DNA of 36,423 nucleotides from Gammaproteobacteria bacterium. Lineage in GTDB: Bacteria; Pseudomonadota; Gammaproteobacteria; Thiomicrospirales; Thiomicrospiraceae. Made by a program: the position numbers and the translations under genes. The notes below the pieces were generated by a model. That model did not search any database. It worked only from the letters and a program-made list of their open reading frames with translations, and had not been told where the DNA came from. Shown in pieces: positions 1 through 36,423 of the stretch. Position 1 is the stretch's first letter. Each line of letters begins with the position of its first letter. The DNA lies in assembly GCA_014763665.1 (NCBI GenBank), contig JACXUY010000013.1:1-36423 (forward strand), written 5' to 3'.

Positions 1-2
1 CT

Positions 3-128
3 GAACAAGTCGCCCGTTGGGACAGTAAAATCACCCCCGAAGAACGCGAGGCGATTGAAGCGTTTTTAGCCTTGCCGCCCGACAAGCGCAAGCTGTTCGA
101 ACAGTTAATGAAGGCGTGTGGGAAGTAA
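3..128 (+). CDS. C-terminal end of an unknown protein (5' cut by window)
   Basis: An open frame enters from the window edge and ends at TAA 126-128, giving 41 residues. They are charged and helical (contains ITPEEREAIEAFL and KLFEQLMKACGK at the end). No family is recognised. The same C-terminal words recur, diverged, at 811-849 on the far side of the toxin-antitoxin pair, so this gene probably had a tandem paralogue or its 3' end was duplicated. Confidence 0.5.
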   Translation, partial: EQVARWDSKITPEEREAIEAFLALPPDKRKLFEQLMKACGK

Positions 129-133
129 CGTTT

Positions 134-451
134 TTAGCGCCAGCGGTGCTTTAGTGCCTTTAAGTCAGATGTAGCAAAAAACTGATTTCTGCCTACCGTT
201 TTGATGGGCGTGAGTTCGTTCTTATTCACTAATCGACGCAATGTAGAGATGGATATTTCTAAATACTCTGCTGCTTCTTGTGCGCTAAACTGCGCCTCTT
301 TTAAATGACCAAACAGTTGCTCATGCGAAGCGTCTGCGGTTTGTTCGCTAAACAAACGAGAAATGATAAGCTCAAAAAAGCTTTTTTTTTCTGCTTCTGG
401 CATTTGGTTAAAGCTATGATACAAATCTTGTGCCGTTAAAATGTGTGCCAT
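134..451 (-). CDS. Helix-turn-helix antitoxin / excisionase-like DNA-binding protein
   Basis: A 105-residue protein. The C-terminal half (about residues 52-100) is a MerR/excisionase-type helix-turn-helix, with FSAQEAAEYLEISISTLRRL followed by a basic wing ending at the C-terminus. The N-terminal half is helical and probably contacts the toxin or dimerises. It starts 2 nt after the stop of the RelE-like gene, in the toxin-first order seen in HigBA-type pairs, and such HTH antitoxins normally repress their own operon. It lies convergent to the preceding gene with only 5 nt between stops. The antitoxin role comes from the pairing and is an inference; the DNA-binding fold is clear. Confidence 0.8.
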   Translation of the reverse strand: MAHILTAQDLYHSFNQMPEAEKKSFFELIISRLFSEQTADASHEQLFGHLKEAQFSAQEAAEYLEISISTLRRLVNKNELTPIKTVGRNQFFATSDLKALKHRWR

Positions 452-453
452 GA

Positions 454-759
454 TTATGCTCCCGTCTTTAGGTATTTTTTAAGGTCGTCATAAAAGTTTT
501 CGTGCGTACCAACCTGATAAAAATCGATCAACAATAAGTCGATACCTGAAGTAGTTAGCTTGTATGCCATTAAATATTCTTGCCGATTAAAACGCCATTT
601 GTATACCAAAATACCTTGTAGATCTTGCACTTTAGCTTCACCAATATCGGGGTTGGCGCAGACAAACTCAACCGCATCCTCAATGGCTAGCTGTAATGGT
701 TTATGCGCTTTTTTAACAAAGCGACTAAATGGCGGCTTGTAATTTGTGACAACATTCAT
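454..759 (-). CDS. RelE/ParE/HigB-like toxin of a type II toxin-antitoxin pair
   Basis: A 101-residue basic protein with the RelE/ParE layout: two N-terminal helices (PPFSRFVKKAHKPLQLAIEDAV), then strands holding GILVYKWRFNRQEYLMAYKL and LLLIDFYQVGTHENFYDDL. In this family the protein is usually an mRNA interferase or gyrase poison neutralised by the adjacent antitoxin. It is the first gene of the pair and the HTH gene follows 2 nt downstream. A promoter candidate ends only 6 nt before its ATG, so the mRNA may be nearly leaderless. The subfamily (HigB versus RelE) is not certain. Confidence 0.8.
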   Translation of the reverse strand: MNVVTNYKPPFSRFVKKAHKPLQLAIEDAVEFVCANPDIGEAKVQDLQGILVYKWRFNRQEYLMAYKLTTSGIDLLLIDFYQVGTHENFYDDLKKYLKTGA

Positions 760-765
760 GACTCG

Positions 766-794
766 ATATTAATCATTTTTTGATTCCATATCAA
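766..794 (-). promoter_or_regulatory. Candidate sigma70 promoter of the toxin-antitoxin pair
   Basis: On the minus strand, TTGATA (789-794) and TAATAT (766-771) are separated by exactly 17 nt. The -10 ends 6 nt before the toxin ATG, which puts the transcript start at or next to the start codon. Confidence 0.35.
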
Positions 795-810
795 GCCATC
801 TTCGTTAAAT

Positions 811-849
811 CAGCTGTTCGGGCAGTTGATGAAAGCCTGCCTAGGCTAA
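811..849 (+). pseudogene. Diverged remnant of the 3' end of the gene at 3-128
   Basis: In frame this reads QLFGQLMKACLG-stop, matching KLFEQLMKACGK-stop at 91-128 codon for codon with aligned stops. A stop lies just upstream in the same frame, so only a vestige remains. The two copies flank the toxin-antitoxin pair, suggesting the pair was inserted into, or replaced, a tandem paralogue. Confidence 0.5.
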
Positions 850-853
850 CCGA

Positions 854-1351
854 CTAATTCGCCAACAAAGTTGCTTTCAATTTATCCGATAGCGGCTTTT
901 CTCCCAGCCAGACGCCAAAGTAAACCTGCTTAAATTCAGGCAACTTGGATTGAAAGAGCACTTGCTGATTCAATAGCAGCTCTGTCACTGAGTTTTCATA
1001 ACGCAAGGTGTAACAATCATTCGGCTTAACGGCCTGGTAACTGGCGTGTAATCGCTCGACCTCGGCACGTAAGGCTGGGCTTAACTGTGCTGGAAGCGCC
1101 TCGTTCGCGCCTTGCACAAAAATATCGGGCGTGATGGATTTGTAATAACAGAGTTCCAGTTTCAGTGGTGCATCATCGGTTAAGGCGGTTTGTTTAGGCA
1201 CACCTTCAGGGCGATACAACTTGGCTTGGTAAATATCCATGAACATCCAAGTAGCCACGCCCTCACCCACTGGTTTCCATGCCACCGAAGCCTGCGCCAA
1301 CATTCCCCAGAACATCAGACCAATAGTCGACAATCTTTGCAATGGCTTCAA
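854..1351 (-). CDS. Chalcone-isomerase-like domain periplasmic protein
   Basis: 165 residues with an N-terminal signal peptide (MKPLQRLSTIGLMFWGMLAQASVA) followed by the bacterial chalcone-isomerase-like domain, recognisable from GEGVATWMFMDIYQAKLYRP near the N-terminus and QVYFGVWLGEKPLSDKL near the end. In bacteria this family is a fatty-acid-binding-like fold and is not a proven isomerase. The start is TTG, directly after the TAA of the DUF3833 gene, with an AAGAGA ribosome site inside that gene's end, so the two are one operon. The family often sits near DUF3833, MFS and membrane-lipid genes, which fits an envelope lipid-stress role here (inference). Confidence 0.75.
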   Translation of the reverse strand: MKPLQRLSTIGLMFWGMLAQASVAWKPVGEGVATWMFMDIYQAKLYRPEGVPKQTALTDDAPLKLELCYYKSITPDIFVQGANEALPAQLSPALRAEVERLHASYQAVKPNDCYTLRYENSVTELLLNQQVLFQSKLPEFKQVYFGVWLGEKPLSDKLKATLLAN

Positions 1352-1897
1352 TTATCGAATCTCTTGTTTACTGAAAAACAAGGTCACTTCACCGACCTTA
1401 AAGCCAAACTTGGTCACTTCCGCTTTATTCATCATGGTATTGGGCGTATGCAAAAACATCCAATCATCGAAAGTGACGTGAATGGTCGATTGCTTGTAAG
1501 GTAAATCAAGTACATAACGCCAGTTAAAGGCGTTACCCGCCGAAATGCCTTTCGCTTCGCCAATGACATCGCCTGCCGTTCCGATGTACTGCCCCTGTGC
1601 GTTTTTCACAATGGTCCAGACACGTTGTTCTTGCTCACCATCATCGTAAATAAAACGCTCGTCTAGCACCAGTTGATCACCATTAACCTTTCCATCAATG
1701 GTAACGGTAAAACGACGAATCAGCTCGCCTGATCGATCTTGGAACTGCCCCCAAGCATAGGTTTTACCAGCAAAAAACTGGAACAAGTCAAATTTGGGCT
1801 GTTTGTTAGCATAGGCCTGAATATCGACTGAAGCACAACCCGCCAAGCCGAGACTGGTAGCAATACCCAGCAACCAATAAGCAATCTGTTTACGCAT
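1352..1897 (-). CDS. DUF3833 family lipoprotein
   Basis: 181 residues. The signal peptide ends in a lipobox (SLGLAGC, lipidated Cys21), then a DUF3833 beta-rich domain with FFAGKTYAWGQFQDRSGELIRRF and FTVTIDGKVNGDQLVLDERF. The predicted location is the outer membrane or periplasm, anchored by lipid. It is transcribed divergently from the MFS gene across 121 nt and is followed without gap by the chalcone-isomerase-like gene. The biochemical function of the family is unknown; association with lipid-modification and photostress gene sets in Vibrio and Shewanella is from memory. Confidence 0.8.
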   Translation of the reverse strand: MRKQIAYWLLGIATSLGLAGCASVDIQAYANKQPKFDLFQFFAGKTYAWGQFQDRSGELIRRFTVTIDGKVNGDQLVLDERFIYDDGEQEQRVWTIVKNAQGQYIGTAGDVIGEAKGISAGNAFNWRYVLDLPYKQSTIHVTFDDWMFLHTPNTMMNKAEVTKFGFKVGEVTLFFSKQEIR

Positions 1898-2018
1898 CGT
1901 TTGTTATCCTCGCGATTTTACTAATGACAGACAAAAACCTAACAAAATTAAACCAACACTGAGGTTTGTTTTCCGTTATGATTCGGTAACTAAGCTAATT
2001 AATTGACATCATAAAAGA

Positions 2019-3275
2019 ATGCACAGCAAACCAACACTGAACAAAAACATAACAGCTATAAAACCATCGCAATTGCTGGCTTATGGTTTGTTAGGCCTAC
2101 CCTTAGCCATGCTGGGCATACCGCTCTACCTCTATCTACCCAGCTATTATCATCATCAGTTTGGACTGTCGCTCACCGATATTGGCTTAGCCTTGTTATT
2201 AGCACGACTGCTAGATGTGATTACCGACCCACTTATTGGTCTATTGAGTGATCGTTATGTGGGTAAAATTCAGCGTCAATGGCAGATAGTGGCTGGCTTT
2301 GGCTTATTGTTGTTTGGGCTTAATGGGCTCTTTTTTCCAGCGGCAGATCAGGTGTCCTTATGGCAACTGGGACTATGGAGCTTTATCAGTTATTTAGGCT
2401 GGACATGGATTCAAATTCCCTATTTAACCTTAGCGGCCGAAATCAGTCATGATACTTACGATAAAACCCGCCTCAGCGCTTGGCGTGAGGGCTTATCCAT
2501 TATTGGCGTGCTAATCGCCTTACTGCTACCGATACTGACAGAGCGCAGCATTAATGATGTCGAAGTGTACCAGTTATTTTGGACGGTCGTTTTCATTGGC
2601 TTAGTGCTGGCGGGTGTGGCTTTACTGAAGGTTCACCATCAGCCTATGCAGACTGAGTCATCACAAGTCGCCTTACCAACCCTGTTCAGGCAACTCAAAG
2701 CGCATCGTGAACTGTTGCGACTGTTTCCGATTTACTTTCTAAACAACTTGGCCAATGCATTACCGGCAACCTTGTTTGTCTTTTTCGTTGGCGATTATTT
2801 ACAACTGGCCGATGAGCAAGGGCTATTTTTACTGACCTATTTCATCGCTGGCATACTCGCCCTACCCCTGTGGTTAGCCTTATCAAAACATTGGGGAAAA
2901 GCACCGACTTGGCAAGCTTCGATGTTATTGGCGAGCGTCAGCTTTATCGCTGTCTTTCTGCTAGATTCAGGCGACTTCATCCTGTACTTGCTGATTTGTG
3001 TTCTGACTGGCTTCAGCCTAGCGATTGATCTTGCCCTGCCTGCGTCGATGCAAGCGGACATCAGTCAGCAGCAACCCGAATTAGCAGGCACGCTTTTTGG
3101 TTTATGGGGCATGATTACCAAGTTCACTTTGGCACTAGCCGTCGGAATTAGCCTACCCATTATGGAATGGGCCAAAAGCCTGTCTGTCGATTGGCCGATA
3201 CTGCTATGCTATGCAGGGCTGCCAATTCTGCTAAAATTATCAGCCATATTATTACTGCAGCGAAACCAAGGCTAA
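2019..3275 (+). CDS. MFS transporter, GPH/MFS_2-like
   Basis: 418 residues, about 12 hydrophobic segments. It starts with SQLLAYGLLGLPLAMLGIPLYLYLP and has the loop-2 motif DVITDPLIGLLSDRYVGKIQRQW typical of the glycoside-pentoside-hexuronide (MFS_2) branch, a cation-coupled inner-membrane symporter group. The substrate cannot be read from sequence. It is the first gene of a two-transporter operon: its TAA is immediately followed by the ATG of the sodium-solute symporter. It diverges from the DUF3833/chalcone-isomerase pair, a neighbourhood in which this MFS type is often seen, so the substrate may be lipid-related rather than a sugar (inference). Confidence 0.8.
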   Translation: MHSKPTLNKNITAIKPSQLLAYGLLGLPLAMLGIPLYLYLPSYYHHQFGLSLTDIGLALLLARLLDVITDPLIGLLSDRYVGKIQRQWQIVAGFGLLLFGLNGLFFPAADQVSLWQLGLWSFISYLGWTWIQIPYLTLAAEISHDTYDKTRLSAWREGLSIIGVLIALLLPILTERSINDVEVYQLFWTVVFIGLVLAGVALLKVHHQPMQTESSQVALPTLFRQLKAHRELLRLFPIYFLNNLANALPATLFVFFVGDYLQLADEQGLFLLTYFIAGILALPLWLALSKHWGKAPTWQASMLLASVSFIAVFLLDSGDFILYLLICVLTGFSLAIDLALPASMQADISQQQPELAGTLFGLWGMITKFTLALAVGISLPIMEWAKSLSVDWPILLCYAGLPILLKLSAILLLQRNQG

Positions 3276-4724
3276 ATGCTACTTAACTTCGTTATTGTTT
3301 ATATTGTGTTGAGTATTGCCGTCAGTCTATGGGCGGCAAAACTTGTTCATAATACACGCGACTTTTACACAGCTGGGCGCTCACTGCCACTGGCAATGGT
3401 CACCGCCATGATGTTTGCTGGCTGGTTTGGCGCAGAAACCGTGATGGGCATTCCTGCCACCTTTATGCAAGATGGACTGCTCGGGTTATTGTCCGATCCC
3501 TTGGGCGCTGCTGCCTGTTTAATTTTATTTGGTCTGTTCTTTGCCAAGCGACTCTATCGCATGAATTTACTCACCATCGGTGATTTTTATCGTCAGCGTT
3601 ACAGTCGTGGCATCGAAGTGCTGACCGGTTTAGCCATTGCGCTGTCTTACTTAGGCTGGGTGGCGGCACAAATCACTGCACTGGGCATGCTGATTAATCT
3701 ACTCACCAATCAAGCCTTGTCGATTAACGATGGTATTATTCTGGCCAGCCTAATTGTCGTTATTTATACCGTCGTCGGTGGGCTTTGGTCGGTAGCGATA
3801 ACCACTTCTATCCAAATTGTCATTACGGTCATCAGTTTGAGTGGCATTGCTTGGCTATTGCTCGATCAGGTGGGCGGTCTGACGCCTCTGTGGCAACACG
3901 CCTTAACGAAAGATGCTTTCAAACTGCCGAGCGAGGTTTCACCGCTGTTGGCATTGGCGATGCTGACCAGCTTTTTAACCCTTGCCTTCGGTTCGATTCC
4001 GCAACAAGACGTCTTCCAACGCGCTAACGCGGCACGCAACGAACAGATTGCCGCTTGGAGTGCGATTGGTGGTGGTGTGCTCTATCTGATTTTCACCAGC
4101 ATTCCGCTCATTATTGCCTATTCGGCACACTTAATTGATCCTAACCTAGTCGAGCGCATTATGGCCGTTGATGGCGAAGCACTCATCCCTGCACTGATTC
4201 AGCAAGAATTGCCTTTGTTCGCCCAAATTGTGTTTTATGGCGCATTGGTCGGGGTGATTTTAGGCACTTCTGCCAGCACGCTACTCGCACCCAGTTTTAT
4301 GCTCAGCGAAAATGTATTGAGGGGATTATTCCCCCGTCCACTCAGCGACAAACAAATGCTGCTATTAACGCGTTCCGTGATTGTCAGTTTTGCCGTATTC
4401 GTGTGCGGCTATGCTTTAGAAGCGCGAGAGATGGATGCCGGTCTACATGATATGGTCGAAGCCGCTTACAAGGTGACGCTGGTGGTCGCTTTTGTGCCTT
4501 TAGTCGCAGGACTCTACTGGCGAAAAGCAAATAATCGAGGGGCTTGGGTTAGTCTACTACTGGGCTTAACGGTTTGGATAGGTGGCGAAATTGGGTTAAG
4601 CGACAGCGAAGTCGGCGCTCAATGGTGGGGCTTGATCGCAGCGATTCTCGGTATGTTGATCGGCTCATTATTACCCCATCGCCACGACGTTAACGAACCA
4701 TCAATAGCAACTCGACATTATTAA
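3276..4724 (+). CDS. Sodium:solute symporter family protein
   Basis: 482 residues with about 13 transmembrane segments of the SSF/LeuT fold. Diagnostic stretches are FYTAGRSLPLAMVTAMMFAG near the N-terminus (GRS motif and first unwound helix), IYTVVGGLWSVAITTSIQIV in the middle and FGSIPQQDVFQRANAARN in the later loop. These inner-membrane carriers use the sodium gradient to import small solutes; the substrate is not predictable. The ATG abuts the upstream TAA, indicating translational coupling with the MFS transporter. It is convergent with the bax-like gene, with 3 nt between stops. Confidence 0.85.
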   Translation: MLLNFVIVYIVLSIAVSLWAAKLVHNTRDFYTAGRSLPLAMVTAMMFAGWFGAETVMGIPATFMQDGLLGLLSDPLGAAACLILFGLFFAKRLYRMNLLTIGDFYRQRYSRGIEVLTGLAIALSYLGWVAAQITALGMLINLLTNQALSINDGIILASLIVVIYTVVGGLWSVAITTSIQIVITVISLSGIAWLLLDQVGGLTPLWQHALTKDAFKLPSEVSPLLALAMLTSFLTLAFGSIPQQDVFQRANAARNEQIAAWSAIGGGVLYLIFTSIPLIIAYSAHLIDPNLVERIMAVDGEALIPALIQQELPLFAQIVFYGALVGVILGTSASTLLAPSFMLSENVLRGLFPRPLSDKQMLLLTRSVIVSFAVFVCGYALEAREMDAGLHDMVEAAYKVTLVVAFVPLVAGLYWRKANNRGAWVSLLLGLTVWIGGEIGLSDSEVGAQWWGLIAAILGMLIGSLLPHRHDVNEPSIATRHY

Positions 4725-4727
4725 GCG

Positions 4728-5645
4728 CTAAGAAACCGGTTTACTTTGCACGCTCGGAGCGGGTGCTTCATTCACTTCAATGCTCATGGGCAAATCTGCA
4801 CCATCGTACTCATCGAGCCTGTTTTCGCGCATGATTTTCAACAGAAAATCAATGTAACGACTGCCCAACTCTGAATAGTTCAACAAGGTCTTTGCTAACG
4901 CCAACCCCGAGGGCACATCACCAATTAATCGATGACGCATGCGCTCAGCACGTGCCGCGCGATAAGCGCCCTTGGTATTGATTAAGCGCATGTAAAAAGC
5001 AATCGAATCATTCACGTCAACAAAACGTCGAAACTCACCTGGCCCGCCATTAAAAGGCACACCACAACCAGGTTTGAAGCACATAATGCCGAAGAAATTA
5101 TGTGCATCTTTAGCCAAACGAGACGTACCCCAACCCGACTCTACCGCCGCTTGAGTGAGCACTAACGAGGGCGGAATGGCATCAACACGATGCAATAGAT
5201 TCTGCCAAAAAGACAAATCAAACCCTTTATTGCCCACATCAACTTCATAATCAATGGCAATATTAACCAACCATTCTTTATGTTTCAGCGATAACCGATT
5301 TTGTTGTGACAATCCATATAAATGAACAGCCTCGCGTCTTACCGATAAAATGCGCTCATTTTCTTGAGCAATCAATGGCAATAACCAAGCAATAAAGGTC
5401 TGCTTACGATCATCTGATAAGCTGATGGCAGAAAAATTAGGCGCTGGAATCAGGGTTACCTGCAATCCAGAAGCATCATCGCTTTCTGCTTCATCAAATC
5501 TCAGCGTTTCTTGAGCAATGGGTTCATTGCTCAGCTCAGCAAGGGGCTGTACCGGTTCAGGCCAAGACAACCACCAAAGTGAAAGCGCCAACACTACCGC
5601 TAAGTAGGGAGATGCAGCGAACCAACAAGACCAACAGGATTGCAT
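4728..5645 (-). CDS. Bax-like glucosaminidase domain protein
   Basis: 305 residues. An N-terminal membrane anchor (about residues 12-28, AVVLALSLWWLSW) is followed by a variable linker and a glucosaminidase domain (about 120-285). The catalytic region is SLVLTQAAVESGWGTSRLAK with the general acid Glu169, then AHNFFGIMCF and the tyrosine-rich end NYSELGSRYIDFL. The family cleaves N-acetylglucosamine-containing peptidoglycan strands in the periplasm and is related to E. coli Bax. It is the last gene of the phnN-safE-bax run, 1 nt downstream of the membrane protein. The C-terminal tail (EVNEAPAPSVQSKPVS) is unstructured. Confidence 0.85.
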   Translation of the reverse strand: MQSCWSCWFAASPYLAVVLALSLWWLSWPEPVQPLAELSNEPIAQETLRFDEAESDDASGLQVTLIPAPNFSAISLSDDRKQTFIAWLLPLIAQENERILSVRREAVHLYGLSQQNRLSLKHKEWLVNIAIDYEVDVGNKGFDLSFWQNLLHRVDAIPPSLVLTQAAVESGWGTSRLAKDAHNFFGIMCFKPGCGVPFNGGPGEFRRFVDVNDSIAFYMRLINTKGAYRAARAERMRHRLIGDVPSGLALAKTLLNYSELGSRYIDFLLKIMRENRLDEYDGADLPMSIEVNEAPAPSVQSKPVS

Positions 5646-5646
5646 A

Positions 5647-6354
5647 TTAGCTTACTCCTAGCCACGCGGAACCATAGATCGCTTGCCATAAAGTCCAGCA
5701 TCCAAAGCTGGCCATACCGAATGCGGCACCCCGAATCAGCCAAGGATTGCGCTTAAAACGCATTAACCAAAAGGCGCTCGCTCCTATCAGCAACAAATTG
5801 GGCAAGGTGCCTAATCCAAATGCCAGCATCACCGACATCCCTGCCCAAACTGAACCCGCACTCATGGCTAAAACCAGTGTTGAATAAACCAGTCCACATG
5901 GCATCCAGCCCCAGAGCACCCCCATTAAATAGGCTTGATGCACACGCTGCACCGGCAAAAAGTGCGCACGCCAACGCTGAGATAAACGCGACCACCAACC
6001 GGCTCCTAACCCCTCTAAGCGAGCGGGCAACGCCGACCAGCCCATTAGCCAGGCTGCGAGAATGAGCATCCAAACACCGGCAAAGCCCAATATCCAACGC
6101 TGCATCGACAATAATTCACCCGCTTCAATTAACAGCAATCCCACCAAGCCAGCAATGCCGCCTAGCAAAATATAACTGGTCAACCGACCCAGGTTGTAAA
6201 CGAGTTGCATCATCGCCACAGCTTGTGTTGAGCGTTGAATCTCTGGCGCAAGCGAAAAGGTAAAAGCACCCGCTAAAGGACCACACATACCCACGCAGTG
6301 AACACCGCCAAGAAAACCAACCATCAAGGCAGTCGTCAGTAATTCAATCGACAT
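5647..6354 (-). CDS. TauE/SafE (DsbD-like) six-helix membrane protein
   Basis: 235 residues with about six transmembrane helices. Paired motifs GGVHCVGMCGPLAGAF near the N-terminus and GWMPCGLVYSTLVLAMSAGS in the fourth helix place it in the COG2836 / DsbD_2 group. Members often lie near cbb3 oxidase assembly genes and are suggested to move reductant or copper; the cysteines Cys20, Cys24 and the PCG cysteine are the conserved ones. No oxidase genes are seen here. Its start overlaps the end of phnN by 11 nt and bax follows after 1 nt, so the three form an operon. Function beyond membrane transport is uncertain. Confidence 0.8.
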   Translation of the reverse strand: MSIELLTTALMVGFLGGVHCVGMCGPLAGAFTFSLAPEIQRSTQAVAMMQLVYNLGRLTSYILLGGIAGLVGLLLIEAGELLSMQRWILGFAGVWMLILAAWLMGWSALPARLEGLGAGWWSRLSQRWRAHFLPVQRVHQAYLMGVLWGWMPCGLVYSTLVLAMSAGSVWAGMSVMLAFGLGTLPNLLLIGASAFWLMRFKRNPWLIRGAAFGMASFGCWTLWQAIYGSAWLGVS

Positions 6355-6931
6355 CTAATAACTCGCTAGTGGTCTCTTCCCTAAAATCGCCTTGAAGGTA
6401 GGTTATAAAGTGCTGCACCGAGTCGGTTAAAGCGCCAGAATTGTCAATTACCAGCGCATCGTCAGGTGGTACAAAGGCTTTTGCTCGCTCCAATCTTTCT
6501 TGGATTTGTTGTTCATTTTCACGTCCCCGCGCGCGCAACCGTTGTGCCAACACGCTCGGCTCGCAATGCACCCACACTGGGATCAGTTTAATGCCATCTT
6601 GCGCACAAATACGCGCCACTTCAGGCAAAGCCTGACGCGAGCCGTTCACCACCACACGAATACCTGCCTGTAACCACTGTCGAACTTCTGTTCCGACGGC
6701 ATAGTTTAACTGGTGCGATTGCCAACTCAACCAAAATAATCCCAAACACTTTCTCTGTGCGAACTCCGCATCCAACAGTTGAACGAAGTTTTCCGAAGTA
6801 TCCACGTTAGAACGCGTAATATAACGATGCGCAAACAAGATTGACTTGCCTGCCAAAACCACACGCGCTGCCTGCATTAAAGCGTCTTTGCCTGCTCCAG
6901 AAGCACCAACAACGTAAAATAAGCGACCCAT
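6344..6931 (-). CDS. phnN: Ribose 1,5-bisphosphate phosphokinase
   Basis: 195 residues of the guanylate-kinase-like P-loop fold. It has GASGAGKD (residues 9-16) binding ATP, HRYITR for substrate, and a late RxxxRGRENE / RLERAKAF lid region. PhnN phosphorylates ribose 1,5-bisphosphate to PRPP in phosphonate breakdown or salvage. No C-P lyase genes are seen here, so this looks like the stand-alone form. I chose the ATG at 6929-6931, with GGGAG 9 nt upstream, over an in-frame GTG at 6935-6937. It diverges from ppk1 across about 180 nt. Confidence 0.85.
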   Translation of the reverse strand: MGRLFYVVGASGAGKDALMQAARVVLAGKSILFAHRYITRSNVDTSENFVQLLDAEFAQRKCLGLFWLSWQSHQLNYAVGTEVRQWLQAGIRVVVNGSRQALPEVARICAQDGIKLIPVWVHCEPSVLAQRLRARGRENEQQIQERLERAKAFVPPDDALVIDNSGALTDSVQHFITYLQGDFREETTSELLDVD

Positions 6932-7038
6932 AAGCACTAGCTCCCAACCCTTTAGGTCATTAGAAGTTACCTAAATATTTTTCCATTATAATGAGTTATG
7001 CGCTTTCTTGCAGAAGAATGCACCCATTATCTGTTCAA

Positions 7039-7072
7039 GTTTCATCCAATTGTCATCAAATCATGCGACAAT
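7039..7072 (+). promoter_or_regulatory. Pho box and -10 upstream of ppk1
   Basis: Two 7-nt direct repeats, GTTTCAT (7039-7045) and TTGTCAT (7050-7056), with a 4-nt spacer match the PhoB box (CTGTCAT-N4-CTGTCAT) at 5 and 6 of 7 positions. A -10-like GACAAT (7067-7072) lies 10 nt after the second repeat, the geometry of PhoB-activated promoters. This suggests phosphate-starvation control of ppk1-ppx. Confidence 0.6.
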
Positions 7073-7110
7073 AGCTAACTGATTTTATGCTCTGACGATG
7101 GGACAAAATT

Positions 7111-9210
7111 ATGACGATTAGCACCAACACACTGGTTACCGATACCCCTTATAACCCCTTCATCAATCGCGAAACCTCGGTATTGGCTTTTAATCGTCGT
7201 GTGCTCTATATGGCACTCAATCCTAACTATCCGTTATTAGAACGCCTACGCTACTTGTGTATTTCTTCCAGCAATTTAGATGAGTTTTTCGAAATTCGCT
7301 ATGCCAGCTTGGTGGAGCTAACCAAAGATCCCGATGCCCGCACTAAACCCGATGGTATGCGCCCTAAGGATGCCATTGAACTGGTTAATGCCAGTGCGCA
7401 TCAACTGGTCGACGCCCAATATCAAGCCCTTCAGCAAGTTATCCTACCGGAGCTGGAGCAAGCAGGTGTTCGCTTCCTGCGTCGTGACCGCTGGACAGAC
7501 AACATTCGTGCGTGGGTAGCCGACTTTTTTGCTGCTGAACTGCAACCTCTGCTCACGCCATTAGGCTTAGACCCTGCGCATCCCTTCCCGCGTCTGCTCA
7601 ATAAATCGCTTAACTTTATTGTCTCGCTTGAAGGCAAAGATGCTTTTGGTCGCATGAGCGAACTGGCGGTGGTACAAGTGCCTCGTGCTTTGCCGCGCAT
7701 CATTCAATTGCCTGAATCCGTCAGTGGCGGCGCACACGACTTTATATTCCTCTCTTCTGCCATTCATGCTAACGTGCACACGCTTTTCCCTGGCGTGTCG
7801 ATTAAGGGGTGTTTTCAGTTCCGCGTCACACGCAACTCCAACTTATTTGTCGATGAAGAAGAAGTCGATGACTTGCTTACTGCTTTGCAGGGTGAGCTTT
7901 CATCACGTAAATACGGCAATGCCGTGCGCTTAGAAGTTGCCGATAACTGCCCTGACGAAATCGCTCACTATTTGTTGCAACGTTTCCGCTTGCCCGAAAA
8001 TGCCCTATTCAAGGTCAACGGTCCAGTCAACCTGCACCGATTGTCTGCTGTACCCGATATGGTGGCGCGTGCTGATTTACTCTTCCCACCTTACACACCA
8101 TCGACGCCTAGCCTGCTAGAAGATACACAACTGGACGGTCAGAAAGGTCACTTTTTCGACATTTTGAAAACACAAGACATTCTGCTACACCATCCCTTTG
8201 AATCTTTTGCTCCCGTAATTCACTTTATTCGCCAAGCTGCGGCCGACGAGCAGGTACTGGCTATTCGTATGACGCTCTACCGTACTGGCACCAACTCGGC
8301 CATTGTTGAGGCACTCGAACAGGCAGCCAAACGTGGCAAAGAAGTGACGGCTGTCATTGAATTGCGCGCCCGATTCGATGAAGACAACAACATTCAACAA
8401 GCGACCCGCTTACAAGAAGCGGGTGCTCATGTCGTTTATGGTGTTGTCGGTTATAAAACCCACGCTAAAATGATTTCTGTGCTGCGCAAAGAAGCAACGG
8501 GACTACATTACTACACCCATTTAGGTACAGGCAACTATCATGCTGGCACAGCGCGTGTCTATACCGACTTTGGTCTGCTGACTTCAGCACTGGATATTGG
8601 TCGTGACGTCAATCGCATTTTCCAACAATTAACCAGTTTTGCCAGTGAAACCGAGCTTGAAGCCTTGTGGCAAGCACCACACTCACTATACAACAACCTT
8701 AAAGCAGCCATTGCACGTGAAGCGGCCAACGCACAAGCAGGTAAACCTGCTAGGATCATTGCCAAAATGAACGGCTTGCAACAGCGTGAAATCATCGAAG
8801 GACTCTACGCCGCTAGCCAAGCTGGCGTACAAATCGACTTAATTGTGCGAGGCATGTGTAGTTTGCGTCCTGGTGTACCGGGGCTATCCGACAATATTCG
8901 CGTGACTTCGGTACTGGGTCGCTTTTTAGAGCATCATCGCATTTTTTACTTCCAAAACGATGACCAACCTCAGTTATGGCTGGCCAGTGCCGACTGGATG
9001 AGTCGTAACCTGCTTTCTCGCGTTGAAACCTGTTTCCCCATACGCGACCCAGCGCTCTTTGCACGTATTTATGAGGAAGGCCTGAATAATTACCTTAAAG
9101 ACACGACAGCCTGGCAACTGGATGCCAATGGCGACTACCATCAGCGTAATAGTGATGGCGAGTCCTTCAGTGCGCAACAGGTGTTGGTAGAAAAATATCA
9201 CAAGGGTTAA
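7111..9210 (+). CDS. ppk1: Polyphosphate kinase 1
   Basis: 699 residues, the normal length for PPK1. The enzyme reversibly moves the gamma phosphate of ATP onto polyphosphate chains at the membrane periphery. The N-terminal domain begins FINRETSVLAFNRRVL. The phospholipase-D-like core carries the autophosphorylated histidine in GYKTHAKM (His451) and the second in LEHHRIFYF (His608). Their spacing of 157 is the same as His435/His592 of the E. coli enzyme. THLGTGNYH is also intact. Start ATG follows a GGGA site. ppx follows after 32 nt in the same operon, and a Pho box lies upstream. Confidence 0.97.
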   Translation: MTISTNTLVTDTPYNPFINRETSVLAFNRRVLYMALNPNYPLLERLRYLCISSSNLDEFFEIRYASLVELTKDPDARTKPDGMRPKDAIELVNASAHQLVDAQYQALQQVILPELEQAGVRFLRRDRWTDNIRAWVADFFAAELQPLLTPLGLDPAHPFPRLLNKSLNFIVSLEGKDAFGRMSELAVVQVPRALPRIIQLPESVSGGAHDFIFLSSAIHANVHTLFPGVSIKGCFQFRVTRNSNLFVDEEEVDDLLTALQGELSSRKYGNAVRLEVADNCPDEIAHYLLQRFRLPENALFKVNGPVNLHRLSAVPDMVARADLLFPPYTPSTPSLLEDTQLDGQKGHFFDILKTQDILLHHPFESFAPVIHFIRQAAADEQVLAIRMTLYRTGTNSAIVEALEQAAKRGKEVTAVIELRARFDEDNNIQQATRLQEAGAHVVYGVVGYKTHAKMISVLRKEATGLHYYTHLGTGNYHAGTARVYTDFGLLTSALDIGRDVNRIFQQLTSFASETELEALWQAPHSLYNNLKAAIAREAANAQAGKPARIIAKMNGLQQREIIEGLYAASQAGVQIDLIVRGMCSLRPGVPGLSDNIRVTSVLGRFLEHHRIFYFQNDDQPQLWLASADWMSRNLLSRVETCFPIRDPALFARIYEEGLNNYLKDTTAWQLDANGDYHQRNSDGESFSAQQVLVEKYHKG

Positions 9211-9242
9211 CGAATCGCGCATAAAATAGACTCAAGATCGTT

Positions 9243-10769
9243 ATGACCATCCAAATGAATACACCCAACACCTTCGCTGCTATCGACCTAGGATCTAACA
9301 GCTTTCACATGATCGTCGCTCGCGAAGTGGGTGGTCAACTACAGCTATTAGACCGTCACAAAGAAACGGTGCGTCTGCGTATGGGATTAGGTGCTGACGC
9401 TCAACTCGACCAAGCAGCGCAAGAACGCGCCTTAGCTTGCCTCACCCGCTTCGGTCAACGTTTGAGAGGCATTCCCAGTGAACATATTCGTGTTGTCGGC
9501 ACCAATACGCTCCGCCTTGCCAGCAATACAGGCGACTTTCTCGCACTGGCAGAGACGGCTCTGGGCGCGCAAATCGACATTATTCCCGGTCATGAAGAAG
9601 CGCGCCTTATTTATTTAGGCGTGTCTCATTTTTTAGCTAATGACGATCAGCAACGTCTGGTGATGGATATTGGAGGTGGCAGTACTGAATTTATTATTGG
9701 TACCCACTTCGATCCACGCTCGATGACCAGCACCGAAATGGGCTGTGTTTCCATCAGTCAACAATTCAACTTGATTGATCGCATCAGTGCCAGCGATTTT
9801 CGTGACGCGCTCAATGCTTGCCAGTTAGTATTACGCCCGCATGTTCCTAAACTACGACGTTTGGGTTGGGATAAAGCCATTGGTGCCAGTGGCAGCATTA
9901 AAGCCATTCACGAAACGCTCATCGCTAACGGCTGGTCTAGTGATGGCATTACACTCGCTGGCATGGAAAAACTTCGCGATGCATTGCTTGCTGGTGGTTC
10001 GCTGGACAAAGTGAAAATCGAAGGACTTTCCGATAATCGTAAACCCGTCATCGGTGGTGGCTTAGCCGTGCTCATGGCCGCATTCCAACTACTCGACATT
10101 GAACAAATGCAGGTATCCCCAGGCGCACTGCGTGAAGGGTTAATTCTAGACATGCTCGGGCGAGTGCATCACACACAAGATGTACGCGAAACCAGTATTC
10201 GCGCCCTACTCACCTCCAGTCGTATCGACCAAGCGCAAGCAGAAAGGGTTGCTCACTGTGCGAGTAGCTTTTTTGAACAAGTTAAAACAGACTGGCAGCT
10301 GCATCATGCTATTTTACCACTCAAGTCGCTGTTGGTTTGGGCGGCGCTCACGCATGAGGTCGGTCATTTTATTTCCAATCGTAAATACCGTCATCATAGT
10401 GCCTACATTTTGGAAAATGCGGACTTAGCAGGCTTCAATCAGGAAGAACAACGATTATTGGCCTGGCTGGTATTGCATCATCGCTCCAAGATGAGCGCTA
10501 AAGACTTACTCATGCTACCCGAAGACTGCTTGGTTACTTTTCCTAAAGTACTGGTGCTGTTACGCCTAGCCACACGCTTGCATCGCGGACGAGAAGATCA
10601 GACCATTCAGGTCAAACTCAGACTGATTAAAGAAAACCAGCTAGCGCTCTGCTTTCCAACAGGCTGGCTAGGGCAAAACCCACTAACACAGCTCGATTTA
10701 GAAATTGAAGCCAAACGACTAGAAGACGCTGGCTTCGCCTTAACACTGGTGGAGGAGCAGGATGCTTAG
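9243..10769 (+). CDS. ppx: Exopolyphosphatase / GppA family phosphatase
   Basis: 508 residues of the ASKHA-fold Ppx/GppA family. N-terminal phosphate loop is IDLGSNSFHMIV (Asp15), then GHEEARLIYLGV and the second nucleotide-type motif DIGGGSTEFI. The C-terminal third is the HD-like helical domain (THEVGHFISNRKYRHHSAY). It releases phosphate from polyphosphate ends and may also hydrolyse pppGpp. Position right after ppk1 favours Ppx over GppA. An alternative in-frame ATG lies 12 nt downstream (9255). The stop overlaps that of the convergent HDOD gene by 4 nt. Confidence 0.93.
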   Translation: MTIQMNTPNTFAAIDLGSNSFHMIVAREVGGQLQLLDRHKETVRLRMGLGADAQLDQAAQERALACLTRFGQRLRGIPSEHIRVVGTNTLRLASNTGDFLALAETALGAQIDIIPGHEEARLIYLGVSHFLANDDQQRLVMDIGGGSTEFIIGTHFDPRSMTSTEMGCVSISQQFNLIDRISASDFRDALNACQLVLRPHVPKLRRLGWDKAIGASGSIKAIHETLIANGWSSDGITLAGMEKLRDALLAGGSLDKVKIEGLSDNRKPVIGGGLAVLMAAFQLLDIEQMQVSPGALREGLILDMLGRVHHTQDVRETSIRALLTSSRIDQAQAERVAHCASSFFEQVKTDWQLHHAILPLKSLLVWAALTHEVGHFISNRKYRHHSAYILENADLAGFNQEEQRLLAWLVLHHRSKMSAKDLLMLPEDCLVTFPKVLVLLRLATRLHRGREDQTIQVKLRLIKENQLALCFPTGWLGQNPLTQLDLEIEAKRLEDAGFALTLVEEQDA

Positions 10770-11671
10770 CCAGACACATCATCAGCCAAGCTTAACCAAC
10801 CTTCTTGCTCGACCATTAGCGCCACACGACTGGCTAAATGCATAAAGTCTCGCTCTGTTAGACCCAAACTGCCTAAACGTAATTGTGTTAGTTCCAACGA
10901 CATACCCGTCGGACTCGACGGACAGACGCCATGACCATAACCCAAATAGTAGCCGACGCTTTCAGCAATCAGTAAGGCATCTGCCCAGGGTTGTTGTGCC
11001 TTAGGTAAGCGTGCTGGAAAATAATGCCCAGCAACTCCCATTACCCAACTTTCTGGGAAACGCCAAGAACGTAACAGAATCGCACTGGCAATGGCATGAT
11101 CTACGCCCAATACTTGCTGCTCCATTTTAACCAGAGCCAAAGGATTAGACTGCATTTTTTGGACAATGGCGGCATAGTCATCGGCGCAGCAAGCGTCCAG
11201 TAAGAAAACCCCTAAATCACTCGCGACTCCCAAGGTGAACGCCGAAGATGGATCAAGGTTTTCGTGATTCAAACGCGCCATACCAACCACTTCTCGACAG
11301 GCGACAGCTGACACAAAGGCAGAGCGCCAAAAATCACGCAATGAAAAACTTTTGGGTGTGTCCATTAAACTCATAAAAGCGGCTGCAATCGCCACCATGC
11401 GGGTAGCCGAAAAACCAAGACGTGACACCGCATCGGTTAGTGTCTGTGCTGGCTCATGCATGATATAACGTGCCGAATTGACCGTTTTCATAATGCGTGC
11501 AACCACACTCACATCTGCTTGAAGTACCGCAACAACGGCCTCAAGGGTCACAGCTTCCGATGCTAACACCGCATCCAATTCAGTCAATACGGAGGGAAAA
11601 CTCGGCAAGCTTTTGTGTCTTTCCAACCATTTATGTAAGTACTTTGCCGTACATTTGGGCACTGCATTCAT
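10766..11671 (-). CDS. HDOD domain signalling protein
   Basis: 301 residues made almost entirely of an HDOD domain: LPSFPSVLTELDAVLASEAV, then DVSVVARIMKTVNSARY and DAVSRLGFSATRMVAIAAAF, with a second helical half including GVDHAIASAILLRSWRFPES. HDOD proteins are non-catalytic HD relatives that act as adaptors in motility, c-di-GMP and stress signalling; no output domain is fused here. I use the ATG at 11669-11671 with GGGG 8 nt upstream rather than the TTG two codons earlier. A decayed paralogue ends 2 nt upstream on the same strand, so the pair was once an operon. Confidence 0.85.
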   Translation of the reverse strand: MNAVPKCTAKYLHKWLERHKSLPSFPSVLTELDAVLASEAVTLEAVVAVLQADVSVVARIMKTVNSARYIMHEPAQTLTDAVSRLGFSATRMVAIAAAFMSLMDTPKSFSLRDFWRSAFVSAVACREVVGMARLNHENLDPSSAFTLGVASDLGVFLLDACCADDYAAIVQKMQSNPLALVKMEQQVLGVDHAIASAILLRSWRFPESWVMGVAGHYFPARLPKAQQPWADALLIAESVGYYLGYGHGVCPSSPTGMSLELTQLRLGSLGLTERDFMHLASRVALMVEQEGWLSLADDVSG

Positions 11672-11673
11672 CG

Positions 11674-12030
11674 TCAAACCCCATTTGCTAGCTCTATACA
11701 GCCTTCATCTTGTAATTGAGTCGAAACCAACAATCCCAGCTCATGCCAAATCGTATCGGGTAAGTTCAACCCTTCACGACGCTGGGCTAACACTGATTGC
11801 ATGCTTGATGAACAGTGCGTATGAACACCATTGCCATAACCCAGAGAGGCCGCCATCGCCTCACCCAACAACACCACATCAGCCCAAGGCTAAACCGCTG
11901 GTTGCAAACGAGCGGCATAATAATGACCCACCACCGCCATCGACATTTGATCACTCAAACGCCCATGATGTAATAAAGCAGCACTCATCGGCGCATGGAT
12001 TGTACCCATGAGTTGTTGCTCGGACACAGG
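11674..12030 (-). pseudogene. Truncated HDOD paralogue with internal amber stop
   Basis: Reading from about 12030 down to the stop at 11674-11676 gives about 118 codons that align with the C-terminal third of the neighbouring HDOD protein. SEQQLMGTIHAPMSAALL corresponds to MEQQVLGVDHAIASAILL, VVGHYYAARL to VAGHYFPARL, and PWADVVLLGEAMAASLGYGN to PWADALLIAESVGYYLGYGH. A TAG at 11890-11892 falls just before the conserved PWAD, and the first two thirds of the gene are missing. The intact downstream half alone (11674-11877) has an in-frame ATG but could only make a domain fragment. Confidence 0.85.
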
Positions 12031-12040
12031 TTATTGTTAT

Positions 12041-12046
12041 TATAAT
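12041..12046 (+). promoter_or_regulatory. -10 box upstream of the M48 protease gene
   Basis: A perfect TATAAT lies in an AT-rich stretch between the decayed HDOD gene and the protease gene. The best -35 candidate (TTGCTC, 12016-12021) is 19 nt away, so the promoter is plausible but not ideal. The sequence around it is nearly symmetric and also shows TATAAT on the minus strand (12039-12044). Confidence 0.4.
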
Positions 12047-12078
12047 ACAAGATCGCTTTATGAATGGGACTTTTGCAC

Positions 12079-12873
12079 ATGAACCTAAAACGCCTGACCG
12101 CTGCCTTGGTACTTTCGTTGCTCACACTGCAAGGTTGCTCTACCAGCCCGTTGGGACGTTCTCAATTGTTGATGCAAAATGAAGCCAGCTTAGCTGCTTC
12201 GGCGCAACAAGAATATCAAAAAATGAAAAACGAAGTCCCTATCAGCAAGGACAAGGCGCTGACTGCTTATGTCAAGTGTGTAGTCGCCCCTTTAACTAAA
12301 GAGGTGGTGGGTGACAACTGGGAAGTGACGCTGTTTGAATCGGATCAAGTGAACGCCTTTGCCTTACCCGGTGGCAAAATTGGTGTTTACACAGGCATTT
12401 TAAAATTTGCCAACAATCAAGACCGACTGGCTGCAGTCGTCGCTCATGAAATTGCACACGTCCTCTCTCATCATGCTAATGAACGGGTTAGCGCCGCAAC
12501 ACTCGCTAATATTGGCATGGTAGCGCTGGCCATTGCCGGCAGTCGCAATCAAAATACACAATTGGCAGTGGCGGCATTAGGGCTTGGTGTGCAATATGGC
12601 GTGATTATGCCCTACTCGCGCGCTCACGAAACGGAAGCCGACTTACTTGGTTTAGATATCATGGCCAAAGCGGGATTCGACCCGCGTGAAGCCGCGAAAC
12701 TGTGGGAAGCGATGAAAGGCGATCGCAAACAAAGTATTCCCGAATGGATGTCTACCCACCCAAGCGACGATACCCGCATTACCAGCTTGCGCGAGCGAGA
12801 AGATGAAGCCCTGTATCAGATGAAAGCCGCCCATGCCGCTGGCAAAAAACCGCGCTGCGTCATGCCGAAATAG
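12079..12873 (+). CDS. M48 family zinc metalloprotease, lipoprotein
   Basis: 264 residues. The signal peptide has a lipobox (SLLTLQGC, Cys20), so it is membrane-anchored in the periplasm. The M48 catalytic domain has VVAHEIAHVLSHHANERVSA (zinc ligands His123 and His127, catalytic Glu124) and the third ligand in RAHETEADLLGLDIM. STHPSDDTRI is the conserved substrate-side motif. It resembles LoiP/BepA-type outer-membrane quality-control proteases, without the TPR part of BepA. I prefer the ATG at 12079 (GGGA 9 nt upstream) to the in-frame ATG at 12064, which lacks a ribosome site and would only add MGLLH. Confidence 0.88.
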   Translation: MNLKRLTAALVLSLLTLQGCSTSPLGRSQLLMQNEASLAASAQQEYQKMKNEVPISKDKALTAYVKCVVAPLTKEVVGDNWEVTLFESDQVNAFALPGGKIGVYTGILKFANNQDRLAAVVAHEIAHVLSHHANERVSAATLANIGMVALAIAGSRNQNTQLAVAALGLGVQYGVIMPYSRAHETEADLLGLDIMAKAGFDPREAAKLWEAMKGDRKQSIPEWMSTHPSDDTRITSLREREDEALYQMKAAHAAGKKPRCVMPK

Positions 12874-12874
12874 G

Positions 12875-12930
12875 GAAAGTCTGAATAATGCGTTTCGCTT
12901 CTCATTCAAACTTTCTATGTTCGTTTTTTT
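12875..12930 (+). terminator. Terminator-like hairpin after the M48 gene
   Basis: The stem GAAAGT-c-TGAAT (12875-12886) pairs with ATTCA-a-ACTTTC (12904-12915) with one mismatch and a 17-nt loop, followed after 8 nt by a run of seven T. The long loop lowers confidence. Confidence 0.45.
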
Positions 12931-13000
12931 GAGTGGTTAGAAGGGCATAAATCAATCTGTTACAGGTTGTTTTGGCGAAACCCTTCCCCCACACCCCCGT
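12931..13000. repeat. Dispersed intergenic repeat, copy A
   Basis: GGTTAGAAGGGCATAAATCA continuing into a pyrimidine-rich CCCTTCCCCC stretch resembles sequences at 21151-21220 and 33570-33626. Only this half of the repeat, without the preceding hairpin, is present here. No coding frame is seen. Confidence 0.45.
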
Positions 13001-13052
13001 CCCCTTTGTCTTTTTCAGATGTTCCATAAGTCAATGCAGTTATCTTTGTCTG

Positions 13053-13061
13053 TGATACAAT
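13053..13061 (+). promoter_or_regulatory. Extended -10 directly before rlmJ
   Basis: TGATACAAT is an extended -10 (TGn-TACAAT) ending 6 nt before the rlmJ ATG. Transcription would start at about the A of the ATG, predicting a leaderless mRNA, which fits the absence of a Shine-Dalgarno sequence. Confidence 0.4.
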
Positions 13062-13067
13062 TTCACC

Positions 13068-13877
13068 ATGAATTACCTACACCATTATCATGCTGGCAAT
13101 TTTGCCGACGTCTTCAAACATCTGGTTCTACTAGAACTGGCTGCTTTTCTGCAACGTAAAGACACGCCTTTAGCCCTGTACGACACTCATGCCGGAGCAG
13201 GCATTTATGACTTGGCGGCTACCCCATCACAAAAAACGGGCGAATGGAAAGGCGGCATTGGCAAGCTCTGGGAGAGTAAAGACCCCGATTGGGCGGCATT
13301 GATCTCAATTGTCCAAAGTATCAATGAAGGCAGTGAATTGCGCTTGTACCCTGGTTCACCCTTTATTTTGGCAGAGCAACTTCGCCTAATTGACGACCTA
13401 ACGCTGTGCGAGGTTTCGGATGGTCCGATGAAGCATTTAAGGCAAAACTTTGCTAACGAACGACGCATTCATGTGCATCAACGCGACGGCTACGAAGCCT
13501 TACTGGCCTTATTGCCACCCAAAACAGCCAAGCGCGCACTCATTCACATCGACCCACCGTTTGAGCAAGACGATTTTGCCAAGCTTTACGATGTCATTCC
13601 TAAGGCCTTGCACCGCTTTCGTCAAGGTGTGTTTGCCATTTGGTATCCGGTGAAAACGCGTGCTGGCGCCTTACCCTTTGTTAATAAAATGAGAAGACTG
13701 GTTGGTGATGACGAGAAGCTACTGAATTTGAGTATCATGACGGGCCCTGAAAACACCCTCGCCATGAATGGCAGCGGTATGCTGATTATCAACCCACCTT
13801 ATGGCTTTGCCGAACAGATCAAACCCAAGATTGACAAGCTCGAAAAAGTCTTGATGCAAAATAGCTTACCAAGCTGA
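13068..13877 (+). CDS. rlmJ: 23S rRNA (adenine(2030)-N6)-methyltransferase
   Basis: 269 residues, close to the E. coli RlmJ length. N-terminal MNYLHHYHAGNFADVFKHLV is the family signature, YDTHAGAGIYDL is the S-adenosylmethionine loop and IHIDPPFEQDDF (Asp162-Pro-Pro-Phe165) is the catalytic motif IV of N6-adenine methylases. It modifies A2030 of 23S rRNA. It is a single-gene unit between a candidate leaderless promoter and a strong terminator shared with the convergent flagellin gene. Confidence 0.95.
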   Translation: MNYLHHYHAGNFADVFKHLVLLELAAFLQRKDTPLALYDTHAGAGIYDLAATPSQKTGEWKGGIGKLWESKDPDWAALISIVQSINEGSELRLYPGSPFILAEQLRLIDDLTLCEVSDGPMKHLRQNFANERRIHVHQRDGYEALLALLPPKTAKRALIHIDPPFEQDDFAKLYDVIPKALHRFRQGVFAIWYPVKTRAGALPFVNKMRRLVGDDEKLLNLSIMTGPENTLAMNGSGMLIINPPYGFAEQIKPKIDKLEKVLMQNSLPS

Positions 13878-13882
13878 ACACC

Positions 13883-13920
13883 TAGCCTCGTTAGCCATAC
13901 TAACGAGGCTATTTGATCTT
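13883..13920. terminator. Strong bidirectional rho-independent terminator
   Basis: A perfect 12-bp stem TAGCCTCGTTAG (13883-13894) pairs with CTAACGAGGCTA (13900-13911) around a 5-nt loop, followed by T-rich sequence. It sits between the convergent ends of rlmJ and the flagellin gene and can serve both. Confidence 0.85.
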
Positions 13921-13922
13921 GT

Positions 13923-14783
13923 TTACTTCATACCCAGTAACGACATAACCTGTTGACTATTCTGTTTAGACTGCGCCATCAAAGCGATGCCCGCTTGCTG
14001 TAGCGTTTGCTCTTTTGATAGGTTCACCAACGAACGCGCATAATCGGTATCTTGAATTTGACTACGCGCCGCCAAAGTATTGACGTTAGCGCTGGCCATA
14101 TTTTCAATGCTCGCACCTAAACGATTTTCCGTTGCGCCCCATTGTGCGCGTACCGATCCTATCTCTCCCAAAGCGGCATCAATACGTTCCACAGCTAGAC
14201 TGGCATCGGCAGGACTACCAATGCCGACACCAGTGTAGGCCGTACTACCAAATACGCCACCGGTTGCTTCGGGACTAAAATTAGCCAATGCAATGGATAC
14301 ACTACCATCAGCAGTTGCAATATTAACGGGAGATGGCGCACCATTTTGCACACTGCCGGTTGCACTCAGGTTCGTCAGCAAGGGCTGACCATTGAATTTC
14401 GTCGTTTCAGCAATGCGACTCATCTCACTGGTCAGTTGTGAGAACTCGGCATTCATGGCGGTGCGATCAGCATCGCTATAGGTACCATTCATCGACTGCA
14501 AAGCCAATTCACGTTGACGCTGGAGCAAATCCGACATGGAACTCGACGCGGCATCAGCTGTTTGAATTAACGACACACCCATGTTACTGTTTTGCATGCC
14601 CTGAATGTAAGCATTCGACTGGGTCGTCATCGCCGTTGCCACCGCTAAGCCAGCAGCGTTATCCGAAGCGCGATTAATCGACAAGCCCGAAGCCATCTGT
14701 GCGGCAAGATTATTGACGCGTTCACTGCTTTTCGACAGTAAATTGGCCAACATATTGGTATTAAAATTGTTATTTACTTGCAT
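13923..14783 (-). CDS. Flagellin, short form
   Basis: 286 residues with both conserved helical ends of flagellin and almost no central variable domain. The N-terminal D0/D1 part has QMASGLSINRASDNAAGLAV, MGVSLIQTADAASSSMSDLL and QRQRELALQSMNGTYSDADR. The C-terminal D1/D0 part has GSVRAQWGATENRL, RSQIQDTDYARSLVNLSKEQ and LQQAGIALMAQSKQ. It is a secreted structural subunit of the flagellar filament. No hook, motor, chaperone or cap gene is adjacent, so it is a solitary copy, perhaps a minor or alternative flagellin. A FliA-type -10 lies upstream and a strong terminator downstream. Confidence 0.93.
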   Translation of the reverse strand: MQVNNNFNTNMLANLLSKSSERVNNLAAQMASGLSINRASDNAAGLAVATAMTTQSNAYIQGMQNSNMGVSLIQTADAASSSMSDLLQRQRELALQSMNGTYSDADRTAMNAEFSQLTSEMSRIAETTKFNGQPLLTNLSATGSVQNGAPSPVNIATADGSVSIALANFSPEATGGVFGSTAYTGVGIGSPADASLAVERIDAALGEIGSVRAQWGATENRLGASIENMASANVNTLAARSQIQDTDYARSLVNLSKEQTLQQAGIALMAQSKQNSQQVMSLLGMK

Positions 14784-14807
14784 GATACCCTACCCCCATC
14801 AGTAACC

Positions 14808-14815
14808 TTGTCGGC
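14808..14815 (-). promoter_or_regulatory. Sigma28 (FliA)-like -10 of the flagellin gene
   Basis: On the minus strand GCCGACAA matches the sigma28 -10 consensus GCCGATAA at 7 of 8 positions, 24 nt before the ATG. The expected TAAA-type -35 is not well matched, so the call rests on the -10 and the target gene. Confidence 0.45.
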
Positions 14816-14936
14816 TATGAATAATCTAAGAACACAAGATCTCCTTGGGTTATTCTCTACCTCTTGCGCTTATAATTCAATAGGCATCTCAATCAGTTAC
14901 GAGTTTTTTCACAATACCCACAGGAAAGTTCGACCC

Positions 14937-16388
14937 TTAAGAAGAGCAACTTAAAGTCAGCCCCTTAGCCCAATCGGGTGCTGGCTGGGCGTAACTTTCC
15001 TTACCAGCTTGTTCCGTGAAAGGATGAGCAAGCAACTGACGTAATTCAGCAACCAAACTAAAGTCACCTCGCTGGGCGGCATCAATGGCTAACTGGGCGA
15101 TCCATGTGCGCAACACATAGAGCGGATTGACCGCCTCCATCGCTTGCACTCGCTCCGCTGCCGATTGAGTTTCGCTGCTCAGTCGGTACTGATACCATTG
15201 CCACCACTCCTGCCCTTCGGCAGACTGAAACGGGCTGGATTGAGCACGACTCAGTTGTCGATGCGCGAGGGTGAAGTCTTGCTGTTCGCGCGCCAATAAC
15301 GACAACCAGTTACGAATGAGTAAGGCATCGTCATCTTTAGCCTGTTGCAAGCCCAACTTAGCGCGCATTAACTGCAAATAATGACGATGATACTGTGGCC
15401 AATAAGCATCGAGAATGTCTCTGGCTATGGTCAAGGAGTCTGCTTCCTCGTCGGCCAGCAGTGGCATCACCGCTTGCGCTAAACAGGCACAATTCCACAA
15501 GCCAATGTCGGGCTGTTTATTAAAAGCATAGCGCCCTTGATCATCGGAATGGTTACAGATGAAATCGGGCTGGTAGGTTTCCATAAACATGAAGGGACCA
15601 TAGTCCAGCGTCAGCCCCAAAATCGACATATTATCGGTGTTCATCACACCATGCATAAAACCGACACTTTGCCACTGCGCCATTAACTGTGCTGTACGTT
15701 CGACCACCTGCGCCAGCCAAGCGGCATAGGGGTTCGGCTGTGTTAAACAATCGGCATAGTCGTGCTGAATGACGTAATCAGCCAGTTCGCGCAACAAATG
15801 ATGCTGACCGCGATAATAAAACACCTCGAAACTACCAAAACGCACAAAGCTGGGCGCGATACGACAGACACAAGCAGCGGTTTCGACCGTTTCTCGATAA
15901 ACGGGTAAATCGCTCGCCACCAAGGACAAGGCTTGCGTGGTCGGAATGCCCAAACCTTGCATGGCATGACTCACCAAATACTCACGAATACTGGAGCGCA
16001 ACACGGCACGCCCATCACCGCGACGCGAAAAAGGCGTTACCCCCGCGCCTTTCAGTTGCCACTCCCGATACCCTTGCGTAGAGTGGCTATCGCCCAATAA
16101 CAAAGCCCTACCATCGCCTAATTGCGGTACATAATGACCAAACTGATGACCAGCATACAAGGCTGCCACGGGATACATTCCCGTGTGGGTGGCCGCACCT
16201 GCCGTTATCTGCGTTAACCAGTCTTTGTGCGCTTGCTGCTGCACCTCCAGCCCAAAAGTCGCCGCCAACACGGGGCAGGCATCGACCAAACGCGGTTCTG
16301 GTAATGGGTCGGCATAAACGGGCAGACTAAAGTCTTTACCCAACTGGGCAAAACGCGCATTAAATGTAGGGAAAATGGTGTTGTTCAT
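14937..16388 (-). CDS. selO: Protein adenylyltransferase SelO (YdiU family)
   Basis: 483 residues, usual for SelO. This pseudokinase-fold enzyme transfers AMP from ATP to protein hydroxyls and is linked to oxidative-stress control. Visible signatures: AALYAGHQFGHYVPQLGDGR, QLKGAGVTPFSRRGDGRAVL (nucleotide loop), REYLVSHAMQGLGIPTTQAL, and the metal/active-site stretch GFMHGVMNTDNMSILGLTLD followed by YGPFMFM. The C-terminus CSS replaces the selenocysteine tail of eukaryotic SelO. I chose ATG 16386-16388; in-frame ATGs at 16400 and a TTG at 16424 are possible but none has a convincing ribosome site. It diverges from the AAA ATPase gene. Confidence 0.92.
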   Translation of the reverse strand: MNNTIFPTFNARFAQLGKDFSLPVYADPLPEPRLVDACPVLAATFGLEVQQQAHKDWLTQITAGAATHTGMYPVAALYAGHQFGHYVPQLGDGRALLLGDSHSTQGYREWQLKGAGVTPFSRRGDGRAVLRSSIREYLVSHAMQGLGIPTTQALSLVASDLPVYRETVETAACVCRIAPSFVRFGSFEVFYYRGQHHLLRELADYVIQHDYADCLTQPNPYAAWLAQVVERTAQLMAQWQSVGFMHGVMNTDNMSILGLTLDYGPFMFMETYQPDFICNHSDDQGRYAFNKQPDIGLWNCACLAQAVMPLLADEEADSLTIARDILDAYWPQYHRHYLQLMRAKLGLQQAKDDDALLIRNWLSLLAREQQDFTLAHRQLSRAQSSPFQSAEGQEWWQWYQYRLSSETQSAAERVQAMEAVNPLYVLRTWIAQLAIDAAQRGDFSLVAELRQLLAHPFTEQAGKESYAQPAPDWAKGLTLSCSS

Positions 16389-16471
16389 AGACGTCATCAT
16401 GCGGTATTCGGGGCAATAAAGCAAGAGGATGGGTATGGGAATGACTCGGCAGCAATTTGGTATTTAATTTT

Positions 16472-16508
16472 TATACCAATTGGTATATTATTTATGGTAT
16501 ATTATTTA
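16472..16508 (+). promoter_or_regulatory. Palindrome plus tandem 14-bp repeat upstream of the AAA ATPase
   Basis: The 16-bp perfect palindrome TATACCAATTGGTATA (16472-16487) overlaps the first of two exact head-to-tail copies of TGGTATATTATTTA (16481-16494 and 16495-16508). A weaker third copy starts at 16458. The repeats contain -10-like TATATT steps and end 24 nt before the ATPase start, so this looks like an operator over a promoter in the ATPase/selO divergent region. Confidence 0.5.
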
Positions 16509-16532
16509 CATACTAAATACAGGAATAGCATC

Positions 16533-17630
16533 ATGTCATCATCGCCCTTTCCCTACGACAAACTTTCTGTCGGCGACTCCTTTATCGCCAGAGATAAAGA
16601 TCTGGCTAAACTACAAGCATCCGTAGAGGCTGGCACCAACCTACTCATTTACTCGAAAAGACGCATGGGAAAAAGCTCTCTCATCAAACAGTTTTTTCAA
16701 TCGCAAACGTCGACCATTTGTATTTACGCCGATGTTTACGATGTAACCAAAAAAGAAGATTTTGCACGACTGTTGTTGAAAAGCCTGTCTCATGTCAAGC
16801 TCAACAAGTCGGTGCTTAAAAACCTTGCCGATCTATTTAAGCGTTTGCGCTTTGAAATGACCATTGACCCCAAAAATGATAAATACGGTATTCGCCCCAC
16901 GCTATCCTCGCTCACTTTCGACGAAATGATGCAAGACTTCTTTGCTGCCATTCAGGGCTTATCTGAAAAACAGCCTGTTGTCATCGCTATTGATGAATTT
17001 CAGCAAATCGCCCACATTAAAGATACCCACCTCGATGCTTACTTGCGCAAATTTATTCAGGAACGTAACACAAATGTATCCTTTATTTTTGCTGGCTCAA
17101 AACGTCATCTGTTAACCTCGCTGTTTGCTTACAAAGCACCATTATTCGAGATGGCAAATCATTATGCGTTAACACCCTTGGCTTTTGAAGATATTCGCGC
17201 TTACGTTTCACAGCATTTGAACATCAGCGACGACGACCTAGGCTACTTATGCACAGACATTGCCGACAATGAAACCAAAATGATGCAGCATCTACTGCAC
17301 CTACTCTATGTAGGCAAGGCGAAAACGCCCATTAGGCGCGAAATGATCGACCAAGCCCTTGATGAAATTCTGAACGAAAAAGAAGCTACCTTTAGACTGT
17401 TATTCGATGTACTCAACACAAACCAAAGAATTGCCATGAAAGCAGTGGTTAACGCCGGCCGCAAGCTCTATTCTGAAGCGGTTTTACAGCAACTTGGCAT
17501 CACTAAATCGGCATTACAAAGTGCCATTCGCCAGTTATTTGCACGCGAACTCATCGACAAAGAGAACGAACGCTACTTTATACCCGATAGGTCGCTAGAG
17601 CTTTGGCTGGGGAGAATGATGGCTTCTTGA
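16533..17630 (+). CDS. AAA ATPase of the archaeal-type (PF01637-like) family
   Basis: 365 residues. The ATPase core has an unusual Walker A, YSKRRMGKSSL (residues 40-50), Walker B VVIAIDEFQQI and a sensor-like VSFIFAGSKRHLL. The C-terminal part is a winged-helix (QRIAMKAVVNAGRK through ALQSAIRQLFARELIDKE). Such proteins are common in archaea and in accessory bacterial DNA; the role is unknown, possibly in mobile-element or defence regulation. The ATG at 16533 has AGGAA 8 nt upstream; an ATG at 16494 would start inside the repeats. It stands at the left end of an accessory island and is preceded by the palindrome and tandem repeats. Confidence 0.75.
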   Translation: MSSSPFPYDKLSVGDSFIARDKDLAKLQASVEAGTNLLIYSKRRMGKSSLIKQFFQSQTSTICIYADVYDVTKKEDFARLLLKSLSHVKLNKSVLKNLADLFKRLRFEMTIDPKNDKYGIRPTLSSLTFDEMMQDFFAAIQGLSEKQPVVIAIDEFQQIAHIKDTHLDAYLRKFIQERNTNVSFIFAGSKRHLLTSLFAYKAPLFEMANHYALTPLAFEDIRAYVSQHLNISDDDLGYLCTDIADNETKMMQHLLHLLYVGKAKTPIRREMIDQALDEILNEKEATFRLLFDVLNTNQRIAMKAVVNAGRKLYSEAVLQQLGITKSALQSAIRQLFARELIDKENERYFIPDRSLELWLGRMMAS

Positions 17631-17690
17631 CAATAACACCTATCAACCCCTAAAGTGAGTACACATCTTTAATGCGCATAGGATTCAAAC

Positions 17691-17936
17691 ATGATGAGTT
17701 CCCTTCTTGCACAAACACCCAAAAGGGCAACCAATGTCAGCTTAAACCCCGCCTTACTCAGCGAGGCAAAGCAACTGAATATTAACTTGTCTGCAACCCT
17801 TGAAAAAGCATTGCGCGAAGAGGTTTCGGTGCGTAAACAAGCCTTGTGGTTAGCCGAAAATAACGCAGCCATCGACGCCTATAACGCACTTACCGAGCGC
17901 GAATGCTTATTTTCTGATACTTATCGAGCCTTCTAA
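17691..17936 (+). CDS. ccdA: CcdA-like antitoxin
   Basis: 81 residues with the CcdA layout: an N-terminal ribbon-helix-helix part (RATNVSLNPALLSEAKQLNI, NLSATLEKALREEV) that binds DNA, and an acidic C-terminal tail ending FSDTYRAF that binds toxin. AGGA lies 7 nt before the ATG. ccdB follows with no gap. Since the partner toxin is truncated, this antitoxin may now be an orphan that can still neutralise related CcdB proteins (inference). Confidence 0.85.
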   Translation: MMSSLLAQTPKRATNVSLNPALLSEAKQLNINLSATLEKALREEVSVRKQALWLAENNAAIDAYNALTERECLFSDTYRAF

Positions 17937-18146
17937 ATGGCGCAATTTCAACTTTGTACAAACAAAGATGAACGCTCCTCAGCTGTATACCCCAATTTTA
18001 TTGACGTACAAAATGATTTACTCAATGGGTTAAATACCAGAATGGTGGTTCCACTCACGCCCTTAACGCAGCTTGATAACCTAGCGCCTAGCAGATTATG
18101 CCCAAGCATCCATTTGCCTGCTTCGGAACTGGTGGTTCTAACGTAG
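17937..18146 (+). pseudogene. ccdB: Truncated CcdB toxin, C-terminal third missing
   Basis: 69 residues matching the N-terminal two thirds of CcdB (normally about 101-105 residues): MAQFQLCTNKDERSS, NFIDVQNDLLNGLNTRMVVP and LPASELVVLT, where the frame ends with TAG at 18144-18146. CcdB poisons gyrase through its last residues (Trp-Gly-Ile in the F plasmid protein), which are absent, so toxicity is not expected. The stop ends exactly where the first attC-like site starts (18147), so the loss is tied to the cassette junction. Confidence 0.8.
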
Positions 18147-18207
18147 AGCTAACCGGCGCGCTGCGCGGCTTTATTGCGCAGCATCAAGCTTGAGCGCCGG
18201 GTTAGCG
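18147..18207 (-). other. attC-like integron recombination site 1
   Basis: 61 bp, oriented on the minus strand. The outer simple sites CGCTAAC (R'') and GTTAGCT (R') pair, followed inward by GGCGC/GCGCC and GCTGCGC/GCGCAGC. One unpaired G (18199) and a self-complementary TCAAGCTTGA bulge are seen. This is the layout of an attC folded on its bottom strand. It starts 2 nt after the stop of the cassette gene and runs to the end of the ccdB remnant. Confidence 0.65.
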
Positions 18208-18209
18208 AT

Positions 18210-18620
18210 TTACAAAGCATATTGCTCCAAGTGCTTCAGCGTTTCTTGGCTTATTACATTCATGGAATAGAGGCCATGCTGCAACCAAGACTCTGTATTG
18301 CCAATGTTCGTAGTTTCCAGCAAGTACGAAACCAATGCGTCGTGCGGGTAAATGTACCATTTGCCGTTTTGGTATGGAAAGCAAACAACAAGATGCTTTC
18401 CAAGATACTTTTTGTCCAGAGTCAGTCGACCTTTAAGCTGAACCTTTAGAAAAGTTTCGCCGTCGATGCGTTGAGCGATGAAGTCAGCACCTTGCCAGTC
18501 GTCGGTCAGGCGAAGCGTTACAAAGCCGTAGTCAGCCAAAATAGCTGAAACTTTTTGGAAATTGTAGTTTTCCCGCTGCCGTGAATTCAAATTATCGTAG
18601 GAAATTTTCTGGAGAGCCAT
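18210..18620 (-). CDS. Cassette-encoded PD-(D/E)XK-like protein
   Basis: 136 residues. The centre reads DDWQGADFIAQ then GETFLKVQLKGR: Asp46, then Gln61 and Lys63, a D...(E/Q)xK arrangement of the PD-(D/E)XK nuclease fold. A strand-rich GKHLVVCFPYQNGKWYIYP follows. The N-terminus MALQKISYDNLNSRQRENYN is characteristic of a protein I recall from integron gene cassettes; that recollection is not verified here. The gene ends 2 nt before one attC-like site and starts 11 nt after another, as a single-gene cassette should. Nuclease activity is a motif-based inference; no target is known. Confidence 0.7.
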   Translation of the reverse strand: MALQKISYDNLNSRQRENYNFQKVSAILADYGFVTLRLTDDWQGADFIAQRIDGETFLKVQLKGRLTLDKKYLGKHLVVCFPYQNGKWYIYPHDALVSYLLETTNIGNTESWLQHGLYSMNVISQETLKHLEQYAL

Positions 18621-18630
18621 GATTCTTTAT

Positions 18631-18717
18631 CGCTAACGTTTGCCATAACCGGCAGTGAAGAGCGGTGCGACGAAGACACGCCGCTCTTCACTGTCCGCGT
18701 TGATGGCGTTGTTAGCC
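18631..18717 (-). other. attC-like integron recombination site 2
   Basis: 87 bp, oriented on the minus strand. R'' GGCTAAC (RC of 18711-18717) and R' GTTAGCG (RC of 18631-18637) bound a long inverted repeat: CAGTGAAGAGCGG-c-GTG pairs with CACCGCTCTTCACTG with a single extrahelical base, the hallmark that sets strand choice in attC recombination. It begins 6 nt after the stop of the GIY-YIG gene and ends 10 nt before the start of the next cassette gene. Confidence 0.75.
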
Positions 18718-18723
18718 GTGGTA

Positions 18724-19293
18724 TTAGCGAACGACGGCACGATGTTTCCTTTCCTCGCCGCGGACCATTTTCCCTTCACGCATGAGCAGGCCAAGCACGC
18801 TCCAAGCGAGGTAGTCTTTTGAGCCTCCAGCATAATCGCTTTGAAGGCCGAGAGATTTTGAGGCATCCGAGTTCGTGATTCCTTCTGGGTTTGCTTGGGC
18901 GAGTTCAAGAACCGCAGCCTTTAGAAGTTCAAGCCCAATTTGCGCTTTTTCGATAACGCCAGCGGGAACCGTTAAGTTGCGCCTGGCCTTAGGAGCCGCG
19001 CCAGACGGCATTACCGAATTTGTGAGAAGGCCACCTGTATCTTCCGTGCCGAATGCGGCGATTAGTTCGGCTTCCAGTTTCAGCGCTTGTGCTTCGGTTA
19101 GTTCGTCGGCCAGAACCGCTGTTACGACGTCGTGCCCCTGTTCTTGGATTTCAGCAATGCTCTTTCCCTTGCGGGTTGCGTCCACGCGTAACGTGTGATC
19201 CCAGGCACGATTGCCGGTTCCCTTCCCAATGTAAAAGGGTTTTGCAGGAGAAGATCTTGGATCTTTCAGCGCGTATATGTAGAAGGGATTCAT
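18724..19293 (-). CDS. GIY-YIG (LEM-3-like) nuclease domain protein in a cassette
   Basis: 189 residues. The N-terminal GIY-YIG domain has FYIYALKDPR, then KPFYIGKGTGNRAWDH (Tyr21-Ile-Gly23, Arg29, His33), the catalytic-type glutamate in LKLEAELIAAFG and GGLLTNSV closing the fold. It belongs to the LEM-3-like GIY-YIG group. The C-terminal about 80 residues (VIEKAQIGLELLKAAV to the basic end) look like a winged-helix DNA-binding domain. It is the second cassette of the array, ends next to attC-like site 2 and starts 28 nt downstream of a GTTAGCC half-site. Confidence 0.8.
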   Translation of the reverse strand: MNPFYIYALKDPRSSPAKPFYIGKGTGNRAWDHTLRVDATRKGKSIAEIQEQGHDVVTAVLADELTEAQALKLEAELIAAFGTEDTGGLLTNSVMPSGAAPKARRNLTVPAGVIEKAQIGLELLKAAVLELAQANPEGITNSDASKSLGLQSDYAGGSKDYLAWSVLGLLMREGKMVRGEERKHRAVVR

Positions 19294-19320
19294 TGGGCTT
19301 GGTTCATCCGCGAGAAGAAC

Positions 19321-19356
19321 GGCTAACTATAATTATACGGCACTTTCACCGTATAA
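19321..19356 (-). promoter_or_regulatory. R'-type half-site, hairpin and -10 at the head of the cassette array
   Basis: On the minus strand a hairpin TTATACGG/CCGTATAA (arms 19349-19356 and 19333-19340, 8-nt loop) is followed by GTTAGCC (19321-19327), an R'-like core. TATAAT (19332-19337) lies between them, 39 nt before the GIY-YIG start codon, so the site could also be a promoter for the cassettes. No matching R'' is found upstream, so it is not a full attC. Confidence 0.4.
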
Positions 19357-19445
19357 CATGAATTCAAAACATTCATTACCATTCAATCCCTCAGCGATTC
19401 AAGACCTTAACTTTAATAAGCCGCATAACACGATTCACTAGACCA

Positions 19446-19459
19446 AAATCATAGCATAA
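19446..19459 (-). promoter_or_regulatory. Extended -10 motif like those of the coiled-coil genes
   Basis: AAATCATAGCATAA matches the 14-mer TTATCATAGCATAA of the coiled-coil gene promoters at 12 of 14 positions and reads TGCTATGAT on the minus strand. The next minus-strand gene is the GIY-YIG cassette about 150 nt away. The 126 nt between this motif and the gene hold only the hairpin/half-site; nothing else is seen in 19360-19484. Confidence 0.3.
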
Positions 19460-19484
19460 GCCTTAACGACAATAAACAACCCAA

Positions 19485-19901
19485 CTACCCCCCTTCCCAA
19501 GGATTAAACAAAGTCACTGGCAAGTCGATAAAATCTTTGGTATTTCTGGTAACGAGCGTTAAGTTATGCTCAATAGCGGTTGCGGCAAGTAGGCTATCAA
19601 TGGCGGGTAAAGGTCTTTTAGCGGTTGCCATGAGCTTGCCCCAGTGATCTGCTGTTGCTGCTGTCACTGGCAATATTCTGCCGATAAAGAAAACGGGTAA
19701 TTCAGCTTCTAACCAATCCGACAGTCTTTGACGCCGATTCACATCGTCAAGCGCATTAATCCCTTTTCGTATTTCACCCAAGGTTAAGACACTTAAATAT
19801 AACGTAGACGAGGGTTTAGATTCTAGCCAAGCCACCAAACCAGCGTGAGGCGTTTTTCGTTTGAGTTCTGATAGCACATTGGTGTCGAGTAAATAGCTCA
19901 A
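19485..19901 (-). CDS. vapC: VapC/FitB-like PIN-domain toxin
   Basis: 138 residues of the PIN fold: MSYLLDTNVLSELKRK (Asp6 first acidic ligand), LSVLTLGEIRKGI (second acidic residue), LPAIDSLLAATAIEHNLTLV (third) and TRNTKDFIDL (fourth). These metal-dependent RNases usually cut tRNA or rRNA. The start overlaps the antitoxin stop by 4 nt (ATGA-type coupling). The pair sits at the right edge of the accessory island. Confidence 0.92.
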   Translation of the reverse strand: MSYLLDTNVLSELKRKTPHAGLVAWLESKPSSTLYLSVLTLGEIRKGINALDDVNRRQRLSDWLEAELPVFFIGRILPVTAATADHWGKLMATAKRPLPAIDSLLAATAIEHNLTLVTRNTKDFIDLPVTLFNPWEGG

Positions 19902-20143
19902 AACTCGATATCCCTTGTTAGGCTGGCATCTCGCTCAAACGCAACATCATCACCATAAAAAGGCGACTGTTTCATAAAGCTCACCAAGGATTGATGATTA
20001 TGCGATAGCCTTTCAAAGGTATCACGAGACACAACCACCGCTACCGACTTGCCATGATAAGTAATGCTCTGCGGTTCAAACTGTGAACACTTAACCAACT
20101 CCGACATACGCGCTTTCGCATCTTGAATTTGCCATGCTTGCAT
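19898..20143 (-). CDS. Phd/YefM-type antitoxin
   Basis: 81 residues. The N-terminal MQAWQIQDAKARMSELVKCS and ITYHGKSVAVVVSRDTFERL are the Phd/YefM DNA-binding fold; the C-terminus (DASLTRDIEF) is acidic and likely wraps the VapC toxin. Encoded upstream of and overlapping the toxin. GGGGCGG lies just upstream of the ATG. An inverted repeat over the promoter region fits autorepression by the pair. Confidence 0.9.
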   Translation of the reverse strand: MQAWQIQDAKARMSELVKCSQFEPQSITYHGKSVAVVVSRDTFERLSHNHQSLVSFMKQSPFYGDDVAFERDASLTRDIEF

Positions 20144-20157
20144 AAACCGCCCCCTAT

Positions 20158-20206
20158 TTCTGACCTCTCTAGTCAGAATTATAGCTTAAAGTTCAATTTA
20201 GGTAAA
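20158..20206 (-). promoter_or_regulatory. Promoter and operator of the Phd/VapC operon
   Basis: Minus-strand TTTACC (20201-20206) and TATAAT (20178-20183) are 17 nt apart. Immediately downstream a perfect 7-bp inverted repeat TTCTGAC (20158-20164) / GTCAGAA (20172-20178) with a 7-nt spacer overlaps the -10, a typical toxin-antitoxin operator. Confidence 0.6.
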
Positions 20207-20222
20207 TGAACCAGCCACTTAA

Positions 20223-20276
20223 CCCATGAAACTCAGGCTCAGATAACGTACAATAGCGGCATTAATAAGGAATAGC
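20223..20276 (+). repeat. queF leader, copied again before pyrB
   Basis: The queF leader with AGATAACGTACAATAGCG (20241-20258, contains -10-like TACAAT) and AAGGA 6 nt before the ATG is repeated with changes at 23679-23741, sharing that 18-mer exactly. Confidence 0.65.
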
Positions 20277-20277
20277 C

Positions 20278-21093
20278 ATGTCTGCGATTGAACAAAGCCA
20301 ACTCGGTCATCACACCCACTATCCCACCCATTACGACCCCAGCCTGTTGTTTGCTGTGCCGCGCGCGCTCAATCGGGTGCAGTTGTCGCCTTCGCCCATG
20401 CAGGGTGTCGATGTGTGGACGGCTTATGAGCTTTCGTGGTTGAACACTCAAGGACTACCGCAAGTGGCGATTGCCGAGTTTAGCATTCCTGCCTCCAGCC
20501 CGAACCTAATCGAGTCTAAATCCTTTAAGCTTTACCTCAACTCGCTTAATGCGCATAAGTTCAGCGATAGCCACGCCATGATGACGCAAGTGACGCATGA
20601 TTTATCGGGCTGTGCGGGCGCGATGGTGACCATGCGACTGCATGATGTCAACAACCTCAGCATCGGGCAGTTGCCGGGGCAATGTTTAGATAAACTCCCT
20701 GTCAATATTAATAGCTACACGCCCGACCCAGCCTTATTGAGTCTTGACCCACATCTGTCTGGCGATGGCTGCTGGCACAGTCATTTGCTCAAATCCAACT
20801 GTCCTGTCACCAACCAACCCGACTGGGGCAGCCTGGTGATTGAAATGCGTGCACGCAAATTGCCTAAAGCAGAAAGCTTGTTGGCCTATATTGTTTCCTA
20901 TCGTGACCACCAAGATTTTCATGAACACTGTGTTGAAAGTATTTACAGCGATTTATGGCACGCTTTTCAGCCAGAACGCTTAACCGTTTACGCCCGTTAT
21001 GTGCGTCGTGGTGGGCTGGATATTAATCCTTGGCGTTGTCACGAAAAGCACGCCCCTACTTGGCCAGTCATGCCACGCTTAGCGCGTCAGTAA
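20278..21093 (+). CDS. queF: NADPH-dependent 7-cyano-7-deazaguanine reductase
   Basis: 271 residues, the long (two-module, E. coli-like) QueF. It reduces preQ0 nitrile to the amine preQ1 in queuosine biosynthesis in the cytoplasm. The NADPH-binding module has ESKSFKLYLNS (family motif). The catalytic module has LKSNCPVTNQPDWG with Cys175, which forms the thioimide, and Asp182, at the same 7-residue spacing as in E. coli, followed by VSYRDHQDFHEHCVE. AAGGA precedes the ATG. It is followed by a hairpin terminator; no other queuosine gene is nearby. Confidence 0.96.
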   Translation: MSAIEQSQLGHHTHYPTHYDPSLLFAVPRALNRVQLSPSPMQGVDVWTAYELSWLNTQGLPQVAIAEFSIPASSPNLIESKSFKLYLNSLNAHKFSDSHAMMTQVTHDLSGCAGAMVTMRLHDVNNLSIGQLPGQCLDKLPVNINSYTPDPALLSLDPHLSGDGCWHSHLLKSNCPVTNQPDWGSLVIEMRARKLPKAESLLAYIVSYRDHQDFHEHCVESIYSDLWHAFQPERLTVYARYVRRGGLDINPWRCHEKHAPTWPVMPRLARQ

Positions 21094-21101
21094 AAGGGCA
21101 C

Positions 21102-21134
21102 CGCTAAAAACCCCACTTCGTGGGATTATTAGCG
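21102..21134 (+). terminator. Symmetric hairpin after queF
   Basis: CGCTAA-(4 nt)-CCCAC-ttc-GTGGG-(4 nt)-TTAGCG forms a two-part stem with a symmetric internal loop, 8 nt after the queF stop. No long T-run follows (TCCCCAAGTTTATTT). A related hairpin occurs upstream of gspK, so it may be part of the dispersed repeat as well as a terminator. Confidence 0.55.
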
Positions 21135-21150
21135 TCCCCAAGTTTATTTG

Positions 21151-21220
21151 ACCTCTGGTGGAAGAGATTAACTCAATGGCTTGTATGATTTTTCTCTACA
21201 CCCCTTCCCCCAGTACACCC
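21151..21220. repeat. Dispersed intergenic repeat, copy B
   Basis: ACCTCTGGTGGAAGAGATTA followed by a CCCCTTCCCCC tract lines up with 33570-33626 (ACCTCTGGTAGAAGGGCTTA) and 12931-13000. In this copy and the one near gspK the repeat is preceded by a CTAAAAA(C)CCCAC hairpin. No coding frame is visible in 21094-21304. Confidence 0.55.
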
Positions 21221-21264
21221 TTCCCATTAGCGTTTTTAGAGGTCATCAAATAACCAAAAGCTGT

Positions 21265-21270
21265 TAAAAT
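21265..21270 (+). promoter_or_regulatory. Extended -10 of the yqgE operon
   Basis: TGTTAAAAT (TGn plus TAAAAT) lies 34 nt before the yqgE ATG. No good -35 is seen 17 nt upstream, as expected for an extended -10 promoter. Confidence 0.35.
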
Positions 21271-21304
21271 AAACCAATCAAACAGAGTCGAATTTAGGAA
21301 ACCC

Positions 21305-21880
21305 ATGCCACAGCGCGAAAATGAACAAGCGATAGCCAACAAACTGCTGATTGCCATGCCCGATCAGGGGGGTGGTTTTTTTGAAAAAAGCGTCATTTTA
21401 ATGCTAGAGCACAACGAGCAAGGCGCGATGGGACTGACGCTGACTCACCCTTCCGATATGGACATGCACGCCCTGCTCGACAATCTCGATATGCCCTTGC
21501 GTCATGAGCAGCGCGATTTATCGCAACCGGTGATGATTGGTGGTCCTGTACAGCCAGATCGGGGCTTTATTTTGCATCATGGTCGTTCACGCTGGGAAAA
21601 TACAGCGCGACTGAGTGATAGCCTATCGCTCACGGTTTCGCTCGACTTTTTGAAAGGCATCGCCGATGATCGTGTCGTCGAAGCCTATGAAGTCTACTTG
21701 GGTTACGCTGGTTGGGGTGCGGGGCAATTAGAACAAGAATTGCGTAATAACCACTGGCTCTTTGCTGAAGCCGACCCTGAGCTGATTTTCGACCTGCCTC
21801 CCGAAGCGCGTTGGCAAGCGGCATTTGCACGTTTAGGCATCAACACCCATCAAATTTCACGCACGGCAGGACACGCTTAA
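21305..21880 (+). CDS. yqgE: YqgE/AlgH (DUF179) family protein
   Basis: 191 residues. Family motifs: LLIAMPDQGGGFFEKSVILM, EHNEQGAMGLTLTHP, VMIGGPVQPDRGFILHH and the end GYAGWGAGQLEQELRNNHWL. The structure is known for the family but the biochemical role is not; it was named AlgH for an alginate-regulation phenotype in Pseudomonas. AGGAA precedes the ATG. It is the first gene of yqgE-yqgF-pyrB-pyrX, the common gammaproteobacterial order. Confidence 0.95.
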   Translation: MPQRENEQAIANKLLIAMPDQGGGFFEKSVILMLEHNEQGAMGLTLTHPSDMDMHALLDNLDMPLRHEQRDLSQPVMIGGPVQPDRGFILHHGRSRWENTARLSDSLSLTVSLDFLKGIADDRVVEAYEVYLGYAGWGAGQLEQELRNNHWLFAEADPELIFDLPPEARWQAAFARLGINTHQISRTAGHA

Positions 21881-21883
21881 CTT

Positions 21884-22333
21884 ATGGCAAAGGGCGTGTT
21901 TATGGCACTCGACTGGGGCGAAAAACGTATTGGTCTGGCGGTCGGACAAAGCTTAACGGGACATGCACGCGGCTTGGCCGTTCTCAAAGCGAAACAGGGC
22001 GTACCCGACTGGCAAGAGCTGAAAAAATGGCTGAGCAAATATCAACCCGAAGCCTTGGTATTAGGATTACCCCTGTTGTTAGACGGTAAAGAACAACCCT
22101 TAACCGAACGGGTACGCGAGTTTGCTAACCTGCTACTCAGCCAAATTCCGCTGCCCCTTTATTGGGTAGAAGAGCAGCTTTCCTCTAGTGAGGCCAGTGA
22201 GCGTTGCGACAATCCCGCCATGCTCGATGCCGAAGCCGCTGCCGTTATTTTAGAAACTTGGTTATCTCAACCCCTTGCCCACCGTGATGCCAGTCGTCAC
22301 CTTCAAACAGAACAACCAAAATCCCGTTTTTAA
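21884..22333 (+). CDS. yqgF: Pre-16S rRNA nuclease / RuvX-like resolvase YqgF, altered C-terminus
   Basis: 149 residues of the RNase H-like YqgF fold: MALDWGEKRIGLAVGQ (first acidic residue), ALVLGLPLLLDGKEQPLT, VEEQLSSSEA (second, usually DERLT) and DAEAAAVILETWL (third). YqgF matures the 5' end of 16S rRNA in E. coli. The last codons after EQPK (SRF-stop) come from inserted DNA. The original end (EQPKPKEDS-stop) survives at 23780-23809, where it overlaps the pyrB start. The change lies beyond the fold, so function is probably kept. Confidence 0.92.
   Translation: MAKGVFMALDWGEKRIGLAVGQSLTGHARGLAVLKAKQGVPDWQELKKWLSKYQPEALVLGLPLLLDGKEQPLTERVREFANLLLSQIPLPLYWVEEQLSSSEASERCDNPAMLDAEAAAVILETWLSQPLAHRDASRHLQTEQPKSRF
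22283..22321 (+). repeat. Duplicated 39-bp yqgF 3' segment, copy 1
   Basis: 39 bp encoding [13 protein letters not shown] within yqgF. It is repeated at 23753-23791 with a single mismatch (CGT versus CGC). The two copies bracket the DUF4143 ATPase insert. Confidence 0.9.
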
Positions 22334-22358
22334 GAGATATAAATCCCTTTTTATAGAA

Positions 22359-22397
22359 TATAATTTCCTTTTTTGTTAAGATTCTATCCATCTTAAC
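22359..22397 (+). promoter_or_regulatory. Promoter and inverted repeat before the DUF4143 ATPase
   Basis: TATAAT (22359-22364) is followed by a perfect 8-bp inverted repeat GTTAAGAT (22375-22382) / ATCTTAAC (22390-22397) with a 7-nt loop, ending 15 nt before the ATG. This suggests an independently controlled gene inside the operon. Confidence 0.45.
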
Positions 22398-22412
22398 GCA
22401 ATGGCTTAAATT

Positions 22413-23633
22413 ATGTTCACCAGAAAGCTAAACAACACACTACATAGCATACTCAGCGACACGCCTGCATTACTCATTACAGGGCCTAGGCAGTCTGGAA
22501 AAACAACGCTTGTCAAAAGCCTATCGCCAAATATGGCCTATTTCACCTTAGATGATGAACTTGATCGAAGCTATGCGTTAACTGACCCGACGGGTTTTAT
22601 TAGGCGAAGTGAACGCATGATTATCGACGAGATTCAACGTGCACCCAATTTACTATTCGCAATCAAAAAAAGCATCGATGACAATCGCCAACCGGGACGG
22701 TTTATCTTAACTGGCTCGACTGATGTGCTAACAATGCCTAGTTTTGCGGACTCTTTAGCTGGGCGCATGGAAAACTTGACACTGCTGCCCTTGTCACAGG
22801 CGGAAATGGTGGACAGTCATACCAACTGGTTAGATGCCGTATTCTCAGGCAACATTCCAGCACCCAACCAGTGTGATATCGGCGAAGTATTCATTGATAA
22901 AATCATTTCTGGTGGCTACCCCGAAGTTATCGCACGTAACAGTGAAAAGCGTAAACAAGACTGGTGCGTTCAATACGTCAATGCTCTGTTAACGCGAGAT
23001 ATTTTAGACGTTGCGGGCATTTCAAAAGCAGCACAAATGCCCAAGTTTTTGGGCATCATCGCACAGATGGCAGGCGGGTTAAGTAATGCCGCTAGAGCAG
23101 CAGGAGAAATTTGTATCGACCGTAAAACAGCAGCAAAGTACATGGGCATTTTAGAACAGATGTATCTCATCAAAGAAGTGCCAAGCTGGTCTAGCAATGC
23201 CATTAGTCGGATCGTAAAATCACCTAAAATACAATTTATCGACTCAGCAATTTTGGCGACCCTACTTGGACAAACCAAAAGTAGTTTATTGCGTGATCGC
23301 TCAGCTATGGGCGCGTTGACAGAATCGTTTGTGTTGAGTGAGCTGTTGAAAATGTCGAACTATTCCGATCATCGCTACCGCTTCAGTCATTACCGAGATG
23401 CCCTAAAAAATGAAGTCGATTTTGTTGTTGAAAACGAACGCAACGATATTGTTGCTATTGAGGTCAAAGCATCAGCAACCGTTGGCATGAACGACTTCAA
23501 AGGCATTAAGCACTTCCAAAGTCTGGTGGGCAGTAACCTAATAGCAGGCATCATGCTTTATGACGGCAACGAGATTAAATCTGTCGGCGACAGTCTCTGG
23601 GCTGTGCCATTGTCGAGTTTGTGGGCGGGGTAA
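22413..23633 (+). CDS. AAA_14/DUF4143 family ATPase
   Basis: 406 residues. An N-terminal P-loop ATPase has LLITGPRQSGKTTLV (Walker A residues 24-31), RMIIDEIQRAP (Walker B) and GRFILTGSTDVL (sensor). A middle winged-helix region (QMAGGLSNAARAAGEICIDR, KTAAKYMGILEQMYLI) follows. The C-terminal DUF4143 domain resembles a PD-(D/E)XK fold, with ALKNEVDFVVE and IVAIEVKASA. The family is frequent in accessory DNA and of unknown function. It is inserted between yqgF and pyrB with its own promoter region, and duplicated yqgF sequence shows the insertion is secondary. No transposase accompanies it. Confidence 0.85.
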   Translation: MFTRKLNNTLHSILSDTPALLITGPRQSGKTTLVKSLSPNMAYFTLDDELDRSYALTDPTGFIRRSERMIIDEIQRAPNLLFAIKKSIDDNRQPGRFILTGSTDVLTMPSFADSLAGRMENLTLLPLSQAEMVDSHTNWLDAVFSGNIPAPNQCDIGEVFIDKIISGGYPEVIARNSEKRKQDWCVQYVNALLTRDILDVAGISKAAQMPKFLGIIAQMAGGLSNAARAAGEICIDRKTAAKYMGILEQMYLIKEVPSWSSNAISRIVKSPKIQFIDSAILATLLGQTKSSLLRDRSAMGALTESFVLSELLKMSNYSDHRYRFSHYRDALKNEVDFVVENERNDIVAIEVKASATVGMNDFKGIKHFQSLVGSNLIAGIMLYDGNEIKSVGDSLWAVPLSSLWAG

Positions 23634-23678
23634 AGTAAAAAGCATTGCAATCTTGAAGTTGAGTCTAGCTACTTTACC

Positions 23679-23741
23679 CCATGAAACTGATACCAAGATA
23701 ACGTACAATAGCGTCATAAATAAGCAAGGTTACCCTATAGC
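23679..23741 (+). repeat. Diverged copy of the queF leader
   Basis: Shares AGATAACGTACAATAGCG (23696-23713) and flanking CCCATGAAACT with the queF leader at 20223-20276. It lies at the right edge of the ATPase insert and carries the -10-like TACAAT into the pyrB leader, so it may now drive pyrB. Confidence 0.65.
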
Positions 23742-23743
23742 CC

Positions 23744-23809
23744 ATGCCAAAGCGTGATGCCAGTCGCCACCTTCAAACAGAACAACCAAAACCAAAAGAG
23801 GATTCATGA
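23744..23809 (+). pseudogene. Vestigial yqgF 3' end forming a 21-codon ORF coupled to pyrB
   Basis: ATG at 23744 opens a frame reading [20 protein letters not shown] plus Ser and TGA. From Arg4 on it is the original C-terminus of YqgF. Its TGA (23807-23809) overlaps the pyrB ATG in an ATGA arrangement. It could be translated as a short leader peptide or be silent debris. Confidence 0.6.
23753..23791 (+). repeat. Duplicated 39-bp yqgF 3' segment, copy 2
   Basis: Matches 22283-22321 with one mismatch. It continues directly into the ancestral yqgF end and pyrB start, so this side of the insert is the original junction. Confidence 0.9.
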
Positions 23810-24783
23810 TGTTTGGCTACCCAGGATTATCTTCCCCAAGTTTACAACTCAATGAAGCGGGCAAGCTTAAACATCTGCTCACGCTGGAAGGACTCAAACC
23901 CCACCATATTCAAGATATATTAGACCGTGCCGATGGCTTTATTAACACAGACACACGCCAGATTCACAAACAGCCGTTACTGAAAGGTAAAACCATCGTT
24001 AACCTGTTTTTTGAAGCCTCAACACGCACACGCACCACCTTTGAAATTGCCGAGAAAAGTCTGGGCGCCGATGTTATCAACCTGAACGTCGCCACCAGTG
24101 CCACCAAAAAGGGCGAGTCGTTGCTCGACACCATCTACAACTTGGAAGCCATGCAAGCGGATATGTTTGTCGTGCGTCATGCTAAATCGGGGGCAGCGCA
24201 CTTTTTTGCCCATCACGTTGCGCCTCATGTGCATGTACTCAATGCTGGTGATGGTCGCCATGCCCATCCCACACAAGCCTTGCTCGATGCTTACACCATT
24301 CGCCATTTTAAGGGTGCCGACTTTTCTCAATTGCGTGTGGCCATTGTCGGCGATATTTTGCATTCGCGCGTCGCTCGTTCACAAATCCAAGTGTTGAATC
24401 TGTTAGAAACCGAAGAAATTCGACTGGTCGGTCCGAAAACCCTGCTACCACACGATGCCAGCGCTATGGGCGCGCATTGCTTTACCGACATTGAAGCTGG
24501 TTTGAAAGATGTTGATGTGGTGATTACCCTGCGTATGCAAAACGAACGCATGAGCAGCGCTCGCTTACCCTCTGAACAAGAATACTTTGAAACCTATGGC
24601 ATTACCGAAGAACGCTTAAAACTCGCCATGCCTGATGCCATTGTCATGCACCCTGGCCCCATTAATCGTGGCGTAGAAATCGCCTCAACCGTAGCAGATG
24701 GTCCACAATCGGTTATTTTGGATCAGGTTACATTTGGCATTGCTGTGCGTATGTCGGTGATGGCCGGGATTATGCAGACATAA
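23806..24783 (+). CDS. pyrB: Aspartate carbamoyltransferase catalytic chain
   Basis: 325 residues. It condenses carbamoyl phosphate with aspartate, the first committed step of pyrimidine synthesis. The carbamoyl-phosphate loop [13 protein letters not shown] has Ser72-Thr-Arg-Thr-Arg76. [14 protein letters not shown] and the aspartate-loop [15 protein letters not shown] with [12 protein letters not shown] are intact. No regulatory chain pyrI is present; the inactive dihydroorotase pyrX follows after 11 nt, the layout of the class A dodecameric enzyme known from Pseudomonas. AGAGGA favours the second ATG (23809); the first overlaps the vestigial yqgF stop. Confidence 0.97.
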
Positions 24784-24794
24784 GGAGCCCAACC

Positions 24795-26081
24795 ATGATC
24801 GCTATCACCATTCAACAAGGTCGTTTGTTCGATCCTGCCAACCAACTGGATGTGATTACCGACCTTCACATCAATCATGGACGCATTATCGCCATTGGTG
24901 AGGCGCCAGCCGACTTTACGGCCAGCAAAGTCATTGATGCCAAAGATATGTTGGTTATTCCGGGCTTAATTGACTTGTCTACGCGCTTAGGTGAACCGGG
25001 ATTAGAACACTTCACCACCATTGCCCGTGAAACCAAAGCCGCCGTCGCTGGCGGCATTACCAGCTTATGCGCTATGCCTGACACCGACCCTGTCAATGAT
25101 ACCTTTGCGGTGACGGAACTGATTCAGCGCCGTGCACGGCAAGCAGAAACCGCTTATGTGCTGCCCGTTGGTGCACTGACCAAAGGACTGAAAGGGGAAG
25201 CTCTGTCGGAAATGGTGGCCATGCACCGTGAAGGCTGTGTTGCCTTTAGTCAGGCTAACCAACCCGTGGTGAACACGCAAACCCTATTTAATGCCTTTGA
25301 CTATGCCGCCACCCATAAACTGCTGGTAATGATGCGCCCGATTGACGCCTATTTAGGCAAGGATGGCGTCGCTCATCGTGGTGCCATTAGTTCGGCACTG
25401 GGATTACCCGATATTCCTTCGGCGGCGGAAACCCTTGCCCTAGCAAGGCTATTATTATTGGCAGAAGAAACTGGGGTTCGCTTGCACCTGAGTCAAATCT
25501 CGACTGCTCGCGCTGTTGAGATGATTCATGATGCTCAAGCGCGAGGCTTGCCAGTCACCGCCGATGTCGCCATTCACAACTTACATTTAACCGAGTTTGA
25601 TGTCGCTGACTTTGCCAGCTTTATGCACGTGCAACCTCCCTTACGCAGTCAGCGTGACAGAGACGCGCTACGTGCTGGCGTGAAGGCCGGTGTGATTAGT
25701 GCTATTTGTTCGGATCACACGCCACTCATGCACGATGACAAGCTGCTACCCTTCCCTGAATCAGTACCTGGCATCAGTGGACTAGAAAGCTTATTGCCGT
25801 TACTGCTCGCACTGGTACGCGAGCATATACTGACATTGGAACAAGCGATCAAAGCGGTGACGCATCAACCAGCCAGCCTATTAGGCATTAACCGAGGCAG
25901 TCTGCAAGTGGGTGCGCCAGCCGATATTGCCATTGTCGATTTGGAAACCGATTGGTTATTTAATCGTCGCCAGTTGATGAGCGCCGGTGACAATACGCCT
26001 TTCCATAAATGGCCATTCACGGGCAAGGTGCACACCACCCTATTCCAAGGACGCGTTGTACACCAGCCTAAGTTGGCCTAA
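24795..26081 (+). CDS. pyrX: Inactive dihydroorotase-like subunit (PyrX / PyrC')
   Basis: 428 residues of the amidohydrolase/dihydroorotase fold. The canonical zinc motif D-x-H-x-H-x-R is replaced: DLSTRLGEPG (Asp60, Ser62, Arg64, Gly66), so both metal histidines are gone. VAIHNLHLTEFD replaces the usual PHHL stretch, while ICSDHTPLM is kept. In Pseudomonas such proteins lack dihydroorotase activity and are needed to assemble aspartate carbamoyltransferase. AAGGAG lies 7 nt before the ATG. A true pyrC must be elsewhere in the genome (inference). Confidence 0.92.
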   Translation: MIAITIQQGRLFDPANQLDVITDLHINHGRIIAIGEAPADFTASKVIDAKDMLVIPGLIDLSTRLGEPGLEHFTTIARETKAAVAGGITSLCAMPDTDPVNDTFAVTELIQRRARQAETAYVLPVGALTKGLKGEALSEMVAMHREGCVAFSQANQPVVNTQTLFNAFDYAATHKLLVMMRPIDAYLGKDGVAHRGAISSALGLPDIPSAAETLALARLLLLAEETGVRLHLSQISTARAVEMIHDAQARGLPVTADVAIHNLHLTEFDVADFASFMHVQPPLRSQRDRDALRAGVKAGVISAICSDHTPLMHDDKLLPFPESVPGISGLESLLPLLLALVREHILTLEQAIKAVTHQPASLLGINRGSLQVGAPADIAIVDLETDWLFNRRQLMSAGDNTPFHKWPFTGKVHTTLFQGRVVHQPKLA

Positions 26082-26085
26082 GTTC

Positions 26086-26655
26086 ATGACGACGCTACTC
26101 CCTCATAACTCGCCCAGCGTCACAAGCTTACCCAACGGCTGGACGCAGGTGAGTTTTACGCTGAACCTGCCCTTTACACTCGAACTGGGCGCGAGACTTC
26201 GATGGGGTGAAGCCCTGCTGGCACCTTGGCGTGTGCAAGACGCACACATTGACTGCTTATGTATGACTGCGGCCGATAACAACGCGCAGGCAGCCATTGA
26301 GCTGGTCCATGCTGGGCAACCCCTGCCACATCTAGACAGCCAGCAGCCACTACTCATAACGGGAGAAGGCTTAGGCATTGCCGACGCCTTGCGCGCCGCC
26401 AGTCAATTGAAAATGCTTGCTGCGCATAGCCTAGTGCTACTTAGCGCCGACCAATTTCCCTGTGTCATCAAACCGGCCAAATTTATGGTCGAATCCCTTC
26501 CCAATGCTATTGCCGCTTGTCCGTTATTGGAAGATTGGGGCTTTGCTAACCGTCTAGTTCACGCCGAATTACCGGGATGTATTGACGGCAACATCGACGA
26601 GCTGATTCAACAACCCGCTTTTGTATCTTTTAAGCTGCTCAGGTTTGAACATTAG
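26086..26655 (+). CDS. Unknown protein with a reductase NAD-domain-like end, pyr operon
   Basis: 189 residues from the ATG 4 nt after pyrX. An N-terminal beta-rich half (LELGARLRWGEALLAPWRVQ) is followed by LLITGEGLGIADALRAASQL, which resembles the nucleotide-binding GGxGxxP loop of ferredoxin reductases and PyrK. A C-terminal PGCIDGNIDELI resembles the same family's ending. The cysteine cluster of PyrK for its 2Fe-2S centre is absent. A degenerate flavodoxin-reductase-like partner of pyrimidine synthesis is possible but unproven. The stop overlaps that of the convergent gene by 3 nt. Confidence 0.6.
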   Translation: MTTLLPHNSPSVTSLPNGWTQVSFTLNLPFTLELGARLRWGEALLAPWRVQDAHIDCLCMTAADNNAQAAIELVHAGQPLPHLDSQQPLLITGEGLGIADALRAASQLKMLAAHSLVLLSADQFPCVIKPAKFMVESLPNAIAACPLLEDWGFANRLVHAELPGCIDGNIDELIQQPAFVSFKLLRFEH

Positions 26656-27107
26656 ACGACTTCTGAAACCCGTAACTTTTCCATAACACCATTCTGCATC
26701 ACATGACAAACCGTACAAGCGTGCGCCTGAGGGTTCTCTACGGCATCAGCAACCTTGGCAAATAAATCCTGCACTTCTTTAGGACTGAAAACAGACAGTA
26801 AACGATTCATCTGTTCAGGAGCCATCATCACATTGGTAAATTCGCCTGTCGAAAGCTGAATCTGCACACCGCAAGCATCGGCTTCGGATGCGCCCGCTTC
26901 GACTAATTCCGCCTGCTCAATAAAAAACATCTCATCATACAACTCGCCTGCTCGTTCAATCGCGGCATCGGTTAAACTTGCTTGTGGTACTCGCACTTGC
27001 ACACCCCCTTCTGGTGTTGACTCGACAACAGCAGACCCCCCCAGCTCACAAATCGAGCTTGCAAAACGCTGCGCCAGGGATTCATCAAAAAAGAGATAGT
27101 CGAGCAT
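26652..27107 (-). CDS. Conserved-looking protein of unknown function
   Basis: 151 residues, acidic, no signal or membrane segment. It starts MLDYLFFDESLAQRFASSIC, has PEGGVQVRVPQASLTDAAIE in the middle, and two close cysteines late in the chain (HACTVCHVM), which could bind metal or a disulfide partner. The ATG at 27105-27107 has AAGGA 6 nt upstream; the ATG at 27113 touches that site and is unlikely. It is divergent from hemB and convergent with the pyr operon. I do not recognise the family. Confidence 0.65.
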   Translation of the reverse strand: MLDYLFFDESLAQRFASSICELGGSAVVESTPEGGVQVRVPQASLTDAAIERAGELYDEMFFIEQAELVEAGASEADACGVQIQLSTGEFTNVMMAPEQMNRLLSVFSPKEVQDLFAKVADAVENPQAHACTVCHVMQNGVMEKLRVSEVV

Positions 27108-27173
27108 AATCATTCCTTGGTTTGGGTTTTAAGTTTTACGGTTTATAATGTTTGCTTAATATGCCATTTTTAG

Positions 27174-29005
<1,832 letters not shown>

Positions 29006-29044
29006 TATAAAGCAGAAAAAGGATCAGCCACTTTATTGCTAGTC

Positions 29045-29488
29045 TTATGGCTGCACAGCGGGTAAATAACGAATGGCAGCAACCACTGCGCCACCAATGG
29101 CTAAGCTGGTGCTAAATGACCAAACCATAAATCGATCTATGCGTGTTGTGAGCGCCTCAAAACGTTTGTCCATATCTTTACGTAACTCGATCATTTCCTG
29201 ACGCAATTCCTTGTTCAGCTCTGACATTTCCTGACGCAATTCCTTGTTCAGCTCTGACATTTCCTGACGCAATTCCTTGTTCAGCTCTGACATTTCCTGA
29301 CGCAATTCCTTGTTCAGCTCCGCCATTTCATTGCGCAAGTCGACATCTAAGTGGACAAAATGATTCGTTTGCGCTTTAAGCATCAGAATCATCATTTCTT
29401 CGCTCGTTAGTTTTTCTTTGTCGATCTTAAGAATGATCTCTCTGCTTTTGTTATCCAGCCATGTGTCAAATATATCATTTTCGAACAT
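29045..29488 (-). CDS. Coiled-coil protein with C-terminal membrane anchor and 11-residue repeats
   Basis: 147 residues. N-terminal helical region (DIFDTWLDNKSREIILKI), then a coiled coil built of NKELRQEMSEL units repeated four times, then DKRFEALTTRIDRFMVWSFS and a transmembrane helix (LAIGGAVVAAIRYL) at the very C-terminus. 11-residue periodicity gives a right-handed (hendecad) coil. The layout matches the DUF1640-type genes at 33648-34308 but the N-terminus differs. ATG at 29486-29488 has AGGAG 7 nt upstream. It shares the extended -10 motif of that group. Function unknown. Confidence 0.75.
   Translation of the reverse strand: MFENDIFDTWLDNKSREIILKIDKEKLTSEEMMILMLKAQTNHFVHLDVDLRNEMAELNKELRQEMSELNKELRQEMSELNKELRQEMSELNKELRQEMIELRKDMDKRFEALTTRIDRFMVWSFSTSLAIGGAVVAAIRYLPAVQP
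29193..29324 (-). repeat. Four tandem 33-bp repeats
   Basis: Units at 29193, 29226, 29259 and 29292; the first three are essentially identical and the last differs near its end. The repeats keep frame and encode the coiled coil, so unit number can change by slippage without breaking the gene. Confidence 0.95.
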
Positions 29489-29513
29489 GTCCATGCTCCT
29501 GTAATTTATGTTC

Positions 29514-29527
29514 TTATTTTAGCATAA
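29514..29527 (-). promoter_or_regulatory. Extended -10 motif of the coiled-coil gene
   Basis: TTATTTTAGCATAA, which reads TGCTAAAAT on the minus strand, with 25 nt between the motif and the ATG. Same motif family as 34335, 35057 and 35943. Confidence 0.5.
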
Positions 29528-29635
29528 AAAAACCACCGCAACGGGTAATCCTAAATTCAGGGTTTGTAATCGCTTGCCATTCGGCTTAATCTTCTATTTA
29601 ATAAGCGCATTGCTAACCATCATTGTCACACTATT

Positions 29636-30589
29636 ATGATTTTCATCTCCATTGCTGCCCTTGCAGACCCTTACCTCATTTTCACCGTGCAGGACGCTTT
29701 GCGCAAAGCCAAACAGCCACAAAACCTTGTTTTTGGCATTGTCGATCAGCACCCGTTTAATCGACGTGACAACCTAAAAAAACTGCCCGAAAAACCGCGC
29801 CTACGCTATGTGCATTGCCACCCGATAGACAGTCGTGGTGTGTGTTGGGCAAGATCGGTGGTGTTTTCGCTTTATCAAGATGAAGACTATTTGTTGCAAA
29901 TCGATTCGCACACGCTGTTTGAACAAGACTGGGATGAGCAGCTGATTAACCAACTGGAAGCCTTGCGCCCCAAATACACTAAACCCATCTTAACCAACTA
30001 TCCGTATGGTTTTGAATTTATTAATGATGAACCCGTTATCAGCATTGAAGACAGCGGTAGAACCACCTTAGTCATGCGTCCGCACGATGAAACCGATTTA
30101 ACAGCCGACAATGCCACCTTGAGATTCAAATCGGAGCATGTGTTTGTGCGCGAGCCTTTATTGGGCGGCCATATTGCCGGTGGTTTTTATTTCACACTGG
30201 GAAAATTGGTTTACGAAGTGCCTTACGATCCTTACCTTTACTTTCATGGTGAAGAGCAAAATTTGGCCATTCGTGCCTTTACCCGTGCTTGGGATATTTT
30301 CCATATCCCGCACATTCCCTTGTATCATCTGTACAAACGCCCCAACACCGAACACCATAACCACCACTGGCACAGCAGTTGGGAACAACATCGCGACTAT
30401 CAATGGACAGAGCTACAAGAGCGCGCCAAGCAACGTTTGATGGATTTGGTCTATCGTCGCACTCTAAGCGGTGCTTGGGGACTGGGCGATGCGCGTAGCC
30501 TAGCCGATTTTGCCGAACTCACTGGCATCGACTACGAACAACAGCGGTTGATTGATCGTGCTTATCGGAAAAGCTATGTGAGAGGTTAA
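29636..30589 (+). CDS. GlcNAc-type glycosyltransferase (PF11397-like)
   Basis: 317 residues of the GlcNAc transferase family (GT-A fold, relatives of Skp1 glycosyltransferase). MIFISIAALADPYLIFTVQD opens the nucleotide-sugar domain; RGVCWARSVVFSLYQDEDY and LLQIDSHTLFEQDWDEQLI carry the metal motif Asp90-Ser-His92 (DxD-like). GGHIAGGFYFTLGKLVYEVP and DPYLYFHGEEQNLAIRAFTR are family motifs near the acceptor site. No signal peptide; cytoplasmic. It is a single gene convergent with gspN, 17 nt apart. The acceptor is unknown, possibly surface or flagellin-type proteins, but no linkage is seen. Confidence 0.85.
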   Translation: MIFISIAALADPYLIFTVQDALRKAKQPQNLVFGIVDQHPFNRRDNLKKLPEKPRLRYVHCHPIDSRGVCWARSVVFSLYQDEDYLLQIDSHTLFEQDWDEQLINQLEALRPKYTKPILTNYPYGFEFINDEPVISIEDSGRTTLVMRPHDETDLTADNATLRFKSEHVFVREPLLGGHIAGGFYFTLGKLVYEVPYDPYLYFHGEEQNLAIRAFTRAWDIFHIPHIPLYHLYKRPNTEHHNHHWHSSWEQHRDYQWTELQERAKQRLMDLVYRRTLSGAWGLGDARSLADFAELTGIDYEQQRLIDRAYRKSYVRG

Positions 30590-30606
30590 TGCTGGGCAAC
30601 CATTTC

Positions 30607-31029
30607 CTACCAAGCCTGCTGAAAATCGATTAACCGCTGATTAGGCGCTTTGCCCACCGGTAGTAATTGCGCCCACTGGGGCAGTGGTTGAGTTTCGCTG
30701 GCAGTCACCGCCCCCTTAACCGACCAGCCCGATGGCGTTAAGGCGCAAGCCACATTGACTTGCGCCTGTTCCACTTGGGCTTGTAGTTGCCATTGGGCTT
30801 TAGCCGAAATCAACTCACTGGCTTGCCACTGCCAATGCACCTGCGCCGGCTGTGCGCTCAGTAATCCACTCTGTACTTGGCTATTACCTTGCCACACAGT
30901 TCCTTGCGTTTGCGCAAAACTCACTGGCACGGGCAAGGTGGGTAATTGCTGAATGAGCCAACTGGCTGGCAACTGTACCAGTAAAAACAGCATCGTTAAC
31001 AGTACAAACACCATCGACCAGCCTAGCAT
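30607..31029 (-). CDS. gspN: Type II secretion protein GspN, short C-terminus
   Basis: 140 residues. An inner-membrane anchor MVFVLLTMLFLLVQLPASWL is followed by the periplasmic start of the GspN domain (PVPVSFAQTQGTVWQGNSQV and LSAQPAQVHWQWQASEL). GspN is usually about 250 residues; this one ends after roughly the first half with a normal TAG and no matching frame continues downstream, where the glycosyltransferase lies. The ATG overlaps the gspM stop (TAATG). It is a trimmed or minimal version, function uncertain. Confidence 0.75.
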   Translation of the reverse strand: MLGWSMVFVLLTMLFLLVQLPASWLIQQLPTLPVPVSFAQTQGTVWQGNSQVQSGLLSAQPAQVHWQWQASELISAKAQWQLQAQVEQAQVNVACALTPSGWSVKGAVTASETQPLPQWAQLLPVGKAPNQRLIDFQQAW

Positions 31030-31496
31030 TATTCTTGCCCCCAAGTTAACTGCCCCGATAACACGCCTTGTGTGGGTTGCGTCAAATTGATAGCGGAAAG
31101 CATCGCGCCTTGCTGCTCTAGTGCCGTTAGCCACTGCATTAACGCCTGTGCTGGAGCGGCTTCAACACGCGCGCTCACCTTTTGTCCGACTAGGCGTAAA
31201 TTGCTGATCTGACCCGTCAATCCTGTTAACGGCTGAGCGGCAATCTGTTGTAGTAAGGCATCGCCTTGCAAGGATTTCGCCTGAGTGGCTGGCAGACTTT
31301 GCGCCAACACCAGTAACTGCTGATGGGTATGTTGCGCTTGCACAAACTGCTTTTCGACACTTTGTTGCCATTGCCACCAGACACTCAACACCACCGCCAA
31401 CATCAGTGCCACCAGCAATAACACCCCGTTGCGCTGCTGTGTCGGTGACAGCAGTTTTAAGCCCCGCTGAAGGGGCTGGATGAGACCTTGCATCAT
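31029..31496 (-). CDS. gspM: Type II secretion inner-membrane platform protein GspM
   Basis: 155 residues. A cytoplasmic N-terminus (GLIQPLQRGLKLLSPTQQRN) and one transmembrane helix (VLLLVALMLAVVLSVWWQW) are followed by a periplasmic ferredoxin-like domain with LQQIAAQPLTGLTGQISNLR and LMQWLTALEQQGAMLSAINL. GspM binds GspL in the platform that supports pseudopilus assembly. The ATG at 31494-31496 has AAGGAG 7 nt upstream and overlaps the gspL stop (ATGA). Confidence 0.85.
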   Translation of the reverse strand: MMQGLIQPLQRGLKLLSPTQQRNGVLLLVALMLAVVLSVWWQWQQSVEKQFVQAQHTHQQLLVLAQSLPATQAKSLQGDALLQQIAAQPLTGLTGQISNLRLVGQKVSARVEAAPAQALMQWLTALEQQGAMLSAINLTQPTQGVLSGQLTWGQE

Positions 31497-32515
31497 GGTG
31501 TTTCTCCTTGTTTTACCAAGCTGAGTTGTTGCGTGCCACGCCAACTGGCCTGCCAACCAGGTAAAGCAATTGCTTGTGATAACTGAGCCTTGCTTAAGGG
31601 AGCAGACCAAGTTAACATCATGCCTTTATCCGACAGTTGCAACTGACTAAGCGGTGGAAAATTGACCAAGGTGGCATCTAGCTGCTGCAAAGCTAATAAG
31701 GGCGAGCTTTGTAACTGTGTCTGCAATGCCTGACGTTCTTTCAACACCGACTTTGCCTGTGCCAAGAGATTCACCTGACGCTTAATTTCTGGAAAATGGC
31801 TTTTAACCAAAGCTTGCGTTTGCTGTTGTAACTCTTCTGTAGCGCGACTCTGTTGTAGCGTATTGGTTAAACTGACCAGCGCAGTCATCACCAACACCCC
31901 AGCTAATAGCAGCGCAGGCGTTTTCCACGCCCCTAGTCCCGACCACTGCCACTGACGTTTTCCCGCACCTTGTCGTAAGTCGAAGCTAGGCTGAACGACT
32001 GGCAAGGCACTCAACGGCAAGCGTTTGATGTTCCAATCGGAGGGTAATGACTCAATAGCAGCTTCACCGTAACACACCAAGCTTTGTCGTTGCGATGCAG
32101 GCAAGGTCTGTAATAGGGTCAACATGGTCGCTGGTTGACCCGCCGTGCCTTGCCATTCACCCCAACGAAGCAGCCAACGCTGTTCGCTTTCACACAGCAA
32201 GGTCACTTGATCGGCTTGCCAAGGCAGGAGCATAAAATCTGGATACCAAGCGGCAGCGGTCTGTGCCGACTGCTCGGCGAAAGCTTGCCAGTCTTGCTGG
32301 GCAATCGCCACCACCCAGCCTTCACCCGATGCCCCTTCACGCACTGGAATGAGCTGTAATTGCTGCACATCGCTTGCCAGTCGTTCTTCTAAGGCATAAG
32401 GCAAAGCGGCGCGCCATTGCCGACCTTTAGGAAATACCAGACGATGCCAACTCATCCATTCGGATGGAAAAGGCACTGCCAGTGCATGAGTTGCATTTAG
32501 GTGCATTGAGTTCAT
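31493..32515 (-). CDS. gspL: Type II secretion protein GspL
   Basis: 340 residues. The cytoplasmic actin-like half, which contacts the GspE ATPase in the family, includes FPKGRQWRAALPYALEERLA and WYPDFMLLPWQADQVTLL. A transmembrane helix (about residues 200-225, APALLLAGVLVMTALVSL-like) precedes a periplasmic coiled coil and ferredoxin-like domain. The start codon overlaps the gspK stop by 1 nt (TAATG). gspE itself is not in the window. Confidence 0.88.
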   Translation of the reverse strand: MNSMHLNATHALAVPFPSEWMSWHRLVFPKGRQWRAALPYALEERLASDVQQLQLIPVREGASGEGWVVAIAQQDWQAFAEQSAQTAAAWYPDFMLLPWQADQVTLLCESEQRWLLRWGEWQGTAGQPATMLTLLQTLPASQRQSLVCYGEAAIESLPSDWNIKRLPLSALPVVQPSFDLRQGAGKRQWQWSGLGAWKTPALLLAGVLVMTALVSLTNTLQQSRATEELQQQTQALVKSHFPEIKRQVNLLAQAKSVLKERQALQTQLQSSPLLALQQLDATLVNFPPLSQLQLSDKGMMLTWSAPLSKAQLSQAIALPGWQASWRGTQQLSLVKQGETP

Positions 32516-33477
32516 TAAGGTTCAACCTCTGTTAACCAGCGCATCAGACTCAAGGTACGTCCGCCATCGCGCATTAATAGGCTATTTAACTGCCATTGAT
32601 AGGTTAAATATTCCGCCTGTGTTTGTAACTGAAAATAACGCGTTGAGACCGACATCACCCGCTCATTCACCAGTTGATTTAATTCAGCATCGCTGACACT
32701 CGATTGCCGCAACACCTCGCTCACTTGCGCCAGCCGCTCAAAGGGTTCGCTGCGCTGACGCGCCACCAACGACTTAGCCAAGTCTTCGGTCAACAGTGGC
32801 GACAAAGCCATCAGCACCGGAGCAGAAGCCGTGTTGACATTAATGGGCGTGACATTAGGCAGTGCCGTTATATAGGGTTTGAGTGCCAACAAAATCGGTT
32901 CAGTCACCCCCGCCACTTGGCGCAGCTCATCGACACTGAGTAAGGCTTGATTGGCAGCACGACGCATCGGCTGTTGTGCCATGTAAAAAGCCGACTCTGC
33001 CCCACCCGCCTGAGGAATATCGTCGGTATCTATCCAATCCGCCACCGCTGGCCAAAAGGGACATTCTAGCGTCAGCACCTGACATAGTCGGTTAAACACC
33101 GCCAGTTGCTGCTCGCGCTGCTGTGTGTCGGCAACACCCAACTGGTTCACATTCAGCTTCGATTGCGCATCGACCAACCAACCGCGCACCTGCCCGCCAT
33201 CGAAAGGCACAGCAGGCATGGGTTGCGCCCACAATTCTAGCAAATGATCGGTTTGCGATTGTTCGGCGTCGAATTTTAACGCACTTTTCACCCAATCCTG
33301 CGCACTGATTAACACCGCCCAAGCCTGCAACTGCGCTTGGCTCGACTGCGCACGCACTATGGCGCTTTGCTGTTGCTGCCACAGCGGATACATTAGCCCA
33401 GCAATGACGGTGACAATCACCAACACCAGTAACAGTGCCACGCCTTGTTGATGTTTTTTTGGGGGGATTGAATTCAT
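32515..33477 (-). CDS. gspK: Type II secretion minor pseudopilin GspK
   Basis: 320 residues. Type IV prepilin-like leader: KKHQQG cut before VALLLVLVIVTVIAGLMYPL. GspK, the large tip pseudopilin, has the expected long alpha domain (NQLGVADTQQREQQLAVF, WIDTDDIPQAGGAESAFYMA) and SAM-like repeats (INVNTASAPVLMALSPLLTE). It is first in a K-L-M-N operon. Genes G-J that normally precede it are not upstream: 33478-33647 holds only a hairpin and repeats. Confidence 0.92.
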   Translation of the reverse strand: MNSIPPKKHQQGVALLLVLVIVTVIAGLMYPLWQQQQSAIVRAQSSQAQLQAWAVLISAQDWVKSALKFDAEQSQTDHLLELWAQPMPAVPFDGGQVRGWLVDAQSKLNVNQLGVADTQQREQQLAVFNRLCQVLTLECPFWPAVADWIDTDDIPQAGGAESAFYMAQQPMRRAANQALLSVDELRQVAGVTEPILLALKPYITALPNVTPINVNTASAPVLMALSPLLTEDLAKSLVARQRSEPFERLAQVSEVLRQSSVSDAELNQLVNERVMSVSTRYFQLQTQAEYLTYQWQLNSLLMRDGGRTLSLMRWLTEVEP

Positions 33478-33503
33478 GAGGTTATTCTGACTCTTTAGGG
33501 CAT

Positions 33504-33552
33504 CTAAAAACCCACTTTTCGTTCCGAAACCTTCGGCATGTGGCGTTTTTAG
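33504..33552. repeat. Imperfect hairpin upstream of gspK
   Basis: CTAAAAACCCAC (33504-33515) pairs with GTGGCGTTTTTAG (33540-33552) with a bulge, and an inner CCGAA/TTCGG stem lies within the loop. It resembles the hairpin after queF (21102-21134) and precedes repeat copy C in the same order. Confidence 0.55.
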
Positions 33553-33569
33553 CCTTTCCAGGTTATTTT

Positions 33570-33626
33570 ACCTCTGGTAGAAGGGCTTAAATCAAGCAGT
33601 TATATGCATGATTTGGCGCATCCTTA
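33570..33626. repeat. Dispersed intergenic repeat, copy C
   Basis: ACCTCTGGTAGAAGGGCTTA then AATCAAGCAGTTATATGCAT; related to copies at 12931-13000 and 21151-21220. It lies between gspK and the first DUF1640-like gene. Confidence 0.55.
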
Positions 33627-33755
33627 ACCCTAGGCTTAGAAACAGGGTTAGTTAATCCACTTGACAACAGCAACAACCAAGCCTGCAATAGCGAAAGTTT
33701 GCAGCATCATGGCTCTAAAAATATCGGCTTTCATTTCTGCCATGTCTTTTTTTAA
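33621..33755 (-). repeat. Long direct repeat, copy 1 (3' end of a DUF1640-like gene)
   Basis: About 135 bp nearly identical (about four to five differences) to 34012-34146. It covers a hairpin AACCCT/AGGGTT at the gene end and the last about 35 codons of the coiled-coil gene. Confidence 0.9.
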
Positions 33756-33959
33756 CCCTGCTTCCAAAGTTTGCATGTCTTTACGCAACTCATTGATATC
33801 AGTTTTTAGCTCAGTACGCGAGACATAGTCTGCATCTTTGTGCATTTGCTCGATAGATTTTGTTTGCGCACGCGTTAAGGCTTCTGCCTGCTTTTCATCG
33901 AACCCTGCTTCACGTAGCGTTTTATGAAATTCGTAACTATCAAATACAACAGCACTCAT
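33648..33959 (-). CDS. DUF1640-like coiled-coil membrane protein, paralogue 1
   Basis: 103 residues. N-terminal DUF1640-type helix-turn (MSAVVFDSYEFHKTLREAGF, DEKQAEALTRAQTKSIEQMH), a coiled coil (ELKTDINELRKDMQTLEAGL, KKDMAEMKADIF) and a C-terminal membrane helix (MLQTFAIAGLVVAVVKWIN). The start at 33957-33959 has GGAGG 5 nt upstream. It has a linker coil that its neighbour lacks. A degenerate extended -10 (33984-33997) lies before it. Bacterial function unknown; the eukaryotic relatives are mitochondrial calcium-uniporter regulators, which need not apply. Confidence 0.8.
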   Translation of the reverse strand: MSAVVFDSYEFHKTLREAGFDEKQAEALTRAQTKSIEQMHKDADYVSRTELKTDINELRKDMQTLEAGLKKDMAEMKADIFRAMMLQTFAIAGLVVAVVKWIN

Positions 33960-34011
33960 AACAGCCTCCAAAACATCATTCGCTTACCGTAACACAAAAC
34001 CCACCCTGCCA

Positions 34012-34146
34012 TCCTTTACCCTAGGCTTAGAAACAGGGTTAGTTCATCCACTTGACAACAGCAACAACCAAGCCTGCAATAGCGAAAGTTTGTAGCATCA
34101 TGGCTCTAAAAATATCGGCTTTCATTTCAGCCATGTCTTTTTTTAA
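34012..34146 (-). repeat. Long direct repeat, copy 2 (3' end of a DUF1640-like gene)
   Basis: Second copy of the 33621-33755 sequence, placed identically at the end of the neighbouring paralogue. The protein ends are the same except for the penultimate residue (KWIN versus KWMN). Confidence 0.9.
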
Positions 34147-34308
34147 TTCAACAACATCTTGTTTTGTTGCATAGTTTGTGCCGTCATGCGCAGTTTGCTC
34201 AACGACCTTGGCTTGTGCTTTAGTAAGCGTTTCTGCTTGCCTTTCGTCAAAACCGCCCTCTCGCAATGCCTTATTAAACTCAAATGTATCGAATGTTGCT
34301 GTACTCAT
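34039..34308 (-). CDS. DUF1640-like coiled-coil membrane protein, paralogue 2
   Basis: 89 residues. N-terminus MSTATFDTFEFNKALREGGF then DERQAETLTKAQAKVVEQTA is a diverged version of paralogue 1, while the coil-plus-membrane end is nearly identical, suggesting recent gene conversion or duplication of the 3' half only. GGAG lies 8 nt before the ATG and a perfect TTATCATAGCATAA motif 26 nt upstream. Function unknown; an inner-membrane anchored oligomer is the likely form. Confidence 0.8.
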   Translation of the reverse strand: MSTATFDTFEFNKALREGGFDERQAETLTKAQAKVVEQTAHDGTNYATKQDVVELKKDMAEMKADIFRAMMLQTFAIAGLVVAVVKWMN

Positions 34309-34334
34309 GATGCCATCTCCAAAACCTCATGCCA

Positions 34335-34348
34335 TTATCATAGCATAA
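34335..34348 (-). promoter_or_regulatory. Extended -10 motif of DUF1640-like paralogue 2
   Basis: TTATCATAGCATAA, reading TGCTATGAT (TGn plus TATGAT) on the minus strand; identical 14-mer at 35057-35070. Confidence 0.6.
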
Positions 34349-34412
34349 CCCCCCAGCCCTACTTTACAAAAGGAGGGAACAATTCACCCTGTCAGGCTTT
34401 GCCAACGAATAC

Positions 34413-35027
34413 TTAGGCAGCAGGCACAAAACTTTCGATGGTGTCACCTTTGCGCTGAAGCACAATCACGCCATTGCTGAGTGCCGCTTCTTTTAATTCA
34501 TCGTATAACGAAAAAGTGGCTAAAACAAGATGATGCGTATAATCCTTGTAAATAGGAAATAGCTTTTTGAAGTTTTCGTATTTTTTGGTCAGTAGTTTCG
34601 TTAAATCGCTTTCATGTGCTTTGTATTTCACTTCAACAATCGCAACATCTTTGCCATTAATCATGACAATATCAAATTCATCTTCAGTGCCATTAGCGGC
34701 ACGGGTTAGGTTTTTGTCGATGCTGTCGTAATGAATACCTGCTAAGGTTTGCGTGGCTTTGAGCGAGTTAAAGAAAAACTCTTCAGCTACTGCACCTTGG
34801 TTATTGCTGATATTGCCCAAAGTGATGCCCATACGCTCTAGCTTTGCGTCAGTTTTGCGCATTTGTTCGTCGGTTTCTGCAAACATAGCTTTAAGCGTTT
34901 GCTCGGTTTTGCGCATTTGCTCGTCGGTTTTTAAGCTTTCTTCTCGTAACTTGTCTAGCTGCTCATCGAGCTTTGCTGACCTGATTGCCAAACTGGCAAC
35001 TAAGTCTTTTAATTCTTGATCGGTCAT
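34413..35027 (-). CDS. Coiled-coil protein with PD-(D/E)XK nuclease-like domain
   Basis: 204 residues. Residues 1-70 are a coiled coil with repeated KTDEQMRKT words. Residues 75-204 form a nuclease-like domain: GAVAEEFFFNSLK (Glu82-Glu83 on the first helix), then DEFDIVMINGKDVAIVEVKY with Asp119, Glu132 and Lys134, the PD-(D/E)XK core. It resembles DUF3782-type proteins. It shares the extended -10 motif with its neighbours and no membrane helix is seen. DNA or RNA cleavage is possible but unproven. The low-complexity coil suggests it may pair with the membrane-bound coils next door (inference). Confidence 0.75.
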   Translation of the reverse strand: MTDQELKDLVASLAIRSAKLDEQLDKLREESLKTDEQMRKTEQTLKAMFAETDEQMRKTDAKLERMGITLGNISNNQGAVAEEFFFNSLKATQTLAGIHYDSIDKNLTRAANGTEDEFDIVMINGKDVAIVEVKYKAHESDLTKLLTKKYENFKKLFPIYKDYTHHLVLATFSLYDELKEAALSNGVIVLQRKGDTIESFVPAA

Positions 35028-35056
35028 GACTTGACTCCTAAATCCAGTTTAGGCTG

Positions 35057-35070
35057 TTATCATAGCATAA
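35057..35070 (-). promoter_or_regulatory. Extended -10 motif of the coiled-coil/nuclease gene
   Basis: TTATCATAGCATAA, exact match to 34335-34348, 29 nt before the ATG of the gene at 34413-35027. Confidence 0.6.
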
Positions 35071-35089
35071 ACCCCTTTCCCATGGAGAC

Positions 35090-35202
35090 TGTCAGGACTC
35101 GACTGATTATCTGGATTTTTTATCAACCAATTAGGACTCTTTTTTTGCCATTCCCTCAGCTTGGTCGTAGGTGAAACATGCCCAAGGATCTTTGGTAGGA
35201 TG
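35090..35202 (+). repeat. 113-bp inverted repeat, left arm
   Basis: The reverse complement of this arm matches 36013-36125 at roughly four of five positions over equal length, without gaps. It starts TGTCAGGACTCGACTGATT and ends TTTGGTAGGATG. Both arms carry a decayed reading frame (HPTKDPWACFTYDQAEGMAK here). The rest of 35028-35276 shows no gene. Confidence 0.8.
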
Positions 35203-35276
35203 TGCTGATTACAGAGCGTTGTTTAGTCCTCCTCTTCTCTCATCCGGAAACGGTAAGAGACGCATGCAGGAGAGGT

Positions 35277-35912
35277 TTATGCCGGCACAAATCGGATAAT
35301 GGCATAAAAGAGTGCCATGATAGCCGTTAGGTAGCTGACCGTTCTCATGGTCTGTTTGCCCATTTCTTTGGTCAGTTTTAATTCCACGTCTTTAATTTCT
35401 AAACGTGTTTTCTCGATTTCGCCACTTAACCGCAGTTCGGTTTCTTTAATTTCGCCACTTAACCGCAGTTCGGTTTCCTTCGTTTCAGCACGCAAAGCTT
35501 CAATACGTTCGTTTGTCTTTCCGATTTCGCCACGTGTCTTTTCGATTTCACCCATTAACCGCAGTTCGGTTTCTTTAATTTCGCCACGTGTCTTTTCGAT
35601 TTCACCCATTAGGCGCAGTTCGGTTTCTTTAATTTCACCGCGTGTCTTTTCGATTTCACCCATTAGGCGCAGTTCGGTTTCTTTAATTTCACCGCGTGTC
35701 ATCTCGATCTTGTCAATCAGGCGCAGTTCGGTTTCCGATAAATCTCGCTTGGTGGCGGTATAGGCTAAGTCGGGGTAGTTTTGTTGTACGGTTTCTAAGG
35801 CTTCGGCAATGATTTTGGCACGCTCACGATCATCCGTGCCTGGACGAGACAAGAGATCATAGACTTGAACGCCTAGGTGTTTGGGGTCTAAATAGTGTTG
35901 TGTTTGCATCAT
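35277..35912 (-). CDS. Long tandem-repeat coiled-coil protein with C-terminal membrane anchor
   Basis: 211 residues. An N-terminal globular part (about 1-60, KHLGVQVYDLLSRPGTDDRE, AKIIAEALETVQQNYPDLAY) precedes a coiled coil of 18-residue units (ETELRLMGEIEKTRGEIK, four copies, first degenerate) and 11-residue units (ETELRLSGEIK). A membrane helix near the end (YLTAIMALFYAIIRFV) anchors it. GGGAG lies 8 nt before the ATG. It sits between two 113-bp inverted repeats and has the TTATCTTAGCATAA promoter motif. No family is recognised beyond the coiled coil. Confidence 0.75.
   Translation of the reverse strand: MMQTQHYLDPKHLGVQVYDLLSRPGTDDRERAKIIAEALETVQQNYPDLAYTATKRDLSETELRLIDKIEMTRGEIKETELRLMGEIEKTRGEIKETELRLMGEIEKTRGEIKETELRLMGEIEKTRGEIGKTNERIEALRAETKETELRLSGEIKETELRLSGEIEKTRLEIKDVELKLTKEMGKQTMRTVSYLTAIMALFYAIIRFVPA
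35416..35481 (-). repeat. Two tandem 33-bp repeats in the coiled-coil gene
   Basis: Units at 35416 and 35449 encode the 11-residue ETELRLSGEIK words. Confidence 0.85.
35543..35758 (-). repeat. Four tandem 54-bp repeats in the coiled-coil gene
   Basis: Units at 35543, 35597, 35651 and a degenerate 35705 encode the 18-residue ETELRLMGEIEKTRGEIK word. All keep frame. Confidence 0.9.
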
Positions 35913-35942
35913 GATGCCAACTCCCAGCTTTGTTCTAGGTGC

Positions 35943-35956
35943 TTATCTTAGCATAA
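35943..35956 (-). promoter_or_regulatory. Extended -10 motif of the long coiled-coil gene
   Basis: TTATCTTAGCATAA, reading TGCTAAGAT on the minus strand, 30 nt before the ATG. Confidence 0.55.
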
Positions 35957-36012
35957 AAACCTACCCAGAGGGTGGTGTGAAAGGGAATGACATTAAGCAA
36001 TGTCTAATCCCC

Positions 36013-36125
36013 CATCCTACCAAAGAACCTTGGGCATATTTCACCCATGACCCAACTGAGAGAATAGCAAGCAAGCCATTCTGGCTGGTTGATAAGAAGC
36101 TTAGGCAATCAGTCAAGTCCCGACA
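36013..36125 (-). repeat. 113-bp inverted repeat, right arm
   Basis: Inverted partner of 35090-35202. It starts CATCCTACCAAAGAACCTTG and ends AGTCAAGTCCCGACA. The plus-strand frame reads HPTKEPWAYFTHDPTERIAS and is open longer than in the left arm, but no protein family is recognised. Confidence 0.8.
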
Positions 36126-36245
36126 CATTGATATTGCTGCCGATATCTGAAATGGTTAATACATCGGTTGCCACCAAACCAGCATCCACAGCATCCCCCA
36201 AGTGACGACAGAGCCATCCTCGCGCAAGGTGGTAAAGTCGTTCAT
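36109..36245 (-). pseudogene. Frameshifted remnant with a DGSVVTWG repeat-protein motif
   Basis: From ATG 36243-36245 the frame reads MNDFTTLREDGSVVTWG; the match then continues only after a one-base shift as DAVDAGLVATDVLTISDIGS and stops at 36109-36111. LxxDGSVVTWGD is typical of repeat-rich secreted or adhesin-like proteins. A missing G in a G-run would explain the shift. Short, so tentative. Confidence 0.4.
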
Positions 36246-36263
36246 ACCAGCCCCAAAAACCAA

Positions 36264-36423
36264 TTACTGACTGCGTACAAGACGCACGACAAGAACAACG
36301 TACTTACTGCCCGAACGGTCGTTGCCATAGTCGAAATCGACGAGCCACGCGTTACCGGCGTCGTAGGCACCCGCCGACGACGACCAAATATAAGTCGGTG
36401 TTGCGGGGAAGACCGTTTCGTTA
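36264..36423 (-). CDS. DUF1566 (Lcl_C) domain protein, C-terminal end
   Basis: 53 codons run from the window edge to TAA at 36264-36266. The sequence TYIWSSSAGAYDAGNAWLVD then FDYGNDRSGSKYVVLVVRLV is the typical C-terminus of DUF1566/Lcl_C domains (WSSS...AW.VDF..G.......VRLVR), which occur in secreted and surface proteins of many bacteria. The start lies outside the window. Length and other domains are unknown. Confidence 0.75.
   Translation of the reverse strand, partial: NETVFPATPTYIWSSSAGAYDAGNAWLVDFDYGNDRSGSKYVVLVVRLVRSQ

What the first reader, a model, noticed from the sequence alone, without database searches (positions are those of the whole stretch)
18147..19327. Integrase-less integron cassette cluster with two nuclease-like cassettes
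Two minus-strand genes each end within 2-6 nt of an attC-like structure (61 and 87 bp). Each site has GCTAAC/GTTAGC simple sites, paired arms and an extrahelical base, and a third GTTAGCC half-site stands at the head. No integrase is present in the window. Both cassettes encode nuclease-like folds (PD-(D/E)XK-like and GIY-YIG), and toxin-antitoxin genes flank the array, which would fit a small mobile defence or stabilisation store. Seen: the repeats, pairing and gene order. Known: attC architecture. Inferred: the defence role.
Basis: partly seen in the sequence, partly recalled or inferred. Interest (0 to 1): 0.8.

Follow-up and report, generated by a model that had tools for sequence, protein, structure and literature searches.

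The report
Relic integron with two nuclease cassettes
Two small nuclease-like genes sit here as genuine integron cassettes in the remains of a dead integron that has lost its recombinase, and the array is joined to the middle of a toxin gene at the exact base where the recombinase would have cut; the kind of system is well known.

Summary
The core observation holds. The GIY-YIG gene and the PD-(D/E)XK-like gene are real integron cassettes on the minus strand.

attC2 (18631-18717) is canonical: 46.6 bits, E 1.3e-9 with a covariance model built from other genomes. It is the only site in the window better than E 0.3. attC1 is real by homology but decayed. Each cassette's first bases complement its own attC core 7/7. 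Relatives of both genes are cassettes in unrelated arrays.

The upstream flank (19325-19360) resembles attI of the same bacterial family. The downstream end is fused inside ccdB: homology to intact ccdB stops at the predicted G|TT crossover, and the last third of ccdB is gone. The genome's only intI is a roughly 100-residue pseudogene on another contig, beside its own decayed cassettes.

Best reading: an intI-less, decayed chromosomal integron fragment whose distal attC was joined to a secondary site in ccdB by past integrase activity. A defence role is plausible but untested. New member of a known kind (CALIN / decayed integron).

The parts
18724..19293 (-). Cassette 1 gene: GIY-YIG nuclease domain (N-terminal) plus a helical, winged-helix-like C-terminal part, 189 aa
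   Evidence: PF22945 LEM-3-like GIY-YIG 34.2 bits against cut-off 27; PADLOC PD-T4-3 1e-9 over residues 4-82; conserved YxYAL...FYIGKG, R29, E74, N92 across 10 homologues
18637..19326 (-). Cassette 1 (690 bp), from TTAGCC to the G of the attC2 core
   Evidence: Starts GTTAGCC, own attC R'' is GGCTAAC: 7/7 complementary; Acidithiobacillus copy starts at the same G|TTAGCC
18631..18717 (-). attC2, canonical 87-bp site of cassette 1
   Evidence: R1 covariance model 46.6 bits, E 1.3e-9; fold z -7.5; 78% identical to a family attC in L011, itself 42.1 bits
18210..18620 (-). Cassette 2 gene: PD-(D/E)XK-like protein, 136 aa, no named family
   Evidence: No Pfam, NCBIfam or PADLOC hit; invariant E17, D46, Q61xK63; AlphaFold pLDDT 86 with best Foldseek hits Hjc resolvases, then EcoRV and PvuII
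18142..18636 (-). Cassette 2 (495 bp), from TTAGCG to the G of the attC1 core
   Evidence: Starts GTTAGCG, own attC R'' is CGCTAAC: 7/7 complementary
18136..18207 (-). attC1, decayed site of cassette 2; 3' core GTTAGAA at 18136-18142
19325..19360 (-). attI-like flank upstream of cassette 1
   Evidence: Profile of attI sites from 12 integrons of the family: the only position of 72,774 in the window to reach its score; 8 of 270,064 overall, 7 of them following AAC in the integron loci
17937..18142 (+). 5' two-thirds of ccdB, cut at the attC1 crossover
   Evidence: PF01845 profile positions 1-66 of 101; intact relatives read CTA ACA CAT CAA where the window reads CTA AC|G TAG; C-terminal part not found in the genome
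17691..17936 (+). ccdA antitoxin, complete
   Evidence: PF07362 93 bits, 71/71 positions
19485..20143 (-). phd-vapC toxin-antitoxin pair standing where intI would be expected
   Evidence: PF01850 PIN and PF02604 Phd/YefM; no intI remnant found at 19300-20300

Best explanation
This is the remnant of a chromosomal integron. An attI-like site, a GIY-YIG cassette and a PD-(D/E)XK-like cassette remain in order. The intI gene that should lie beyond attI is gone, and a phd-vapC pair now follows. The distal end was joined to a secondary integrase site (a GTTAG core, attG type) inside ccdB: a past integrase recombined the G|TT of attC1 with the G|TT of the antisense strand of ccdB, which cut the toxin gene after codon VLT. 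This most simply happened as a deletion of whatever lay between. The array is now frozen, because the only intI left in the held genome is a short pseudogene on another contig and attC1 has decayed. Shown: cassette structure, boundaries, ccdB truncation, intI relic. Inferred: that integrase made the ccdB junction, that the flank is a true attI, and that the two proteins are defence nucleases.
For: Cassettes: attC2 46.6 bits; start and own core complementary 7/7 for both cassettes. The GIY-YIG relative is a cassette in Acidithiobacillus (same G|TTAGCC start, 81% DNA identity, own attC of 54.5 bits, split by inserted DNA) and in G028 (attC at 6661-6730 directly after the gene). The 136-aa protein's relative in G337 lies between two attCs (L099). 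Strand: all 67 attCs found by R1 in related arrays point away from intI or with their gene. attI. [quoted passage not shown] Decay: intI of about 100 aa with a stop, next to an Hsp20 cassette and an attC of 28 bits on C79. The whole 16.4-20.2 kb block is absent in relative G003, where selO and the next gene adjoin.
Against: attC1 is not recovered by the covariance model, and its box-to-core spacing is 7 instead of the usual 8. The attI-like match is short and AT-rich. The other product of the ccdB recombination (the 3' third of ccdB) was not found, so deletion cannot be told from rearrangement plus loss. The assembly has 238 contigs, so missing sequence is possible.
Confidence: 0.68

Rival explanations
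1. A plain CALIN made by insertion: circular cassettes were inserted into ccdB at a secondary (attG) site, never next to an attI, and the 3' part of ccdB was later lost by an unrelated deletion; the attI resemblance is chance.
For: Needs only known attG insertion; ccdB junction is exactly at G|TT; Xanthomonas CALINs occur away from intI (PMC12444791).
Against: The right-hand flank carries no ccdB sequence in any forward frame and scores as attI better than every other window position.
Confidence: 0.22
2. An active, selected defence store: the two nucleases are expressed anti-phage genes kept together by selection, with the flanking toxin-antitoxin genes stabilising them. (A reading of function; not exclusive of the structural explanation.)
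For: GIY-YIG part matches PD-T4-3; the 136-aa family lies in Paracoccus plasmids and a viral contig between a MmeI-type restriction enzyme, a helicase and, in Paracoccus, an annotated GIY-YIG nuclease; both reading frames are intact.
Against: No sigma-70 promoter above background; ccdB is broken; most homologues have no defence context shown; the Paracoccus GIY-YIG protein is not detectably related to P0002.
Confidence: 0.35
3. Assembly chimera: the array was joined to ccdB by misassembly of a metagenome-type genome.
For: 238 contigs, no reads available here.
Against: The junction falls exactly on a recombination core in both sequences, and the block has clean edges against relatives.
Confidence: 0.04
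4. Not an integron at all: transcription-terminator hairpins and chance repeats.
For: attC1 alone would be weak.
Against: Covariance E 1.3e-9, matched cores, cassette boundaries conserved in Acidithiobacillus.
Confidence: 0.01

Closest known systems
[quoted passage not shown] Xanthomonas (PMC12444791)
   Same: Two cassettes with attC, no intI nearby, degraded intI in the lineage, small accessory genes as cargo
   Different: Only one of the two attCs passes the covariance model used here; an attI-like site remains; the distal end is fused inside ccdB
attG / secondary-site recombination by integron integrase (Loot et al. 2024, cited in PMC12444791 and PMC12901181; off-target rearrangements in PMC10127599)
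   Same: Junction at G|TT of a GTTRR core inside an unrelated gene
   Different: A natural fossil joined to one side only, with the rest of the target gene missing, not a laboratory event
GIY-YIG cassette of Acidithiobacillus sp. YTS05 (L043) and of genome G028 (L012)
   Same: Same gene family (88% and 56% protein identity), own attC; the Acidithiobacillus copy also has the same cassette start
   Different: The Acidithiobacillus copy is split by inserted DNA and carries a different attC; the G028 copy sits in a longer array behind an internally deleted intI
PD-T4-3 (PADLOC) GIY-YIG defence protein
   Same: GIY-YIG N-terminal domain, E 1e-9
   Different: Match covers only profile positions 16-100 of 256; the C-terminal part is not matched

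Membership tests
Integron gene cassette | Downstream attC with inverted core and inner boxes | tested here: met
   attC2 46.6 bits; attC1 only by homology of its 3' half
Integron gene cassette | Cassette start complementary to its own attC 5' core | tested here: met
   GTTAGCC/GGCTAAC and GTTAGCG/CGCTAAC, 7/7 each
Integron gene cassette | Same gene or gene family as a cassette in an independent array | tested here: met
   Cassette 1: Acidithiobacillus L043, homology begins at G|TTAGCC. Cassette 2: family relative between attCs in L099
CALIN | No integron-integrase near the attC cluster | tested here: met
   No TIGR02249 match in the window's contig; none by tblastn at 19300-20300
CALIN | At least two attC sites recognised by a covariance model (IntegronFinder default) | tested here: inconclusive
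   One of two recognised with R1; IntegronFinder's own model could not be run
Complete integron | Functional intI | tested here: not met
   Only a truncated pseudogene on C79 in the held genome
Complete integron | attI next to the first cassette | tested here: inconclusive
   attI-like profile score, best of 72,774 window positions, but short and AT-rich
attG / secondary integrase site | Junction at G|TT of a GTTRR core in the target gene | tested here: met
   ccdB homology ends at CTAA|C; relatives have CTAACA there
attG / secondary integrase site | Recombination by IntI shown | not testable with these tools
   Needs an assay
GIY-YIG nuclease | Domain model above cut-off and catalytic residues | tested here: met
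   PF22945 34.2 against 27; residues conserved
PD-(D/E)XK nuclease | Fold and E...D...(E/Q)xK site | tested here: inconclusive
   Best Foldseek hits are Hjc and restriction enzymes but E >= 3e-3 and TM 0.3-0.4; invariant E17, D46, QxK
PD-T4-3 defence system | Full-length match and phage protection | tested here: inconclusive
   Partial match only; protection not testable here
CcdB toxin | Full-length protein | tested here: not met
   66 of 101 profile positions

The most novel reading that the evidence does not exclude
A natural fossil of off-target integrase activity: in a wild chromosome, integron integrase fused a cassette array to a GTTAG core inside ccdB. This disarmed a gyrase-poison toxin and fixed two nuclease cassettes of a defence kind in place before the integrase itself died.
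Probability: 0.4. Interest if true: 0.45.

Novelty: new member of a known kind. Interest (0 to 1): 0.3.

Why it matters
It is a base-resolution natural example of two known steps in integron life: loss of the integrase and joining of an array to a non-integron gene. It also places an unnamed PD-(D/E)XK-like family and a GIY-YIG family among integron cargo, and relatives of the first lie inside restriction-modification operons. That makes both cheap candidates for phage-defence tests.

Tried and rejected
Rfam scan of the window: nothing. Strict RYYYAAC...GTTRRRY pattern: missed both sites because their cores are GGCTAAC and CGCTAAC, so it was replaced by a looser scan and then by a covariance model. 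Chance hairpins: rejected on shuffles and model score. Simple insertion into ccdB: rejected because the other flank carries no ccdB sequence in any forward frame and no ccdB C-terminus was found in the genome (the second search had no positive control). intI remnant under phd-vapC: none. Relation of P0002 to the GIY-YIG protein of the Paracoccus operon: not detectable by BLASTP on the 318 residues fetched, which lack that protein's C-terminal end. PDB sequence search with P0001: nothing significant. AlphaFold model of P0002 was poor (pLDDT 61) and was not used. RNAalifold's own structure on A1 was weak, so an attC structure written by hand was used and checked for covariation.

Full report
What is in the sequence. 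Two minus-strand genes, 18724-19293 (189 aa) and 18210-18620 (136 aa), stand between ccdAB on the left and phd-vapC on the right. The block 16.4-20.2 kb is a variable island: in relative G003, selO and the gene at 20278 lie next to each other, and in the nearest relative G001 a different gene lies upstream of the same anchor.

attC sites. A scan for YAAC/GTTR cores with paired inner boxes finds only the two reported sites in the window, where shuffled sequence gives 0.2-0.5 hits per window. I took 18 attC sites, most from integrons of related genomes, checked their structure for covariation and built covariance model R1. R1 was not trained on the window. It finds attC2 at 18632-18716 minus with 46.6 bits, E 1.3e-9; the next match in the window has E 0.32. 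In related arrays R1 finds 67 sites, all on the strand that points away from intI or matches the preceding gene (16 of the 18 training sites were oriented by intI, so for those the strand is by construction). attC2 folds with R and L arms and extrahelical bases, z about -7.5.

attC1. The 3' half reads CCGGTTAGCTCTACGTTAGAA. The family site L065:1340-1398 ends CCGGTTAGCTTAAACGTTAGGG, and L068 near 5210-5275 shares the hairpin loop GCTGCGCxATAAAGCCGCGCAGC and ends CCGGTGAATTCAAACGTTAAG. The true core is therefore GTTAGAA at 18136-18142. The 5' inner box no longer pairs with the 3' one, and R1 does not find the site at E <= 5. It is a decayed attC.

Cassette test. In a circular cassette the first bases should complement the 5' core of its own attC (established knowledge of cassettes). 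Cassette 1 starts GTTAGCC and its attC starts GGCTAAC; cassette 2 starts GTTAGCG and its attC starts CGCTAAC: 7/7 for both. The GIY-YIG cassette recurs in Acidithiobacillus sp. YTS05: DNA similarity (81%) begins exactly at G|TTAGCC, right after another cassette's attC-like end; the gene is split by about 3.8 kb of inserted DNA and resumes into an attC of 54.5 bits. It recurs in G028, with an attC directly after the gene, in an array behind an internally deleted intI. A relative of the 136-aa protein lies between two attCs in G337 (L099). Other relatives of both genes lack attC in the stretches read, so neither gene family is confined to cassettes.

Flanks. Seventeen of 63 family genomes have intI above cut-off. 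Their attI sites align to the base at the first cassette. A profile built from 12 of them, without the window, gives the window flank 19325-19360 a score that no other of 72,774 window positions reaches; in the pooled test 8 of 270,064 positions reach it, 7 of which follow AAC, as the real attI sites in the pool do. The other flank is ccdB: PF01845 matches profile positions 1-66 of 101. Intact relatives read GTG TTA CTA ACA CAT CAA; the window reads GTG GTT CTA AC|G TAG. The break is at A|C of CTAAC, the complement of G|TT, which PMC10127599 gives as the cleavage point at GTTRRRY secondary sites. The missing end of ccdB is neither at the other flank nor found in the genome. This favours a deletion-type joining of attC1 to ccdB rather than a simple insertion.

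Integrase. The genome's only intI is a fragment on contig C79: 77 codons, a stop, and traces to about residue 103, so the catalytic domain is gone. It lies beside an Hsp20 cassette with an attC of 28 bits and an apparently decayed second cassette. No remnant is seen under phd-vapC.

Proteins. P0002 is GIY-YIG by Pfam above cut-off with a partial PADLOC PD-T4-3 match. P0001 matches no library but has invariant E17, D46 and Q61xK63 and a confident AlphaFold model whose best PDB matches are Hjc resolvases and restriction enzymes. These scores are modest (E 0.003 and worse). Its relatives in two Paracoccus plasmids and a viral contig lie between a MmeI-type restriction-methylation enzyme and a helicase; in the plasmids a gene annotated as GIY-YIG nuclease follows.

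Verdict. Real integron cassettes in a dead, intI-less integron remnant joined to ccdB. CALINs, intI decay, attG recombination and defence cassettes are all known (PMC12444791, PMC10127599, PMC12901181). The ccdB junction is the most interesting part. Mobility today is unlikely; the defence role is an untested inference.

Noticed in passing
window 12871-13035 and 21095-21249: Two different intergenic stretches of about 150 bp, each matching many places in relatives G001 and G002 at 73-88% identity: dispersed repeats of unknown nature.
   Followed up: no
L013 (contig C79) 5000-6500: A second decayed integron locus in the same genome: intI pseudogene, Hsp20 cassette with attC, and an apparently decayed second cassette.
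   Followed up: partly
L101, L102, L107: Operon of MmeI-type restriction enzyme, 136-aa PD-(D/E)XK-like protein and DEAD helicase, followed in Paracoccus plasmids by an annotated GIY-YIG nuclease; looks like an undescribed restriction module.
   Followed up: partly
window 35277-35912 and 29045-29494: ORFs with tandem coiled-coil repeats (MGEIEKTRGEIKETELRL type and MSELNKELRQE type).
   Followed up: no
window 33619-33755 and 34010-34146: Direct repeat of 137 bp, 97% identical, 391 bp apart.
   Followed up: no
window 16494-17630: AAA-type ATPase ORF in the same variable island as ccdAB and the cassettes; possible toxin-antitoxin or defence gene.
   Followed up: no
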